Assembly (NCBI GenBank): GCA_030524175.1
Contig: JAUNHC010000025.1
Location: forward strand, 1 to 64,000
Direction of reading: 5' to 3'
DNA length: 64,000 bases
From: Eubacteriales bacterium
GTDB taxonomy: Bacteria > Bacillota > Clostridia > Lachnospirales > Lachnospiraceae
This document shows, piece by piece, positions 1 to 64,000 of the stretch (positions are counted from its first letter, which is position 1; each line of letters begins with the position of its first letter). The translations under genes were made by a program, and so were the position numbers. Below the pieces are notes generated by a model. It saw only the letters and a list, made by a program, of their open reading frames with translations. It was not told the origin of the DNA and ran no database searches.

Positions 1-84
1 ATAAAGGCAGAGCAGGCTGTCATGAAGCAAGATATCTTAGAGATAAAGGCAGAGCAAGCTGTCATGAAGCAAGATATTACAGAC
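1..84 (+). repeat. 42-bp tandem repeat inside the coiled-coil ORF
   Basis: Bases 1-42 and 43-84 are near-identical; the first difference is g/a at unit position 15. The period is a multiple of three and adds one 14-residue (two-heptad) coiled-coil unit. The array may extend upstream of the window. Confidence 0.85.
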
Positions 85-291
85 GTCAAGCGTGAATTGA
101 GACAACTCCGTGTGCTGGTAGATGAAGATATACATAAGCATATTAGTATCATTGCAGAAGGACATGCTATTATCTTGAAACAGATTGCTGAAATGCATGA
201 GATGTATATGAAATACGAGAAACTGGCGTTGAATGTGGAGGTGCATAACCTTCAGATAGCAGAAATACAGCATAAGTTATCAATGGCATAA
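1..291 (+). CDS. C-terminal part of a coiled-coil protein of unknown function (truncated by window edge)
   Basis: The frame is open from base 1, so the true start lies upstream and the ATG at 22 is probably internal. The visible 96 codons are rich in K, E, Q, I and L with heptad-like spacing, which suggests one long coiled coil. The first 28 codons are two copies of a 14-residue unit (IKAEQAVMKQDILE, then IKAEQAVMKQDITD), matching a 42-bp tandem repeat in the DNA. There is no membrane segment or catalytic motif. Short proteins of this kind are common and poorly characterised in Firmicutes. Function unknown. A terminator follows. Confidence 0.6.
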   Translation: MKAEQAVMKQDILEIKAEQAVMKQDITDVKRELRQLRVLVDEDIHKHISIIAEGHAIILKQIAEMHEMYMKYEKLALNVEVHNLQIAEIQHKLSMA

Positions 292-324
292 AGCACAATT
301 TAACAAAAAATTGTAACAACAGCG

Positions 325-370
325 AAAAGAAATGCTGCAGACAATGAAATGTTTGCGCATTTCTTTTTTT
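325..370 (+). terminator. Rho-independent terminator after the coiled-coil gene
   Basis: AAAAGAAATGC (325-335) pairs with GCATTTCTTTT (357-367) around a 21-nt loop and runs into a T tract. It lies 34 bp after the stop codon. Confidence 0.7.
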
Positions 371-425
371 GCATATTGCATTCAAGATGGGAGATAGATT
401 TTTCGGGGTGGATTAGGCATCTTCA

Positions 426-483
426 TTGACATATTCCTTCTTATCTGCTATTATATAGATAATCAATATATAGACTATCTATA
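426..483 (+). promoter_or_regulatory. Promoter with overlapping inverted-repeat operator for the padR operon
   Basis: TTGACA (426-431), a 17-bp spacer and TATTAT (449-454) form a near-consensus SigA promoter. An inverted repeat TATAGATA (454-461) / TATCTATA (476-483) starts on the -10 and covers the likely transcription start. That is where a PadR repressor would bind to autoregulate. Binding is inferred; the promoter and repeat are seen directly. Confidence 0.75.
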
Positions 484-501
484 CATAAGGAGGTGAATTT
501 C

Positions 502-852
502 ATGACAGAGAAACAGATTGATAAAAGCTTGCAGTCAGGGAGTACCACGTTGCTGTTGCTGCAGCTTCTTTCAGAGAAGGAGATGTATGGTTATGAGATG
601 ATCGAGACATTGAGGGACAGATCTTCAAATGTGTTCCAATTGAAGGCCGGAACTCTTTATCCTCTTCTTCATTCTTTGGAAGAGAAAGGATACCTGGAAT
701 CCTATGAGAAAGAAGCATCAGGCAAGGTGCGAAAGTATTACCAGATCACCAATAATGGCAGGAAGCACCTGGAATCCAAAAAGCAGGAATGGGACACATA
801 CCAGACTGCAGTGAGCAAGGTGTTGGGAGGTGCTCTTTATGGATGTACATGA
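502..852 (+). CDS. PadR family transcriptional regulator
   Basis: 116-residue winged-helix protein with the PadR N-terminal domain: the YGYEMIETLRDRS helix, the GTLYPLLHSLEEKGYLESY recognition helix and wing, and KYYQITNNGRKHL strands. It probably represses its own operon through the inverted repeat at 454-483. A start at ATG 502 is preferred over GTG 493 because AAGGAGGTG (487-495) sits 6 bp upstream of it. The gene overlaps the next one by 14 bp, so the pair is translationally coupled. Small PadR proteins often regulate adjacent membrane proteins or exporters. Confidence 0.9.
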   Translation: MTEKQIDKSLQSGSTTLLLLQLLSEKEMYGYEMIETLRDRSSNVFQLKAGTLYPLLHSLEEKGYLESYEKEASGKVRKYYQITNNGRKHLESKKQEWDTYQTAVSKVLGGALYGCT

Positions 853-2110
853 GTATTTGAAGGCTGTAAGTGACCAGATCATTACTGTAAGTATCCGGGG
901 CGCTATCCAGCAGGAACTGGCGGATCATCTGGCAGATCAGAAGGAAGCTTTCGTGGAAGAAGGGATGGATGACCAGGAGGCGGAAGAGGCTGCGGTACTG
1001 GAAATGGGAGATCCTGTGGAGGTTGGGCTTGCCTTAAATGAGATTCATAAGCCGAAACCTACAAAATGGCACGTGCGGTGTGTGATGGCATTAAGTGCAC
1101 TGTTGTTTTTGTCTAATGTTCTCTATATTTATTTTGGTAAAGAATCAGCATTAGACAGCAAGGAAGGGACCGCTCTGGCATTGTTGGTTCTAATGGGGAT
1201 TTATTTTGCTGTTTATTTTGGAGTTGTTGCAGGTTCCGGTTATTTTTCCAATCTTGTAAGAAATGAACCGCAGCCTTTCGGACTTCCGGGACTTTGGGCA
1301 TGTGGTCTCCTTGGTGCGGCAATAGGAAGTTTATTTACTTATAACTTTTCAGCATGGGGGGATATATATTTTTTCAGCGGCGGGCTGCTTCTGGTTTTTG
1401 AAATTTTGAATCTGCTGTTTTATTACAGGCATAGCAGGCATTCCTGGCTGATCAATTTTCTTGCACCTGCGGTATTTGGAATATGTGCGTTACTTTTGAA
1501 CCATGACTTAACCATGACGGCAGAAATAACAAGCATTTATGCCGGTATCTATACATATGCCTATCGACATAATTGGTTTACGGTAAAAAGAAAAATTGCA
1601 GTTTATCTCCTTTGGGCAATGCCTCTATATTGCATAGGACGTAAGATATATTTCATTTTTAAGCTGAAATATTCCTTATTGTTGCCAAAAGAAATCACAG
1701 GAAATACATGGGATTATTCCCTTCTTCCTGAAATAGGCGGTAGAGCAGGGGATTGGGCTGCATATCTTGTATTGCTTCTGGGTATAGCTGCAGAGATATA
1801 CTTGATTTATCAATTTAGGAAATCCAGTAATAAATGGAGTAAAATATACTTTATAAGCGCCTCCATGATCGTGGGCGTTATGGTTATAAACGGAGCTTTA
1901 ACTCTTTGCGGACTGATGAATTCTATGTTTACTTTTTCACCGTTTTTATGGAAGCTTATTGAAAATCACGAAACAAACAGAATTATTGATTTCACACAGA
2001 CAATTCTGGTTTATCTGCTGGCGGGATATACAACAAGGTTTGTGTCCAGGGATTCCGTCCTGGGTCTGGAAATTAAGAAGAAAAACTATGATAAAAAAGG
2101 GGTTGTCTGA
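839..2110 (+). CDS. PadR-associated multi-pass membrane protein with N-terminal permease-prefix domain (copy 1)
   Basis: About 423 residues. The first ~70 form a soluble helical domain ([38 protein letters not shown]) matching the 'permease prefix domain' found beside PadR regulators. About ten hydrophobic segments follow, ending in YLLAGYTTRFVSRDSV. ATG 839 has GGGAGG (825-830) at good distance; GTG 830 is less likely. The gene overlaps padR and is followed 20 bp later by a paralogue with the same layout. The substrate or role is not known. It may work with its paralogue in the membrane as a stress or envelope module. Confidence 0.75.
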   Translation: MDVHEYLKAVSDQIITVSIRGAIQQELADHLADQKEAFVEEGMDDQEAEEAAVLEMGDPVEVGLALNEIHKPKPTKWHVRCVMALSALLFLSNVLYIYFGKESALDSKEGTALALLVLMGIYFAVYFGVVAGSGYFSNLVRNEPQPFGLPGLWACGLLGAAIGSLFTYNFSAWGDIYFFSGGLLLVFEILNLLFYYRHSRHSWLINFLAPAVFGICALLLNHDLTMTAEITSIYAGIYTYAYRHNWFTVKRKIAVYLLWAMPLYCIGRKIYFIFKLKYSLLLPKEITGNTWDYSLLPEIGGRAGDWAAYLVLLLGIAAEIYLIYQFRKSSNKWSKIYFISASMIVGVMVINGALTLCGLMNSMFTFSPFLWKLIENHETNRIIDFTQTILVYLLAGYTTRFVSRDSVLGLEIKKKNYDKKGVV

Positions 2111-2130
2111 CTATTCAGGGGGTGTGTTTT

Positions 2131-3450
2131 ATGAACAGAGACGAATATCTGAAAACTGTCAGTGACCAGATCAGCACTCCCTGCATCCGCGATGCTATCC
2201 GGCGTGAGCTTGCCGCCCATGTAGAAGACCAGAAGGAAGCGTTTATGGAAAACGGTATGGCAGAGGATGACGCAGAAACGGCGGCAGTACAGGATATGGG
2301 GGATCCTGTGGAGGTTGGACTTGCCTTGGATGAGCTGCATAAACCGAAACCGGCCAGGAAATATGTGGCGGCTTTTATGATTCTTAATTCCTTTCTTGTG
2401 GTTGTGAATATTTATTATATAATATTTGATGAGAAGATAAGACTTGCTTCGGGCACAGTTGCGGCGTTGCTGATGGCTGAAACAGTTTTTCTTATATTTT
2501 ATTTTCGTTTTGGGTTCTATCGTTCAGAGAAAGAATCCCTGTCCAAAGGATTTTTGCCTGTGGGAAATGCCGGTATGGTAATATGTTTACAGGTGTTGCT
2601 TCCAAGGTTCTTGTTTTCACGAACAGATATATGTTTCTCAGATACCTATATGTTCAGCATGATGACATTGCTGATTTTAGGCTATCAGGGTGTTCTGTTT
2701 TACTGCCGCCGGAAAAAGGGCGGGTGGTGGAAAAGCCAGATAGTTGGACTGACGGGGCTTTTACTCTCCGCATTGGCCAGCGCAAATGTGTGGTTCATAG
2801 GTGAAGGCGCATTGATATATGCACTGATTTATACCCGGCTTTTTAACAGAAGATGGTTTGGCAGTGTCAAAAAAAGGATACTTATCAGTGTATGGACACC
2901 CTTTGGCATTTGTGCCGGTATTCTGATTTTTCATTTCTATGAAGGAATGTATGGCGGAACAAGGCGTATGGCTGATAAAATTACGGTTTTTCAGAAGAGC
3001 AGCAGCCCTGTGGACAACAGTTTGAATTTTAATTTTCTTACGGATATTACAGGAAATACAGGGCCTGCACCTGTATATATTCTTCTGATTTTGGGTATCC
3101 TGTTTGTAATTCTTCTCATCAGTTACTGTAAACACCTTACGAATGAATGGAGCAGACTCATATATTTTACCAGTATATTGATACTTACTTCAATGATATT
3201 GAACGGCACACTTACTGTACTTGGATTTTTTGGCAGGGAAATGGCGTTTGCACCTTTTCTGTGGAATCTTACCTGGAATTATCAGGAGGGGATCACCCTT
3301 GATTATGGTCAGATTTTGACCTGTTATGCCATTGCAGGATATCTTACCCGTTATACTGTACGGGATTCCACCGTGAACCTGGAGATAGAAAATGAGAAAA
3401 TCCAGGCAGAACGCCGTAAACGTGAAGAAAAGGCAGCTGAAAAATTATGA
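2131..3450 (+). CDS. PadR-associated multi-pass membrane protein with permease-prefix domain (copy 2)
   Basis: Paralogue of the preceding gene. The N-terminal domain ([52 protein letters not shown]) is nearly the same, and the ten-segment membrane part ends alike ([23 protein letters not shown]) with an extra charged tail. The chosen start is ATG 2131, 8 bp after AGGGGG. The membrane cores have diverged more than the prefix domains, which suggests an old tandem duplication with specialisation. The rplU promoter begins 19 bp after its stop. Confidence 0.75.
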
Positions 3451-3469
3451 CTTTTTTTGGAAAATAATA

Positions 3470-3498
3470 TTGACGAACAAAAATTTCCGTGCTATTAT
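3470..3498 (+). promoter_or_regulatory. Promoter of the rplU-prp-rpmA operon
   Basis: TTGACG (3470-3475), 17 bp, TATTAT (3493-3498). An overlapping TATAAT at 3496-3501 would give a 20-bp spacer and is less likely. Confidence 0.7.
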
Positions 3499-3504
3499 AA
3501 TCAA

Positions 3505-3580
3505 GTATGCCGCACAAAGAGGTTTAAGAGCCGGTTCCGGCCACCATATTTGGCGAGTAAAGTTCATAGGAGGTGCCATT
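3505..3580 (+). ncRNA. Candidate ribosomal protein L21 leader
   Basis: The untranslated region before rplU contains a GGTTTAAGAG segment followed by a GCCGG/CCGGC hairpin just ahead of the AGGAGGTG ribosome site. L21 leader RNAs at this position are known in Firmicutes and serve autogenous control by L21. Placement and short-motif content support the call; a covariance-model search would settle it. Confidence 0.5.
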
Positions 3581-3886
3581 ATGTACGCAATTATTGCAAC
3601 AGGTGGTAAACAGTACAAAGTTGCTGAAGGCGACGTTATCAGAGTTGAGAAACTCGGTGTTGAAGCTGGTGAAACCGTTACTTTTGATAATGTTATTGCA
3701 GTGAGCAATGACGGTTTAAAAGTTGGCGAAGACGTTAAAGATGCCAGTGTTACCGCTTCTGTAGTTGAAAACGGAAAGGCTAAAAAAGTCATCGTTTACA
3801 AATACAAAAGAAAAACTGGATATCACAAGAAAAACGGTCACAGACAGCAGTACACCAAAGTTAAGATTGAAAAGATCAACGGTTAA
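3581..3886 (+). CDS. rplU: 50S ribosomal protein L21
   Basis: 101 residues, the usual size for bL21. It starts [14 protein letters not shown] and ends with the basic [14 protein letters not shown]-type 23S rRNA-binding region followed by TKVKIEKI. The start at ATG 3581 follows AGGAGGTG. It is first gene of the canonical Firmicute rplU-prp-rpmA operon. A longer frame that opens at 3392 overlaps the upstream gene and is not used. Confidence 0.98.
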
Positions 3887-3898
3887 TCTGGTGTCATT

Positions 3899-4219
3899 AT
3901 GATTACAATTACAGTTAAGAAGAGAAACGGCTCATACACAGAATTTGTGTCGAAGGGACATGCCGGATATGCGCAGGAAGGACAAGATATTGTCTGTGCA
4001 GCTGTCTCAGCCCTGATCATCAATACGGTAAATTCTCTTGAGACATTTACCCAGGATGAATTTCAGGCAGAAGAGAAGGACGGCTATGTATCTTTCCGTT
4101 TCACAAAGCCTGTCACAGAGCGGGGGAAGCTTCTTATGGATTCCCTGATCCTCGGATTAACAGAAATTGAACATAGTTATAACAATCGATATTTGACAGT
4201 AAAGGTCAAGGAGGTGTAA
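3899..4219 (+). CDS. prp: Ribosomal-processing cysteine protease Prp (YsxB)
   Basis: 106 residues. Prp is a small cysteine protease that removes the N-terminal extension of L27 in Firmicutes. The catalytic pair is visible as His21 (KGHAGYA) and Cys33 (DIVCAAVS), with the [12 protein letters not shown] helix after it. It lies 12 bp after rplU and directly before rpmA, whose product carries the matching cleavage motif. In this lineage the cleavage is needed for a functional L27. Confidence 0.95.
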
Positions 4220-4223
4220 CGAC

Positions 4224-4511
4224 ATGATGAAAATGAACCTTCAGTTATTCGCACATAAAAAGGGAGTAGGTTCCACAAAGAACGGCCGTGATTCCGAGTC
4301 TAAGAGATTAGGTGCGAAGAGAGCAGACGGACAGTTCGTAAAAGCTGGAAATATTCTGTACAGACAGCGCGGAACTAAGATTCACCCAGGTGTGAATGTA
4401 GGCTGTGGCAGAGATTATACTTTATTTGCATTGACAGATGGTGTAGTAAGATACACCAGAAAAGGACGCGATAAGAAACAGGTTTCTATCGTTCCGGTAG
4501 AGGCAGAGTAA
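4224..4511 (+). CDS. rpmA: 50S ribosomal protein L27 (precursor)
   Basis: 95 residues. The N-terminus reads [18 protein letters not shown]. Firmicute L27 is made with a short extension ending in a phenylalanine that Prp cuts off, exposing AHKKG, which reaches toward the peptidyl-transferase centre. Here the expected cut is after LQLF. AAGGAGGTG at 4208-4216 serves ATG 4224 or 4227; the two differ by one Met. Confidence 0.98.
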
Positions 4512-4529
4512 TCAGTACAGTTAAGTGGG

Positions 4530-4566
4530 AGGCTTCAAATCTATCTAAGGTTTGAGGCCTTTTCTT
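4530..4566 (+). terminator. Terminator after rpmA
   Basis: GGCTTCAAA (4531-4539) pairs with TTTGAGGCC (4551-4559, one G-U) and runs into TTTTC. A second small GGGC/GCCC hairpin with TTTT follows at 4593-4608 and could act as backup. Confidence 0.75.
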
Positions 4567-4579
4567 AAATTCATTATAA

Positions 4580-5920
<1,341 letters not shown>

Positions 5921-5988
5921 GGAGAACACAGGCTGCCGGATGGGCTTCTGTTCTTAAAAAGGCTGCGCATAAGCGGCGGGAGGAAAAA

Positions 5989-6279
5989 ATGACAAGTAAA
6001 CAAAGAGCATATTTAAAGAGCCTTGCTATGAAGATCGATCCCATTCTTCAATTGGGCAAAGGTGGTGTCACACCAGAGAATACAGCTTCTGTGGATGAGG
6101 CCCTTGCAGCCAGAGAACTGATTAAAATCAGTGTTCTTCAGAACTGTATGGAAGACCCAAGGGAAATGGCAGAGGTTATCGCAGAAAGAACTCATTCCCA
6201 GGTGGTACAGGTTATCGGGAAGAAAATTGTATTATATCGGGAAGGAAAAAAAGAGAAAAAGAAAATAATCCTTCCGTAA
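5989..6279 (+). CDS. yhbY: YhbY family RNA-binding protein (CRM domain)
   Basis: 96 residues. One CRM domain: LTSKQR-like start, DPILQLGKGG loop (the GxxG RNA-binding turn), NTASVDEALAARELIKI, and VQVIGKKIVLYR. The bacterial protein associates with pre-50S particles. The tail is very basic (EGKKEKKKII). GGGAGG lies 7 bp before the ATG. It sits between obgE and nadD, the common Firmicute order. Confidence 0.93.
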   Translation: MTSKQRAYLKSLAMKIDPILQLGKGGVTPENTASVDEALAARELIKISVLQNCMEDPREMAEVIAERTHSQVVQVIGKKIVLYREGKKEKKKIILP

Positions 6280-6297
6280 TACCATGGAGGCTTTGAC

Positions 6298-6924
6298 ATG
6301 GGGGATGAGAGAAAGAAAATAGGGATTATGGGTGGTACCTTTGATCCCATCCATATGGGGCATTTAATTCTGGGGGAGAAGGCATATGAGCAGCTGGGAC
6401 TTGACAAGGTATGGTTTATGCCCTCAGGAAATCCGCCCCATAAAAAAGACCGCTCAGGCAGGGCAAGTGATGAACAGAGGGTTGAGATGGTGCGCAGAGC
6501 CATCCTGAGCAACCCTAATTTTCAGCTTTCTCTGATAGAAATGAATGAGGAAGGGTATACTTATACTTATCGTACCCTGGAAACCTTGAAGGAACAGAAT
6601 CCTGATACGGATTATTATTTTATTATTGGTGCAGACTCTCTTTATACTTTCAGAGGATGGAAGGAGCCAGGACGTATCTGTCAAGCATGTACACTTGTAG
6701 TGGCAACCAGAAACCACACTCCTGTAGATTTGCTTGACAGGGAAATGAAATTGCTTTCTCACGAATACGGAGGAAATTTTCTAAGACTGGATACTATGAA
6801 CATTGATGTGTCCAGCCAGCTTTTGCGTCAATGGGTAAGAGAAGGGAAGAGCCTGCGCTATTATGTGCCCGACCAGGTCATCCACTATATGGGGCAACAG
6901 CACATATATCTTGGAGATGAGTAG
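6298..6924 (+). CDS. nadD: Nicotinate-nucleotide adenylyltransferase
   Basis: 208 residues. It makes deamido-NAD from nicotinate mononucleotide and ATP. The nucleotidyltransferase signature GGTFDPIHMGHL is near residue 12, and the C-terminal VSSQLLRQWVREGKSLRYYVPDQV matches the NadD ISST/SQxIR-type motif. The gene follows yhbY by 18 bp and leads into yqeK. Confidence 0.96.
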   Translation: MGDERKKIGIMGGTFDPIHMGHLILGEKAYEQLGLDKVWFMPSGNPPHKKDRSGRASDEQRVEMVRRAILSNPNFQLSLIEMNEEGYTYTYRTLETLKEQNPDTDYYFIIGADSLYTFRGWKEPGRICQACTLVVATRNHTPVDLLDREMKLLSHEYGGNFLRLDTMNIDVSSQLLRQWVREGKSLRYYVPDQVIHYMGQQHIYLGDE

Positions 6925-6961
6925 TACAGACTGGAAATAATTACAGAAAGGAACGGCACGG

Positions 6962-7615
6962 ATGGCAGAATATGATTTTTTAAAAATGCAGAAAAAACTT
7001 TCTAAATATCTGGATGAGGAACGTTTTGCCCATACCATGGGTGTCATGTATACCTGTGCATCTCTGGCTATGGCGCACGGATATGACATCAAAGATGCTC
7101 AGGCTGCAGGACTGCTGCATGACTGCGCGAAATGTATTCCAAATAAGAAGAAACTAAAAATGTGCAGCCAGCATAAAATACCCGTGACAGAGTTTGAGGA
7201 ACAGCATCCTTTTTTACTGCACGCCAAGCTGGGTGCTTATCTGGCAAAAGAGAAATATGCGATCGGCAATGAAGATATCCTCTCTGCGATCACTTATCAT
7301 ACCACTGGCCGCAGAGCTATGAGTGTTCTTGATAAAATTGTATACATTGCAGATTATATTGAACCCATGCGGGATAAGGCGCCTAACCTCCAGGAAATCA
7401 GGAAACTGGCCTTTCAGGATTTGGATGAGTGTATGTATGAGATACTGAAGGACACACTGATTTATCTGGAAAAAAATCCAAAAGATATTGACAGCACTAC
7501 AAAGGATGCGTTTATATATTATAAAGATATACATACGGAAAGGAGAGAAGAAAATGAGCAGAGAAAAGGAAATGGCCCAGATAGCATGCAGGGCGCTGGA
7601 CGAGAAGAAGGGTAA
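6962..7615 (+). CDS. yqeK: HD-domain bis(5'-nucleosyl)-tetraphosphatase YqeK
   Basis: 217 residues. The HD metal site is visible: HTMGV, then GLLHDCAK and later HTTG...DYIEP. YqeK hydrolyses Ap4A symmetrically to ADP. The protein is longer than many homologues: its last ~20 codons (charged, E/R/N/G rich) run 62 bp into rsfS in another frame. This is real as read, with no stop before 7613, so either the tail is translated or a recent change removed an earlier stop. Confidence 0.93.
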   Translation: MAEYDFLKMQKKLSKYLDEERFAHTMGVMYTCASLAMAHGYDIKDAQAAGLLHDCAKCIPNKKKLKMCSQHKIPVTEFEEQHPFLLHAKLGAYLAKEKYAIGNEDILSAITYHTTGRRAMSVLDKIVYIADYIEPMRDKAPNLQEIRKLAFQDLDECMYEILKDTLIYLEKNPKDIDSTTKDAFIYYKDIHTERREENEQRKGNGPDSMQGAGREEG

Positions 7616-7910
7616 GGATATCAAGATCATTGATATTCATGAGGTATCTGTGATCGCGGATTATTTTATTATTGCCAGCGGCAGTAATCAGAATCAGGTA
7701 CAGGCTATGGTGGATAATGTAGAGGAACAGCTTGGCCGTGCAGGATTTGAACCAAAACAGATTGAAGGAACGAAAAATTCAAGCTGGATTTTAATGGATT
7801 ACGGTGATATGATCGTACATGTATTTGATGAGGAGAACCGTTTGTTCTATGATCTGGAAAGAATCTGGAGAGACGGAAAGGTTCTTGAAAAGGAAGAATT
7901 CTTACAGTAG
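7554..7910 (+). CDS. rsfS: Ribosome silencing factor RsfS
   Basis: 118 residues, normal for RsfS, which binds L14 and blocks subunit joining under starvation. Motifs: DIKIIDIHEVSVIADYFIIASG, NQVQAMVDNVEEQL, SSWILMDYGDMIVHVF and FYDLERIW. The start at ATG 7554 has AAGGAGAG just upstream; earlier in-frame codons lie inside yqeK and lack a site. Overlap with yqeK implies coupling. Confidence 0.96.
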   Translation: MSREKEMAQIACRALDEKKGKDIKIIDIHEVSVIADYFIIASGSNQNQVQAMVDNVEEQLGRAGFEPKQIEGTKNSSWILMDYGDMIVHVFDEENRLFYDLERIWRDGKVLEKEEFLQ

Positions 7911-7921
7911 AAAACTAAAAT

Positions 7922-7955
7922 AATCCGCGCCAGGGACAATGTCCGGCGCGGATTT
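7922..7955. terminator. Bidirectional terminator between rsfS and lexA
   Basis: ATCCGCGCC (7923-7931) pairs perfectly with GGCGCGGAT (7944-7952). The plus side ends TTTCT, and the minus side runs into TTATTTTAG. The converging genes end at 7910 and 7960. Confidence 0.85.
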
Positions 7956-7959
7956 CTGA

Positions 7960-8580
7960 TTACTGATAAAACCGGAATACTCCGAAAACCTTGCCGAGAA
8001 CCTGGAGATCGCCGTGGACAATGATGGGGTCCATGGAATCATTCTCAGGTTGGAGACGGCAGTAGCCTTTCTCTTTATAAAAAGTCTTCACAGTGGCAGA
8101 ATCCTCCACAAGGGCAACCACAATATCACCGCTCTCGGCGGTGGACTGCTGCTTCACAAGTACCTGGTCGCCGTCGAATATACCGGCATTGACCATGCTG
8201 TCACCTTTGACGCGCAGCATGAAGGTCTGTTCGTTGGGCATGAACTCTGCCGGGATGGGGAAATAATTCTCAATATTCTCCACTGCAAGGATAGGCTGTC
8301 CTGCAGCCACAGTTCCAACCAGCGGAACGTTCACAACTTCTCTGCGTACCAGGTTAAAGTTGTCGTCTATGATCTCAATGGCCCGCGGCTTCGTTGCATC
8401 TCTGCGGATATAGCCGTTTTTCTCAAGAGCTTCCAGATGGGAATGGACAGAAGAGGTTGATTTCAGGTCCACTGCCTCGCAAATCTCCCGGACTGCGGGC
8501 GGAAAGCCTCTGTTCAGGATTTCGTTTTTAATATAATCAAGGATTTCCTGCTGTTTCTTGCTGATTCTGCCGTATGTCAT
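7960..8580 (-). CDS. lexA: LexA repressor
   Basis: 206 residues. An N-terminal winged helix ([34 protein letters not shown]) binds SOS operators. The C-terminal S24 domain self-cleaves when RecA is activated: the cut site is Ala93-Gly94 in GTVAAGQPI, with nucleophile Ser128 (GDSMVNAGI) and base Lys165. The gene converges on rsfS and diverges from the C1 protease. Confidence 0.97.
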
Positions 8581-8671
8581 ATGCTACCTCCAAAAATGTT
8601 TGACTTATGTAAAAATATCATTCTGCTGTTGGCGGGATGACTAATCTTCAAGTCTTTGCTGTATTATAAAT

Positions 8672-8700
8672 ATAATAGCATAATTTCCCTGGAAAAGCAA
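8672..8700 (-). promoter_or_regulatory. lexA promoter
   Basis: On the minus strand TTGCTT (8695-8700), 17 bp, TATTAT (8672-8677), about 90 bp before the lexA start. Confidence 0.6.
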
Positions 8701-8710
8701 ACAGATATTC

Positions 8711-8724
8711 GGAAAGTACGTTCG
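8711..8724 (-). promoter_or_regulatory. Possible LexA (SOS) box, weak
   Basis: On the minus strand CGAACGTACTTTCC resembles the Firmicute CGAAC-N4-GTTCG box: one half is perfect and the other has a substitution. It lies 10 bp upstream of the lexA -35. Position fits lexA autoregulation, but the match is imperfect. Confidence 0.3.
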
Positions 8725-8766
8725 CTGTTTTTGTCATGTGCAGCCCATGGGGCCGTGTGCTGTAAT

Positions 8767-8803
8767 CGAGAAGTGTGTTACTGAGCACGGAGTGAACAGT
8801 AAC
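8767..8803 (+). repeat. Partial copy of the MITE found at 40136-40280
   Basis: 37 bp matching 40244-40280 at 32 positions, with the last 18 bases identical (CACGGAGTGAACAGTAAC). The left terminal repeat and target duplications are not present, so this looks like a decayed or truncated copy. Confidence 0.75.
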
Positions 8804-8841
8804 GCGGTTGGTCATGGAGGGTTGGGCAGCCAACATTTTCC

Positions 8842-8870
8842 TTGCAAAATATGGATATTCACTTTATAAT
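8842..8870 (+). promoter_or_regulatory. Promoter of the secreted C1 protease
   Basis: TTGCAA (8842-8847), 17 bp, TATAAT (8865-8870), 48 bp before the start codon. Confidence 0.75.
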
Positions 8871-8918
8871 GAAATTAACCCCCATCTAGCACTATTATAA
8901 AATAGGTGATTAGAAAAA

Positions 8919-11300
8919 ATGAAGTTTAAAGAAATTAAGAAGAGGTTAGCGGCAGCACTCTCTTTGGCAGTGGCATTATCCCTTGGCTGTTCTTCTGTTG
9001 TTCAGGCGGCTACTACATATGAGTTGTTTGAATTAGTGGAGGGAGAGGCATCTGATACCGGATATATTCCGGCCTATGACCCTGCGGAAGAGATAGAGGA
9101 CGTGCCCGCGGGAGATGAATCTTCCATCACTCCCGGCGGTGACATTACAGATGGTGAAGTCCAGCCGCGCAGTTTACCAGAAAATGATACCGCAATATTT
9201 GATGACGGTGAGCCGCCGTCAGATACTGTTGACTTTGGGCCTGGAGTAAGTGCTTTTTCACTTGAGCCTTCCCAGGAACCCTTCAGTGATTCGCCTGATG
9301 CGGACAGTTCTATGTTTTCAGCGGAGGAGACTCTTGAACCCAGCTTCTATACAGCTTCCAATTTACCAGCCAGATACAGTCTGGTTGAGAGTGGATTAGG
9401 GACTTCAGTGAAAGATCAAGGTTCTTTAGGTATATGCTGGGCTTTCAGTGCACTTGAATCTCTTGAAACAGGAATGATCAGACGGGGTTTAGCAGATAAT
9501 TCTGTCAGTCTTTCAGAAACCCATTTGGCGTATACCACATTCCATGGAACCAATGGTCTGGCTGACGATCCTACCAGTACAGAGACCTTCTATACGTCCG
9601 ATCTATGGACCAAGTACGGAGGAAACAAGTATTATTCAACGGCAACCCTGGCCAGAGGTTATGGCCCTGCATATGACAGTAATTATCCCTTGAGCTGGGC
9701 TTTTGAAGCTAACTCCGCAGACAGTGCCGGGAGTACTACGAGTATTCTCGACAGCAGATTTACCGATCAGGATAAAAAAGCAGGGATTACCCGGCTGAAG
9801 AACAGTTATTGGCTGCGGGAAATCAATCCTGAGGATATCAGCTTAAGTCCAAGCCAGAGAGCAGAGAGAGTCAATGCTGTGAAGCAGTTTATCTGGGAGA
9901 GAGGCGCTGTGGAAATGGGTATATACTCCAAGGTCTATGACAAAGACACCAACTGCTATTATACCAGCACACCGTTCAAGCCGGACCATTCCATTACCCT
10001 TGTTGGCTGGGATGATGAGAAAGAGACTCCAGCAGGGGTTCCCGGGGCCTTTCTGGTCCAGAACAGCTGGGGGACGAGCGGAGGGGAAAATGGCTTTTAT
10101 TGGCTCTCCTACGAGGATCAGTCTATGAAGTCTCCGTCGTTCTATGAGGCAGAGAGCATATCACCGGGTGAAATGCAGAATCTTGTGATCAGCCAGTATG
10201 ACGGCACAGGCTACGGTTCTGTGATCAAACCGGCTGATCCGAGGAATGACCTGCGGATTTCCGGTGCCAATGTATTTGTTTCAAAATCTGCACAGTACTT
10301 AAAACAGGTAAGCTTTTATGCAGGAGCTTCTCCTCTGCCATACAAGGTTTCTGTTTACAGATATGTGAAGAGCTCACCGGATACAGGAACTCTTGTATAT
10401 ACACAAAGCGGTAATCTTACTTATGCAGGTTATTATACTATTGATTTAAACCAGAGTATTCCTATTGCAGCGGGAGAGAAATTTGCCATCCAGCTTGAAT
10501 TTGACAATAAAAACGGCTATGTTCCTCATGAGAAAAGCAATGGAAACAGAATCTACACGGCTGATTATGGTGAAAGCTATCTTTATGACGGCAATCAGTG
10601 GGATGATATGATGGATGTCAAGGATAATCAGGGACAGGCCTACGCATGTAATCTCTGTATCAAGGGTATCGGGGAAAAGACAAGCGATACTATTACGATG
10701 GCGCCTTCAGCGCCCCTGCTTAATACTGTTGTTGTGAGCAACGGAAATGTAATTAAGGCTTCAGTTGCGGAAACTACAGAAAATATTGACGGGTATGATT
10801 TCGTGCTGGGAGATTCTCCAAGTTTCTTAAAGGCGAAAAGCTATACAAGCGTGAATAAAAATGTGACAGGAACAAGCACAAGCTTTTCCTATGTGCCTAA
10901 GGGAACCTATTATGTGGCTGTCCACGCCTATCGTCTTAACGCAGAAGGAACCAAAGTATTCAGTCTATGGTCTGATGTCTATATGGTCAAGATTAAAGGA
11001 ACTACGCCCGGGACACCAAAGCTTAAGACAGTAAATACAGGCAAGGGAACCTTAAATGCATCCTATACTAAGGCATCTTCGGCATATCGGTATGAGTATG
11101 TCCTTGCTAAGAAAAGCTTTGCCAGCACTAAATTGAATCCTGGTTCCAAGTATAAAACCTATACAAACCGTAAGTATGGTGCCGTGAAGCTGACAGGTCT
11201 TGCCAAGGGAACTTACTATTTCGGCGTGCGGGCTTATACCTTGAACGGCAACACAAAAGTATATGGGCAATGGGCAGTAAAAAAGGTAACAATCAAATAA
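8919..11300 (+). CDS. Secreted papain-like (C1) cysteine protease with lectin-like and repeat domains
   Basis: 793 residues. A signal peptide (basic start, LAAALSLAVALSL, cut near VQAA) is followed by an acidic, Ser/Pro-rich propeptide to about residue 145. The C1A domain keeps the whole active site: Gln167 (KDQGSLG), Cys173 (GICWAFS), His357 (DHSITLVGW) and Asn382 (QNSWG). Residues ~425-590 look like the lectin-like domain often paired with clostridial C1 proteases. Two repeats ending GTYY..VxAY...VKIK close the protein and resemble the C-terminus of the 31824-33059 product. It probably acts at or outside the cell wall; the substrate is unknown. Confidence 0.9.
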   Translation: MKFKEIKKRLAAALSLAVALSLGCSSVVQAATTYELFELVEGEASDTGYIPAYDPAEEIEDVPAGDESSITPGGDITDGEVQPRSLPENDTAIFDDGEPPSDTVDFGPGVSAFSLEPSQEPFSDSPDADSSMFSAEETLEPSFYTASNLPARYSLVESGLGTSVKDQGSLGICWAFSALESLETGMIRRGLADNSVSLSETHLAYTTFHGTNGLADDPTSTETFYTSDLWTKYGGNKYYSTATLARGYGPAYDSNYPLSWAFEANSADSAGSTTSILDSRFTDQDKKAGITRLKNSYWLREINPEDISLSPSQRAERVNAVKQFIWERGAVEMGIYSKVYDKDTNCYYTSTPFKPDHSITLVGWDDEKETPAGVPGAFLVQNSWGTSGGENGFYWLSYEDQSMKSPSFYEAESISPGEMQNLVISQYDGTGYGSVIKPADPRNDLRISGANVFVSKSAQYLKQVSFYAGASPLPYKVSVYRYVKSSPDTGTLVYTQSGNLTYAGYYTIDLNQSIPIAAGEKFAIQLEFDNKNGYVPHEKSNGNRIYTADYGESYLYDGNQWDDMMDVKDNQGQAYACNLCIKGIGEKTSDTITMAPSAPLLNTVVVSNGNVIKASVAETTENIDGYDFVLGDSPSFLKAKSYTSVNKNVTGTSTSFSYVPKGTYYVAVHAYRLNAEGTKVFSLWSDVYMVKIKGTTPGTPKLKTVNTGKGTLNASYTKASSAYRYEYVLAKKSFASTKLNPGSKYKTYTNRKYGAVKLTGLAKGTYYFGVRAYTLNGNTKVYGQWAVKKVTIK

Positions 11301-11316
11301 AAATATTCTTATGATC

Positions 11317-11356
11317 AGAGGCCGGCAGCCTGTAATATGGTGCCGGTCTCTTTTTC
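11317..11356 (+). terminator. Terminator after the C1 protease
   Basis: AGAGGCCGGCA (11317-11327) pairs with TGCCGGTCTCT (11341-11351, one G-U) before TTTTTC. Confidence 0.85.
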
Positions 11357-11369
11357 TTTCCTGTTTTTC

Positions 11370-11398
11370 TTGTTTTTGAAGGCAGAAAATGGTACAAT
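11370..11398 (+). promoter_or_regulatory. Promoter of the HlyD-like/ylmE/sepF cluster
   Basis: TTGTTT (11370-11375), 17 bp, TACAAT (11393-11398), 44 bp ahead of the TTG start. Confidence 0.65.
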
Positions 11399-11442
11399 AA
11401 CTTGGTATGAATTTATGAGCATGAAGTAAAGGAGGCATCTGC

Positions 11443-12906
11443 TTGCCTAATAATAGAAAGAATCCCAGCAAGGTACCGGGGGTTTTGGCGAAGATCAGGA
11501 AGGTATTCGGGCTGAATATAGGGACGGTCATGTTTGGTGTCCTGTTTTTGTACATGCTTTTCAGCGCAGCTCTATACCTTACTTCCAGCCATATTGATTC
11601 TTATCAGGTTACGTCCGGTCCTTTGTCCAGAAACGAGACTTATACTGGTCTGGCTATCCGTGAAGAGACTGTAAATAAGGCTGATTCCGGCGGATATGTT
11701 ACCTATTATGCAAGGGAAGGCAATAAGATAAATGCCAACGGTGCTGTGTATGGCTTAAGTGCCACCAAGGTTCCGGAGGTACAGACACAACTGAGCCAGG
11801 AAGATCTGGCAAAGATCCGCAGCGATATGCTGAGTTTTTCCAAGGGATTTAATCCCAGTAAGTTTAACAATACCTATAGTTTTAAATATGAGCTGGAAGG
11901 AAATATCCTTCAGTACGCAGGAGTTACTGCAGAACCTTCTGTATCTTCAGAAAACGGAGAGGAAGGTGGCACATCAGTTTCCAACAGTCTGGCAAGTGTG
12001 GTCACCCTGGGAAATCAGACGATCAGCAAGGCAAAGTCAGACGGTATCATCCTTTATTCAAAGGACGGTTATGCAGGGAAGACTGTGGACTCAGTTACAA
12101 AAGAAGATTTCGATCAGAATTCCTATCATGAAATAGACCTGAAGACACAGAACCAGGTCAAAGCAGGCGATGATATCTATACCATCATCACTGACGAGCG
12201 TTGGAGCCTTCTGATTCCTCTGAGCGAGAAGCAGGCTGTGAAACTCAATGACCGTTCGTCCATCCGTGTAAAGTTCTTAAAGGACGGAATGACACAAAGC
12301 GGAGATTTCTCTATCATGGAGATTGAAGGCTCAAAATACGGTAAAATTGATTTTAATAAAGGCTTAGTCCGATATGCATCCGACAGGTTCCTTGAAGTGG
12401 AACTTGTGACAAACACAGTGAGCGGCCTGAAGATACCGCTGTCCTCCATTGTGACAAAGGAATTTTACACTATTTCATCAGAGTTTGCATCCTCTGATCC
12501 GGACAGCCTGGAGAAAGGTTTCCTGGTAGCGGACAAAAATAAAGACGGAGAAAACGTAAATAAGTTTGTGAATGCCACTATTTATGCCAGCATTGAGAAT
12601 AAAAAGGCCAAGACATCAGAGGATGGGGAGACCACCTACACTTATTATGTGGACAAGAGTGCCTTTAAAGAGGGCGATGCGATAGTCACCCAGGATTCAC
12701 AGAAGAAGTATGTGGTAGGAGATACTGGAGTTCTGGAAGGGGTGTACTGCATTAATAAAGGGTATGCCGTATTCCGCAGGATCGAGATACTTGATCAGAA
12801 TGAGGAGTATGCAATCGTGTCCAAGGATACTTCTTATGGACTTGTGCGGTACGATCATATTGTCCGCAATGCGGACGAGGTAAAGGAAGAAGATATATTG
12901 TATTGA
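11443..12906 (+). CDS. HlyD-like single-pass membrane protein in the sepF division cluster
   Basis: 487 residues. A short basic cytoplasmic tail is followed by one membrane segment (about residues 27-49, GTVMFGVLFLYMLFSAALYL). A long extracytoplasmic part has the SGYVTYYAREG and SDGIILYSKDGY beta-hairpin pattern of HlyD/biotinyl-lipoyl-like adaptors. No partner ABC transporter or TolC-like gene is nearby. Instead it leads the ylmE-sepF operon, and proteins of this form are seen there in Lachnospiraceae. The start is TTG 11443 with AAAGGAGG 7 bp upstream. A role at the division site or in wall assembly is only inferred from position. Confidence 0.7.
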   Translation: MPNNRKNPSKVPGVLAKIRKVFGLNIGTVMFGVLFLYMLFSAALYLTSSHIDSYQVTSGPLSRNETYTGLAIREETVNKADSGGYVTYYAREGNKINANGAVYGLSATKVPEVQTQLSQEDLAKIRSDMLSFSKGFNPSKFNNTYSFKYELEGNILQYAGVTAEPSVSSENGEEGGTSVSNSLASVVTLGNQTISKAKSDGIILYSKDGYAGKTVDSVTKEDFDQNSYHEIDLKTQNQVKAGDDIYTIITDERWSLLIPLSEKQAVKLNDRSSIRVKFLKDGMTQSGDFSIMEIEGSKYGKIDFNKGLVRYASDRFLEVELVTNTVSGLKIPLSSIVTKEFYTISSEFASSDPDSLEKGFLVADKNKDGENVNKFVNATIYASIENKKAKTSEDGETTYTYYVDKSAFKEGDAIVTQDSQKKYVVGDTGVLEGVYCINKGYAVFRRIEILDQNEEYAIVSKDTSYGLVRYDHIVRNADEVKEEDILY

Positions 12907-12923
12907 CAGAGGAGGCTTGTAAA

Positions 12924-13622
12924 ATGTTAGCAGATAATTTGTCAAAGGTAGAGAGAAATATTGAAGAGGCCTGCCGTTCCGTGGGAAGACCGCGGGAAGA
13001 GGTTACGCTTGTTGCAGTCAGCAAGACAAAACCTGTTGAGGTGCTCAGGGAGGCATATGATGCCGGTGTCCGTGTGTTCGGCGAAAATAAAGTACAGGAG
13101 ATTCTGGACAAGTATGATCAGCTGCCGAAGGATATCCAATGGCATATGATAGGCCATCTCCAGCGGAATAAGGTGAAATATATTGTAGATAAGGTTGCAA
13201 TGATCCATTCTGTAGATTCTCTGCGTCTGGCCCAGACTATTGAGCAGGAGGCAGGAAAGAAGAACATCAGAATGCCCATTCTCCTTGAAGTCAATGTGGC
13301 TGAGGAGGAAAGCAAATTCGGGCTTAAGGTACAAGAGGTTGTTCCGCTTCTTGAAGAGATTTCTCAGTATCCACATTTGGAAGTGTGCGGATTAATGACA
13401 ATTGCACCATTTGTAGCCAATTCTGAGGAGAATAGGGAGATTTTTCATGAATTAAAGAAATTAAGTGTTGACATTGCCGGTAAAAACATTAATAATACTA
13501 CTATGAGCGTTTTGAGCATGGGCATGACCGGCGATTATGAGGTTGCAGTCCAGGAGGGCGCTACGATGGTACGTGTGGGAACAGGTATCTTCGGTGAAAG
13601 AGACTATTCACGACAAGATTAA
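12924..13622 (+). CDS. ylmE: YggS/YlmE family pyridoxal-phosphate protein
   Basis: 232 residues. An alanine-racemase-like TIM barrel without the second domain. The PLP lysine is in VAVSKTKP, and GENKVQE, WHMIGHLQRNK, GLMTIAP, LSMGMTGDYEVAVQEGATMVRVGTGIFG are family hallmarks. The family controls PLP and amino/keto-acid homeostasis. ATG 12924 has AGAGGAGG 8 bp upstream; TTG 12903 overlaps the previous stop and is not used. Its place before sepF is conserved in Firmicutes. Confidence 0.95.
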   Translation: MLADNLSKVERNIEEACRSVGRPREEVTLVAVSKTKPVEVLREAYDAGVRVFGENKVQEILDKYDQLPKDIQWHMIGHLQRNKVKYIVDKVAMIHSVDSLRLAQTIEQEAGKKNIRMPILLEVNVAEEESKFGLKVQEVVPLLEEISQYPHLEVCGLMTIAPFVANSEENREIFHELKKLSVDIAGKNINNTTMSVLSMGMTGDYEVAVQEGATMVRVGTGIFGERDYSRQD

Positions 13623-13641
13623 GGAAGATTGGAGATTTAAA

Positions 13642-14286
13642 ATGGGCGTTTTAGATAAGTTTTTGGATGCCATCAAATTAAATGATGATTACGACGACGA
13701 TGAGTTCTTAGACGACGATTTATTAGATGATGAAGACGATGATGATTTTCTTGACGATGAACTGGATGATAAGCCTAAGAAGAAATTTTTCGAGAAGTTT
13801 GGTAAGAAGAGAGATGACGATGATTTAGATGATTATGATGAATTCCAGCTGGACGAAGAGCCTGTGAGGACATCATCCAAAGCGGCATCCCGCAGTACTG
13901 CCGCCGCCAAGGCACCTGCCAAGCAGGAACGCCCTGTACGTCCCGCTTCTTCATCTAAGATCACACCTATGAGAAGCAGCAAGAAGAATCCGCAGTCTCC
14001 TAATATGGAGGTATGTGTGATCAAGCCATCTTCCATGGAAGATACTCGTGAAATTGCAGACACACTGGTAGATAATTCTACTGTAATATTGAATCTTGAA
14101 GGAATCGATGTGGAACTGGCGCAGAGGATCATTGACTTCACTTCCGGTGCATGTTATTCTCTGGGCGGAAGCCTGCAGAAGGTATCCAGCTATATTTTCG
14201 TACTGGGGCCTTATAACGTGGATATTACCGGAGACTTACAGAACATTTTAGGAGGTTCCATTCCTTCCGTAAGGGCTGGATATTGA
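13642..14286 (+). CDS. sepF: Cell division protein SepF
   Basis: 214 residues, longer than the ~150 of B. subtilis. An N-terminal amphipathic membrane helix (MGVLDKFLDAIKL) is followed by an aspartate-rich stretch (about residues 15-45 and 55-75) and an Ala/Ser/Pro/Lys linker. The C-terminal SepF fold (VCVIKPSSMEDTREIADTL, VILNLEGID, RIIDFTSGACYSLGGS) makes rings that bundle FtsZ and anchor it to the membrane. The extended acidic region is the unusual part. Confidence 0.95.
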   Translation: MGVLDKFLDAIKLNDDYDDDEFLDDDLLDDEDDDDFLDDELDDKPKKKFFEKFGKKRDDDDLDDYDEFQLDEEPVRTSSKAASRSTAAAKAPAKQERPVRPASSSKITPMRSSKKNPQSPNMEVCVIKPSSMEDTREIADTLVDNSTVILNLEGIDVELAQRIIDFTSGACYSLGGSLQKVSSYIFVLGPYNVDITGDLQNILGGSIPSVRAGY

Positions 14287-15044
14287 TCCAAATGGACAAA
14301 GACGAATTTTTTCTAAAGAGAATCCGGGAATTGGCCAATATCTCTTATCAAAGAGATATTGTAACCTTTTCGGATTTTCTTACTTTAAACGAACAGAATA
14401 TTGTAAATAGCCAGAATTTCAGAGCACTGGGCGTGACGGCGGAGAGCTTCGGCGGCTATGAGAATGCAGAGCGTCAGATGATAGCTTTTCATCCTGATGC
14501 TCTTGTTTTTCCCTGGGAATATCCCATTGATTGTCTGAAGGTTGAACCAAAGGCTGTGAAATTTTCGGAGCCGGTGAGCCACCGTGATTACCTGGGAGCA
14601 ATCTTGAACCTTGGTGTGGACCGAAGTGTGGTGGGGGATATTCTTGTACAGGAGAAGGCTGCCTGGTTTTTCTGTCTGCGCAGGATGACGGATTTCTTTT
14701 TAGAGAATCTGTGCCGTGTCCGTCATACAAGTATTGTGATCACAAAAATAGAAGACCCCGGGGAGCTGCCCAGTCCAAAGCTGGAGCCGGTGAATGGAAC
14801 CTGTTCCTCCGTGCGGCTGGATGCATTGATCGCCTTGGCATTCCAGGCTTCCCGAAGCAGTATGGTTGCTTTTATAGAAGGAGGGCTTGTGTTTGTCAAC
14901 GGACGTGTGATCACATCCAACGGCTACGAGCCCAAGGAGGGGGACATTATTTCAGTGAGAGGAAAAGGGCGCTTTCTATATGAAGGGGTTTCCCGTCAGA
15001 CAAAGAAAGGCCGGTATAGTGTCCGTATCCTCCGCTATGTATAG
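14283..15044 (+). CDS. ylmH: YlmH family S4-domain RNA-binding protein
   Basis: About 253 residues from TTG 14283, which has AAGGG 8 bp upstream; ATG 14292 would give 250. N-terminal YlmH domain (residues ~5-150; NFRALGVTAESFGGYENAERQMIAF), then a C-terminal S4 domain (SSVRLDALIALAFQASRSSMVAFIEGGLVFVNGRVITS). Recent work places YlmH in rescue of stalled ribosomes (peptidyl-tRNA on free 50S). It overlaps the sepF stop, so the two are coupled. DivIVA, often the next gene, is absent here. Confidence 0.92.
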   Translation: MIQMDKDEFFLKRIRELANISYQRDIVTFSDFLTLNEQNIVNSQNFRALGVTAESFGGYENAERQMIAFHPDALVFPWEYPIDCLKVEPKAVKFSEPVSHRDYLGAILNLGVDRSVVGDILVQEKAAWFFCLRRMTDFFLENLCRVRHTSIVITKIEDPGELPSPKLEPVNGTCSSVRLDALIALAFQASRSSMVAFIEGGLVFVNGRVITSNGYEPKEGDIISVRGKGRFLYEGVSRQTKKGRYSVRILRYV

Positions 15045-15082
15045 CAGATACCATGTAGAACAGCAACAGGAGTGAATATACT

Positions 15083-16174
15083 ATGACAGAACAGAAGTTA
15101 TTAGTAAAGAGAGAGGGAGACTTTCATTATCCCATATATTTTCAGGAGAACTTTGACTCTCTTTGTCAGGCAATGACAGAGGAAGGCTTGGCAGGGAGGA
15201 GACTGTGTATTGTCACGGATACAAATGTAGGCCCGCTCTATGAGAAAGCACTGCGTGATGCTTTAACAGGCGTGTCAGATGATATTTTCACCTTCACCTT
15301 TGAGGCGGGAGAGAAAAATAAAAATCTGGATACGGTTCAGGCACTGTACCGTACTTTGATCGAGAAGGAAATGGACAGAAAGAGTCTGCTCATTGCTTTG
15401 GGCGGAGGCGTGGTGGGAGATCTTACTGGTTTTGGGGCTTCCACCTATCTGCGGGGAGTTGATTTTATCCAGGTTCCCACTACCCTCTTGGCTCAGGTGG
15501 ACAGCAGCGTGGGCGGAAAGACAGGGGTGGATTTCCAGCAGTACAAAAATATGGTAGGTGCATTTCACCAGCCACGTCTCGTATATATGAACATGAGTGT
15601 TCTTAAAACCCTGCCTGAACAGGAATTTATCTGCGGAATGGGAGAAATATTAAAAACCGGACTTATCTGCGACGGAGAATTTTTCCGTTTTGTATGTGAA
15701 AATCATGAAAGCATCAGAAAGCTGGACTTAAATATCCTGTCCCATATGATACGCCGCTGCTGTGCAATTAAGGCAGGTATTGTTGAGAGAGACCCTAAAG
15801 AGCAGGGAGAACGGGCACTTTTAAATCTGGGACATACAGTGGGTCATGCGGTTGAGAAATTAAAGGATTTCCAGCTTCTTCACGGTCAGTGTGTGGGAAT
15901 CGGACTGATCTCTGCTGCGTATCTTTCACTTAAAAGGGGAGTGCTCACAGAAGAAGAATATGAGGAAATCCGGACAGGATGCAGGATTTTTGGCCTGCCC
16001 TTGTCAGTGGAAGGGCTTACAGCCCATGAAATTCTTGCTGCGACAAAGAAGGATAAAAAAATGGAGCAGGGACATATTAAATTTATTCTTATGGATGGTA
16101 TCGGCAGAAGCTTTATTGACAAAAGCGTGTCTGATCAGGAGCTTACACAGGGAATTCAGGAGATCATGGCATGA
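15083..16174 (+). CDS. aroB: 3-dehydroquinate synthase
   Basis: 363 residues. Second step of the shikimate pathway: DAHP to 3-dehydroquinate, using NAD and a divalent metal. Motifs: EAGEKNKNLDTV, GGGVVGDLTGFGASTYLRGVDFIQVPTTLLAQVDSSVGGKTGVD in the NAD and substrate site, and GHTVGHAVE with LLHGQCVGIG for metal-binding histidines. No other aro gene is close. It lies between ylmH and lspA, overlapping the lspA start by 4 bp, so it is expressed with division and lipoprotein genes. Confidence 0.97.
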   Translation: MTEQKLLVKREGDFHYPIYFQENFDSLCQAMTEEGLAGRRLCIVTDTNVGPLYEKALRDALTGVSDDIFTFTFEAGEKNKNLDTVQALYRTLIEKEMDRKSLLIALGGGVVGDLTGFGASTYLRGVDFIQVPTTLLAQVDSSVGGKTGVDFQQYKNMVGAFHQPRLVYMNMSVLKTLPEQEFICGMGEILKTGLICDGEFFRFVCENHESIRKLDLNILSHMIRRCCAIKAGIVERDPKEQGERALLNLGHTVGHAVEKLKDFQLLHGQCVGIGLISAAYLSLKRGVLTEEEYEEIRTGCRIFGLPLSVEGLTAHEILAATKKDKKMEQGHIKFILMDGIGRSFIDKSVSDQELTQGIQEIMA

Positions 16175-16695
16175 AATCAGAAAAGAACTTGTCTGCGGCA
16201 TTCTGTGCGGTGACAGGAGCAGCTTCTATTGTTATTCTTACGCTTCTGGATCAGTATACAAAAATCCTGGCTCTGTCCGGGTTAAAAGGGCAGGACTCTG
16301 TGGTCCTGATCAAGGGCGTATTGGAATTAAAGTATCTTGAAAACAGAGGGATAGCCTTTGGCATGTTTCAAGGTAAAATTCCCTTTTTTGTCATTCTTTG
16401 CATTATTTTTTTCGGCACTGTGGTTTATGCGTTTATAAGGATTCCAAAGAAAAGATATTATCTTCCGCTGATGCTCATCGGTTATATTCTCACGGCCGGA
16501 GCTCTGGGGAATTTTATTGACAGGGTTTTCAGAGGGTTTGTGGTGGACTTCATATATTTCTCTCTCATTGATTTCCCTATATTTAATCTGGCAGATATTT
16601 ATGTGGTAGTCAGCGGAGTTTTACTTGTATTGTTTGTATGCTTCAAGTATAAAGAAGAGGAGTTTGTTTTCTTTAATCCAAAACATAAAGGATAA
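16171..16695 (+). CDS. lspA: Lipoprotein signal peptidase (signal peptidase II)
   Basis: 174 residues with four membrane helices. The catalytic aspartates are in GNFIDRVFRGFVVDF and FNLADIYV, and the conserved NRGIAFGM loop is present. It cuts prolipoproteins after lipidation. ATGA overlap with aroB indicates coupling. The tail is slightly longer and basic. Confidence 0.96.
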   Translation: MKSEKNLSAAFCAVTGAASIVILTLLDQYTKILALSGLKGQDSVVLIKGVLELKYLENRGIAFGMFQGKIPFFVILCIIFFGTVVYAFIRIPKKRYYLPLMLIGYILTAGALGNFIDRVFRGFVVDFIYFSLIDFPIFNLADIYVVVSGVLLVLFVCFKYKEEEFVFFNPKHKG

Positions 16696-16699
16696 ATAT

Positions 16700-17614
16700 A
16701 TGGAAATATTAGAATTTCAGGTGGATGAACAGGATGGGGGAGTGCGGATCGACCGTTATCTTTCCCAGAAGAATGAGGAACTGTCCCGTTCTTATCTTCA
16801 AAAACTTTTAAAGGAACAGGTCATTACTGTCAACGGTAAAGCTGTGAAGGCTAATTATAAAGTTCAGATGCGGGATAAAGTGGCGGTGACACTGCCGGAC
16901 ACAACAGAGCCTGATATCCTGCCGGAAGATATTCCCTTAGATATTCTCTATGAAGATGAAGATGTGCTTGTAGTGAATAAACCAAAGGGAATGGTGGTCC
17001 ATCCAAGTGCAGGACATACGCAAGGGACCCTTGTCAATGCAGTTATGTACCACTGTAAAGGTAATCTTTCAGGGATTAACGGGGTTCTCCGCCCGGGGAT
17101 CGTCCACCGTATTGACAAGGATACTACAGGAGCCCTCCTGGTGTGTAAAAACGATGCAGCTCATAAGGACCTGGCTCAGCAGTTAAAGGACCATTCTATC
17201 AAGAGGCGTTACCGGGCCGTTGTGTTGGGAAACCTTAAAGAGGATGAGGGAACGATAGAGGGACCGATCGGCCGGCATCCTGTGGACAGGAAGAAAATGG
17301 CAGTAAATCAAAAAAACGGCAAGGATGCAGTCACCCATTATAAAGTGCTTGAACGTTTCGGCAATGCCACTTATGTGGAGTGCCGTCTGGAAACAGGCCG
17401 TACCCATCAGATCCGTGTTCATATGACAAGTATCGGACATCCGCTTTTAGGAGATGAGGTATACGGCTCAGGAAGAAATCCGTATCACCTTCAGGGGCAG
17501 GCCCTTCATGCCATGGTATTGGGCTTTGTTCATCCCAGAACAGGGGAGTATATGGAGTTTACAGCCCCTTTGCCTGATTATTTTTTTAAATTGTTAGATA
17601 AATTACGAAAATAG
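16700..17614 (+). CDS. RluD/YlyB-type 23S rRNA pseudouridine synthase
   Basis: 304 residues. N-terminal S4 domain (GVRIDRYLSQ...RSYLQKLLKEQVITVNGKAV) and a RluA-family catalytic domain with the active-site Asp in RPGIVHRIDKDTTGALLVCK. LETGRTHQIRVHMTSIGHPLLGDEVYG is the family signature. It directly follows lspA, as in B. subtilis ylyB. ATG 16700 is 4 bp past the lspA stop; AAAGGA gives the site. Confidence 0.95.
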   Translation: MEILEFQVDEQDGGVRIDRYLSQKNEELSRSYLQKLLKEQVITVNGKAVKANYKVQMRDKVAVTLPDTTEPDILPEDIPLDILYEDEDVLVVNKPKGMVVHPSAGHTQGTLVNAVMYHCKGNLSGINGVLRPGIVHRIDKDTTGALLVCKNDAAHKDLAQQLKDHSIKRRYRAVVLGNLKEDEGTIEGPIGRHPVDRKKMAVNQKNGKDAVTHYKVLERFGNATYVECRLETGRTHQIRVHMTSIGHPLLGDEVYGSGRNPYHLQGQALHAMVLGFVHPRTGEYMEFTAPLPDYFFKLLDKLRK

Positions 17615-17644
17615 TTGTCATTTACCCTGAATATATTGTATAAT
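17615..17644 (+). promoter_or_regulatory. Promoter of the cytidylate-kinase-like gene
   Basis: TTGTCA (17615-17620), 18 bp, TATAAT (17639-17644), 38 bp before the start codon. Confidence 0.7.
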
Positions 17645-17682
17645 ATAGTTACGAATATTATTAGCGGAAGGGAGTGACGTAT

Positions 17683-18315
17683 ATGAACAGTACTAGTTCA
17701 GTCATTACAATCGGACGGGAATATGGAAGCGCAGGAAGACAGATAGGTCAGGAAGTGGCGAAATATTTTGGTATTAAATGCTACGATAAGGAGCTTCTGG
17801 AACATGCTGCCAATGACAGCGGTATTTGCAAGGAATTATTTGAGAACCATGATGAAAAGCCAACCAATAGCTTTTTGTATTCTCTGGTGATGGATACATA
17901 TTCCTTTGGCTATTCTTCTGCAGGATTTACAGATATGCCTATGAACCATAAGGTTTTTCTGGCTCAGTTTGATGCTATTAAGAAGCTGGCGTCCGAAGGA
18001 CCGTGTGTGATGGTAGGGCGCTGTGCTGATTACGCATTGGCGGATTGGAAGGATTGCTTTAGTGTATTTATTCATGCAGACCTTGACTGGAGGATAAACC
18101 GTATTTCCGGAAAATACAGCAAGTCGGCAAAAGAGGCAAAGGACATGATCACCAAGACGGATAAGAGCCGTGCCAGCTATTACAATTATTATACCAACAA
18201 GAAATGGGGTTCTGCGGCAGGATACAGCATGTGTATTGACAGCAGCAAGCTTGGTATTGACGGTACCGCAAGGACGATCATTGAAGCAATCCAGATTTTT
18301 GATTCGCTGAAATAA
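17683..18315 (+). CDS. Cytidylate kinase-like family protein
   Basis: 210 residues. P-loop-type start ITIGREYGSAGRQIGQEVAKYFG (the GREYGSGG motif of the family; Pfam 'cytidylate kinase-like'). GPCVMVGRCADYAL and the ADLDWRINRI / TDKSRASYYNYYTNKKWG lid region follow. These proteins resemble CMP kinase, but their substrate is not established. The gene is monocistronic with its own promoter and ends at a bidirectional hairpin. ATG 17683 follows AAGGGAG; GTG 17674 overlaps that site. Confidence 0.85.
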   Translation: MNSTSSVITIGREYGSAGRQIGQEVAKYFGIKCYDKELLEHAANDSGICKELFENHDEKPTNSFLYSLVMDTYSFGYSSAGFTDMPMNHKVFLAQFDAIKKLASEGPCVMVGRCADYALADWKDCFSVFIHADLDWRINRISGKYSKSAKEAKDMITKTDKSRASYYNYYTNKKWGSAAGYSMCIDSSKLGIDGTARTIIEAIQIFDSLK

Positions 18316-18333
18316 ATACTATCAGATAAATGA

Positions 18334-18366
18334 AAGGGGTATCCTGTGAGGATGCCCCTTAATTTA
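18334..18366. terminator. Hairpin between converging genes (bidirectional terminator)
   Basis: AAGGGGTATCC (18334-18344) pairs with GGATGCCCCTT (18350-18360, one G-U), loop TGTGA. T tracts on both sides are short, so efficiency is uncertain. Confidence 0.6.
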
Positions 18367-19089
18367 TTATACTCTTAAATTCCACCCTTTCAGATCTCCG
18401 TTTAAGATTGCAGTGAACATGCGCTCTTTAGTGCCGGGATGGTCGTGATTCAGCTGCCGGACGAGATTCTTGGCGTATTCCCGTTTTGTATTTCCGTCGG
18501 CAGGGCATCGGTTCTTTACAACCGGAAGATTGTATTTATGCTGAAAGCCGATAACATCAGCCTCCTCCATGAACAGAAGAGGGCGGATGAGAGTGAGATC
18601 CATCCTGTCCCAGTAGGTTACCGGTGAGAAGGTGTGGAACCGTCCTTCGAAAATAAGAGACATAAGCATAGTTTCCACAGCATCATCCTTATGGTGTGCA
18701 TAGGCGATCTTATTACATCCCAGTTCCTTGGCAACCTGGTTCAGGGCGCCTTTGCGCATTTTTGCACAGAGAGAACAGGGGTTGGATTCCTTGCGGTCTT
18801 CGAAGATGATCTTGTAAATTTCGGTAGGGATGCAGGTGTACCGGACTCCAAGCTGGTCGCACAGCTCCTGGATCGGCGCCATAGAAACACCTTTAAAACC
18901 TAAATCAACTGTAACAGCTTCTATTGTAAACGGATGGGGATAAAAACGTGCCAGGCCGTGGAGAGCATAGAGCAGAGTCAGGCTGTCTTTACCTCCGGAG
19001 ATGCCTACTGCAATCTTGTCACCGTCCTGAATCATCTGGAATTCATCTACTGCTTTTCGTGTTACACTTAAAACTTGCTGTAATTTCAT
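18367..19089 (-). CDS. ttcA: TtcA-family tRNA 2-thiolation protein
   Basis: 240 residues. The PP-loop SGGKDS (residues 31-36) activates tRNA with ATP, and Cys105/Cys108 (NPCSLCAK) and Cys195 (NRCPADG) fit the Fe-S-binding set of TtcA, which makes 2-thiocytidine at tRNA position 32. HHKDDAVETMLMSL is also typical. Some Firmicute members may act on other tRNA positions. It stands alone on the minus strand. Confidence 0.85.
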   Translation of the reverse strand: MKLQQVLSVTRKAVDEFQMIQDGDKIAVGISGGKDSLTLLYALHGLARFYPHPFTIEAVTVDLGFKGVSMAPIQELCDQLGVRYTCIPTEIYKIIFEDRKESNPCSLCAKMRKGALNQVAKELGCNKIAYAHHKDDAVETMLMSLIFEGRFHTFSPVTYWDRMDLTLIRPLLFMEEADVIGFQHKYNLPVVKNRCPADGNTKREYAKNLVRQLNHDHPGTKERMFTAILNGDLKGWNLRV

Positions 19090-19304
19090 GGTTTACCCTT
19101 TCTTTATTTTTCCTCAGGCGTTATCATTTATAATAGACTATGTACGGTCAAAAGGCCGGGGATAGTAACATCTTCTCATTATATCGGTTTTACCGGCAGG
19201 GTGCAACATCTAACCCGTAATAAATAATAAAAAAGTTTTAAAAAACTGAGACATTTAATTAATTCCATGTTATAATCTTGTTAGCAAAATTACTGGAGGC
19301 AGAT

Positions 19305-20714
19305 ATGAAATTTCGTTGGGATAATCGTTACTTGCATTGGGGTGTGACTGCTTTTCTTGTTGTGGCAGCCAGCTTACTTTTCTACTATGGAATTTTCCAT
19401 ATGAAAACACTGATAGTAGGAATTAAGACATTTCTGAATATAATGGCTCCTATCATTTACGGAATCGCGTTGGCGTATATCCTCAGCTTTATAGTGAATT
19501 TTTTGGAAAAAATGATTGTTTTTCCACTGCTTAAAAAAAGAGATATCAAGTTAGAAAAAAGAGGCAGGAGAGTAGTCCGTTGGGTTTGTGTACTGTCTTC
19601 ACTGCTTTTATTTGCAATTGTGATCTATGCTTTGATCATGATGATATTACCTCAGCTCATCAGAAGTGTTATGAATATTATTTCAAGTTTTCCTTACTAT
19701 GTGGCAGTTGTGGAGAAGTGGCTCAATTCCTTTATAGAAAAGGGAGGAAACTTAAATCCGGAAACCATTGATATGCTGAACCATTATTCTTTACAGGCTC
19801 AGGAGTATCTTTCAAATAATATCATGCCGCAGATGCAGGAGATGCTTAAGAATATATCTGCCGGTGTATTTGACATTCTTACTTTCCTCAAGAACTTTTT
19901 CATTGGTGCCATTGTGTCATTGTATGTACTGGCAGATAAGGAAATTTTTGTGGCCAGAAGTAAGATGATCATTTATGCCTTGTTCTCGCCGAACAAGAGC
20001 AATACCATTATCCATGCCATGCGTTTTACCCATAAGACCTTCGGGGGATTTTTCAGCGGTAAGCTTTTGGATTCAGCGATCATAGGGGTTCTCTGCTATA
20101 TCGGGACAACAATCCTGGATATTCCGTACGCGATCCTTATCAGTGTGATCGTGGGAGTGACTAATATTATTCCGTTTTTCGGACCATATTTGGGAGCTGT
20201 GCCATGTTTCCTCCTGATCCTGCTTGTTGATCCAGTGAAGAGCTTATATTTTGCTATTTTCGTCCTTGTACTTCAGCAGTTTGACGGTAATATTCTCGGG
20301 CCTAAGATCCTTGGGGACTCCACAGGGCTTTCCAGCTTTATGGTTATCGTATCCATCATGGTGGGAGGCGGTCTGTTCGGAATACCGGGCATGATCGTGG
20401 GTGTTCCGGTATTTGCTGTTATCTACGCAACGGTATGGAGCTTGATCAGCCATTTGCTCCAGGAAAAGGAGATGCCGTCAAATACAGAAGACTATTGCGA
20501 CATTGACTGTCTGGATCCAGAAACAAAGGAAGCAATTCCAATGCCTAAGGAAACACCACACAAAAGACCGGAGCATGTACAGAACGTCAATCCAAACGGA
20601 TTTTTTATGAAAATATGGACAATGATAGTGAAGATAGTCCTTTTATTGTGGAAGCTGCTGAAAGAAAAGTGTGTAGAAATCTGGGAGAAATTAAAAAATC
20701 TAAAGAAGAAATAA
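19305..20714 (+). CDS. AI-2E/PerM family membrane permease
   Basis: 469 residues with about eight membrane helices and a 70-residue basic C-terminal tail. The family core is clear: ADKEIFVARSKM, FGGFFSGKLLDSAIIGVLCYIGTTILDIPYAILISVIVGVTNIIPFFGPYLGAVP, and LQQFDGNILGPKILGDSTGLSSFMVIVSI. Members export small molecules or ions; AI-2 is a substrate only for some. ATG 19305 has GGAGG 5 bp upstream. A TATAAT at 19270-19275 is the likely -10. It is followed by dtd 17 bp downstream. Confidence 0.88.
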   Translation: MKFRWDNRYLHWGVTAFLVVAASLLFYYGIFHMKTLIVGIKTFLNIMAPIIYGIALAYILSFIVNFLEKMIVFPLLKKRDIKLEKRGRRVVRWVCVLSSLLLFAIVIYALIMMILPQLIRSVMNIISSFPYYVAVVEKWLNSFIEKGGNLNPETIDMLNHYSLQAQEYLSNNIMPQMQEMLKNISAGVFDILTFLKNFFIGAIVSLYVLADKEIFVARSKMIIYALFSPNKSNTIIHAMRFTHKTFGGFFSGKLLDSAIIGVLCYIGTTILDIPYAILISVIVGVTNIIPFFGPYLGAVPCFLLILLVDPVKSLYFAIFVLVLQQFDGNILGPKILGDSTGLSSFMVIVSIMVGGGLFGIPGMIVGVPVFAVIYATVWSLISHLLQEKEMPSNTEDYCDIDCLDPETKEAIPMPKETPHKRPEHVQNVNPNGFFMKIWTMIVKIVLLLWKLLKEKCVEIWEKLKNLKKK

Positions 20715-20731
20715 GGGAGACCATATAAGCA

Positions 20732-21181
20732 ATGAAACTGGTAATACAACGTGTAAATCATGCGGAAGTAAAGGTTGAGGGTGAGACAGTGGGAAAAATC
20801 GGAAAGGGACTTCTCGTTTTCATCGGTGTGGGACGGGAGGACGATAAGCCCGCCGCAGATAAATATTTAAAGAAACTTCTCGGCCTTCGTATCTTTGAGG
20901 ACGAAGCAGGGAAAACGAATCTTTCCCTGGCTGATGTGGGCGGAGAACTTTTATTAGTATCCCAGTTTACACTTTATGCCAATTGTAAAAAAGGAAACAG
21001 GCCCAACTTCATAGAGGCAGGTGCGCCTGATCAGGCGGAAAGACTTTATGAATATATGATCGGGGAAGCGAAGAAGAGTGTGCCTGTGGTGGAACATGGC
21101 ATTTTCGGGGCAGATATGAAGATATCTTTGGAAAATGACGGACCTTTTACCATTATACTGGATGAGGCTATTTTATCGTAA
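20732..21181 (+). CDS. dtd: D-aminoacyl-tRNA deacylase
   Basis: 149 residues, standard length. It removes D-amino acids (and glycine from mischarged tRNA-Ala). The active-site motifs SQFTLYA and NDGPFT (with the cross-subunit Gly-Pro) are intact. It is co-transcribed with the permease upstream and probably the M23 gene downstream (30 bp gap). Confidence 0.97.
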
Positions 21182-21211
21182 CAGTTCAGGGAATGCACAA
21201 GGGGGATTTTG

Positions 21212-22759
21212 ATGAAGCATAAACTGAGGGCATTATGGACAGCACTGTTCTTTTTTTCAGCGGTATTTGTGTGTTCGGTGACAGTTTTTCACACAGTTGA
21301 AGTAAAAGCTGCCCAGACAACGGCAAAAGCACCTAAAAATCAATTTGTGAAGAAGAATGGAAAATGGTATTACTATGATCCCAATGGGAAATTAGTTAAG
21401 GGTTGGTATACCTCCAAGGCCGGGGTGAAGTATTACTTCGGAAAAGACGGTGCTGCAAAGGAAGGGATCATTACCATCAGCGGAAAGAAATATTGCTTTA
21501 ACGCTAAAGGCAAAATGCTGAAGGAATGGCAGACAGTCAAAGGGAAGAAATACTTCTTTGATCAGAATGACGGGCATATGCACACTGGCTGGACTACCAC
21601 GGCGGCAGGAAATAAATACTATTTCTGGAGTGACGGTGTCATCCGCCCCGGCTGGCAGAAAGTGAGCGGGAAGACGTATTATTTCAATGACCTGGGCAAA
21701 ATGATAAAGAACGCCTTTGCCACAGATGGTGCAAAGAAATATTATCTGGACAAAAACGGACAGAGGAAAAAGGGCAGGATAAAAATAAAAAATGCCTGGT
21801 ATGCCTTTAACCGTACCACATATGTAATGGTAAAAAACGGCTGGTACAAGGAGACAGATGGTTCCTATTATTATGCCGGTCCGGACGGAAAACTTCTCAG
21901 CGGATTCTATAAACCGGACAGTTATTACCGTTATTCCCGTCCTTCTGACTGCAGAATGTTAACAGGATGGCAGGAGATTGACGGTTGGAAATATTACTTT
22001 AAGAAATCAAATGGTCTTCGCTATGATGACTGCAAAATCACGCTGTCCGGTAAGATGTATTATTTTTCAAAAACAGGAAAGCTGTATGAGAAAAAATGGT
22101 TCACTAAGCCGGAAGGAACTTATTATGCCATGGATAAGGGTGTGCTTGCCACAGGATGGCTTACCCTTAAGGGCAATACCTACTATATGAATTCAAAAAC
22201 AGGTGTTCGGGAAACCGGATGGGTGACAGTAGGGGATGATAAGTATTACCTGAATCCGACCACCGGCATTCTGGCAAGAGAAGAATGGGTAGATAAGGAG
22301 CACTATGTAGGGGAAGACGGGGCTTGGATAGAAGGTTACCAAAGCAACAATTTCCGCTGGCCGTTAGATTCCAAATGGAATACGATTACAAGCGGCTTCG
22401 GGAACAGGGAGTCACCTGGCGGAATTGGTTCTACCAATCACAAGGGAATTGATATTTATGCGCCTACAGGTACACCTATTTATGCGGCAGCCGCAGGTAC
22501 GGTGGTAACGAAGCAGAAACCGGCCCAAAGCGGCGGCGGAGGCAATTACACAGTGATTGACCATGGCAATGGCTTGATGACAGAATATATGCACCAGTCA
22601 AAATTTGCCGCAGGACTGAAGGTGGGCAGCATAGTTAAAAAGGGCCAGCTCATCGGTTATGTGGGGACTACAGGAAATGTCACAGGGCCTCATCTGCATT
22701 TGGGAGTTATTGTGAATGGAATACGCAAAAATCCATTGAACTATGTGAAGAAACCTTGA
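21212..22759 (+). CDS. Secreted M23 peptidase with choline-binding-type wall repeats
   Basis: 515 residues. A signal peptide (LFFFSAVFVCSVTVF, cut near VKAA) is followed by about a dozen ~20-residue repeats of the GWYxxxxGxxYYFxxDGxxxxG type (cell-wall-binding repeats, residues ~40-370). The C-terminal LytM/M23 domain has zinc ligands His410 and Asp414 (NHKGID) and His496 in the HLHLG motif. It is expected to cut peptidoglycan cross-bridges or stems while held on the wall. The repeats replace the usual LysM anchors. Confidence 0.92.
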   Translation: MKHKLRALWTALFFFSAVFVCSVTVFHTVEVKAAQTTAKAPKNQFVKKNGKWYYYDPNGKLVKGWYTSKAGVKYYFGKDGAAKEGIITISGKKYCFNAKGKMLKEWQTVKGKKYFFDQNDGHMHTGWTTTAAGNKYYFWSDGVIRPGWQKVSGKTYYFNDLGKMIKNAFATDGAKKYYLDKNGQRKKGRIKIKNAWYAFNRTTYVMVKNGWYKETDGSYYYAGPDGKLLSGFYKPDSYYRYSRPSDCRMLTGWQEIDGWKYYFKKSNGLRYDDCKITLSGKMYYFSKTGKLYEKKWFTKPEGTYYAMDKGVLATGWLTLKGNTYYMNSKTGVRETGWVTVGDDKYYLNPTTGILAREEWVDKEHYVGEDGAWIEGYQSNNFRWPLDSKWNTITSGFGNRESPGGIGSTNHKGIDIYAPTGTPIYAAAAGTVVTKQKPAQSGGGGNYTVIDHGNGLMTEYMHQSKFAAGLKVGSIVKKGQLIGYVGTTGNVTGPHLHLGVIVNGIRKNPLNYVKKP

Positions 22760-22787
22760 CAGTCTATAGAGACTGAATAAATTTTTC
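22760..22787 (+). terminator. Weak terminator after the M23 gene
   Basis: CAGTCT (22760-22765) pairs with AGACTG (22770-22775), followed by AATAAATTTTTC. A second, stronger GCGCCGGA/TCCGGCGC hairpin is at 22866-22898 but has no T run. Confidence 0.5.
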
Positions 22788-22949
22788 TATGATCTACGTG
22801 AGTAAGGATGGTATTGGTTTCTAAGCCGCTGGTTTATCTGTAAACGATAAGTCATGAAATGAGAAGCGCCGGATACATGATGAAGTGTATTCCGGCGCAT
22901 TATAGATGGATATATCTATACGACAAACCCGAGTTTTTCAAATAGATGG

Positions 22950-22978
22950 TTGCTAAAATACCGGGGGTATGCTACAAT
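22950..22978 (+). promoter_or_regulatory. Recombinase promoter with inverted repeat in the spacer
   Basis: TTGCTA (22950-22955), 17 bp, TACAAT (22973-22978). The spacer contains ATACC-GGG-GGTAT (about 22958-22970), a 13-bp inverted repeat placed where a repressor or MerR-like activator could act. Confidence 0.6.
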
Positions 22979-23111
22979 CTCATTATGAGGCCATAATTTT
23001 GTATGGTTGTGCTCGGGTCAACTTTATTGCTATTAAAGACGTTTGCAGGTGCTGTTTTGATTTATATCTGCATTTATTATATTTTGATTACAAATTACAA
23101 GGAGCTTATGT

Positions 23112-24167
23112 ATGGACAAAAAAATCACGTATCATGAACAGACAGATATTCAGAATACCCTCAGGCTGCGTGAAGTTTTAAAAACTTTACCGCCTTTCTG
23201 CAAGGATTATTTTCGTGCTATAGATGCAACTACAACTGCTAAAACAAGGATTTCCTATGCCTATGACATTCGGATCTTCTTTCAGTTCCTTCTGGAGGAA
23301 AATCCGGCTTTTAAGGACTATTCCATGCAGGACTTTAAAGTGGATGTTCTGGATCAGGTTAAGGCTCTTGATATTGAAGAATATGAAGAATATTTAAAAG
23401 TATATCACAGCGGCGACAAAACAGAAACTAATGGCGAACGAGGCCTTAAGAGAAAAGTTTCTGCACTGCGAAGCTTTTATGCATATTATTATAAACGTGA
23501 AATGATCCAGACAAATCCTACTGTTTTAGTAGATGTTCCTAAAATCCATCAAAAAAGCATTATACGTCTTGATGCCGATGAAGTTGCACTGCTTCTGGAT
23601 TACATTGAACACTGCGGCGACCAGCTGACAGGCCAGAAACGTGTGTATTATGAGAAAACCAAGGAACGTGACCTGGCCCTTGTGACACTTCTTCTTGGAA
23701 CAGGAATCCGTGTTTCTGAATGTGTAGGACTGGATATTGAAGACGTTGATTTTAAGAATAACGGTATCAAGGTTACCCGGAAAGGCGGAAATGAGATGGT
23801 GGTCTACTTCGGACCTGAAGTAGAAAAAGCCTTGAAGAATTACCTGGAGGTCCGTGAGGGGATCACACCTCTGAATGGTCATGAGCATGCACTCTTCTAT
23901 TCTACCCAGCGCCGCCGTATGGGGGTTCAGGCAGTGGAAAATCTGGTAAAAAAATATGCCCGGGAAATTACCACCACCAAGAAAATAACCCCTCATAAGC
24001 TGCGCAGCACCTACGGTACTGCCCTCTACCAGGAAACCAATGATATCTATCTGGTAGCTGATGTTTTAGGTCACCGTGACGTCAATACAACGAAGAAGCA
24101 TTACGCTGCCATGGATGACGCCAGACGCAGGCGGGCCGCATCTGCAGTTAAACTGCGGGAAGATTGA
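23112..24167 (+). CDS. Tyrosine recombinase, XerS-like single type
   Basis: 351 residues. N-terminal SAM-like core-binding domain (residues ~35-135) and catalytic domain with all six residues: Arg200 (GTGIRVSE), Lys224 (TRKGG), His295 and Arg298 (HKLRS), His321 (LGHRD) and Tyr331. Length and layout match streptococcal XerS (356 residues), a lone dimer-resolution recombinase, better than phage integrases. No phage or ICE genes surround it. ATG 23112 has AAGGAG 8 bp upstream. Its stop abuts the stop of the converging reductase gene. Confidence 0.85.
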   Translation: MDKKITYHEQTDIQNTLRLREVLKTLPPFCKDYFRAIDATTTAKTRISYAYDIRIFFQFLLEENPAFKDYSMQDFKVDVLDQVKALDIEEYEEYLKVYHSGDKTETNGERGLKRKVSALRSFYAYYYKREMIQTNPTVLVDVPKIHQKSIIRLDADEVALLLDYIEHCGDQLTGQKRVYYEKTKERDLALVTLLLGTGIRVSECVGLDIEDVDFKNNGIKVTRKGGNEMVVYFGPEVEKALKNYLEVREGITPLNGHEHALFYSTQRRRMGVQAVENLVKKYAREITTTKKITPHKLRSTYGTALYQETNDIYLVADVLGHRDVNTTKKHYAAMDDARRRRAASAVKLRED

Positions 24168-25301
24168 TCAGCTCTTTAATTTATTTGTGAAATCTTCCAT
24201 TGCCTCCGAGATTTTAATTTGCTGAGGACAGACTGCTTCACAGCTTCTGCATCCTATGCAGGCACTGGGCTTTTTGTCCTCAGGGTATGCCATCAGCGCC
24301 ATTGGTGCAATGAAACCGCCTTCCGTAACGCAATGTTCATTATACAACGAAAGAAGTACAGGAATATCTAACTCCTGGGGGCAATGGCTGGTACAATATC
24401 GGCATGCAGTACAGGGAAGGGCTATGGTACTTACCATTTTGTCTGCAATATCTAAAATTGTCTTCATTTCATTGTCTGATAAGGGTTTATCTTCCTCAAA
24501 AGTATGGATATTATTTTTCAGCTGCTCATAATTTGACATACCCGATAAAACAACTGTAACTTCAGGAATGCTTTGTAAAAAGCGGAATGCCCATGCAGGA
24601 ATCTCTTCCTCCGGCCTCATTTCTTTCAGTCTGGCATTGTTTTCTTCAGACAGTGAAGCCAGCTTACCGCCACGGACAGGTTCCATCACCCAGACAGGTA
24701 TCTTATATTCTGTCAGTAATTCCACCTTCCTCTTTGCATCCTGGAAAGACCAATCTATATAATTTAACTGAATCTGTCCAAATTCTATGGCATCTCCATA
24801 TGTCTCGAGGAAACGTTTCATTACATCATAGCTTCCGTGGGCCGAAAATCCCAGATGTTTGATCCGTCCATTCCTCTTCTGCTTGATCAGATAATCATAA
24901 ATCCCATATTTTTCATCAAGATATGCATCAATATTCATTTCACATACATTGTGGAAGAGATAAAAATCAAAATATTCCACCTGGCATTTTTTTAACTGCT
25001 CTTCAAAGATCTCTTCTACTTTTCCCATATTCGAGAGATCATAGCCCGGGAATTTGGATGCCAGATAAAATTGATCTCTTGGATAGTTCTTTAAAACTTT
25101 TCCCATCACGGTTTCAGAGTTTCCGTCATGATACCCATAGGCTGTATCGTAATAATTGATTCCATGTTCCATTGAGTATGCAACCATCCGGGCTGTCTGT
25201 TCCTCATCGATCACTGCATCGTTTCCGTCAACCACAGGAAGGCGCATTGCTCCCATTCCAAGCATTGATAATTTCTTGTCTTTAAATGTTTTGTAAATCA
25301 T
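24168..25301 (-). CDS. Aldo/keto reductase with C-terminal 4Fe-4S domain
   Basis: 377 residues. AKR barrel with the tetrad Asp52, Tyr57, Lys83 and His117, and the RIKHLGFSAHG strand. Residues ~300-375 add two ferredoxin-like clusters, CTACRYCTSHCPQ and CIGCRSCEAVCPQ. This combination is common in anaerobes; substrate unknown. It is the second gene of an operon with the flavodoxin-like gene upstream (28 bp gap), so electrons may pass between flavin and Fe-S proteins. Confidence 0.92.
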   Translation of the reverse strand: MIYKTFKDKKLSMLGMGAMRLPVVDGNDAVIDEEQTARMVAYSMEHGINYYDTAYGYHDGNSETVMGKVLKNYPRDQFYLASKFPGYDLSNMGKVEEIFEEQLKKCQVEYFDFYLFHNVCEMNIDAYLDEKYGIYDYLIKQKRNGRIKHLGFSAHGSYDVMKRFLETYGDAIEFGQIQLNYIDWSFQDAKRKVELLTEYKIPVWVMEPVRGGKLASLSEENNARLKEMRPEEEIPAWAFRFLQSIPEVTVVLSGMSNYEQLKNNIHTFEEDKPLSDNEMKTILDIADKMVSTIALPCTACRYCTSHCPQELDIPVLLSLYNEHCVTEGGFIAPMALMAYPEDKKPSACIGCRSCEAVCPQQIKISEAMEDFTNKLKS

Positions 25302-25329
25302 GATTGTCCTCCGCTATATCCATCAACTG

Positions 25330-25953
25330 TTATCTGACAAAATTTGTCCTGTTACCCCGCTCTGCTTCCGGGTGACCAATTCCTTTGGTTTTGCCCAATT
25401 CAATACATTTCAGAATCCATGCCATATTACGGCCCACATTCCGCATTGTCTGAAGGCCTTCCAAATCCTCTCCCACCTGCTCAGGCTCTGTCCCGTGCAC
25501 CATATTCCAGTATGTAGAACCGATTACAGGCATATTAGTAATGGTAAAGTATTTGTTTAGCACATCAAAAGAGGCTGTAGTTCCCCCTCTTCTGGCAGAC
25601 ACCACTGCTGCACCAGGCTTATACTGGAAGCTGGCTGATCCGGCATAAAACATCCGGTCAAGAAGTGACAGGAACTGGCCTGACGGATGTGCATAATAAA
25701 CCGGTGAACCGAAAACAAAGCCGTCAGCGTTTTCTGCCTTGTCAATCCACTCATTTACCAGATCATCATTGAATACACATCTTCCTTTTTCTGAACATTT
25801 ACCGCATGCAATACAATCACGTATGGGCTTTCCTCCCATCTGGAGAAGCTCTGTTTCAATCCCTTCCTCTCTCAAAACCTTCTCCACCTGGGACAAAGCT
25901 ATATAAGTACACCCGTTTAACCGCGTACTGCCGTTTATTAATAATACCTTCAT
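25330..25953 (-). CDS. Flavodoxin-family NAD(P)H-dependent FMN oxidoreductase
   Basis: 207 residues. Flavodoxin-like fold with the FMN phosphate loop GSTRLNGCT, a CIACGKC segment seen in iron-sulfur flavoproteins, and FGSPVYYAHPSGQ. The central region (VVSARRGGTTASFD) fits FMN reductases. It is the first gene of the operon with the aldo/keto reductase, driven by the MerR-type promoter at 26036-26066. A role in detoxifying electrophiles or quinones is inferred. Confidence 0.88.
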   Translation of the reverse strand: MKVLLINGSTRLNGCTYIALSQVEKVLREEGIETELLQMGGKPIRDCIACGKCSEKGRCVFNDDLVNEWIDKAENADGFVFGSPVYYAHPSGQFLSLLDRMFYAGSASFQYKPGAAVVSARRGGTTASFDVLNKYFTITNMPVIGSTYWNMVHGTEPEQVGEDLEGLQTMRNVGRNMAWILKCIELGKTKGIGHPEAERGNRTNFVR

Positions 25954-26035
25954 ATAATCCGCCTCCTGATTTATTTTAGATAGTATTCATGTTAGAAAGT
26001 GATAGTCCTTTTTTCCATGAGGTCTGACTATATTA

Positions 26036-26066
26036 AGTATACACGTTAGAGTTAACTCAAAGTCAA
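26036..26066 (-). promoter_or_regulatory. MerR-type promoter (19-bp spacer) of the flavodoxin-reductase operon
   Basis: On the minus strand TTGACT (26061-26066), exactly 19 bp, TATACT (26036-26041). The over-long spacer holds the palindrome GAGTTAACTC (26048-26057). A 19-bp spacer with a central dyad is the hallmark of MerR-family activation, and GAGTTAACTC matches the core of operators used by aldehyde/thiol-responsive MerR proteins. No merR gene is in the window. Confidence 0.75.
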
Positions 26067-26161
26067 TATATCTTTTTAATTTCTTATGCAAAATAAGTTT
26101 ATGGGGTATGATCTACAGGTTAATACATATCTGCGGCAGGACAATTCCTTCTGCAATTATT

Positions 26162-28405
26162 TTATGGGGTGCATGATGCCCGCAGGCTTTGTGCTGTAAG
26201 TGTCGCGGCATTCAGCAGCATTTCCTCCGGGGTTCCCGTAAATACTATCTCACCGCCGTTTTTGCCTCCGTCCGGGCCGATATCAATAATCCAGTCAGCC
26301 TGCTTCATAACGTCAAGGTTGTGTTCGATCACCACAAGGGTATTTCCCCGGGAAACGATCATATCAAACAGCTTCAGTAAATTCTGGATGTCAGACATGT
26401 GCAGGCCTGTGGTTGGCTCGTCCATTACAATGATACTGCCCTTTTTCCCCAGATTTTTTGCCAGCTTGATTCTTTGGCGTTCACCGCCTGACAGGGTGCT
26501 GAGAGGCTGTCCCAATGTGAGATATGATAACCCTACCTGCTGCATAAGCTTCAGGCGTTTTTTTATTTTGGTGTCTTCGAAGACTTCCAATGCCTGGGAA
26601 GCAGTAAGTGACAGGAGTTCTACAATGTTTTTTCCTTTGTAGGTGCAGGCAAGTGCCTCCTGGTTATAACGTACACCGCCGCAGGCCTCACACTCAGTGA
26701 TGATGGGATCCATAAAAGCCAGTTCAGTTACAATAACTCCCTTACCGCCGCACACAGGGCAGGCTCCTGCGGAGTTGAAGCTGAACAGTCCTTCCGGCTT
26801 GCCGCTTTCCCGGGCCAGGAGCTTTCGGATTTCGTCAAAAAAGCCAAGGTATGAAGCAGGTGTGGATCTGTTGGTCGCCGTAATAGGACCCTGGTCGATC
26901 ATCACAATATCTTTCTCATACTGCCTGGCAAATACCTGGGAAATGAGGGTGCTCTTTCCCGATCCGGCAACTCCGGTGACAACGGTCATAATTCCAAGGG
27001 GGATATCTGCATCAACATTTTTCAGATTATGAAGACTGGCTCCGCGGATGGGCAGGCTGCCTGTCGGCCGGCGCGTGTTCTGTTTGACGGGCAGAGTTTC
27101 AAGCATTGCCCTACCTGTCAGGGTGTGGGATTTCAGCAAATCCGGATAGCTCCCTGCAAAGACAATCTCACCGCCATTCTGCCCTGCCTGGGGTCCTACA
27201 TCGATGACATAGTCAGCGATAGAAATGACATCCTTGTCATGTTCCACCACAAGGACTGTGTTTCCTTTGTCCCGAAGCTGTTTGAGCAGGTTGTTCATTC
27301 GGTATACATCACGGGGATGCATTCCGGCGCTTGGCTCATCGAAGATATAGGTCATACCCGTCAGGCTGCTTCCCATGTACCTGACCAGCTTCAGTCTCTG
27401 TGCTTCTCCTCCGGACAAGGACGGAGTATCACGGTTTAAATGAAGATAGGGTAAACCGATTTCAATCATTCTGTCCAGCCCCTCAATGAGTGTCTGTACC
27501 AGTACCCCTACTGTGGGATCAGAGAGTTGGGAAAGGACTTCCCGTAATTGTGTCAGCTCCATCTCACACATATCTGCAATAGAATACCCATTTATTTTGC
27601 AGTTAAGGGCTTCTTTATTTAACCGTTTTCCCCGGCAGTCTGAGCATTCCATTTCAGCGATCAGTTGCTGGGACTTTTCCTGTGTGTGCCTGCTTTTGTT
27701 GGTGATATCCCGGTTTAAAAGAGTTTTTGTATATTTATGATATATTCCCGTTACTTTCGGGTTTTCAGGCTCGTCCTTTCCATTGCGGGAGCCGTATAAA
27801 AGAAGATTGTATTCCTCGCCGGTATACTCTTTAACCGGTTTATCAAGGTCAAACAGGCCGGATTCGGCATACTGCCTCCAATACCAAGAACCAGGACGGT
27901 ATAAAGAATCCTTCACACAGCCCTGGTTCCATGATTTATCCAAGTCTATCATTGCTTCTATATTAACTTTTGTAATTTTCCCAAGGCCGGAACAGGTTTT
28001 GCACATTCCGTTGGGGTCGTTGAAAGAAAAATAGGAGGCAGTTCCCACATAAGGTTTCCCTGTCCTTGAAAAAAGCAGTCTCAGGCTGGAGTACAAACCG
28101 CTGATGGTTCCTACTGTTGACCGTGCATTTCCGCCCAGCGGGGATTGATCTACCACCACAGAAGGCGTGAGGTTGTCAATGCGTTCTACTGCCGGTTTCG
28201 GATACTTGGGCAGTCTGGAACGGACAAATGCCGGATAGGTGGCATTCATCTGCCGCTGGGATTCAGCGGCAATTGTGTCAAATACAATACTTGATTTTCC
28301 GGAACCGGAGACACCGGTAAAAACAGTGATTTTTTCCTTTGGAATATGAAAGGTTATATTCTTCAGATTATTCTGAGTAAGTCCATGTACTATGATATCT
28401 GCCAT
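26162..28405 (-). CDS. UvrA-like ABC ATPase (UvrA2 type)
   Basis: 747 residues, about 190 shorter than UvrA. Two ABC halves: Walker A GVSGSGKSS (residue ~32) and GVAGSGKST (~480), signatures LSGGEAQR and LSGGERQR, and zinc Cys pairs (CKTCSGLG, CSDCRGKR, CPVCGGKG, CEACGG). The UvrB-interaction insert seems missing, as in UvrA2/DrrC-like proteins linked to drug tolerance rather than the UvrABC reaction. It is a single gene with an operator-like palindrome over its promoter. Confidence 0.88.
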   Translation of the reverse strand: MADIIVHGLTQNNLKNITFHIPKEKITVFTGVSGSGKSSIVFDTIAAESQRQMNATYPAFVRSRLPKYPKPAVERIDNLTPSVVVDQSPLGGNARSTVGTISGLYSSLRLLFSRTGKPYVGTASYFSFNDPNGMCKTCSGLGKITKVNIEAMIDLDKSWNQGCVKDSLYRPGSWYWRQYAESGLFDLDKPVKEYTGEEYNLLLYGSRNGKDEPENPKVTGIYHKYTKTLLNRDITNKSRHTQEKSQQLIAEMECSDCRGKRLNKEALNCKINGYSIADMCEMELTQLREVLSQLSDPTVGVLVQTLIEGLDRMIEIGLPYLHLNRDTPSLSGGEAQRLKLVRYMGSSLTGMTYIFDEPSAGMHPRDVYRMNNLLKQLRDKGNTVLVVEHDKDVISIADYVIDVGPQAGQNGGEIVFAGSYPDLLKSHTLTGRAMLETLPVKQNTRRPTGSLPIRGASLHNLKNVDADIPLGIMTVVTGVAGSGKSTLISQVFARQYEKDIVMIDQGPITATNRSTPASYLGFFDEIRKLLARESGKPEGLFSFNSAGACPVCGGKGVIVTELAFMDPIITECEACGGVRYNQEALACTYKGKNIVELLSLTASQALEVFEDTKIKKRLKLMQQVGLSYLTLGQPLSTLSGGERQRIKLAKNLGKKGSIIVMDEPTTGLHMSDIQNLLKLFDMIVSRGNTLVVIEHNLDVMKQADWIIDIGPDGGKNGGEIVFTGTPEEMLLNAATLTAQSLRASCTP

Positions 28406-28431
28406 GAGTTTATGCCTCGCTTCTTTTATTT

Positions 28432-28460
28432 TTTGTACAATCGTACAATTAGCATATCAA
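28432..28460 (-). promoter_or_regulatory. uvrA-like gene promoter with palindromic operator
   Basis: On the minus strand TTGATA (28455-28460), 17 bp, TACAAA (28432-28437). A perfect dyad TTGTAC-AATC-GTACAA (28433-28448) overlaps the -10, typical of TetR-family repressor sites. The cognate regulator is not next to it. Confidence 0.65.
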
Positions 28461-28535
28461 AGAAATGCATTCCATTCATGATATTTTTTGCGGAGTGCAG
28501 GCAGATGCATTACATTTTTTTAAGAATTTATGTAA

Positions 28536-29363
28536 TTACCAATTATTAAAATGGATTTTTCCTAAGTCCCATCGTTCTTCTTGTTCCGGCGCTTCTGCCG
28601 GATATCCTAATGCGATGACGGAAACAGGTTCAACTTTCAGCGGCAGATGAAACTCTTGAATGATCAATTTCTTCCAATCAGAGTTAGCTGCTATTCCGCA
28701 CCAAACTGCCCCGACTCCTAGTCCATGGGCACATAATAGAATATTTTCAGAGGCCGCAAAACAGTCTGCATATAGAAATTCTTTCATTCCTTCCAGGTTG
28801 CTGTCACCGCAAACGATAACTGCACAGTGGGCATCCGCAAGCATTCTGGCATTGGGATTACTCTGTGACAATTTTAAAAGAGAAGGTTTTTCCTTTATTA
28901 CAAGAAAATGACACGGCTTTTTATTTTTTGCCGTTGGTGCCGATAAACCGGCGTTTAGAATGGTATTTAAAGTTTTGCTGTCAATAGGCTCAGATGTAAA
29001 CTTACGGATGCTTCGTCTTGTCTTAATAGCTGTTATAACATCTGTTTTGCCGGCAGCAGTTTCTATATTGCTGATCGTTTTCGCCTGCGGATTTATCTGC
29101 TGGTCCAAATTCATGGTAACTTTTACTGTTATTGGATGTTCAGTGACACCGATCAACTTTTGCAAGGCTTTATTTAAAACAAGTATATATTTTCCATTGC
29201 CTCGTGAAAGGAGTTTGCTCCGGTATTCTGCATCATTGATCTTTCCTGCAACGTAGATCGTACCTTTGGAAATATGAAATACTTCTTTTGCATCAAAGGG
29301 AAGTTCAATGAACGTGAGCCGTCCTTTTTCGTCTTTTCTTATTTCAGATGTAAAATTCTCCAT
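28536..29363 (-). CDS. DUF1905-nitroreductase fusion protein
   Basis: 275 residues. Residues ~1-95 match DUF1905 (FIELPFDAKEVF, AGKINDAEYRSKLL, GNGKYILVLNKALQKLIG). Residues ~105-275 are a nitroreductase (AIKTRRSIRKFTSEPID, AGLSAPTAKNKKPCHFLVI, ENILLCAHGLGVGAVWCGI, IALGYPAE) that would bind FMN and reduce nitro or enone groups. Both halves are complete. Neighbours are redox and small-molecule handling genes on the same strand. Confidence 0.87.
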   Translation of the reverse strand: MENFTSEIRKDEKGRLTFIELPFDAKEVFHISKGTIYVAGKINDAEYRSKLLSRGNGKYILVLNKALQKLIGVTEHPITVKVTMNLDQQINPQAKTISNIETAAGKTDVITAIKTRRSIRKFTSEPIDSKTLNTILNAGLSAPTAKNKKPCHFLVIKEKPSLLKLSQSNPNARMLADAHCAVIVCGDSNLEGMKEFLYADCFAASENILLCAHGLGVGAVWCGIAANSDWKKLIIQEFHLPLKVEPVSVIALGYPAEAPEQEERWDLGKIHFNNW

Positions 29364-29443
29364 GTTTTTTACAAACCTCTCTTACTTAAAGGCATATATT
29401 AATTTCGGTAACATCTCATACCTGCCTGGAGTGTTACTGACTT

Positions 29444-29866
29444 TTATCTTAACAGAGGAAGGCTGCCGGTGAGTTTATTCACTAATTTTTTCTCTCCGCA
29501 GATTCCGATTCCGAAATATGTGAAATTGTTCTCCTCCACAGAGGCAGCCTTCTGGATATAATCATCATATACGTTACAGCTTTGGGCCACATCGGAAAAG
29601 TCTACAACAATGAGGTTTTCGAACCCAGGCTGGTAAAGCCGTTCCCGTATTTCTTTAATCTTTTCCCGGTCTGCTTTCAGTACCGGAACAGGAATTTGAA
29701 TGATCCCTAAATGGGAACTCCCGCTCTTATCCATAACCTGGGGGCCTACGGTTTCCGGTATATATTTACCTAATGTAATTCCCATAATACCGGCAGTATT
29801 TGCAATGATGCCCAGGGGTAATGCTTCATCGATCACCATTACGCATTTATTAGAATTCAGTTCCAT
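29444..29866 (-). CDS. DUF2000 family protein
   Basis: 140 residues, matching DUF2000 (KCVMVIDEALPLGIIANTAGIMGITLGK start, HLGIIQIPVPVLKAD middle, and FTYFGIGICGEKKLVNKLTGSLPLL end). The fold resembles peptidyl-tRNA hydrolase 2, but function is not known. AAGGAG lies 10 bp before the ATG. An AraC regulator is directly upstream on the same strand, a frequent pairing. Confidence 0.85.
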   Translation of the reverse strand: MELNSNKCVMVIDEALPLGIIANTAGIMGITLGKYIPETVGPQVMDKSGSSHLGIIQIPVPVLKADREKIKEIRERLYQPGFENLIVVDFSDVAQSCNVYDDYIQKAASVEENNFTYFGIGICGEKKLVNKLTGSLPLLR

Positions 29867-29932
29867 ATATCTTTATCTCCTTTTACCTTTATCAGACTAT
29901 TATTTTACTGTATTTTCTGTTTTGATCAGTCT

Positions 29933-30760
29933 TCAACGTGTCTCCGTAAAAATCCTCTGATACTGTTTCGGTGTAACACCGATAAATCCTTTGAAAAAGT
30001 TTGTAAAGTGGCTCTGATCAGAGAATCCCGTCATACACGCTACATCAATGGGCTCAACGCCCTGTTCCAGAAGCTTTTTAGCTTTGTCAATACGGATGGT
30101 CTGTAAGTATCGGTAGGGGGAAACCCCTACCTGCTTGGTAAAAGAACGGAGCAGATAAGATTTTCCGAAGCTGGTCATGGAAAGCAGATCATCCAGGGAG
30201 ATATTTTCTCCAAGATGTTCCTCCATATAGGTGCAGAGCATTTTGACCTGCCCGTCAGGTTCTGAATCGCTGATATTCTTATTAGGGGCAGCATATTCCT
30301 GCAAGACCTGTTCCAGAAGATGGAAAAAGGCCTCTTCCTTCTGAAGCTTCGGCGCGTCTGCCAGGATTGCATCATACACGTCAGCTACAGAAGGTGCAAT
30401 TTCACTTTGATAGATCACATTCTGGGTGAAATGAGGGACGTAGTCTTTCCCTGTAATTCCTTTTGCTGCAGCAGACATGACATCACAATTTATATTTAAG
30501 GCGCGGTAATCCAGTAATTCTTTGCCTACGGGGGCACAATAATGATTGTCCCGTGCATTAAATAAGACCAGATCCCCGGCGCTTAAGTCATATTCCTGGC
30601 CTTTGCACCAAAGGTGGCGTTTTCCGCCCTCAATAAAACCGATCACATAGAATTCGTGAAAATGATTGGGGAATTTCTGGACAATTCCGCTTAGCTGATA
30701 TGCTTCTATTCCTAAATCGCGGTCATAATAAATGTGCCGCTGTTCCTGATTTCCCGGCAT
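29933..30760 (-). CDS. AraC family transcriptional regulator (cupin sensor)
   Basis: 275 residues. N-terminal AraC-type cupin (HFHEFYVIGFIEGGKRHLWCKGQEYDLSAGDLVLFNARDNHYCAP) for ligand binding. The C-terminal double HTH spans residues ~175-272 (LLSMTSFGKSYLLRSFTKQVGVSPYRYLQTIRIDKAKKLL and VACMTGFSDQSHFTNFFKGFIGVTPKQY). It probably controls the DUF2000 gene 66 bp downstream. AGGAGGT precedes the ATG. Confidence 0.92.
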   Translation of the reverse strand: MPGNQEQRHIYYDRDLGIEAYQLSGIVQKFPNHFHEFYVIGFIEGGKRHLWCKGQEYDLSAGDLVLFNARDNHYCAPVGKELLDYRALNINCDVMSAAAKGITGKDYVPHFTQNVIYQSEIAPSVADVYDAILADAPKLQKEEAFFHLLEQVLQEYAAPNKNISDSEPDGQVKMLCTYMEEHLGENISLDDLLSMTSFGKSYLLRSFTKQVGVSPYRYLQTIRIDKAKKLLEQGVEPIDVACMTGFSDQSHFTNFFKGFIGVTPKQYQRIFTETR

Positions 30761-30887
30761 GTTTGGTACCTCCTATAATGATAGCATTGAATCATTATAA
30801 CACCCTGAATCGAATCTTTCTTGTATGATATGATACTTTATATCTCACAGCACCTCACACACCATATGGTTCGTGTCACTCCTTCCC

Positions 30888-31673
30888 TTATCTCTTCTTC
30901 AATTCGGCAATAGCGCCGTAGTGTAAAATATTAAACTGGGCAGGCGCGATTTCAGTGAGCAGTTTCATATGCTCCTGTTCCCATGCCATGATTTCTTCAT
31001 CGGCAAGTGAAGCTCCGATGCCTCGGCAGGCTTTCATTCTGCCATTCCAGCTCTCACGGGTAAAATGAACATTCAAGGGATATTCTTCATGGTAAATAAG
31101 TTCAAATTTCTTATCATAGCAATCTGGTATAAATATGGGGTGGATCGTCTCTCCTGCACCGCTCCACTTAGGATTATACTTCAGTACAAGCTCCTCGCTT
31201 GCTCCGGCAATACTGTCTTCAAAGGGCAGCCAGGCCATATACAAAACAAGAATACGTCCATTGGGCTTGAGCATACGGAAGATTTCAGGCATAATCTGTT
31301 GGTGGTCAAAATACCAAAAACATTGGCAGGCGGTAATCACATCAAATGAATTGTCAGGAAAATTTATGTTCTCGGCCGAGAGGGCATAATAGTCAATATC
31401 CAGACCTTGAGATAATTTTTTCGCCTGTTCGATCTGATTTTCCGAAATATCCGTACCTGTCCATTTGGCGCCAAAATGATACATGTTTCTGGGAAGAACT
31501 CCTGTTCCGGTGCCTATATCCAGAACAGTCTGACCATTGATACATAGTTTACGGTTCACGATTTTGTCATAGAATTCCTGAGGGTAAATGTCCCGGAACT
31601 TTGCGTAGTCTTCTGAAGTTTTCCCCCAGTCAAATGCTTTGCCGCCGTCTATATTTTTATCTGTTATATTCAT
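30888..31673 (-). CDS. Class I SAM-dependent methyltransferase
   Basis: 261 residues from ATG 31673 (GGAGGTG 8 bp upstream); GTG 31682 falls too close to that site. Motif I is VLDIGTGTGVLPRN, then WTGTDISENQIEQAK, FDVITACQCFWYF and MLKPNGRILVLYMAW. This is the UbiE/COQ5-like small-molecule methyltransferase layout. Substrate unknown; no neighbour points to a pathway. Confidence 0.88.
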   Translation of the reverse strand: MNITDKNIDGGKAFDWGKTSEDYAKFRDIYPQEFYDKIVNRKLCINGQTVLDIGTGTGVLPRNMYHFGAKWTGTDISENQIEQAKKLSQGLDIDYYALSAENINFPDNSFDVITACQCFWYFDHQQIMPEIFRMLKPNGRILVLYMAWLPFEDSIAGASEELVLKYNPKWSGAGETIHPIFIPDCYDKKFELIYHEEYPLNVHFTRESWNGRMKACRGIGASLADEEIMAWEQEHMKLLTEIAPAQFNILHYGAIAELKKR

Positions 31674-31754
31674 AATTACCACACCTCCGATTTAGTAATC
31701 TTATTATAACACCTGGAATAAAATTTTTCCTCTGTAATCGGAGATCACAGAGGA

Positions 31755-31813
31755 GAAAAATAACAGAGCTCTGGGCATAGATGGATATCCGGCTATGCTT
31801 CAGAGCTCTGTTA
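31755..31813 (-). terminator. Terminator of the M60/Fn3 operon
   Basis: TAACAGAGCTCTG (31761-31773) pairs perfectly with CAGAGCTCTGTTA (31801-31813), with an inner GCATAG/CTATGC stem. On the minus strand it runs into ATTTTTC. Confidence 0.85.
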
Positions 31814-31823
31814 ATATATATTA

Positions 31824-33059
31824 TTATTTGATCTTAACGGATTTTACAGTGCTGAAGGCTCCGTATATACGGCTTCCGTCAGGCATTTTTGTGAAGGCAC
31901 GTACTTTATAGTAATAGGTACCTTTTTTCAGTTTTGTCTGATTGTAGCTTGTTGTTTTTCCGCTGGTTAGTGTTTTCAGGCGGGAATAGGTTCCGTTTTT
32001 TGATGTGCTTCTGTAAATCTGGTAGCCGTCTGCCTGGGATACCTTTTTCCAGGATATCTTAACCTTCTTATTTTTGTCTGCCTTTACAGCTGCATTCAAT
32101 TTCGCCGGTGCAGTTTTGGCAGAGATTACTTTTGAGAAGGAACCGTACACTCTGTCCCTTTTCGAGTCATTGGTATAGGCACGGATTTTAAAACGATAAG
32201 ATTTCCCGTAGGACAGTGCTTTGCTTGTATAGCTTGTCACATTGCCATCCTGGACAGTTTTCATGCGGACATAGGCCTTTTTGCCGGTATCGTACTGATA
32301 AATTTGATATCCGTCTGCTTTGGGCACTTTTTTCCAGGAGAATACGATCCGATTGCTGCCGTTTTTAGTTTTTGATTTTAATGAAGTTGCAGCTGGTTTC
32401 GTCACAGGGGCAGGTGTGGGAGTGACCTCCGGGGCAGGTGTAACCTGTGGTGTTGGTGTTGGGTCCGGTGTGGGCTGGGGTGTAGGCTGCGGCGCCGGAG
32501 TTGTGCTGCCGCCGGGGTCAGGAGCCGGTGTAACCTCCGGCGTTGGTGTGGGAGTTGGTTTCTCCGAAGCATTACCTACAATTGCACCTGCGGCGTCTGT
32601 GATATCAATTACTGTCTTGCCATCAGCTTTATTGATCACTTCATAGTATACCGGCATTAAATTAGCCTGAAATTCTTCTTCGCCCTCCCATTGGATTGAA
32701 ATTTTGCCCAGGGAAAGGGATGGTGTCTCACTGAAAATATTTTGTGTCCCTGCAGTATAAATATGCAGTATCCCGTCATTTTTGTTATAAACAGCTTCTT
32801 TCACAGCCGAGGGTAATGCCTGGTTGAATAAAAATGTTACGGCAAGTCCTTGGGAGTTTCCTGCTGTCACTTCAACTTTAATATCGATTTGCATAGAGGT
32901 CACATCTGCTGACTCTGCAGGCTGATGTAACATGATGTCAGCTGACTTTTCTCCGCCGGTTATCATAATATCGCTGCCCTCTGCCAGGACGGCAGAGGGT
33001 GCAATAGTCAGTCCCAGCAGTAATAAAGCAGTAAATAAGATTTTATACCATTTCTTCAT
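31824..33059 (-). CDS. Secreted protein with N-terminal beta-sandwich, Pro/Thr linker and two Fn3 domains
   Basis: 411 residues. Signal peptide (LFTALLLLGLTIAPSAVLA). Residues ~30-165 are a beta-rich domain (DIKVEVTAGNSQGLAVTFLF, LSLGKISIQWEG) that could be cohesin-like; I am not certain. A Pro/Thr-rich linker (TPTPTPEVTPAP-type repeats, ~170-220) leads to two Fn3-like domains with WKKVPKADGYQIYQY and WKKVSQADGYQIYRS. The C-terminal GTYYYKVRAF...VKIK matches the end of the C1 protease. The start is 1 bp after the M60 stop, so the two are coupled. Probably a wall- or partner-binding protein. Confidence 0.8.
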   Translation of the reverse strand: MKKWYKILFTALLLLGLTIAPSAVLAEGSDIMITGGEKSADIMLHQPAESADVTSMQIDIKVEVTAGNSQGLAVTFLFNQALPSAVKEAVYNKNDGILHIYTAGTQNIFSETPSLSLGKISIQWEGEEEFQANLMPVYYEVINKADGKTVIDITDAAGAIVGNASEKPTPTPTPEVTPAPDPGGSTTPAPQPTPQPTPDPTPTPQVTPAPEVTPTPAPVTKPAATSLKSKTKNGSNRIVFSWKKVPKADGYQIYQYDTGKKAYVRMKTVQDGNVTSYTSKALSYGKSYRFKIRAYTNDSKRDRVYGSFSKVISAKTAPAKLNAAVKADKNKKVKISWKKVSQADGYQIYRSTSKNGTYSRLKTLTSGKTTSYNQTKLKKGTYYYKVRAFTKMPDGSRIYGAFSTVKSVKIK

Positions 33060-33060
33060 A

Positions 33061-36000
33061 TCAGTCCCCTTCTCCTGTATTAAAAGTGATTTCCGGCAGC
33101 TTTTCCGGAATTGTCAGATACAGGGTATCACTTACCAGGCGTTCTCCTTCGTTTGTGAGTGCATTGTCTACCCGGTACAATTCAGCACGTACCTGTTTCG
33201 GGATATTGAACTTGCCCTGTGAGTCGGGTAGTACGTAGTAAATCCAGTTTCCTTCCGAAACCTCACCAAGCTCTCCGTGCTCCGGTACTTCCGCCAGAAT
33301 GATCTGTTCTGATTTAAGATTTCCTTCGCTGTCTGTACCGCCTACCACATTGCCATTTTCATCGTACAGTACAGCTACATTATAAGCCGGGTTGCCTTTG
33401 TATGTTCCGGTGAAGACAAGAGAACCTTCAGGTATTTTTTGTACCCCTGTTTTATCGCTTGCGTATACATAATCCTCTTTTAAAATTCCGACAGGGGCAT
33501 CCTTGCGGAATTCCAGGTTGTCGCCGGAGGGTCCGAGGATTTCAAGCTCTGAAACAGAACGTTCCCCGGAGTCCAGAATCTGTAGCTTTAAATATTGGGC
33601 ATCAAAGGTGCACACAAAGGGATCTTTCTTTTCATTCTGGAAGTAAACTACAGCGGTGTCCGTGTTGTCAGTCTGGAATTGTCCTTCCTTTACAGTAAAC
33701 CATTTTGAGCCGTCTTTGCTCAGCTGTATTCTGTAATTCTTAATAGGAGTTGTTCCATCTTTCCATTCATATAACAGAGCGCTCACAGGCAATGTCTTAT
33801 GGAAGTCAAGAATGATCTCACCGTTTCCGGAGCTGCTTCCCGTAAAGGTACTGTTGGAATCATTATCAATCACCTTGTCAATTGCCCGTTCCACCAGTGC
33901 GATATCAGGATTCTCTTCATCCGGTTCTTTAACCTTGTCTTCATCAGTTTTTAAGTTATTATTTGTGTTCACAGTCCAGCCGGCTTTTGCATATCTTCCG
34001 TCAGAGGCTATTTTAACAGGGGCCAGACGGTAAGAGGCTGACCGGTTCAAGAACTTATCCACTGCTGCCACCTCATAGGTAACGACACGGTTTGCCTGGC
34101 TGATTGCTGTGTCTGTATAGGTGTTTTCTGTGGTAAACGCCGCAAGCTCTTTTATTTCAGTTCCTTTGGCATTTGTACAGCGGTAAATCTCATAGCCAAG
34201 CAGGGCGCTGCTGTTGTTTCCGCTCACCGAAAGACTCAATTCTGCTTTTGTGCCATGGGTTTCCACAGATGCATTGACGATATTCTTATCCTTAAAGGTA
34301 CTTTCAGTTCCGTTTTCAATCTCATACACGCGGGCCTCGTCATTGACATAGTAGATTGCCCGTTCCTCAGCCTCAAACTGATTCATGTATGCTTTTGTGG
34401 CTTCATCAGGTACCATTCCCCATCTCTGGAAAAACTCTGTCAAATCTTTTTCTGCTGCTGCTGCTGCCAGGCGCATAAGGTTCTGGTCTGTATCGCTCAG
34501 CGTCAGTTTTACTCCTCCTGGTGACGGAGCCTTGGATGTATCTCTGGCATAGCTGTCCACCCTTGCAAAGAATAGATTGTTGAAAATATCTTCGTAGGTA
34601 TCATATGTTTTATAGTTGTAGCCTCTGTCATAAGCCAGGTGCAGCTGCCAGTACAATGCCAATTGTACAAAAACGTTATCGGCACGTCCTACAGTCCCGG
34701 ATGTTACTTTTTCATATACATCTTTATATTTGAATCTTACAGTGTCATTGGTGTCATGTGCCTGAGCCAGAACTGAGAAGTAATTATTTGTTATCTCAGC
34801 AATTGCATAGGAACCCTGGTTGATCTCATGGCCGATTTCATGTGCGATCCCCCAGCCGAAGTATCTTCCGCTCTCATATCTTCCGTTGTTGCTTACAATC
34901 GGTGTTCCGCTCATCAGACCTGTCACTGAACCCCACTCGATTCCAACGTGATTTCCTGAGGCGTACATAAAGGCACCCGAGAACATTCTCATATAGCGGA
35001 TATTCAAATGCCGTGCCGGAAGCTTGTTTTTTGCACCGGCGTCGCTTGCATTGGTCAGACCTTTATGCTGGTAAAATAACAGCATCATATCATCCATGGC
35101 TTTTAATGCCTGGTTCAGCTTCTCTGCCTTCTCTTGTGTACTTCCGGAGCCAAGCCCTGCAAGCACCTGGCTGGCAGGTACGGAATACATCATCTGGTCA
35201 AGCATGATGTCTGTTGTATTTAAGATACAGTTTTTTGCATCATAATCGTAATTTACTGATGATAAATCACCTTTCTGATGCAGTTCTTTGTGCTGCTTTT
35301 CAAGTTCAGGTACAAATGCCTCTAATTCCTGTACATATTTTAAGATAGCATCGGCTCGTTCACTTTCTGATAATCTGTACAAATCCAGCCGTGGTATCTC
35401 TGCGCCGCCGTTTACCCTTACTCCGTAAGAAATCCCATTCTGACCGCCTGTGTACTGCACATAAAGCTGACCGCCCTGTTCCGCGGCGATACTCTGGATG
35501 GAAGGAATCGTCACTTCGTTACGGCCTACATTCAGAGTGGCAATTTCCTTTGCAAATGAGCTGGCTTCTGCATGATTTTGTGTCACAAATAATTTCATTT
35601 CCGCAGAAGTGCCTGTTTTCTTAGTGCTGTGTCCCACAAAGACTGTGATGGTTTCCCCGGCCCGGGCGCTTACCCCTAAAGGCTGCCATGCATTTAAACC
35701 GGTAAATCCTAGATATCCGTCACTATTTCTGATTTCTCCGTGGATGCCTACTGTGGATTTCAGATTTCCTTCCAGAATGCCTTTTGCTGTATCCAATTCT
35801 TTCTGAAGCATTTCTTTTTCCGGGTGAAACTCACCGCTTACACTATCTCTGGTATCCAGTCTGTTCTGAAGTTCCTGGATTGTTTCTGCTGTCACTGTTT
35901 CCTTCAGCATGGTATGTAAATCGTCTTCATAGAGATTTATAATATCTGTTTCCAGACTGTCATAGTAGAAAAGATTCAAATCAGACACTTGTATGCTTCT

Positions 36001-38439
36001 TATATAAGCATTAGGTTTTCCTATTCCAATATGGAACTTGCTTGCTTCCACAGGCTTATTGAATTTAACATAATAATATGCCTTGCCGTTGGTATCCAGT
36101 TTTCTGGAAATACTGGTATTCACGGATTTTACCGCATTATGCTCATCCCAGTAATCCAGCACTATCTTATTATAAGAGCCTTGATTACTGCTGTCCACAA
36201 AAGAGAAGCCTCCAATCTGGTATACAGCATCCAGTGTTATGATCAGTCCCTTTCCGTCTATAGACGGGTAGTAGGCACCGTCATCCCAGTCGTTCATATA
36301 ATAGCTTGAGGACTGGTTATTGTCTGCGACACCGTAAGCTGAATTCTTTATCTCCGAAGCATCATCAAGAGGACTGTCAAGCATTTTTCCTCTGCCATGT
36401 GTAATACTTTTAATATGTGCTGATAATTGTCCTTCACCCTTGCTTGTATTGATAAGCTTATATTCAGGCATTTTTACAGACGCCAGGCTTGTAGTGACTG
36501 CAACTGATTTCAGAGAAGGTTTGCCTTCTCCTTTCTCATTTACTCCTGTCACATATACGAAATATCTGGTGTTATCCTCCAGCTGGCTGACAGTATAGCT
36601 GTTCCCTGTAATATTCTCAATTTTATTATAGACAGAATCCGTGTCCTTACGGTAGTAAAGATTATAGCTGTCTGTATCCTTCATATTTTTCCAGGAAGCT
36701 GCCAGACTTTTGTATCCCCCTGTCACCTTGAGATTGTCAGGTGCATCTGGCACCTGGGTGGTTTTGGGTATTACCTCTTTAGGAGTGCAGTAGCCGCTTC
36801 TCCACTCGCCATTGACAGACTGTACTGAAATTTCATAGGTTTCATTGTTTTTCAGCTTATCATTTTTAAAAGATTTTACTGTCATGGAAGTAGCAGAGGT
36901 TTTCTTGATTTCATCCTCATCTCCATGGAGGATTTGTACCTCGTATCCTGTGACGTTTGATTCCTGGTTCCATTCTAATGTAAACTGCTGACTTCCGGCA
37001 GTTATACTTGTAATTACAGGAATATTCATCTGGGGTGCAGGAATCCGGTCCTGCATATTATTCACAAAGGTTACTTCAGATACTTCTGCAAGGGAAGTGT
37101 TAAGCTTTGTCCCTGTAATCTTGATCGTCACCTTCTTAACCGCGATCTGTCCATGAAAATCGATGACAATGGTGCCGTCTTTGTCCACAACTGCAGTGGG
37201 GCTTGACAGTTCAGAGGATTCCATCAGAAAGTATACAGCTTCCTCTGCTTTGGGTGAAAAGGGAACCTCAATGGGATATCCGGTATCAGTACCATCATCC
37301 ACTATTACGGTTATGGTTCCCGTTGTGACGGCATTATTGCTTCCAGCCGGGGACTCCAAGGTAATTCCCTGTATGGCTGGAGGGTTTTCCGCACTATTGG
37401 AGAAATCAAAGGCTACTTCCACAGGATTTTCTTGAGAAATCACCGCATTATTTGATGCTGCAAGCTGAACTGTACGCTCACTTTCGCTTAAGTTATTTCC
37501 GCCTAAGTTTTCAAGGTTTCCGCCTGTGATCTGTGTTCCTTCTGAAACATTCTTCTGTGCTGCCTGAACCGGAACAGAAGCCAATACACTGGAAGTGTAG
37601 GAGGTTGTTTGCTCCAGGCCTTTTGCAAAATAGTGCAGATCCATAAGATCTACAGTTCCGTCAAGATTTAAATCCGCATTTATGTTACCGCTGCCGTTTT
37701 CAATTGTCTGCAGAATGATATCTTTATCCAGACTGTCTGTCATACCGTCGCCGTTTATATCCCCAATTAGCATAGCGCCGGGATGCCCGGCAGCGTTATA
37801 GTCTACTCCTGCCAGCATTCCTGTATATACCTGAATGGAATAATCCATTGCCTCCACCGTAAGACTTTGCTTATATGGGGCAAAGCCCTGGCTATTGATC
37901 GTGAGTGTATAATCTCCTGCCTGCAGTCCGGGAAAATATGCAGATGTGGAAGGGATTCCCCCTTCACTTGCTGCAGGTATTGTTATGGTCTGGTTCCCTG
38001 AGTTAGTCAATTCCACAGAAAAATTCCTGTCATTGGCCATGGTAACTGCTGAAAGCAGTTCAACCTTTAAGCTTCCGTTTCCCGTTCCGGAATTTTCTGC
38101 CAAATCAGTGAAGGCTTCTTCTGACTCTTCTGTTCCGTCCCCGAATAATGGTTCTTCTGCCATATCTTCACCGCTTTGGAACAGGGAGTCGTTTTCTCCT
38201 GTATCATTATTTTCAAAAATCTCCACATCATTCTGCGGATCCTCATTTTCAGCCGTCTGTCCGTCCTGGCTTTCCGCTCCCATATCCTCCGTACTGCCGG
38301 GCTGCTCTTCTGTCCCAGGATTCTCATCATCATAAATCCCGGTTTCCTCAAAATCTGCGGCCATAATAATTCCGGGTGATGCACAAATAGCCTGTACACT
38401 CAGGCATAAGGCAATAAATAGTGCTGCAGCTTTTTTCAT
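33061..38439 (-). CDS. Large secreted M60-family metallopeptidase with dockerin-like, Fn3 and F5/8 domains
   Basis: 1792 residues from ATG 38439 (AGGAGG 9 bp upstream); a longer frame to 38508 starts inside the leader terminator. Order: signal peptide; acidic region (30-110); dockerin-like pair of calcium loops DINGDGMTDSLD and DLNLDGTVDLMD (~220-280); a beta domain; two Fn3 domains (~463-650); an F5/8 discoidin domain (~670-790); M60/enhancin-like peptidase (~900-1350) with HEIGHEINQ at ~1200 and a later Glu in YAIAEITNNYF; a second F5/8 domain (~1500-1640). M60 enzymes of this build cut O-glycosylated mucin-type proteins. Controlled by the upstream c-di-GMP aptamer. Confidence 0.88.
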   Translation of the reverse strand: MKKAAALFIALCLSVQAICASPGIIMAADFEETGIYDDENPGTEEQPGSTEDMGAESQDGQTAENEDPQNDVEIFENNDTGENDSLFQSGEDMAEEPLFGDGTEESEEAFTDLAENSGTGNGSLKVELLSAVTMANDRNFSVELTNSGNQTITIPAASEGGIPSTSAYFPGLQAGDYTLTINSQGFAPYKQSLTVEAMDYSIQVYTGMLAGVDYNAAGHPGAMLIGDINGDGMTDSLDKDIILQTIENGSGNINADLNLDGTVDLMDLHYFAKGLEQTTSYTSSVLASVPVQAAQKNVSEGTQITGGNLENLGGNNLSESERTVQLAASNNAVISQENPVEVAFDFSNSAENPPAIQGITLESPAGSNNAVTTGTITVIVDDGTDTGYPIEVPFSPKAEEAVYFLMESSELSSPTAVVDKDGTIVIDFHGQIAVKKVTIKITGTKLNTSLAEVSEVTFVNNMQDRIPAPQMNIPVITSITAGSQQFTLEWNQESNVTGYEVQILHGDEDEIKKTSATSMTVKSFKNDKLKNNETYEISVQSVNGEWRSGYCTPKEVIPKTTQVPDAPDNLKVTGGYKSLAASWKNMKDTDSYNLYYRKDTDSVYNKIENITGNSYTVSQLEDNTRYFVYVTGVNEKGEGKPSLKSVAVTTSLASVKMPEYKLINTSKGEGQLSAHIKSITHGRGKMLDSPLDDASEIKNSAYGVADNNQSSSYYMNDWDDGAYYPSIDGKGLIITLDAVYQIGGFSFVDSSNQGSYNKIVLDYWDEHNAVKSVNTSISRKLDTNGKAYYYVKFNKPVEASKFHIGIGKPNAYIRSIQVSDLNLFYYDSLETDIINLYEDDLHTMLKETVTAETIQELQNRLDTRDSVSGEFHPEKEMLQKELDTAKGILEGNLKSTVGIHGEIRNSDGYLGFTGLNAWQPLGVSARAGETITVFVGHSTKKTGTSAEMKLFVTQNHAEASSFAKEIATLNVGRNEVTIPSIQSIAAEQGGQLYVQYTGGQNGISYGVRVNGGAEIPRLDLYRLSESERADAILKYVQELEAFVPELEKQHKELHQKGDLSSVNYDYDAKNCILNTTDIMLDQMMYSVPASQVLAGLGSGSTQEKAEKLNQALKAMDDMMLLFYQHKGLTNASDAGAKNKLPARHLNIRYMRMFSGAFMYASGNHVGIEWGSVTGLMSGTPIVSNNGRYESGRYFGWGIAHEIGHEINQGSYAIAEITNNYFSVLAQAHDTNDTVRFKYKDVYEKVTSGTVGRADNVFVQLALYWQLHLAYDRGYNYKTYDTYEDIFNNLFFARVDSYARDTSKAPSPGGVKLTLSDTDQNLMRLAAAAAEKDLTEFFQRWGMVPDEATKAYMNQFEAEERAIYYVNDEARVYEIENGTESTFKDKNIVNASVETHGTKAELSLSVSGNNSSALLGYEIYRCTNAKGTEIKELAAFTTENTYTDTAISQANRVVTYEVAAVDKFLNRSASYRLAPVKIASDGRYAKAGWTVNTNNNLKTDEDKVKEPDEENPDIALVERAIDKVIDNDSNSTFTGSSSGNGEIILDFHKTLPVSALLYEWKDGTTPIKNYRIQLSKDGSKWFTVKEGQFQTDNTDTAVVYFQNEKKDPFVCTFDAQYLKLQILDSGERSVSELEILGPSGDNLEFRKDAPVGILKEDYVYASDKTGVQKIPEGSLVFTGTYKGNPAYNVAVLYDENGNVVGGTDSEGNLKSEQIILAEVPEHGELGEVSEGNWIYYVLPDSQGKFNIPKQVRAELYRVDNALTNEGERLVSDTLYLTIPEKLPEITFNTGEGD

Positions 38440-38506
38440 CCCTTCATTCCTCCTATACTCCCTCTGTTTATTTCTCTTATGGAAATTTTGACACAAAATT
38501 TTGCAC

Positions 38507-38544
38507 AAAAAAATCGTTTATATTTTTGGTAAAATATAAACGAT
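38507..38544 (-). terminator. Leader terminator (expression platform) of the c-di-GMP riboswitch
   Basis: On the minus strand ATCGTTTATATTTT pairs with AAAATATAAACGAT around a tiny loop and is followed by seven T. It lies between the aptamer and the start codon, so it can abort transcription before the gene. Confidence 0.85.
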
Positions 38545-38639
38545 TGCCGGCAAAACGTAAAACCTCACAACTGTCATAAAAACAACGCTGACAGAACACA
38601 ATGATCATGTGTATTTGTTACATTTCACTGAGAAAACTC

Positions 38640-38720
38640 TTGCGGCAACCGGCTGTCCTAGCTTCTGAAGAAGCCTTAGACCCTTGGCTTTGCGTCACCG
38701 TCTTTCGACAGTTTTGCTAT
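38640..38720 (-). ncRNA. Cyclic di-GMP-I (GEMM) riboswitch aptamer
   Basis: On the minus strand the GEMM-I core is complete: GCAAAAC, a stem capped by a GAAA tetraloop (TGTC-GAAA-GACG), GACGCAAAGCC, GGGTCTAAGG, a variable stem, TAGGACAGCCGGTTGCC. The tetraloop, the GACGCAAAGCC strand and the CTAA/TAGG pair are the class-defining features. The class senses c-di-GMP. With a terminator 100 nt downstream, an OFF switch is the simplest reading, as for several clostridial examples. Confidence 0.93.
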
Positions 38721-38743
38721 TTCTGTAACTTCCATATATTCTC

Positions 38744-38772
38744 AGTTTACTAATCTAAACCCTGGCTGTCAA
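38744..38772 (-). promoter_or_regulatory. Promoter of the riboswitch-M60 operon
   Basis: On the minus strand TTGACA (38767-38772), 17 bp, TAAACT (38744-38749). It overlaps the last codons of the MATE gene and starts the leader about 20 nt before the aptamer. Confidence 0.8.
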
Positions 38773-40106
38773 GTTATTTTTTTCAGTATCCGGATGCCTC
38801 CTGCAATGAGAAGAATGGCTGCTCCTGCCCATGCACAGGGTTCGGCGTAAAAAATTGCCTCACTTCCCCAAATTCTTGTGAAAATAAGGGCTGCTGCAAC
38901 ACGCATAACAAATTCCGCTACCCCTGAAATCATAGGTATGATTGCGTTTCCAAGTCCTTGTATGGCACTCCGCCATCCATGAAGCAGATATAGAAACCAG
39001 AGAAGGCAGCTCATAATAACCAGATAGTGGTATGCTATGTTAAGAACTTCTCCTCCATTGGCATCCCCGGAGGACACAAACAAGCTTAAAACAGCCTTTC
39101 CCCCAAAAAGCATGACGGCGGATACACATACTGACATCAATACTGCCATAATAGTAATACTCTTCATCCCCTTGTGGATCCGTTCATTCAGACCTGCGCC
39201 ATAGTTCTGGGCCATATAAGTGGTAGCAGCATACCCTAAGGAGATGGCGGAACTTTCCAGCAAACCGTATATCTTATTTGTGGCAGTAAAGCCTGCAACA
39301 AACAAGAAGCCATAGCGGTTGATGGTAGACTGCAGAATCATACCGCCCACAGCAATCAGCACGTGCTGAAGGGCTAAGGGAACCCCAAGCTGACACAGGC
39401 GTTTGATTGCAGGCCAATCCACGATCCAGTCTTCACGGGAGGTTCTGATGATCTCGATATTTTTCAGTACCATAAAGCAATACAAAAAGGCAATAAGCTG
39501 TGCTATAAGAGTAGCAACTGCAGCGCCCACAATACCCCAGCGGAACACAAGGATAAACAGTAAGTCCAAAACAATATTGGTACAGGCGGCAACTGCGATT
39601 GCGATCATAGGGGTTTTGCCGTCCCCAAGAGCCCGCAGGATAGCCGCTGCCATATTATATGCCATGACGATTACAGTACCTAAAAACAAGGTTATTAAAT
39701 AGGAAGCAGCGCTGTCAAATATGTTTTCCGGAGTTTTTAAAATATGCAGCATGGGATATACAAGGAACAGCCCGATGGCAGTAAACACAATGCCGATGAC
39801 ACCGCACAATGTGATTGACATAGCCACGCCCTTTCTCAGTTCCTGCTTGTCTCCTGCACCGAAATACTGTGACAGGCGTGTGGCAAAGCCTTGTGTCATG
39901 GCTTGGATCGTCCACAGGATGAGCCAGTAGGTCCAGTCTGTTGCCCCTACTGCAGCCAAAGCTTCCACTCCTACACCTCGTCCTACAATAACTGCATCCG
40001 CCACCATATATAGCTGCTGTCCCAGGTTCCCTATCATCAAGGGTACAGCAAACATTAAAAGAAGCTTAGACGGCTTCCCTTTTGTCATATCTTTGATTCT
40101 GCTCAT
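38769..40106 (-). CDS. MATE family efflux transporter
   Basis: 445 residues with about 12 membrane helices in two halves. MATE traits: GKPSKLLLMFAVPLMIGNLGQQLYMVADAVIVGRGVGVEALAAVGATDW in half one, QHVLIAVGGMILQSTINRYG and MAQNYGAGLNERIHKG in half two. It exports drugs or cations using Na+ or H+. A MITE is inserted 30 bp before its start, so its expression signals may be affected. A divergent AraC gene may regulate it. Confidence 0.93.
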   Translation of the reverse strand: MSRIKDMTKGKPSKLLLMFAVPLMIGNLGQQLYMVADAVIVGRGVGVEALAAVGATDWTYWLILWTIQAMTQGFATRLSQYFGAGDKQELRKGVAMSITLCGVIGIVFTAIGLFLVYPMLHILKTPENIFDSAASYLITLFLGTVIVMAYNMAAAILRALGDGKTPMIAIAVAACTNIVLDLLFILVFRWGIVGAAVATLIAQLIAFLYCFMVLKNIEIIRTSREDWIVDWPAIKRLCQLGVPLALQHVLIAVGGMILQSTINRYGFLFVAGFTATNKIYGLLESSAISLGYAATTYMAQNYGAGLNERIHKGMKSITIMAVLMSVCVSAVMLFGGKAVLSLFVSSGDANGGEVLNIAYHYLVIMSCLLWFLYLLHGWRSAIQGLGNAIIPMISGVAEFVMRVAAALIFTRIWGSEAIFYAEPCAWAGAAILLIAGGIRILKKIT

Positions 40107-40127
40107 TTCCGTTTCCGTTCCCGACTG

Positions 40128-40288
40128 ACATGATGGTTACTGTTCACTGGTAATATCCCGCGAGGTGTTTTCATGCATATATGCATGAAAATCCCGAGAT
40201 ATACAACGTGCGAAATTATGCAGTATGCATAATTTCTGTACATCGCGAAGCGTGTTGCTGGTCACGGAGTGAACAGTAACACATGATG
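40128..40288. mobile_element. MITE, 145 bp, with 13-bp TIRs and 8-bp target duplication
   Basis: Terminal inverted repeats GTTACTGTTCACT (40136-40148) and AGTGAACAGTAAC (40268-40280) match perfectly. ACATGATG directly flanks both ends (40128-40135 and 40281-40288), which is a target-site duplication. The interior has no ORF but has two internal dyads: a perfect 24-bp palindrome centred at 40179/40180 and GAAATTATGCA-GTA-TGCATAATTTC (40212-40236). This is a non-autonomous element needing a transposase elsewhere. Confidence 0.85.
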
Positions 40289-40319
40289 CTGGGGATATGC
40301 CTGCATTGCCCCGGCATCA

Positions 40320-40349
40320 TTGACATTACCTTACAACAATTGATATAAT
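40320..40349 (+). promoter_or_regulatory. Promoter of the AraC gene
   Basis: TTGACA (40320-40325), 18 bp, TATAAT (40344-40349), about 100 bp before the start. Confidence 0.7.
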
Positions 40350-40395
40350 AATAAAACCAAAATGCCGGTTTGAATATCTATTTTTGTATCAATTG
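40337..40395. promoter_or_regulatory. Inverted repeat around the AraC transcription start
   Basis: CAATTGATA (40337-40345) and TATCAATTG (40387-40395), 41 bp apart, one on the -10 and the other in the leader. Paired half-sites are usual for AraC autoregulation; binding is inferred. Confidence 0.45.
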
Positions 40396-40446
40396 CTATA
40401 AAAATAATCCCAACATTATGAATATCATCACTATGGGAGGAACAGA

Positions 40447-41367
40447 ATGGGAAATAAAACAGTAATTGTGGATGAAAATCTGCTGGAACGCATCCATTAT
40501 CAAAGTAATTCTCTGCCCATTTCCAGCTGTGCTGATTATTTTGACGACTATCTGAACGGACAGTTTGATTATCATTGGCATAATGAATTTGAATTTGCTC
40601 TGGTACTTAAAGGCGCTGTGGAGTATCGTATTACCCAGGGAAAACATGAGTATGCCCCAAAAGTTCTGCGGCAGGGAGAAGGTGTTTTTGTGAATTCCAA
40701 GGCTTTGCACATGGCCAGGCAGTTAGAACCGGGAACACAGATGTTTGACTGTGAATTTCCCCCGGGCTTTTTCAGCCTGCAGCCGTCAGGTTCTGTTTAT
40801 AAAAAGAATATTCTCCCTATTATAAAGCTTCCCGTCCCCGGCATCTACCTTTCATCAGAGTTGGCAAATGAGAAGGAAATTCTGGATGCCTTGTATGAAT
40901 TCTATGAACTTCCTTCCGATACCTTAGGGTATGAACTTAAATGTATGGAGCTTATCTGCAGAATCTGGCGTCACCTTCTTTGCCTGACGGCTGATATGAA
41001 GGATTTTCCCAGGGTACATAACAGTGAACTTCTCCAGGAACAGCGCGTCCGCGCCATGCTCTCCTACATCCATACTCATTTTAGCGAAAATATATCTATT
41101 GACAGTATCGCAGACGCTGCCAATGTAAGCAGGAGTGAATGCTTCCGGTGCTTTAAGGAGATTCTGCGGAAAACGCCTATAGAATATTTATGCGAATACC
41201 GCCTTTCCAGGGCAGCACAATTATTGGCAGGTACGGATGAGACCATATTCCATATCAGCTATTCCTGCGGTTTCAACAGTCCCAGCTATTTCAGCAAGCT
41301 GTTTAAAGACAAATGCGGTATCTCTCCAGGCCAGTTCCGTTTGAACTCTCAGAAAACACATGAATAG
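40447..41367 (+). CDS. AraC family transcriptional regulator
   Basis: 306 residues. N-terminal cupin (FDYHWHNEFEFALVLKGAVEYRI, RQGEGVFVNSKALHMAR) and C-terminal AraC HTH pair (ISIDSIADAANVSRSECFRCFKEILRKTPIEYLCEYRLSRAAQLL, ISYSCGFNSPSYFSKLFKDKCGISPGQFR). It is divergent from the MATE exporter and a probable regulator of it. GGGAGG precedes the ATG. Confidence 0.92.
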   Translation: MGNKTVIVDENLLERIHYQSNSLPISSCADYFDDYLNGQFDYHWHNEFEFALVLKGAVEYRITQGKHEYAPKVLRQGEGVFVNSKALHMARQLEPGTQMFDCEFPPGFFSLQPSGSVYKKNILPIIKLPVPGIYLSSELANEKEILDALYEFYELPSDTLGYELKCMELICRIWRHLLCLTADMKDFPRVHNSELLQEQRVRAMLSYIHTHFSENISIDSIADAANVSRSECFRCFKEILRKTPIEYLCEYRLSRAAQLLAGTDETIFHISYSCGFNSPSYFSKLFKDKCGISPGQFRLNSQKTHE

Positions 41368-41402
41368 AAAATGACAGCCCTAAAAACGGCTGTCATTTCT
41401 GT
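41368..41402. terminator. Bidirectional terminator between AraC and DUF368 genes
   Basis: AAATGACAGCC pairs perfectly with GGCTGTCATTT around CTAAAAAC, with T tract on the plus side. On the minus side it overlaps the last DUF368 codons. Confidence 0.7.
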
Positions 41403-42220
41403 CCATTTACCTGCCCTGCCCCTGAAAGCAGACGGATGACGGTATATCCCGCTGCCAGCGTAATGATACAGATCAAAAGTTCAGGACCTTCAGGGATCCC
41501 GGGAAAGATTTCTGCAATAGAGCCCAGAACAAATCCCAGTATAATAAGGTAGGTGGGCTGCGGGTGTTTTGTCATGGCTCGTTCTAACGCCTTGGTGGTA
41601 AGGACGATTCCAAGTATCAGCCCAATCCCCAAAGGGATCAGGAAAGGCAGATAAAACTCGCTGATCGCCCGCATAGTTCCATCATACAATCCCATGAGGA
41701 GCAATAAGTAGGAAACACTGATTCCTGGCAGGACCAGCGCTGCAGCAGCAATGACACCTGCCAGGCTTAAAAATAAGGAGTTGATCTTATTACCGTTTAT
41801 CATTGACTGAAATGTTCCATTTGGAAGCACAGAAATAAGTAAGACCGCAGACAACCCAATGGCCATATATATTGGGATTTTCAACGAAAAAGCCTGGATT
41901 TTTGCCTGCCTGAAAATCAATGGAAAACCTCCGGCCACAGCTCCTATAAAGAAATACAGCATAGGCATAGGATATTTCTCAATGAGTTTCAGTAGCGGAT
42001 TTGCAAACAGCAGCATGCCGGCAGCGCCTCCCGCTGAAAAAAGGAGCAGAAAAATGAAATTTTCTTTTTTCCTCTTCATAAAGGAACTAACGGCTGAAAC
42101 CAGGTTGTTATATATTCCAAGTATCATGGCCATAGAGCCTCCGCTTACTCCCGGGACAAGCATAGTACCTCCCACTATCATTCCTTTTAGTATTGTGAAC
42201 AAAGGATGGATTCTTTTCAC
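41393..42220 (-). CDS. DUF368 (PopT-type) polyprenyl-phosphate translocase
   Basis: 275 residues from GTG 42220, which has AGGGG 7 bp upstream; TTG 42226 abuts that site. About eight membrane helices. The two-fold pseudo-repeat typical of DUF368 is visible in GMIVGGTMLVPGVSGGSMAMILGIY and GVIAAAALVLPGISVSYLLLLMGLY. DUF368 proteins were shown to recycle undecaprenyl phosphate across the membrane for wall synthesis. It stands alone here. Confidence 0.88.
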   Translation of the reverse strand: MKRIHPLFTILKGMIVGGTMLVPGVSGGSMAMILGIYNNLVSAVSSFMKRKKENFIFLLLFSAGGAAGMLLFANPLLKLIEKYPMPMLYFFIGAVAGGFPLIFRQAKIQAFSLKIPIYMAIGLSAVLLISVLPNGTFQSMINGNKINSLFLSLAGVIAAAALVLPGISVSYLLLLMGLYDGTMRAISEFYLPFLIPLGIGLILGIVLTTKALERAMTKHPQPTYLIILGFVLGSIAEIFPGIPEGPELLICIITLAAGYTVIRLLSGAGQVNGQK

Positions 42221-42369
42221 TGGCAATCCCCTTTCTACTGATTTAGAACAAGCAGCCTTGTGTAAGGATTATGCCTATTATATGAAAATAAATCCGGTTC
42301 TATGAGGAAAAGAATAAGAACACTTAAATGCAGAAGCATGGTATACTTGTAAATCGTCCCTCAGATTTG

Positions 42370-43053
42370 CTATCTCTCCGGCATCTTGAATCCCTTAAGA
42401 GCCTGGTTCAGGTAATCATTAAAAGGTTTCATTTTTTCAAAGACAGATACTGCCGTTCTGAAGAAATTGTCGGCGTCTTTGACAATTTCATCACTCACAG
42501 GATACTCCAAATACCAGCTTTTGTACTTCAGATATTCCGCCTGGGAGTGTGTACTGTCATAGCCTTTAGGCACATTTTTAAGAGCTGTACCCTGTACATG
42601 AAAAATTTCCTTAAATTCCGGTGCGGTGATGACCTGTTCCCATTCATGGGGATGGTTTGTTATGTAATCTCTCACCATTGTGGTGGCATCCTTAAACATA
42701 TCGGCAAAGAGGCCGCCGCCTAAAAAAGACTGGTTTCCGGGTTTGATCATTATATAATACCCCACAGGGACAGGCAGCTTCCCCATGGAAGAAATATGTG
42801 CACGAAATGCAGGATTGTAAGGAGACTTATCATGGCTGAACCGGGTATCCCGGACTAACTTGAAGGTTAAATCTTTAGGTGAATTATTTAAAATACTGCT
42901 GTCAAATTGTCCGATGCCCAGAATTAATTCCTGGACAAGTGATTCAAATTCCTCATTTGCTTCCTTATATTCTGCTTTGTGTCCGTGATACCACTCCCGG
43001 TTGTTGTTCTGGCTTAAACAAGAAAGATAATTTAATATGACTTCGGTGTTCAT
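42370..43053 (-). CDS. DUF2461 family protein
   Basis: 227 residues. Family motifs: NNREWYHGHKAEYKEA, DTRFSHDKSPYNPAFRAHIS, GYYIMIKPGNQSFLGGGLF. The role is unknown. It lies 12 bp after the ECF sigma gene with a good ribosome site (GGAGG), so the two are one transcript. Confidence 0.88.
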   Translation of the reverse strand: MNTEVILNYLSCLSQNNNREWYHGHKAEYKEANEEFESLVQELILGIGQFDSSILNNSPKDLTFKLVRDTRFSHDKSPYNPAFRAHISSMGKLPVPVGYYIMIKPGNQSFLGGGLFADMFKDATTMVRDYITNHPHEWEQVITAPEFKEIFHVQGTALKNVPKGYDSTHSQAEYLKYKSWYLEYPVSDEIVKDADNFFRTAVSVFEKMKPFNDYLNQALKGFKMPER

Positions 43054-43065
43054 GACATAACCTCC

Positions 43066-43917
43066 CTATGAATTCTTTACAGTGGAAAATGTAGTGGATT
43101 CCAGAAAATTCAGGAAAAACTGTTTTATTTGTGCCGGAGACTCATATGCTTTGCAAAAGGAGAAATGTTCGGATAAATCATCAATATCCTCCATTGCATT
43201 CTTAAATTCCATCATCTTATCCTCTGACAATTCTGATGCCCCTGTATAGTCCAAAACTGCAGGATTCAACCGATGACTTTGGATTGCGTAATTCAGCCGT
43301 TCTTTACACCGGCATTTTCCTTTTCCATATTCTCCGCAGTAATCAGTGAGAAAATCAGCTACTTTTCTGCGAACTCTGGACAATCTCTGACGGTACGCTT
43401 CCGGTGACATGTCAAGAATGTCCCCGGCAATGCGGCTGTCCAGCTTAAACATGGTCCCCAGAACAAAAATACAACGGCTTTCTGCATCAAGGCATTGCAG
43501 CATAACATTTGTACAGGACATTTTTAATTCCTCTGCCAGGATGGATTTCTCCACATTCTGTGTGAGATCAGGCAGATCATAAATATTGCCGTTTTTAATA
43601 TCATCCCCGTAAAATTCAAAGTTCAGGGGGGCGTGGGCAAACATATGCTTCTTATAATTGATCAGGTGATTTGTTGCAATACGGAATACCCATGTAGTAA
43701 AGGTACTCTCCTTCCTGAAGGATGACAGATGGGTCATGATCTTCAAGAGAATATCCTGGGCGGCATCCTCAGCATCCTGAAAGGTTCCCAGCATCCGCAG
43801 TGACAGGTTAAATACAAGATCCTGAACACTTAAAATAACAGTTTCCAACGCTTCCTTATCTCCGGCAGTGGCCTTATCGATCAAAATACCCAGATCTTCA
43901 TTTGCTTTTATACTCAT
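43066..43917 (-). CDS. ECF-type RNA polymerase sigma factor with long C-terminal extension
   Basis: 283 residues. Sigma2 (residues ~15-90; VFNLSLRMLGTFQDAEDAAQDILLKIMTHLSSF, TWVFRIATNHLINYKK) and sigma4 (~130-195; DSRIAGDILDMSPEAYRQRLSRVRRKVADFL). A further ~85 residues begin with a CGEYGKGKCRCKERL cysteine cluster and resemble extensions of ECF sigmas that lack a separate anti-sigma factor. No anti-sigma gene is adjacent. AGGAGG lies 5 bp before the ATG. Confidence 0.9.
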   Translation of the reverse strand: MSIKANEDLGILIDKATAGDKEALETVILSVQDLVFNLSLRMLGTFQDAEDAAQDILLKIMTHLSSFRKESTFTTWVFRIATNHLINYKKHMFAHAPLNFEFYGDDIKNGNIYDLPDLTQNVEKSILAEELKMSCTNVMLQCLDAESRCIFVLGTMFKLDSRIAGDILDMSPEAYRQRLSRVRRKVADFLTDYCGEYGKGKCRCKERLNYAIQSHRLNPAVLDYTGASELSEDKMMEFKNAMEDIDDLSEHFSFCKAYESPAQIKQFFLNFLESTTFSTVKNS

Positions 43918-44181
43918 AATTTCCTCCTATGCCGCACAACCGCGGTTTTATTCTGTATGGGCCTGGTGCCCGTTTTTACCTCCTGATAGATTAGACATGA
44001 CAGGTTTGTTTGTGTGACAGATTATTTTAGATTTTTACTATTTCTTTTTTACAAGTTCTGCCTTTAATGTGACAAGAGCTGATTATCTTTAATGACAGAT
44101 AATCAGCTCTCAGATTTTTCAGTATGTAATTTTCAGTTTCGTATTTATAATTATTGTAGCACTAATATTCAAATGAGTATA

Positions 44182-44601
44182 TTATAAGGCAACACTTACT
44201 TTATCCTGGAATGCTGCCGGGATTTCCTCCTTATCCAGTGATATGCTTATTACGAAAGTAATATTAAACATATTGGAAACTTTATCGAGCTTTTCTAATG
44301 TACTGGTGACATCTGAATCTTCAAGTTTGGCAACCTTCAAGAAACTGTCAAGATATATTTGCTCTAAATCATGATCCTGAGAAATGATACCACAGATAAA
44401 ACCAACAAATTCATCTGAATTGCTGACAGGATATCCGGATACATCAATGAGACGTACCTTATTGTTCAGCTCATACATATGCTTCGTGCTCTTGTCTAAG
44501 TAAACTATGCTGCCATTTGCGTCTTTAATTGCGCCGTTCACTCTGTCTAACAGTACTTTTGTTTTGCCCTTGCCTTTCTTTCCTACAATCAGTTCAACCA
44601 T
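44182..44601 (-). CDS. Small P-loop protein (PilT-annotated type), function unknown
   Basis: 139 residues from ATG 44601; AAGGAGG is 8 bp upstream and overlaps the in-frame ATG at 44622, so that longer start is rejected. Walker A GKKGKGKTK is at residues ~6-14; no clear Walker B or sensor motif follows. DVSGYPVSNSDEFVGFICGIISQDHDLEQIYLDSFLKVAKLED and the ISISLD strand suggest a minimal ATPase fold. It has its own promoter and no operon partner. Confidence 0.75.
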   Translation of the reverse strand: MVELIVGKKGKGKTKVLLDRVNGAIKDANGSIVYLDKSTKHMYELNNKVRLIDVSGYPVSNSDEFVGFICGIISQDHDLEQIYLDSFLKVAKLEDSDVTSTLEKLDKVSNMFNITFVISISLDKEEIPAAFQDKVSVAL

Positions 44602-44666
44602 CCTGTTTTCCTCCTTAGACACATATAATATTAATTTTAACCAAAAACCTTATTTAATATGTTTCA

Positions 44667-44695
44667 ATTATAGTGCATTTTAGTAAATAAATCAA
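44667..44695 (-). promoter_or_regulatory. Promoter of the small P-loop gene
   Basis: On the minus strand TTGATT (44690-44695), 17 bp, TATAAT (44667-44672), 66 bp before the start. Confidence 0.65.
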
Positions 44696-44813
44696 GACAA
44701 ATCGCTTTCTTCTCAGAAAATATTTGGATGGTTTGTATTGTTAAAAAATGGATATCCTAATTTTTCCTATGTCTAATTTTACTATGACAGTAACTTCTTA
44801 AACATTAAGATAT

Positions 44814-47261
44814 TTAAGCTTTTTTGACTGCTATAGCCATTTCCACACTCTCGCACCCTTCAGAGGAAAATATCAATTTTATTTCGCCAGGTTCAAATCC
44901 GGCCCTTACCACTGCCTGCACCCGGCCTTCAAATGCCGGAATGTTTTTTTCCTGATAACTTCCCTGGAAATACGGATCTGCGTTGCCATAACCCTGGATT
45001 ATCCCGTTCCCTTCTATTTCAACAGCAATATTTCTTCTCTCCTGCATATTTACGATACTATTTTCATCCCGTAATTCTACAGTAACAAATGCAAGATCAG
45101 CACCGTTTGCCTGAAGTTCCTTTCTGTCAGTTTCCGCACAAAGCAGCAGTTTTTCTTTTGCTGTGTGAAGCTTCTCCGTGTATACTGTGTCTTTATAATA
45201 TGCCTTAACTTCCAAAACTCCCGGCTCGTACACGGCTTCATATTTTGCTGTAAACTGATGCTGCTCTCCTGTCGGCTTTTTGCCAAGAGATTTGCCGTTA
45301 ATAAACAATTCCACCTCATCAGATGAGGAGTAAATGTCCACTGCTATGTTCTTTCCCTCGAAGCCGCTCCAGGTCCAGCTTGGAATACTGTCCTCAAATG
45401 CCCACTTGCTCTTCTTCTGTGTCATTCCGTAATGAGCAGGGTCTTCTACTGCTATATAGGGCGTTTTTCGCAGACCGTAAACTATCTCCCTTAAATAGCT
45501 TATGGGGCGGCGTTTACCTGTAATATCAATGTCACCTGACCATGACGTTCTTCCAATCCTTTCTTCTGTTTTTTCTTCAAATGTAATCACTCCCAGTCCT
45601 GTTTCTCCCAGATAATCATAACCTGTCCATGTCATATCTCCGATTACATGGGGATTACGCTTTACTATGTCCCATAGTCCGGCTATATCTGAGGGAAAGG
45701 TTTCCGCTCCCAGAACTACCCGGTGAGGCTTCCTCTCAAGATCCATTTCGTGACGAAGAGTAAGGTAATTATAACCGGCAATATCCAAGCTTCCCATAAA
45801 CGCATCAATTTTTTCCGTCATAATAGGATGGACTTCCATACCGCTGATCATCTCGGAGTCCATAATATCAATGGTTTCCCCCATAATATCATTAAGACCC
45901 TTACTTTCCCTGGCCGCTTTTTCTCTCAGATCGGAACAGATTACCTGTTCGTAGTCAATTGCTGCCAGTAAACCGTTAAATGCGTTTGTTACATATCTGG
46001 TGCTGTCCAGGCTGCGGATTTTTTCTGCAATTCTGCGGTTTAAATCCACGCCCTTCGGTGTTCCTACTTCCTGGATTTCATTACCGGTACTGTACATGAT
46101 AACAGATGGGTGGTTGAAATCTTTTTCCACCATTCTTGTCACATCCTTCTCCCAATCTGTATCAAAATATGTGGCATAATCATTGATATTCTTTGGCCAT
46201 GTCCACATGTCGGAGAGCTCATCCATGACAAGCATTCCATATTTATCACAGGCATCAAGTAGCGCTTTTCCTGCCGGATGATGTGAACTACGGATACAGT
46301 TAAATCCTGCTTCCTTCAACAGACGGCACTTTCTTTCCTCTGCCATCTCAAGAGTGCAGGCGCCAATGACCCCATTATCATGGTGTACGCAGGCACCCCG
46401 TAGTTTTACTTGTTTTCCATTTATGCGAAGCCCATGAATACTGTCCAGCTGAAGCTTCCTGATACCGAATTTCAGTTCTGTCTGCTCTGTCTCTTCCCCG
46501 TCCTTTTGTAATGTAAGACGGCAGGTATATAAATACGGATCATCACAATCCCAGAGCTGCGGATTTAAAACAGAAATTTTCTGGTAGAGTGTCTGCTCTG
46601 TTCTCCCGTAGATAAATGAAGTGCTGGTTTCTTCTGATACTACCCGTCCTTCCATATCAAGGATTTCTGTTTTCACCTGCAGCTTATGGTTTTCTCTGTC
46701 CTCATTCTTTATACAGGGCTGTACCTGAACTATGGAAAAATCCTTCTCCACGTCCGGGGTACTGATTCTTATTCCGTCAATAGCAAAGTGGACCGGCTCT
46801 CCAATATAGAGCTGTACATTCCTGTACAATCCACTGCCTGTATACCACCTGCTGTTGAGCGCTTCATTATTAACGAGAACCTCCACCCGGTTGACCTTGC
46901 CATATAAAAGACTATGGTCAAGCTCTACGTAAAAGTTAGAATAACCGTAATGACATCCGCCTACATGATCATTATTCAGGTATACACGGCTATTCATATA
47001 AGCGCCTTCAAACTCCAATGTGACTGTCTTGTTCTTCCATTCTGGAGGTGCTGTAAATTCCTTGGTATACCGATAATATCCTCCGGGAAAATGAGCTGTC
47101 TGCGTACTATTTATACAATCTGCGCTGATTTTCTCTTCTATCATGGCATCATGCGGCAGGGTTACCTCCCTGCCTTCGGGAAACCCGTTTATCTGCTGTC
47201 CGAGGATTTTTCCATCAATTTTACTTACCTTCCAACCCTGGTTAAAGCTTGTTTTTTTCAT
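44814..47261 (-). CDS. Glycoside hydrolase family 2 protein (beta-galactosidase/glucuronidase type)
   Basis: 815 residues. Sugar-binding jelly roll (~1-165; FPGGYYRYTKEF, NSRWYTGSGLYRNV), Ig-like domain, TIM barrel and C-terminal Ig-like domains. Acid/base Glu395 (STGNEIQE) and nucleophile Glu520 (VLGAETFPS) are at the expected places. KLRGACVHHDNG and CIRSSHHPAG are barrel signatures. No signal peptide: it acts in the cytoplasm. It is the last gene of the utilisation locus, 7 bp after the GH3 gene. Exact sugar specificity cannot be set. Confidence 0.92.
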   Translation of the reverse strand: MKKTSFNQGWKVSKIDGKILGQQINGFPEGREVTLPHDAMIEEKISADCINSTQTAHFPGGYYRYTKEFTAPPEWKNKTVTLEFEGAYMNSRVYLNNDHVGGCHYGYSNFYVELDHSLLYGKVNRVEVLVNNEALNSRWYTGSGLYRNVQLYIGEPVHFAIDGIRISTPDVEKDFSIVQVQPCIKNEDRENHKLQVKTEILDMEGRVVSEETSTSFIYGRTEQTLYQKISVLNPQLWDCDDPYLYTCRLTLQKDGEETEQTELKFGIRKLQLDSIHGLRINGKQVKLRGACVHHDNGVIGACTLEMAEERKCRLLKEAGFNCIRSSHHPAGKALLDACDKYGMLVMDELSDMWTWPKNINDYATYFDTDWEKDVTRMVEKDFNHPSVIMYSTGNEIQEVGTPKGVDLNRRIAEKIRSLDSTRYVTNAFNGLLAAIDYEQVICSDLREKAARESKGLNDIMGETIDIMDSEMISGMEVHPIMTEKIDAFMGSLDIAGYNYLTLRHEMDLERKPHRVVLGAETFPSDIAGLWDIVKRNPHVIGDMTWTGYDYLGETGLGVITFEEKTEERIGRTSWSGDIDITGKRRPISYLREIVYGLRKTPYIAVEDPAHYGMTQKKSKWAFEDSIPSWTWSGFEGKNIAVDIYSSSDEVELFINGKSLGKKPTGEQHQFTAKYEAVYEPGVLEVKAYYKDTVYTEKLHTAKEKLLLCAETDRKELQANGADLAFVTVELRDENSIVNMQERRNIAVEIEGNGIIQGYGNADPYFQGSYQEKNIPAFEGRVQAVVRAGFEPGEIKLIFSSEGCESVEMAIAVKKA

Positions 47262-47268
47262 ATCTTTT

Positions 47269-49905
47269 TCACTTTCTCCCTGCCTCCAGACGAAGCATTG
47301 TATTCAGAATTCTTTTCACACACAAACGTAATTCAGCCATAGATATTTCATTCTTTTTCACGGCCTCGTATACACCTCTGATATCAGGATGCGAGCCTGG
47401 CATAATTAAATCATTGCCTGCACGGATGCAGCCGGCACAGGTAGAAGCAGGATATTTTCTCTTATCGTTATCGCTCTGGGATGTGGTTCCCCAGTCAGTC
47501 ATAACCATACCGTCGAACCCCCATTCATCTCTGGCAAGCAGCGTCAGCAGTTCATAATGGTTAGCAGTATGTGTACCGTTTATCAGGTTATAGGAGGACA
47601 TGATCGCCGCCGGATGCGCTTTCTTTGCCGCAATTTCAAAGCCCTTGAGATATATCTCCCTCAATGTCCTTTCAGATACGTGCGCGTTGGTACCGTGGCG
47701 GTTATCTTCCTGGTTATTACAGGCAAAATGCTTCATCGTCACACCTGCAAAGGGGAAGCTCTGTATTGCATTGATCACAGAAGCCGCGCACTCTCCCGTG
47801 ATCAAAGGATCTTCTGAATAATATTCAAAATTGCGTCCGCATAAAGGATTCCGGTGGATATTCATGGACGGAGCAAGCCATAGCTCCACATGGAAAAGCT
47901 GCATTTCTTTGCCCTCAATTTCACCACACTTTCTCCATAGTTCCCTGTCCCACGTCTGTGCCAGCATGGTGGCCATGGGAAGCCCTGTGGTATACTGTTC
48001 ATATACCGCATGATTCACCCGGTCCTTAATATAATCTCCGCCCAATATCTTGTCCACATTTCGAACAGATAAGATGCCGTCTGTCAGAAGCCGCCCATTT
48101 TCATCCACCTCATATTCCGGAAGCATGCGGAGTCCGCTGCCGCCATCCGACATATGCATATTCGGAATACCTCTGCGCTCCATCAGTTCTCTTGTTGTGT
48201 CGCAGGTTCCGGGAGCCATGGGAACCATGATATCCGTCTCAGTATTACTTCCATCATAGCTGGCAAAGGTGGCATCTTCCCGCTCTCCGGCATTTCCTAC
48301 ACAGAGATAAGACATTTCTTCCGTGGTCAGAGAATTCACAAAGTCATCAAGGCTTATCTTGCCCGCCCGGACATCCTCGAAACGCAGCACATCCGTATTT
48401 CCGTCTGCCGCCGCTTCCTCTTTCCACAGAGGACTGCGGTATTGGTGGCAGATACATGTAAACTCCTGACCGCTGATATGAATAACGGGAATATTCGTAT
48501 CTGCCAACCGACCTGCAATCACTGAATGATAGTGTTCGGCAGATTCCTCCTTATCTTTAGAGGACATTTCTTCCATTTCGCAGTCAAGAGGAAACAGATT
48601 TTTACATTGTTCACAGATGATCTTCTCGTTTATTCTGAGTATAACTGCTTCCTTTGTATTCCTCGAGGAGTTTCCAACGCGCAATATGTAATCGCCCGGC
48701 TCCAGTATCCAGGCGCTGTCCTTCTCACTGTAGCACGCGAAATCTCTGATATTCACAAAAATCTTTACAGTCTGGCTTTCTCCGGGCAGCAGAAGCTTTG
48801 TCTTGTCAAATCCTTTAAGCTCCTGATAGGCTTTGTCCAACCGTCCGCTTGGCGCAGATACATATACCTGAACCACCTCTCTGCCTGCAAACCTGGATCC
48901 GATGTTCGTAACTACTGTTTCAATGCAGACCGTTTCCGCGGATCTGTCAATCCGCCTGGCTTCCATCTTGAATTCCGTGTATGACAGGCCATAGCCAAAG
49001 GAATATGCCGGCGTCACATCAAAGGTATCAAAATACCGGTATCCTACGTATATACCCTCAGAGTACATCTCATCATCAAGATTGCCATTCATGGCCGCAA
49101 AGTTTTCTGCATTGGGATAGTCCTCATACTTCTCTGCCCATGTATCTGTAAGTTTGCCCTCCGGTGTCACTTTGCCAGTAAGCACATCCGCCACCGAAAG
49201 GCCTGTGACCCCTGCTGCCTGCCCCACAAAAAGCAGAGCACATAAGTTTGGCAGAGACCGGATATAAGTAGTATCCATGGGTGCGCCCACATTTAAAAGG
49301 ACAATGAGCTTGTCAAAATTCTTCGACAGAATATTTAGATTTTCCTCCTCTTCTTTTGAAAGCAGATAATCTCCTTCTGCATGCCTGCGGTCTGCATCCT
49401 CTCCGGCCACACGGGAAATCACAAAGATTGCTGTATCTGTTTCTTGATTCTGTCCGCCCCTCTTTGCCTCAAGTAAATCCGCCTCCGTAATAACCGGCTG
49501 CACTGCCGGAATATAGGGCTCCTTATACATTTTCAAAACACCATTCATCAGTACGCCCTGGGAAGCTTCACGGATTCCTTCATAATATGCATCCTCCTCA
49601 GCCTGCATGGCCGCCGCATACCTATCCAGATATCCTTTCGATGTCACTGTGATCCCGGCCTGCTTAAGCCCCTCCTCAATACTCACTTCCTCACGGCTGG
49701 TAAAACTTGCGGCACCCAGACCGCAAAATACCGTATTGGCGGCACCGTAACCATAAAGGGCCACACAGCTTCCTTTTGCAATGGGTAATACCCCCTTATG
49801 CTCCAGCAGTACCATGCCCCTGGCAGCAATATCCCGTACCAATGCCGTATGCTCTTTTTCCTGCTGTGTGACTATTCCAGGTTTATTTCCATAATATTTA
49901 TTCAT
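47269..49905 (-). CDS. Glycoside hydrolase family 3 protein with reversed domain order
   Basis: 878 residues from ATG 49905 (GGAGG upstream; the frame runs to 49950 without a site). The usual GH3 C-terminal domain comes first (RDIAARGMVLLEHKGVLP; GKLTDTWAEKYEDYP; YSFGYGLSYTEF), then an Fn3-like domain (~340-440), and the TIM barrel is last (MLAQTWDRELWRKCGEIEGKE, APSMNIHRNPLCGRNFEYYSEDP, MKHFACNNQE). The nucleophile is Asp804 in VMTDWG. Reversed GH3 beta-glucosidases are known in rumen clostridia. Cytoplasmic; cleaves beta-linked sugars from imported oligosaccharides or glycosides. Confidence 0.9.
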   Translation of the reverse strand: MNKYYGNKPGIVTQQEKEHTALVRDIAARGMVLLEHKGVLPIAKGSCVALYGYGAANTVFCGLGAASFTSREEVSIEEGLKQAGITVTSKGYLDRYAAAMQAEEDAYYEGIREASQGVLMNGVLKMYKEPYIPAVQPVITEADLLEAKRGGQNQETDTAIFVISRVAGEDADRRHAEGDYLLSKEEEENLNILSKNFDKLIVLLNVGAPMDTTYIRSLPNLCALLFVGQAAGVTGLSVADVLTGKVTPEGKLTDTWAEKYEDYPNAENFAAMNGNLDDEMYSEGIYVGYRYFDTFDVTPAYSFGYGLSYTEFKMEARRIDRSAETVCIETVVTNIGSRFAGREVVQVYVSAPSGRLDKAYQELKGFDKTKLLLPGESQTVKIFVNIRDFACYSEKDSAWILEPGDYILRVGNSSRNTKEAVILRINEKIICEQCKNLFPLDCEMEEMSSKDKEESAEHYHSVIAGRLADTNIPVIHISGQEFTCICHQYRSPLWKEEAAADGNTDVLRFEDVRAGKISLDDFVNSLTTEEMSYLCVGNAGEREDATFASYDGSNTETDIMVPMAPGTCDTTRELMERRGIPNMHMSDGGSGLRMLPEYEVDENGRLLTDGILSVRNVDKILGGDYIKDRVNHAVYEQYTTGLPMATMLAQTWDRELWRKCGEIEGKEMQLFHVELWLAPSMNIHRNPLCGRNFEYYSEDPLITGECAASVINAIQSFPFAGVTMKHFACNNQEDNRHGTNAHVSERTLREIYLKGFEIAAKKAHPAAIMSSYNLINGTHTANHYELLTLLARDEWGFDGMVMTDWGTTSQSDNDKRKYPASTCAGCIRAGNDLIMPGSHPDIRGVYEAVKKNEISMAELRLCVKRILNTMLRLEAGRK

Positions 49906-49971
49906 TTCCGTTGTCCTCCTCTCTATCCATAAACAGCCATACAATAACACCGTGACAGATATTTTTTTGAT

Positions 49972-52083
49972 TTACATAAACAAAAAGATGCCGCGGTAGG
50001 AGATCAGCGGAATTGTTTTCCCTTTTTCCACTGTGCACACAGAACCATCAGACGGATCCCATACCTGTACACTGCTTCCTTGTGCAAAATCCCAATTGAT
50101 ATCTACATCATTTTCAGAATTGTTCACTACAAAATACATAACTCTGCCATCCTTAACAAAGCGGGCCTTCAATAGCATAGGGCTGCCGGGAGCATTCAGC
50201 ACCAATTCCTGCTCCTGTCCGTTCAGCCGGCTTAGAATTTCCTCCTCTGACACAGCAGAGAATTCCTCTGTCTGTACACACCGCGGTCCTCGGATTGCTT
50301 CCTCACGGAAATCATAAAATACGAAATCATTTTTCTCTCCGATTCTCACAGACGGAAGCTGGTCGGTAAACCAGATATTTACATCTGCTCTTTTCAGACA
50401 GATCAGAGCCTCCCATGCGTCCCGCCAAATTGCATCCATACATGGCAGGATAATATTTTTCACTGTAATACCGGAAATCTTTGCCGTTCCGTCAGCGAGA
50501 GACTTGGACGCCTCCACAATATCCTCACGATCTGCAAACAGATAATCATGTCCCTCTTCATAAATCTGCCGTGTGAGAGAAAGGATCGAACGGTCGGTGG
50601 TACAATTTGATGATTCCTGCGCACAATGTCCGGGCCTTGTTTTCGCCTGTACATCCTCAAGCGCGTAATACACAAACGTACCGCAGTCATTCTGTACGCC
50701 GTCCAGCATATAACCCAGCCGGCCCACATATTCGTTTACCCAGCGGGCTTGCTCCGCGTTCATGTAGCCCTCATGATTTTTCAATATTTCCGGACTATAA
50801 GATGCAAAATCTGAAGAGAAATAAGAGTTAATACATCTGCAGCCTCCCAGATACAGCAAATTCAGAATGCCTGTTGCATAGCGTACAGGTTCTTTTTCAA
50901 AATATGGTATATCTATAAACGGACACAGCTCTGTCATCAGTCCGTTTGCTCCTTTTTTTCTTGCTGCCATCTGCGCAAAACGTGTGGTATTATAGTGATA
51001 GATTTTCGGATATGCCGCCAGTACATCAACTCCGGGATAATCTGTGGCTTTGAGCACCTCAAGATAAGAGCCGTAGTAAAGAACATGATGCTGCAGCGCT
51101 TCCTCAGCCAGATAATGACCGGAAAATACGGTACCATGCTCATGACACCACTCTGAAATCTGCTTCACATAAGCTTTTGCAACAAGCTTGCCAACAAGCT
51201 GATAAAATAATACTCTTATATTCCAGGAGCTTTGCCGTCCCTCAAAAATCTGCGGAAGATACGGTAATACAGAAAATCCATACTCCTGCTGAAAATCTTC
51301 AAATAATCCTTCCTTCCAGGGCGCAAGCGCGTACGGCCATACCTCATCTCCGTGCATATATGCAACCATCAGACTCGGCTCATCTGTAAATACAGCACAC
51401 GCATTACGGTATGCCTCCGCTGAGGCGGCTGCAATGGGCTCATAGCATACATCAAGAAAGCGCCTTACTGCCTTTTCATCCATAATATTGATATAGCGGC
51501 TGCGTGAACACACATTATGCGTAAGATGTGTGCCTTCATAGCAGGACTTTACACAGAATATAAAAAACGCCTCATTTTCATTAAGGTCACATTCACAATA
51601 TGTATCTGTATATGGCACCGGCTCCATTTTGTCATACACGATCTGACTGGTGTTTATGACAGAACAATCCACCGGATATTTCGCTGCCCAGATAATACGG
51701 TCTGACTCTTTATCAAGGTGAAAAACCGTATGCTTTGGCTCATATGCAATCCTGCGTACCATATAAAAGCCTTTTGCTTCAAGCTCCGGATGGTCCTCCA
51801 AGGCTAAGCCCCCGGCATAGCCGGAAGGGTAGCCCTTTTCGTCATAAATCCAATAATCCAATCCCTTTTGTTTCAATTCCTTAAGCAGTTCATCGAACTC
51901 CTGCAGGTTCTGGTGATTTGACGTGTATCCGTTTTCCTGGCTTGGATTGGTAGCTACACCCCCATATCCAAATTCTTTGACCGCCTCCATCAGCACTTCC
52001 GGCTGTTTGGGCCATGCATGTATAATTGTTTTCATCCGGTATTGCAATTCCGGATTTATAAAAGCTTCTCTCTGCAGCTTCAC
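49972..52083 (-). CDS. GH106-like putative alpha-L-rhamnosidase/glycosidase
   Basis: 703 residues, GTG start with AGGAGG 5 bp upstream. YWIYDEKGYPSGYAGG and the FTDEPSLM segment match the GH106-related family, whose full members are about 1000 residues; this one lacks part of the C-terminal beta domains. A DIPYFE-to-NSYFS central barrel and a C-terminal VMYFVVNNSENDV beta region can be seen. No signal peptide. The DUF5605-type gene ends 14 bp upstream. Rhamnosidase function is inferred from family and GH78 company. Confidence 0.65.
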   Translation of the reverse strand: MKLQREAFINPELQYRMKTIIHAWPKQPEVLMEAVKEFGYGGVATNPSQENGYTSNHQNLQEFDELLKELKQKGLDYWIYDEKGYPSGYAGGLALEDHPELEAKGFYMVRRIAYEPKHTVFHLDKESDRIIWAAKYPVDCSVINTSQIVYDKMEPVPYTDTYCECDLNENEAFFIFCVKSCYEGTHLTHNVCSRSRYINIMDEKAVRRFLDVCYEPIAAASAEAYRNACAVFTDEPSLMVAYMHGDEVWPYALAPWKEGLFEDFQQEYGFSVLPYLPQIFEGRQSSWNIRVLFYQLVGKLVAKAYVKQISEWCHEHGTVFSGHYLAEEALQHHVLYYGSYLEVLKATDYPGVDVLAAYPKIYHYNTTRFAQMAARKKGANGLMTELCPFIDIPYFEKEPVRYATGILNLLYLGGCRCINSYFSSDFASYSPEILKNHEGYMNAEQARWVNEYVGRLGYMLDGVQNDCGTFVYYALEDVQAKTRPGHCAQESSNCTTDRSILSLTRQIYEEGHDYLFADREDIVEASKSLADGTAKISGITVKNIILPCMDAIWRDAWEALICLKRADVNIWFTDQLPSVRIGEKNDFVFYDFREEAIRGPRCVQTEEFSAVSEEEILSRLNGQEQELVLNAPGSPMLLKARFVKDGRVMYFVVNNSENDVDINWDFAQGSSVQVWDPSDGSVCTVEKGKTIPLISYRGIFLFM

Positions 52084-52097
52084 TTTGTCCTCCTGTT

Positions 52098-53633
52098 CTA
52101 TTCCTCTCTCACTGCCAATACCGCTATCCCTTCTTTTCCCGGCAGCTTCAGTTCAACAGTTCCGTTTACTCCGGTCAGAATAGTTTCTCTTGTCATCTCC
52201 CAGACATCAATGATCTCCACCCGGTAGCTCCCCGTGGATTGTAATTCCAGGGTTCCCACCGCAGTACAATGCCGCCCGTAATAGGCAAGGTAGGCATCCG
52301 TACCGCAATGTCCCGTAAATATCCGTACATCCCTGCAGATATTTTCCAGCATCCTCTCTGCCTCTGCTTTCGGCAGCTTCAGTACCGCCCGGGTGAAATC
52401 CGTCTGCTCATCCTGATATGATCCACTGCGCATCCCCTCCAGCTTTTCCTTTGTCACAAAATCAAAGGGGACAGGCTCCAGCGCTCCCGGTAATTCATGA
52501 ATTATCTTTTTTAAAAATCCGATTCTCTGCGGCGATTCTCCAACAAGGCAGCCGCCCTTTCCCCACCATAGCGTATCTGTATGGTTCATAAAGGTTTCCC
52601 CATGGGTGCCGTAACCGCCCATCACACAGCAAAGCCAGAAACGATTAACCAGTTCAAAGCCGGACAGATCTCCCCAATGACAGAAAATATTACCTTCATA
52701 GCCAAACTCATCAACCAATACAGGTTTGTGATAACGTTTCATCAGTGCTTCAACACTGGTCACATCCCCTTGTATTGAGCAATGCGTCACCTGGGGCCGG
52801 TCAAAATCATACATTTCCAGCATATGATGACAGCTCAGCATATGCCCATATACATCGTTCCTGTTGATAAAACTGTCAATAAACTCCCAATCATCCTTTG
52901 TAAACGCCGTCATACAGTCATATTCATTTGCCAGACTCCACCATACATTGGAATACGCCGCGAAACGCGCCAGAAGATATGTGAGGTACGGCAGATACTC
53001 TTCTCGCGTCATCTGCGCAAATCCCCAATGGTCGTATGGATGGAACAGGATCAAATCCACCTCAACCCCATGACTGCCAAGCTTCTCAAGCATTTCTTCG
53101 AAGGCATCCCAGAATGCAAAACATGGACGATGAAAATCAAACGTGCCGTCCCCGCTCTTTTCAAATGCAAAGAATTGCGGTTCGTTCTCATTAAATATAT
53201 AATGCTTAGGGAATACGCAGGTACGTAACTTATCAAAGGGTGAATCTAAAATTGATTGAATCGTTTGCTCAATTAATTCCTTTGACTGGTGCATCATAGC
53301 ATAGACCGTAGTCCCAAAGGGACGGCAGCTTGTACCATCCTCATACGCAAGGGCTGTGCCACATGGTCTGACTACCCCATGATGAACTTTGTCGCTGCAT
53401 GGAATACACTCTTCCTCTCCCTCGGCAGTAAACAACCCTCGTATTTTCCACTGTACAGTTCCTGTCTCCTGGGGCAGGTAACGGACGATATACTTGCCAT
53501 TTCCCGCATAAAATCCGGAAACCGTTTTAACAGAATCACCGCAGCGAAATGTCGCTGCCAGATCAATAACCGATTGTGAGCCTTGGGGACTTTGACCCCA
53601 GAAGCTCAATTCAAACATCTGATATTGAACCAT
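52098..53633 (-). CDS. DUF5060/DUF4038/DUF5605-type glycoside hydrolase
   Basis: 511 residues. N-terminal beta domain (DUF5060; FELSFWG to FTAEGEEECIP), central TIM barrel (DUF4038-like, residues ~100-400) and C-terminal DUF5605 domain (SYRVEIIDVWEMTRETI, LPGKEGIAVLAV). Likely catalytic acids are Glu237 (LANEYD) and Glu309 (VDEFGYEG). No signal peptide. A paralogue lies at 62834-64000. GH clans with this build act on pectin side chains or furanosides; specificity is not known here. Confidence 0.82.
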   Translation of the reverse strand: MVQYQMFELSFWGQSPQGSQSVIDLAATFRCGDSVKTVSGFYAGNGKYIVRYLPQETGTVQWKIRGLFTAEGEEECIPCSDKVHHGVVRPCGTALAYEDGTSCRPFGTTVYAMMHQSKELIEQTIQSILDSPFDKLRTCVFPKHYIFNENEPQFFAFEKSGDGTFDFHRPCFAFWDAFEEMLEKLGSHGVEVDLILFHPYDHWGFAQMTREEYLPYLTYLLARFAAYSNVWWSLANEYDCMTAFTKDDWEFIDSFINRNDVYGHMLSCHHMLEMYDFDRPQVTHCSIQGDVTSVEALMKRYHKPVLVDEFGYEGNIFCHWGDLSGFELVNRFWLCCVMGGYGTHGETFMNHTDTLWWGKGGCLVGESPQRIGFLKKIIHELPGALEPVPFDFVTKEKLEGMRSGSYQDEQTDFTRAVLKLPKAEAERMLENICRDVRIFTGHCGTDAYLAYYGRHCTAVGTLELQSTGSYRVEIIDVWEMTRETILTGVNGTVELKLPGKEGIAVLAVREE

Positions 53634-53649
53634 AACATACCTCCATATT

Positions 53650-54537
53650 TCATCCCTTCACGCCGCCGATCACAATACCCTTCACAAAGTATTTTTGAAG
53701 GAACGGATAAATGATCATTACGGGAAGAACGGCAATTACCGCTATCCCCATACGGATTCCGATCGTCGGCAGGTTTACCTTTGCGGCATCTGCTCCGAAC
53801 ATAGCCGCATTTCTGGAAAGAAATTCAATATTATTGATCATATTATTTAGAATCATCTGTACCGTATACAGATTCTGATCCTTCACATAATAGAGACCGT
53901 TCATCCAGTCATTCCAGTAGTTTAATCCAACCATCAGCACAAGCGTTACGATCATAGGTTTCGAAAGCGGAAGGATGATTTTTGTCAAAACGCCAAGTTC
54001 ACTGGCGCCGTCAAGCTTTGCAGCCTCGATCAATGCATCAGGAATGCTTGACGTAAAGAAAGACCGCATCATGATAACGTAAAATGCATTCATCATCAAA
54101 CTTGGAACTATGAGTGCCCATATGGTATTTTTGATATGAAAGATATTTGAATACATCATATAAGTCGGTACCAGTCCGCCGTTAAACAGCATGGTAAAAA
54201 ACAGAATGAATGACAGGACTCCTCTGTAAGGCAGATCTCTTCTGGATAACGGATATGCAAACAGTATTGTAAGCGTCAGGTTAGACAGCGTGCCTACAGC
54301 CGTAACAAGGATTGTCATACCGTAGCCCTTCAGAATAGTCTTGGCACTTTTGATCAAATAGGAATACGTTTCCAGACTGAAATGTTCCGGAATAAACCGG
54401 TATCCGTCTCTCGCCAAAGCGGCCTCTTCTGTAAAAGAAGCAGAAACCATCAGTATAAACGGAAGTACGCAGCACAATGTGAGTATTATCATAAAAACAT
54501 GCATCACCGTCTGCTGTACACGATCATGTTGAACCAT
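53650..54537 (-). CDS. Carbohydrate ABC transporter permease, LplC-type
   Basis: 295 residues with six membrane helices and the EAA motif (EAAKLDGASELGVLTKIILPLSKP). It starts PFILMVSASFTEEAAL and ends YFVKGIVIGGVKG, the LplC/YtcP ending. It pairs with the permease upstream. No ATPase gene is in the locus, so a shared MsmX-type ATPase is needed, as usual for this class. Confidence 0.93.
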   Translation of the reverse strand: MVQHDRVQQTVMHVFMIILTLCCVLPFILMVSASFTEEAALARDGYRFIPEHFSLETYSYLIKSAKTILKGYGMTILVTAVGTLSNLTLTILFAYPLSRRDLPYRGVLSFILFFTMLFNGGLVPTYMMYSNIFHIKNTIWALIVPSLMMNAFYVIMMRSFFTSSIPDALIEAAKLDGASELGVLTKIILPLSKPMIVTLVLMVGLNYWNDWMNGLYYVKDQNLYTVQMILNNMINNIEFLSRNAAMFGADAAKVNLPTIGIRMGIAVIAVLPVMIIYPFLQKYFVKGIVIGGVKG

Positions 54538-54554
54538 ATGTATTTCCCCCTCTC

Positions 54555-55481
54555 TTAGAACAATGCGTTGTCCTTATCAATTTTAGATACAACAAAGTTA
54601 GCCGTCAGTACCAGCAGGAAGCCGCAAATAGACTGGAAGAAGCCTGCTGCTGCCGATCTTCCGATGTCATTCAGTAAAATCAATCCATTGTAAACATAAA
54701 CATCAATTGTTGTGGTAACATCATATAATAAGCCGGAATTCATGGGCACCTGATAGAACAGACCGAAATCTGAATAGAATACACGGCCTACTGCCAGCAA
54801 AGTCATCGTAATAATTGTCGGCCGAAGTCCCGGCAAAGTTACATGCCAGATGCGCTGCCATCTGGATGCGCCATCCACTACAGCCGCCTCATATAAGGAA
54901 GAATCAATACCAATCACTGTAGCGTAATAAATAATACTGTTATAACCAAAGCTTTTCCAAAGATTTACCAGCACCAGAATGAAGGGCCAGAATTTCGCCT
55001 GCATATACCAATTGATTTTATGATCTAATATAGAGTTATTGATAAAACCACTGTCTGCGCTCAAAAAGGCAAATACAATATAGCTTACCACTACCATGGA
55101 AATCAGATAAGGAATCAAAATAAAGGTCTGATATACCTTCTTCGATAATTTCCCTCGTACCTCATTGAGTATGATAGCTACTGCTATGGCAAAAACAGTT
55201 CCCGTGAGAATAAAAATAAAATTATATCCAAGTGTATTGCGTATGATCAGTCCCGCGTCCCGGGTGCTGAAGAGAAATTTGAAGTTGTCAAAACCGTTCC
55301 AGGGACTGTCCCAAATCCCTTTTGTATAGTCATATTTTTTAAAAGCAAGAGCCAGACCGCCAATGGGCAGATAATTATTGATCAGCAAATAGATAAGACC
55401 CGGTACCATCATCAGATACAGTCCCTTGTATCTGCGCAGCGTCCCGAATTTTTTCTTATGAACTTTTACACTCGTCTGCAT
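54555..55481 (-). CDS. Carbohydrate ABC transporter permease, LplB-type
   Basis: 308 residues with six membrane helices and the EAA loop (YEAAVVDGASRWQRIWHVTLPGLRPTI). LYLMMVPGLIYLLINNYLPIGGLALAFKKYDY is the LplB signature. Spaced 17 bp from LplC. Between it and the binding-protein gene is a hairpin that should lower its expression. Confidence 0.93.
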   Translation of the reverse strand: MQTSVKVHKKKFGTLRRYKGLYLMMVPGLIYLLINNYLPIGGLALAFKKYDYTKGIWDSPWNGFDNFKFLFSTRDAGLIIRNTLGYNFIFILTGTVFAIAVAIILNEVRGKLSKKVYQTFILIPYLISMVVVSYIVFAFLSADSGFINNSILDHKINWYMQAKFWPFILVLVNLWKSFGYNSIIYYATVIGIDSSLYEAAVVDGASRWQRIWHVTLPGLRPTIITMTLLAVGRVFYSDFGLFYQVPMNSGLLYDVTTTIDVYVYNGLILLNDIGRSAAAGFFQSICGFLLVLTANFVVSKIDKDNALF

Positions 55482-55507
55482 CTTTGCACCTCCCGAATTT
55501 TAGGTTG

Positions 55508-55545
55508 AAAAAGGCGACCGGTAAGCATTCACCGACCGCCTTTTT
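55508..55545 (-). terminator. Attenuating terminator between binding protein and permease genes
   Basis: On the minus strand AAAAAGGCGGTCGGT pairs with ACCGGTCGCCTTTTT around an 8-nt loop (one mismatch-like G-U position). Partial read-through would give more binding protein than permease, which is common in importers. Confidence 0.75.
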
Positions 55546-55582
55546 ATTTAAATGTTTATTTTCGGTTTTAATCCTCCGCCAT

Positions 55583-57040
55583 TTATTTTTCTGCAAGAAA
55601 TGCATCGAGCTGTGTTTGTGCTTCTTCCATAATTTCATAGAATCCGATAGACTCAAGCTCTGACTGAATGTTTGGAAGCACATCCTCAAGAGGGATACTT
55701 CCTGTGGTCACTGCGTCAAAATATTTTTCTTCCATATTTGCATAAGCAGTTACAAAATCTGTATACTTTGTTGTATCGAAAGACCATCCAAAGTAAGGCG
55801 GAACCTCTACGCTTTCATTCCAGGAATCAAGGGCAGCCTTGTAATCATCCACAACTGCTGAGTCCTTCAGCGGAGCCAATGTATAGTTTGGATACGTAGC
55901 AGATGCCACAAAACCGCCATACGGTGCGTTCTCAGTTGTCACTCCTTCCGGAAGAGCTGCACGCCCATCTTCATTATATACCCAGTGTTCGCCTTCCACA
56001 CCATACATCAAAGTAGGAATCAATTCCTCGTCTGTATAGATTGCTTCAAGAAGCTTAAATGCTTCGTCCGGGTGTGCACTGTTAGAGCTGATACCATACT
56101 GGAGATTTCCGATATCTGTCGCCTGTGCCATCGGAGCAATAATATCACCGGAAACTACTGTATTCGGATACAATTTATCAAGCGGGTCAATATCCGCATT
56201 ATGCAGACACGCAAACGCGGTACCTGCACCTACGAGATCAGAACCCTCCATTGTATTGCTGATGGCATCAGACATGATCAAGCCATCATTGTACCATTTG
56301 TTTGTATAGGAGCAAAAGTCCTGGAAACCTTTGGATTCAAATACACTTTTCAGCTCTGTATCCCTGGGGGAATCTGTGTAAAGGAAGGATGCTCCCCCGA
56401 CTGCTTTGCCCCAGGACTGACACCAGGTCATGTCTGCGCTTGACTGGGGAACAAGCGTCCACATATCCGGGTAAGCTTCATGCACCTTATACAGTACCTC
56501 ACCGAGGCTTTCCATATCTGTAATGGATGCCGGATCAATACCCATTTCCTCAACAATGTCCTTGTTCATAACAGCAACCTCTTTGCCGCCGTACTGATAT
56601 TTCCGGACCACTCCATACATACGGTCATTAACCTTAGATGCGGAAAGCTCTGCCTCCGTAAACATTGTCTTAAACTCTTCAGATGCGTTGTTGAAATAAT
56701 CTGTGATATCAAGGAGCTGACCGTTATTTGCATAGTTTGCCAGTTTTCCAAACTCGTTAAAGTAGCATGTCACGTCCAGTTCATCTGTAGTCATCGCCAG
56801 ATTGATACTCTGCTCAAAATTCCCGATTTCAATGTATTGCAGATCAACCTGAATACCATACTTTTCAGCCAGATGCTCATTCATCACTGCCTCTGTCTGG
56901 GCAATTGCCTCCTCTGAATAAGTTGCAAGAGACGGAATATACAGTGATACAGTCACCATTTTTTCTGCCGCAACCGGGGTTGCCAATGCTCCTGTCAACA
57001 TTGCCGCACATAATGCTGTTGTTAAAAACCTTTTTTTCAT
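55583..57040 (-). CDS. Extracellular solute-binding protein (LplA-type) of the glycan importer
   Basis: 485 residues. Signal peptide (RFLTTALCAAMLTGALATPVAA). The only Cys there (TALC) is not in a lipobox context, so it looks like a type I signal with no lipid anchor, unlike most Gram-positive binding proteins. The family 1 fold is evident: VDLQYIEIGNFEQSINLAM, ITDYF, GISSNSAHPDEAFKLLEAIYTDEEL and YGFPxG-like EHWVYNEDGRAAL. It binds the oligosaccharide for the two permeases and is the first gene of the transporter unit. Confidence 0.9.
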   Translation of the reverse strand: MKKRFLTTALCAAMLTGALATPVAAEKMVTVSLYIPSLATYSEEAIAQTEAVMNEHLAEKYGIQVDLQYIEIGNFEQSINLAMTTDELDVTCYFNEFGKLANYANNGQLLDITDYFNNASEEFKTMFTEAELSASKVNDRMYGVVRKYQYGGKEVAVMNKDIVEEMGIDPASITDMESLGEVLYKVHEAYPDMWTLVPQSSADMTWCQSWGKAVGGASFLYTDSPRDTELKSVFESKGFQDFCSYTNKWYNDGLIMSDAISNTMEGSDLVGAGTAFACLHNADIDPLDKLYPNTVVSGDIIAPMAQATDIGNLQYGISSNSAHPDEAFKLLEAIYTDEELIPTLMYGVEGEHWVYNEDGRAALPEGVTTENAPYGGFVASATYPNYTLAPLKDSAVVDDYKAALDSWNESVEVPPYFGWSFDTTKYTDFVTAYANMEEKYFDAVTTGSIPLEDVLPNIQSELESIGFYEIMEEAQTQLDAFLAEK

Positions 57041-57160
57041 ATCTTTCCCCTTTCTCTACTTGTATCCTTTTTGTTTTGTTGTTCAAGGTCTGTTGTTCTT
57101 TACAAGTATTATTCTAATATGAACACATATGAAAAAATAGCTGTTTTGCGACCTGGAATA
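57041..57160 (-). promoter_or_regulatory. Likely regulated promoter region of the importer operon
   Basis: 120 bp between the response regulator stop and the binding-protein start. On the minus strand a TAGAAT/TAATACT -10 candidate occurs, but no good -35, which fits activation by the AraC-type response regulator next door. No cre-like site was seen. Confidence 0.4.
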
Positions 57161-58726
57161 TCAATTTTCCGACTTCGGCATATTATGATACTGTTTCCGG
57201 TAGTCAGTAGGTGTCAATCCTGTCGCCTTGCGGAATGTCTGTGTGAAATTCGTATAATTATCATAACCCACCTTTGAAGCCACAAGTGCTATGGGCATAT
57301 TCGTATCTACCAACAACTTCCCCGCATAATCCATCTTCTGCTTCACAATATATTCCTTATATCCCATCCCCGTCTCCCTGCGAAACATTCTGGAAAAATA
57401 ATCTTCGTTCAAAAAGACATATTTGGCAGCTTCCCGCCTTGAAATCATTCGGTCCATATTTTCATCTAAATAGCGTAAAATCTCCTGTATCCGTTCCTGA
57501 ACAGAAAAGGAGCTATTATCAGCTCTTTCTGAAATCAGCTCTCTATACCGCCGCAAACAGAAATCCACACCCTTGCTCAGTTCATCAACAGAAGAATAGG
57601 AATGCAGCATTTTTTCGTATGTAAACGTATCTGTAAACAGTTCCGTAAGATTATGCTTCTGTTCATAACAGGCAATAGAGCATGATTCCAGAAAAGCATG
57701 TATCAATTTCTGCATATAGCTCACCGTCAGATACCGGTCCTTTTGAGCGAAACGAAGAAGATTTGTAATCTGATTTTTTATCAGCTCTGTATCATTACGC
57801 AGCATCCAACGTCCCCATACAGCACTGTCCGGCTGGCGGATTTCATACGGTATGGCCGCGTCTACATGATATACCTCGTTCTTTTCCAAAATACGTCCTG
57901 CCTTAAAGGCCATAACCTGCCCGATGAGCTGTGGCAGCTCTTCACCTCCACACTGTCCCATATAAAGATTTTTTTCACCGATGTGCCCTTCACAGACAGA
58001 CCAGATTCTGCTTTCCATAAATGACCGCTCGGGAATCATTCCGTTTCCATAAATTAGTATACCGATTTCTTCATCATTAAGTCGGCTGGCAACGGCAAAT
58101 ACTTCGCTGCCGTCAAGCATTGTTTTTTCCAGCTCGAGATTCAGCATTTCCTCCACTTCCTGACTGTCCGCCTCCCATATGCGGAGCAGGCAGGGCAAAT
58201 ACCACCAGCCCTCCCCTTCCGTATGAGAATCCCTCCGCCATTCATCCAACTGCCCAAACTGAGCCTTCTGATGGAACATAGAAAAAACATGATTTTTTAA
58301 AATGTTAGCAAGATTTGCATCATACTGACTGCTTTTATGAAGGATACTCTGCTTAGCTTCCAGCTTTCTGATGCATTTTTCCAGGGACTCTTCAATCGTT
58401 GCCATACTCGCAGGCTGAAGAATGTAATCAATCGCACCGTTGTGGATTGCTTTTTGGGCATACGTAAAATCTGCATGGGACGTGAGAAAAATGCAGGCGA
58501 CGGACGGATATTCCTCCGCCACCCATTTCTGCAGTTCAATCCCATTCTCCCCCGGCATCTCAATATCCGCCAGCATAATATCGATTTCCTCATCCGCCAG
58601 CACTTTTCTGGCCGCTGCAGCGCTGTTGGCTGTAAAAACACTATCTACCCGCAGTTTATTCCAATTTACAAGCTTTCTGGTAGCCTCCAGAATCTTTTCC
58701 TGATCATCTACAAGCAATACGTTCAT
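57161..58726 (-). CDS. YesN-type response regulator (receiver plus AraC HTH)
   Basis: 521 residues. Receiver domain: NVLLVDDQEKIL, phospho-acceptor Asp in DIMLADIEMPGENG, FLTSHADFTYAQKAI. A long linker (~130-410) follows, then an AraC DNA-binding domain (SRREAAKYVFLNEDYFSRMFRRETGMGYKEYI; VASKVGYDNYTNFTQTFRKATGLTPTDYRKQ). It overlaps the kinase gene by 23 bp. It should activate the importer and hydrolase genes when the inducer is sensed outside. Confidence 0.93.
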   Translation of the reverse strand: MNVLLVDDQEKILEATRKLVNWNKLRVDSVFTANSAAAARKVLADEEIDIMLADIEMPGENGIELQKWVAEEYPSVACIFLTSHADFTYAQKAIHNGAIDYILQPASMATIEESLEKCIRKLEAKQSILHKSSQYDANLANILKNHVFSMFHQKAQFGQLDEWRRDSHTEGEGWWYLPCLLRIWEADSQEVEEMLNLELEKTMLDGSEVFAVASRLNDEEIGILIYGNGMIPERSFMESRIWSVCEGHIGEKNLYMGQCGGEELPQLIGQVMAFKAGRILEKNEVYHVDAAIPYEIRQPDSAVWGRWMLRNDTELIKNQITNLLRFAQKDRYLTVSYMQKLIHAFLESCSIACYEQKHNLTELFTDTFTYEKMLHSYSSVDELSKGVDFCLRRYRELISERADNSSFSVQERIQEILRYLDENMDRMISRREAAKYVFLNEDYFSRMFRRETGMGYKEYIVKQKMDYAGKLLVDTNMPIALVASKVGYDNYTNFTQTFRKATGLTPTDYRKQYHNMPKSEN

Positions 58727-60410
58727 TTGCTTCCTCCATCCTTACAGGCAAAAACACTTCACTGACTGCGCCGTCAGCATTGTCAAAAAACCAATTTACT
58801 TCCTCACCGTATTGTATTCTCATGCGGCTCAGCAGATTCGTAACCCCCACGCCAAGGCGTGAATCCCGGGATACCGCCTCCTGATTAAGCATGCGTATCA
58901 CTTCCTTTGGATATCCCGGCCCATTGTCATTTACCTTAATATCAAGATAATCTTTAAACTCCGTCCTTCTGTATTTCACACTGATACGTATGACCAGAGT
59001 CTTATCCCCCATATCCCGGGCATATTTAACGGAATTTTCCACAAACGTCTGCAGACTCAGAAGGGGAATCTCTAAACCAAGCACCGTCTCTTCTACTGCC
59101 ATTTCACAAACCAAACCGCGTGATGTCATCAGCTTCTGAAGTTCTATATAATTACGTACGAACTCGCATTCTGAGCGGACTGTAACCATTGTTAAATCCT
59201 TTTGCAGCAGATACCTCAAGTGGTTTGAAAGGCAGAGCAAAAATTGTTCCACATTTCCATATTCACCAAGCATTAACATACAGTACGCGTTTTTGAGACA
59301 ATTGGTATAAAAATGCGGGGCAAGCTGAAGCTGCAGGTACTGAAGCTGCGTTTTCTGTTTTTCCAGCTGCTCCTCGTAAGTACGGATCTTATATTGCTCA
59401 ATCTCCCTTAACAAAACCTTCACTGTTTTCTGTACATTGTCAATTTCTTCTATACGGTTCTTTTCAGAAAACTCCACCTCCCACTCACCGGCTTGAAGCT
59501 TCTGTAACGCCTCCGTCATGTCCTCAAGGGGATCTGTCATCTGCTCTGTTACAAGGCGGTAGATTCTGATCGCACAAAAAATCAGCAGGACCACAAATAC
59601 CGCCAGCAATAGATGCAGCCAGTGAACATACAGCCACAAGCTTACAGGAATGATTTCCACAACAGACAGCTCGGCCGTCTCCAGTTCCCGCAGGTAAACA
59701 ACCGTATTTCCTATCCTGTTTCTGCCTGGTGTCAGCTTCTCGCATTGTGCCGGTGTCAATTCCAACGGCTGGCCTGCAGTTTTATAAAATTCGCCTTCAT
59801 GGATGATCCCATATGCAGCTGTTTTTTCCAGCTCACCCGGCAGACCACGGTTTAAACGGACCAAACCGCCTATCACAGCAGTATATCTCTTTAGATAAAT
59901 ACTTAAATAAACGTTCTGCTCCGCAGCTAATATAGACTGACTATAGTTTCTGGTGATACTCTGAGCCACCGCCCTCCCGTTTTTGCGCAATGCCTCTTTT
60001 TCGTTAAATGATATCATATCATCCAGATAATACAGAAAGCTCTCAAGGTTATCATAGTATACGAACATACCATCCAGATTTCCATTTGACTTCACCTGTA
60101 TTTTAAAAAGGTTGCGCAGCGTATCCATATACTCACATTTTTCAGCTGATGAGCGATACTGGTCCAATCCTTGAAAGGCACTGTTAGTGGAATAGATCGA
60201 CCCGGTGACATCATTGAGCTGTACAATGCTGTCATCCAATGATTGGGCATAAGCACTTAAGTCATCGATCCTTTTTCTATTGCTGTCATTCTGGTATTCC
60301 TGGATCAGGAAAGCCAAGATAACCACGATCACCATCACCACAGCAAACAACCCCCATAAAAGAAACCGTGAAATTTGTTTTTTAAGGCTGAACATCTTTT
60401 TTCCGTGCAT
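58704..60410 (-). CDS. YesM-type sensor histidine kinase
   Basis: 568 residues from ATG 60410, which has GGAGG and AAGGTGAG upstream; ATG 60434 is possible too. TM1 (residues ~10-35), ~220-residue extracellular sensor, TM2 (LLLAVFVVLLIFCAIRIY), HAMP, His_kinase domain with LAPHFYTNCLKN (phospho-His in PHF) and HATPase (ENSVKYA N box, DNGPGYP G1). The PHFLYN consensus is changed to PHFYTN. Senses an extracellular carbohydrate signal. 27 bp after the GH78 stop. Confidence 0.92.
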   Translation of the reverse strand: MHGKKMFSLKKQISRFLLWGLFAVVMVIVVILAFLIQEYQNDSNRKRIDDLSAYAQSLDDSIVQLNDVTGSIYSTNSAFQGLDQYRSSAEKCEYMDTLRNLFKIQVKSNGNLDGMFVYYDNLESFLYYLDDMISFNEKEALRKNGRAVAQSITRNYSQSILAAEQNVYLSIYLKRYTAVIGGLVRLNRGLPGELEKTAAYGIIHEGEFYKTAGQPLELTPAQCEKLTPGRNRIGNTVVYLRELETAELSVVEIIPVSLWLYVHWLHLLLAVFVVLLIFCAIRIYRLVTEQMTDPLEDMTEALQKLQAGEWEVEFSEKNRIEEIDNVQKTVKVLLREIEQYKIRTYEEQLEKQKTQLQYLQLQLAPHFYTNCLKNAYCMLMLGEYGNVEQFLLCLSNHLRYLLQKDLTMVTVRSECEFVRNYIELQKLMTSRGLVCEMAVEETVLGLEIPLLSLQTFVENSVKYARDMGDKTLVIRISVKYRRTEFKDYLDIKVNDNGPGYPKEVIRMLNQEAVSRDSRLGVGVTNLLSRMRIQYGEEVNWFFDNADGAVSEVFLPVRMEEANERIACR

Positions 60411-60437
60411 CTGCGCCCTCACCTTCCTCCACATGTA

Positions 60438-62813
60438 TTATAATCCTTGAAGTACCTCACCATTCAGCCGCACACACCAGCCTGTCAGTTCAAAAGGCAG
60501 CTCTACGACAGGCTGCCATCCCTTTGGCAGTATAAGCTCCATTTCCAAAACATGATCATCATGATCTGCTTTCCAGTTAAAGAAAATCATACCATCACTA
60601 CATCTCACACTTGCTTCGGCCCAGTGAAGCTCCCCCGGGTGGGGCGCAATCCGGACTGTTCTGGTTAGCTGTATCGGTTGTCCGAGCCCAAGGACATGGT
60701 TGACTATCAGTGCCCCTGCATTTGCATTAAAACCATGGCAGCCGCTAGGGTCATGGATTCCCTCATACAGTGTTCCGGGACCATTAAGAAGCTGCGGAAG
60801 ATACACATCCTTCAACTCCCTGACCAGAGTATCTATTCTCCCGATTTTTGCCAATACCTCGAACCGGACCATCAGCCCGATGAAAAGATTGGAACGGGCA
60901 ATATTAGGGTCCGGACGCCTTACCGGAGCTGTCCCCATTGCCTCTGTAAAGGTACGGATACGCTCTCTGTCGTGCTGATGGAAGTCACACCATAATTCAA
61001 GTGCCAGCCCTGATTCTGTCCGGCAGCCATTTGATATAAACTTACCACTTTCATATCGGTATCCATCGCTGTGCGCTCCTGTTTGCATCATTACTTCATC
61101 AATGCGCTTTCGCACCCGTGCCGCAAGTATGCTCCACCGTTCTGTACCATACAATTCTGCCATGCATTCATACGCACGGACAATCAGACAGTTGACAGGT
61201 ATTGATATGGGTTTCAGGCAAAAGTCCGCATTCGACAGTGACCAGTCTACGAACAGGATATCAAAATTTTCAAATAACCCGCTCTCGCCCACATATGCGG
61301 CAACAGCATCCAGAAAAGTTTCAATTCTGTGGTAACAGCGATTGACAAACTCCCGGTCACCGGAACGCTGGTAATAATCCCAAAACTCTGTCAGCAGCCA
61401 GAATGACCAGCTCTCTATCCCCGGACTTTTGGCAATACGGGTTATCCCCGGATATACCTCCGGAAAAAAAGCATTTTTATAATCATTGGGGTCCGTACAC
61501 ATGAAGTTTTCAATAAAATCTTTCTCTACGCACAAATCGCCAAACATCTGCCATGCTGCAGGAGCCGTAAACTGTGCGTCACAAAGCCAGCCTCCTCGCT
61601 CTCTCTGGGGACAGTCCATGAAAATATCCAGTGTATTTAGGCGCAGTGTCCGACGCGCGCTTTCATAGATTAAATTCAGCTCACCGTCACTGCACTCAAA
61701 GGTACAGAGCTTTCTATCCGGGTAGGTATAATCCAAAAGCTCCGGCATATGAAAGGTAACTCCACCATCTGTGCGGATCACCAGCTTGATATATTTCACC
61801 AACATGGGTTCAAAGGGAATAAGGTCATAGGTACCGGGAGCCAGTTCATAACGCACTGCAAAGGTATTTCCATCCACGGTACCTCCTTCGCTCTTATGAT
61901 CACTGTTGATGATATCCACTACCGCCGCACGCTCTGTTTCTAATCTGATATGTACAAAGCCAAGCTCAGACGCTGGGATACAAAACACAAATGCGGTGCT
62001 TCCTTCACAATCTGATATATTTATTTTATCACACTGCCTGTTCCATGTACCAGTGAAAGTTTCTTCCTTTTCCCCAAGGAGAAAGTCAACGAAATGCTCC
62101 TCTTCATCCAGTTTTTCATACCAAGAGGGATTGATCATCTTTGCCAGCTCATGCAGGCTGTCCTTTCTTTTTACTTTGTCCGGGACCAGGCGTTTTACCC
62201 GCTGCAGTGTGGAAATAGGTATTACGTGGTAATCCGCATATGGCGCACCGCGTTTTTGATATGTTACAGTCTTGTTGATCAAAGCCGGGTGCTTCCAAAG
62301 CTTATATTCATCTGTACGCCATTGCTTCCAATTTGGAGTCAGACGATAGTGCTCCATGATTCCCCTGCAATGGCTCATCAGTTCTGTTATTGGACTGCGG
62401 TACAATAACTCTTTGTATCTGAAATCATCCTTTCCTGTTGCCGCCGCTGTCTTCCAATTTCCGGCTCCATCCCCAGTACACACCTCACATGCCAGCAGCC
62501 CCGGTTCCATGGTATTGTCGTTACAGTATTTCACATCTTTATCGTATGCTATGACTTCAATCGCAATCTTTATCAAGCCCTCGGCCCGAAACAGAATCTC
62601 GTCAACCCGGCAGTGTCCCTTTGCCGCCCGTGCCGGGCCATGAGATTTCATTTCTCCGTTCACATACAGACGGTAGTATGACCTTGCTGCGATATGAATC
62701 CTTATATCTGTCTCTTGCGGCACAGTCACGTCTGTACGAAACCCGAGATGCTGGTTGTATTCATAAGACAGTTCATCTCCCCAAACAGGACATGCTTTCT
62801 GAAAATTAAACAT
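60438..62813 (-). CDS. GH78-like alpha-L-rhamnosidase
   Basis: 791 residues. N-terminal beta domains (RIHIAARSYYRLYVNGEMKSHGPARA; ADFRYKEL region) and an (alpha/alpha)6 barrel from ~370. The GH78 catalytic loop is MDCPQRERGGWLCDAQ with general acid Glu405, and GTLYEGIHDP carries the second acid. A C-terminal beta domain follows (VRIAPHPGELHWAEASV). No signal peptide, so it removes terminal rhamnose inside the cell. It has an extra ~140-residue segment before the barrel. Operon with the DUF5605 paralogue (20 bp gap) and the sensor kinase. Confidence 0.85.
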   Translation of the reverse strand: MFNFQKACPVWGDELSYEYNQHLGFRTDVTVPQETDIRIHIAARSYYRLYVNGEMKSHGPARAAKGHCRVDEILFRAEGLIKIAIEVIAYDKDVKYCNDNTMEPGLLACEVCTGDGAGNWKTAAATGKDDFRYKELLYRSPITELMSHCRGIMEHYRLTPNWKQWRTDEYKLWKHPALINKTVTYQKRGAPYADYHVIPISTLQRVKRLVPDKVKRKDSLHELAKMINPSWYEKLDEEEHFVDFLLGEKEETFTGTWNRQCDKINISDCEGSTAFVFCIPASELGFVHIRLETERAAVVDIINSDHKSEGGTVDGNTFAVRYELAPGTYDLIPFEPMLVKYIKLVIRTDGGVTFHMPELLDYTYPDRKLCTFECSDGELNLIYESARRTLRLNTLDIFMDCPQRERGGWLCDAQFTAPAAWQMFGDLCVEKDFIENFMCTDPNDYKNAFFPEVYPGITRIAKSPGIESWSFWLLTEFWDYYQRSGDREFVNRCYHRIETFLDAVAAYVGESGLFENFDILFVDWSLSNADFCLKPISIPVNCLIVRAYECMAELYGTERWSILAARVRKRIDEVMMQTGAHSDGYRYESGKFISNGCRTESGLALELWCDFHQHDRERIRTFTEAMGTAPVRRPDPNIARSNLFIGLMVRFEVLAKIGRIDTLVRELKDVYLPQLLNGPGTLYEGIHDPSGCHGFNANAGALIVNHVLGLGQPIQLTRTVRIAPHPGELHWAEASVRCSDGMIFFNWKADHDDHVLEMELILPKGWQPVVELPFELTGWCVRLNGEVLQGL

Positions 62814-62833
62814 AACTTATTTCCTCTTTCGCT

Positions 62834-64000
62834 TTAAAATCTTACCGCCAGTACCGCAATACCCTCCTTGCCCGGAAGGGAAATCTCAACTTTACCGCTG
62901 GCACCGAAATATGCCTGTTTCCTCGTCATCTCCCACGTATCAATGACATCCACACGGTAGGCGCCATCCTCCGGTAAATGCAATGTAACAACTCCCGGCG
63001 CAGTATGTCCCAGATACTGTAAAAAGAACTGGCTCTCATATCGGGCTGCATATTCGGGAACCACAAACATCCTGTCACGCTCCGGCCCTTTTCCGTAATA
63101 ATATAGGTTTGCCACCGGATTGTCTCTGCGCACATCCTTCAGGAACTCGTCCAGAGGCTTGTTCTCCTCCGGCTTAGCGTATTCCTTTAAGCACCAAGGT
63201 ACAAGCGGACCGTCAGCTTCTTTTAAAAGTTCTTTTAAATAGGCAATCCTGGGTGTGCTCTCTCCCTTTAAAATGCCGCCTTTTGCCCACCAAAGCACAT
63301 CATCAGGAGATAAAAACACCTCTCCGTGTGTACCGTAGGCTCCTTGTGAATAAAGTCCCCAGAAGCGGTGTACCAGCTCAAAACCGGAAATATTTCCCCA
63401 GTCCATTGGTAGATCACCTTCGTATGCACATTCATCATAAATCACCGGCTTTTGATATTTTTTCATAAATTCCTTCACACGGTCTACGTCACGGATCTGC
63501 AGGGAACAGTGTGTGATATTTTTTCTTGAATAGTCATAAACCACAACACACTGATGATTGCTTAGCAGATGATGATAGGGATCATTAGCCGCAATATATT
63601 CCTCCATCACATACCAATCCTCCATCCCACGCTTCAGCATCATATCGTATTCATTCGCCATGCTCCACCATACAGAAGGAAATGCGGATAAACGTCGTAT
63701 CACGTAATCTAAATATCCTAAATTTTCTTCCATGGAAAGCTCACTGAAGCCCCATTTATCATATGGATGAAAGAGGATGATATCAGACTGAATGCCCATC
63801 CGCTCCAGCCTCATCAGTATCTTCTCAAAATGATCCCAGAATTCCATGGAAGGACGATGCACATCCCATTTTCCCTCCGCATCCTTTTCAAAGGCATATA
63901 ATTCCGGTTCATTTTCATTATAGGGGAAGCTTTTGGGGAAAATACACCAGCGCAGTTTATTATACGGAGACCCAGCAAGAGTCTCAAAGGTTTGATCGAT
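62834..64000 (-). CDS. DUF5060/DUF5605-type glycoside hydrolase, N-terminus beyond window
   Basis: 389 codons read, open to base 64000, so the start lies outside; the GTG at 63862 is internal (it aligns inside the paralogue's FDFHRP region). It matches the 52098-53633 product across the barrel (KLRWCIFPKSFPYNENEPELYAFEK; SMANEYDMM; IYDECAYEGD; GGYGTHGE-like GAYGTHGEVFL) and the DUF5605 end (VDVIDTWEMTRKQ, LPGKEGIAVLAV). Both likely catalytic Glu (NE and DE) are kept. It is a paralogue, not a duplicate fragment. Confidence 0.82.
   Translation of the reverse strand: MDQTFETLAGSPYNKLRWCIFPKSFPYNENEPELYAFEKDAEGKWDVHRPSMEFWDHFEKILMRLERMGIQSDIILFHPYDKWGFSELSMEENLGYLDYVIRRLSAFPSVWWSMANEYDMMLKRGMEDWYVMEEYIAANDPYHHLLSNHQCVVVYDYSRKNITHCSLQIRDVDRVKEFMKKYQKPVIYDECAYEGDLPMDWGNISGFELVHRFWGLYSQGAYGTHGEVFLSPDDVLWWAKGGILKGESTPRIAYLKELLKEADGPLVPWCLKEYAKPEENKPLDEFLKDVRRDNPVANLYYYGKGPERDRMFVVPEYAARYESQFFLQYLGHTAPGVVTLHLPEDGAYRVDVIDTWEMTRKQAYFGASGKVEISLPGKEGIAVLAVRF

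Follow-up and report, generated by a model that had tools for sequence, protein, structure and literature searches.

Organization of the locus

The window, which here denotes the whole 64-kb stretch of DNA that was analysed (64,000 nucleotides), belongs to a Blautia-type gut genome of 5.95 Mb in 119 contigs. A leader spanning 38772 to 38440 (-) lies immediately 3' of a MATE transporter gene and runs into the gene of a large M60 metallopeptidase, which is followed, with its ATG only one base past the M60 stop codon, by the gene of a partner protein (Table 1). The preliminary description of this DNA had placed a promoter, a GEMM-I aptamer and an intrinsic terminator ahead of the M60 gene. All three were located, with 38507-38772 running from the promoter through the end of the U-tract. 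The -35 hexamer overlaps the stop codon of the upstream MATE gene. The promoter matches the consensus at 10 of 12 positions, and its hexamers are identical in Blautia schinkii in a two-species alignment; the window has a single copy of the exact pattern, where 0.01 would be expected, a count made with a pattern derived from the site itself. At the other end of the operon, inspection by eye shows another inverted repeat, longer and with ATTTTT behind it, between the partner stop codon and the terminator-like hairpin listed in Table 1.

Table 1. Features of the leader and operon, in window coordinates
Feature	Position	Strand	Remarks
MATE transporter gene	38769-40106	(-)	Upstream neighbour of the leader
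Promoter	38744..38772	(-)	-35 TTGACA 38772-38767, 17-nt spacer, -10 TAAACT 38749-38744
c-di-GMP-I (GEMM-I) aptamer	38641..38728	(-)	RF01051, 78.8 bits
Complementary hexamers	38617..38729	(-)	GUUACA 38729-38724 and UGUAAC 38622-38617
Aptamer 3' strand GGUUGCCGCAA, proposed antiterminator partner	38640..38650	(-)	Truncated-transcript folds, shuffles, compensatory change
Switching strand, within UUUUGCCGGCAAUC	38542..38553	(-)	Predicted to pair with aptamer 3' strand; AAUC common to terminator 5' arm
Intrinsic terminator	38507..38545	(-)	15-bp hairpin 38545-38512 and U-tract 38511-38507; AT-rich
M60 metallopeptidase gene	33061..38439	(-)	1792 aa; start codon ATG at 38439, stop codon at 33061
Dockerin domain, aa 226-268	37636..37764	(-)	Two Ca-loop motifs (by eye)
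Fn3 domain, aa 565-645	36505..36747	(-)	Domain search of M60 protein
Peptidase_M60 domain, aa 1112-1341	34417..35106	(-)	HEIGH at aa 1200
F5/8 type C domain, aa 1521-1623	33571..33879	(-)	Domain search of M60 protein
Partner protein gene	31824..33059	(-)	411 aa; cohesin-fold domain, Pro-rich linker, two Fn3
Cohesin-fold domain of partner, aa 28-165	32565..32978	(-)	Structural comparison
Terminator-like hairpin 3' of operon	31728..31754	(-)	Terminator scan and inspection

Identity of the aptamer

A covariance search assigned the leader element to RF01051 well over the threshold and at full model length (gathering score 35, E 8.2e-14, model positions 1-87 of 87), and this was the sole Rfam match at the gathering score within the window. 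The core elements GTCGAAAGAC, GACGCAAAGCC and CTAAGG/GCTAGG are all found, in agreement with the full GEMM-I core claimed earlier. Among 36 aligned related aptamers 97.8% of cells are paired and 14 of 20 pairs show two-sided change (0 of 500 shuffles), in an alignment that was fitted to the RF01051 model and is hence biased towards it. The hexamers GUUACA and UGUAAC, invariant between the window and B. schinkii in the two-species alignment, could pair as an outer helix closing the aptamer.

The M60 peptidase and its partner

The enzyme proved to be what had been described, a 1792-residue M60 protein with an F5/8 domain and a dockerin-like module. PF13402 scores 49.9 bits against a cut-off of 25.8, the HExxH motif with a downstream E is present as HEIGHEINQGSYAIAEITNN at residue 1200, and the N-terminus looks signal-like by eye. 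The dockerin scores 20.3 bits within the whole protein, under the cut-off of 22.9, and 23.5 bits when scanned alone; it is also backed by PDB profile matches, 2ozn among them, and by fold comparison. Solved M60 relatives found by sequence include the glycopeptidases ZmpA, ZmpC and BcM60C, while the best solved-relative rows bear only the name 'F5/8 type C domain protein'. The protein is thus a predicted O-glycopeptidase, presumably secreted and with mucin as its presumed substrate.

The coupled partner that had been noted downstream can now be described as a cohesin-fold protein. In structural comparison its best 23 rows are all cohesin or cohesin-dockerin entries; the search against Pfam did not reach a cohesin match, and the assignment is by fold comparison. 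A plain Foldseek listing for the partner is filled by Fn3 rows. A relationship to SslE/AcfD was considered for the partner and rejected, as the weak match of residues 161-319 was tentatively put down to the Pro-rich linker/Fn3 region. With a dockerin on the enzyme and a cohesin fold on the partner, both sides of a cohesin-dockerin pair are represented, suggesting that the operon probably makes an enzyme together with a protein that holds it through predicted cohesin-dockerin binding.

Aptamer-M60 linkage across genomes

The closest named holder of the window M60 protein is B. schinkii DSM 10518, at 65-67% identity; aptamer positions in its genome (G098) coincide with those in G053, a member of the genus. 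Within the genus, M60 genes are found in four of 64 genomes (five genes in total) and RF01051 in 39 of the 64, 38 of them above the cut-off. All three M60 genes in genus genomes that bear RF01051 directly follow an aptamer, two of them in the genome of the window and one in B. schinkii; the other two genus genomes with M60 (G014 and G045) gave no RF01051 match. The second M60 gene of the window genome, on contig C55, stands behind an aptamer of its own (L008:9917-10001 (-)), and its product is built differently, with NPCBM and Ig-like domains and an HELGH motif. For a single gene, the probability of starting no more than 500 nt downstream of any of five aptamers is 2.1e-4, and the association between M60 genes and aptamers exceeds chance. 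A fourth aptamer-M60 pair belongs to the homologue in Eisenbergiella tayi DSM 26961. Of 13 genomes from the genus of E. tayi, one other contains pieces of a relative of P0001.

Most other M60 homologues have no aptamer. On genome contigs, the aptamer adjoins M60 in two of the 23 loci of P0001 homologues; 18 of these 23 genomes gave no RF01051 match, and three have RF01051 elsewhere in the genome, one of the contigs (L061) ending 618 bases before the M60 frame. In a sample of the same order, M60 is present in 50 of 392 genomes. RF01051 was sought in the genome of the window, in G069 and G088, and in the other 47 M60 genomes of the order, the last with stricter filters under which weak matches are lost (24 positive, one below the cut-off). 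A further 26 genomes of the order carry both M60 and RF01051, and by comparison of coordinates the two are adjacent in none of them. In the tree, starred branches separate the E. tayi M60 protein from the Blautia pair; several of the remaining rows sit on long branches. The idea that the link originated just once in the P0001 family was considered and rejected, as two changes are required on the tree, although a single gain followed by many losses may also account for the pattern.

Other aptamers accompany other genes. An RF01051 aptamer precedes a stand-alone EAL protein both in the genome of the window (contig C29, L009:2672-2755 (-)) and in B. schinkii (L139:2301-2384 (-)), and the 5' arm of the terminator in this leader is the 3' strand of the aptamer itself, an ON layout that is kept in B. 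schinkii. Since the EAL phosphodiesterase has an ON layout, it may exert negative feedback on c-di-GMP; riboswitch control of c-di-GMP metabolic genes is called rare in a passage of a review (PMC6366702). A further aptamer, on contig C23 (L007:8471-8555 (+)), has A20 and an OFF-type layout, and precedes a 232-aa protein without a Pfam match and then a secreted-looking protein ended by the contig edge. For a large share of the top-scoring aptamers in the genus, the sequence that follows reads N, as at L006:8751-9860 on contig C87 of the same genome.

The pocket base and the ligand

The base in the ligand pocket was read from model-fitted alignments, with Rfam position 11 taken as Vc2 G20. Here the window aptamer has A; it lacks the G of the c-di-GMP-selective subclass and has the A of cGAMP (GEMM-Ib) riboswitches. 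Among 109 distinct aptamers (108 genus-search matches plus E. tayi, minus two duplicates), 100 have G and nine have A at this position, a set that keeps L193 and L194, both below the gathering score and the latter among those with A. The A is found in the aptamers of the window, of the B. schinkii M60 gene and of the second M60 gene of the genome, that is, in three of the four M60-linked aptamers against six of the 105 others (Fisher p 0.0015), a test picked after inspection of the data and one in which the three A20 M60 aptamers are non-independent, two being orthologues and two lying in one genome.

Domain searches of the genome give 41 matches to GGDEF and 17 to EAL, in each case including a single match under the cut-off, which amounts to a large c-di-GMP network. 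A search for c-di-GMP-II aptamers (RF01786) gave no match in the genome of the window, nor did it in the control genomes. Hypr enzymes have Ser or Thr at the selectivity position of the GGDEF motif. Domains were read at this position for 39 of the 41 GGDEF matches and showed neither residue, so that the Hypr synthase expected beside a cGAMP riboswitch was not found among them. The 33 domain rows from the 30 best GGDEF loci, in which the overlapping loci L116 and L117 give repeat rows, have 32 D and one N; the nine rows from eight further loci have seven D, one N and one E, while the ninth further locus yielded no row, one domain is counted in both sets and degenerate sequences are frequent among the later matches. 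The residue named in the literature as that of Hypr enzymes is S347 (PMC6456294). As no cGAMP-synthase signature appears among the GGDEF domains read, c-di-GMP stays the likelier ligand. The earlier naming of c-di-GMP is supported with one refinement: the pocket base, G in the majority of the genus aptamers, is A in the window aptamer, which had been missed, and c-di-GMP is accordingly the probable ligand, short of certainty.

An A20-type aptamer might instead sense 3',3'-cGAMP, or both dinucleotides, which would leave the mechanics of the switch unchanged. Apart from the pocket base itself, a passage on Desulfobacca reports that the pocket change typical of cGAMP riboswitches markedly improves cGAMP binding, perhaps with slightly weaker binding of c-di-GMP, the position being unnamed in that passage (PMC9481103); a crystal structure of G20A GEMM-I with cGAMP bound is described in part of another report (PMC6274999); and the genome has one weak match to a SMODS nucleotidyltransferase (27.4 against a cut-off of 26.5 bits). 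However, the GGDEF survey gave no candidate synthase, the enrichment of A among M60-linked aptamers comes from the post hoc and non-independent comparison above, the M60 aptamer of E. tayi has G, and substituting A or C for the equivalent G of the C. difficile Cd1 aptamer caused no major change, according to the passage concerned (PMC9262584). We therefore regard this alternative as unlikely, and still somewhat less likely its extension, in which the A20 aptamers are a separate input, so that the M60 peptidases answer to 3',3'-cGAMP or both dinucleotides and the G20 EAL switch to c-di-GMP. If that were true, a gut commensal would gate the cutting of mucus via a second cyclic dinucleotide. The SMODS-type match is at C19:73310-73810 of the genome and possibly belongs to a CBASS-like defence system.

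Terminator, antiterminator and direction of switching

The terminator hairpin has a predicted stability of -12.7 kcal/mol, and folding of the surrounding 61 nt gives a z of -4.9, none of 200 shuffles being equally stable. The terminator scan missed this hairpin because it demands three G-C pairs and the hairpin has two. When transcripts were cut at the terminator apex, 11.5 pairs were expected between the aptamer 3' strand and the switching strand, and 0 of 200 dinucleotide shuffles reached as high. The same pairing is weaker in the B. schinkii leader, at 5.8 pairs (9 of 200 shuffles as high), and came to 6.7 and 8.6 in the C23 and C55 leaders of the same genome (4 and 8 of 200, respectively), and 7.2 in E. 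tayi (1 of 200).

The order of promoter, aptamer, terminator and gene is kept in B. schinkii. Of the 11 antiterminator pairs, nine are unchanged there, one is compensatory (G-C to A-U) and one is broken; 12 of the 15 terminator pairs were compared, of which 10 are unchanged, one is compensatory (U-A to A-U) and one has a one-sided change, after manual matching of the 3' arms, which the two-species alignment had left apart. This evidence for conservation of the leader comes from one species pair.

The leader thus has an expression platform made of a terminator and a competing antiterminator, in which the aptamer 3' strand pairs with the 5' side of the terminator, as in an OFF switch of the Cd1 type. 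In the absence of ligand, GGUUGCCGCAA would leave the aptamer and pair with the nascent UUUUGCCGGCAAUC, which would keep the terminator foot occupied until RNA polymerase had passed into the operon. When ligand is bound, the 3' strand would be held in the aptamer, the terminator would form and transcription would end ahead of the M60 gene. At equilibrium, the complete ligand-free RNA forms 14.1-14.3 of the 15 terminator pairs; in these folds, completion of the terminator costs the antiterminator its overlapping outer pairs and leaves the inner ones in place. The two structures overlap by four bases only. Given that the ligand-free RNA would also terminate at equilibrium and that so few bases are in common, read-through must depend on kinetics. 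Likewise, the antiterminator of Cd1 has been described as transiently stable, in the passage on that switch (PMC9262584). Since the layout matches the Cd1 OFF switch of C. difficile, ligand should halt transcription, and the architecture supports the direction implied earlier. A review cautions that the direction of switching is not transferable between species (PMC6366702).

The covariance match, the conservation in B. schinkii, the terminator/antiterminator architecture and the second aptamer-M60 pair in the genome all support the reading of the leader as a putative GEMM-I switch that acts on transcription of the M60 operon. In theory, the aptamer may no longer be regulatory and expression may be set by read-through or by transcripts from the upstream MATE gene. 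Such transcripts could enter, judging by the overlap of the -35 hexamer with the MATE stop codon, and an excerpt on C. difficile 630 reports 5 of 12 class I aptamers without a detectable downstream coding sequence (PMC6200980). Nevertheless, the aptamer is full-length and high-scoring, promoter and terminator are conserved with compensatory changes, and transcripts from the MATE gene would presumably traverse the switch as well, making a defunct aptamer improbable. Least credible is an ON direction, in which ligand lowers termination: ON-type class I switches are known (Bc2 and pilM, in passages of PMC6366702 and PMC9262584) and the EAL leader of the same genome has such a layout, but the window terminator begins 95 nt past the aptamer with arms that contain no aptamer strand, and the strong competing pairing is one between the terminator foot and the 3' strand of the aptamer. 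We consider it likely, from what can be read in the sequence, that the leader is an OFF-type GEMM-I switch, its ligand most likely c-di-GMP, which controls an operon of a secreted M60 peptidase with a dockerin and its probable cohesin-fold holder.

Discussion

If the OFF-switch reading is right, a commensal-type gut bacterium couples the cutting of mucin to the signal by which bacteria choose to attach or roam, and cutting may stop on settling. The opposite layouts within one genome, with M60 off and the phosphodiesterase on, further predict a feedback in which the protease returns as c-di-GMP is degraded. The wiring of aptamer to M60 would also have arisen more than once. In C. difficile, a different protease is tied to the signal. 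Whether mucus foraging follows the level of c-di-GMP could then be tested in B. schinkii and E. tayi, both of which are isolates.

The riboswitch class is already known. Its M60 target and the repeated wiring were not met in the open-access literature searched, as judged by titles and abstract openings, in keeping with the preliminary description, whose author knew of no M60 enzyme as a described target. The likeness to the c-di-GMP-repressed protease switches of C. difficile, also drawn there, is a close one: the Cdi-1-12 riboswitch of zmpI/PPEP-1 is likewise a class I aptamer ahead of a secreted metalloprotease (passages of PMC6200980 and PMC11477304) and is OFF with c-di-GMP, zmpI falling 62.61-fold, and six of the seven class I switches of C. 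difficile with an altered downstream gene fall under c-di-GMP, as reported in the part of that study concerned (PMC6200980). PPEP-1, however, is a Pro-Pro endopeptidase by which the bacterium releases adhesins of its own, whereas the window encodes a 1792-aa M60 protein that carries a dockerin, together with a partner of cohesin fold. In the Cd1 riboswitch of flgB, the antiterminator is likewise made by the aptamer 3' strand and the strand that enters the terminator (a passage of PMC9262584), but its target is a flagellar operon and its pocket has G in place of the A of the window aptamer.

ZmpA, ZmpC and BcM60C have the M60 domain in common with the window protein, and no riboswitch link for them was found in the literature searched. 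A 2012 survey of PF13402 lists dockerin type 1 on two M60-like proteins, as in the window protease, and the survey text mentions neither cohesin nor riboswitch (PMC3267712). Cohesin and dockerin modules such as those predicted here are found in the C. perfringens NagJ-NagH complex (2ozn), and the Limousia mucinolysome (2026) has them on mucin-degrading enzymes that include peptidases, according to an excerpt of the report (PMC12997984). In contrast to NagJ-NagH and Limousia, the window operon would place one M60 enzyme and one cohesin-fold protein, without a multi-cohesin scaffold in the operon, under a riboswitch.
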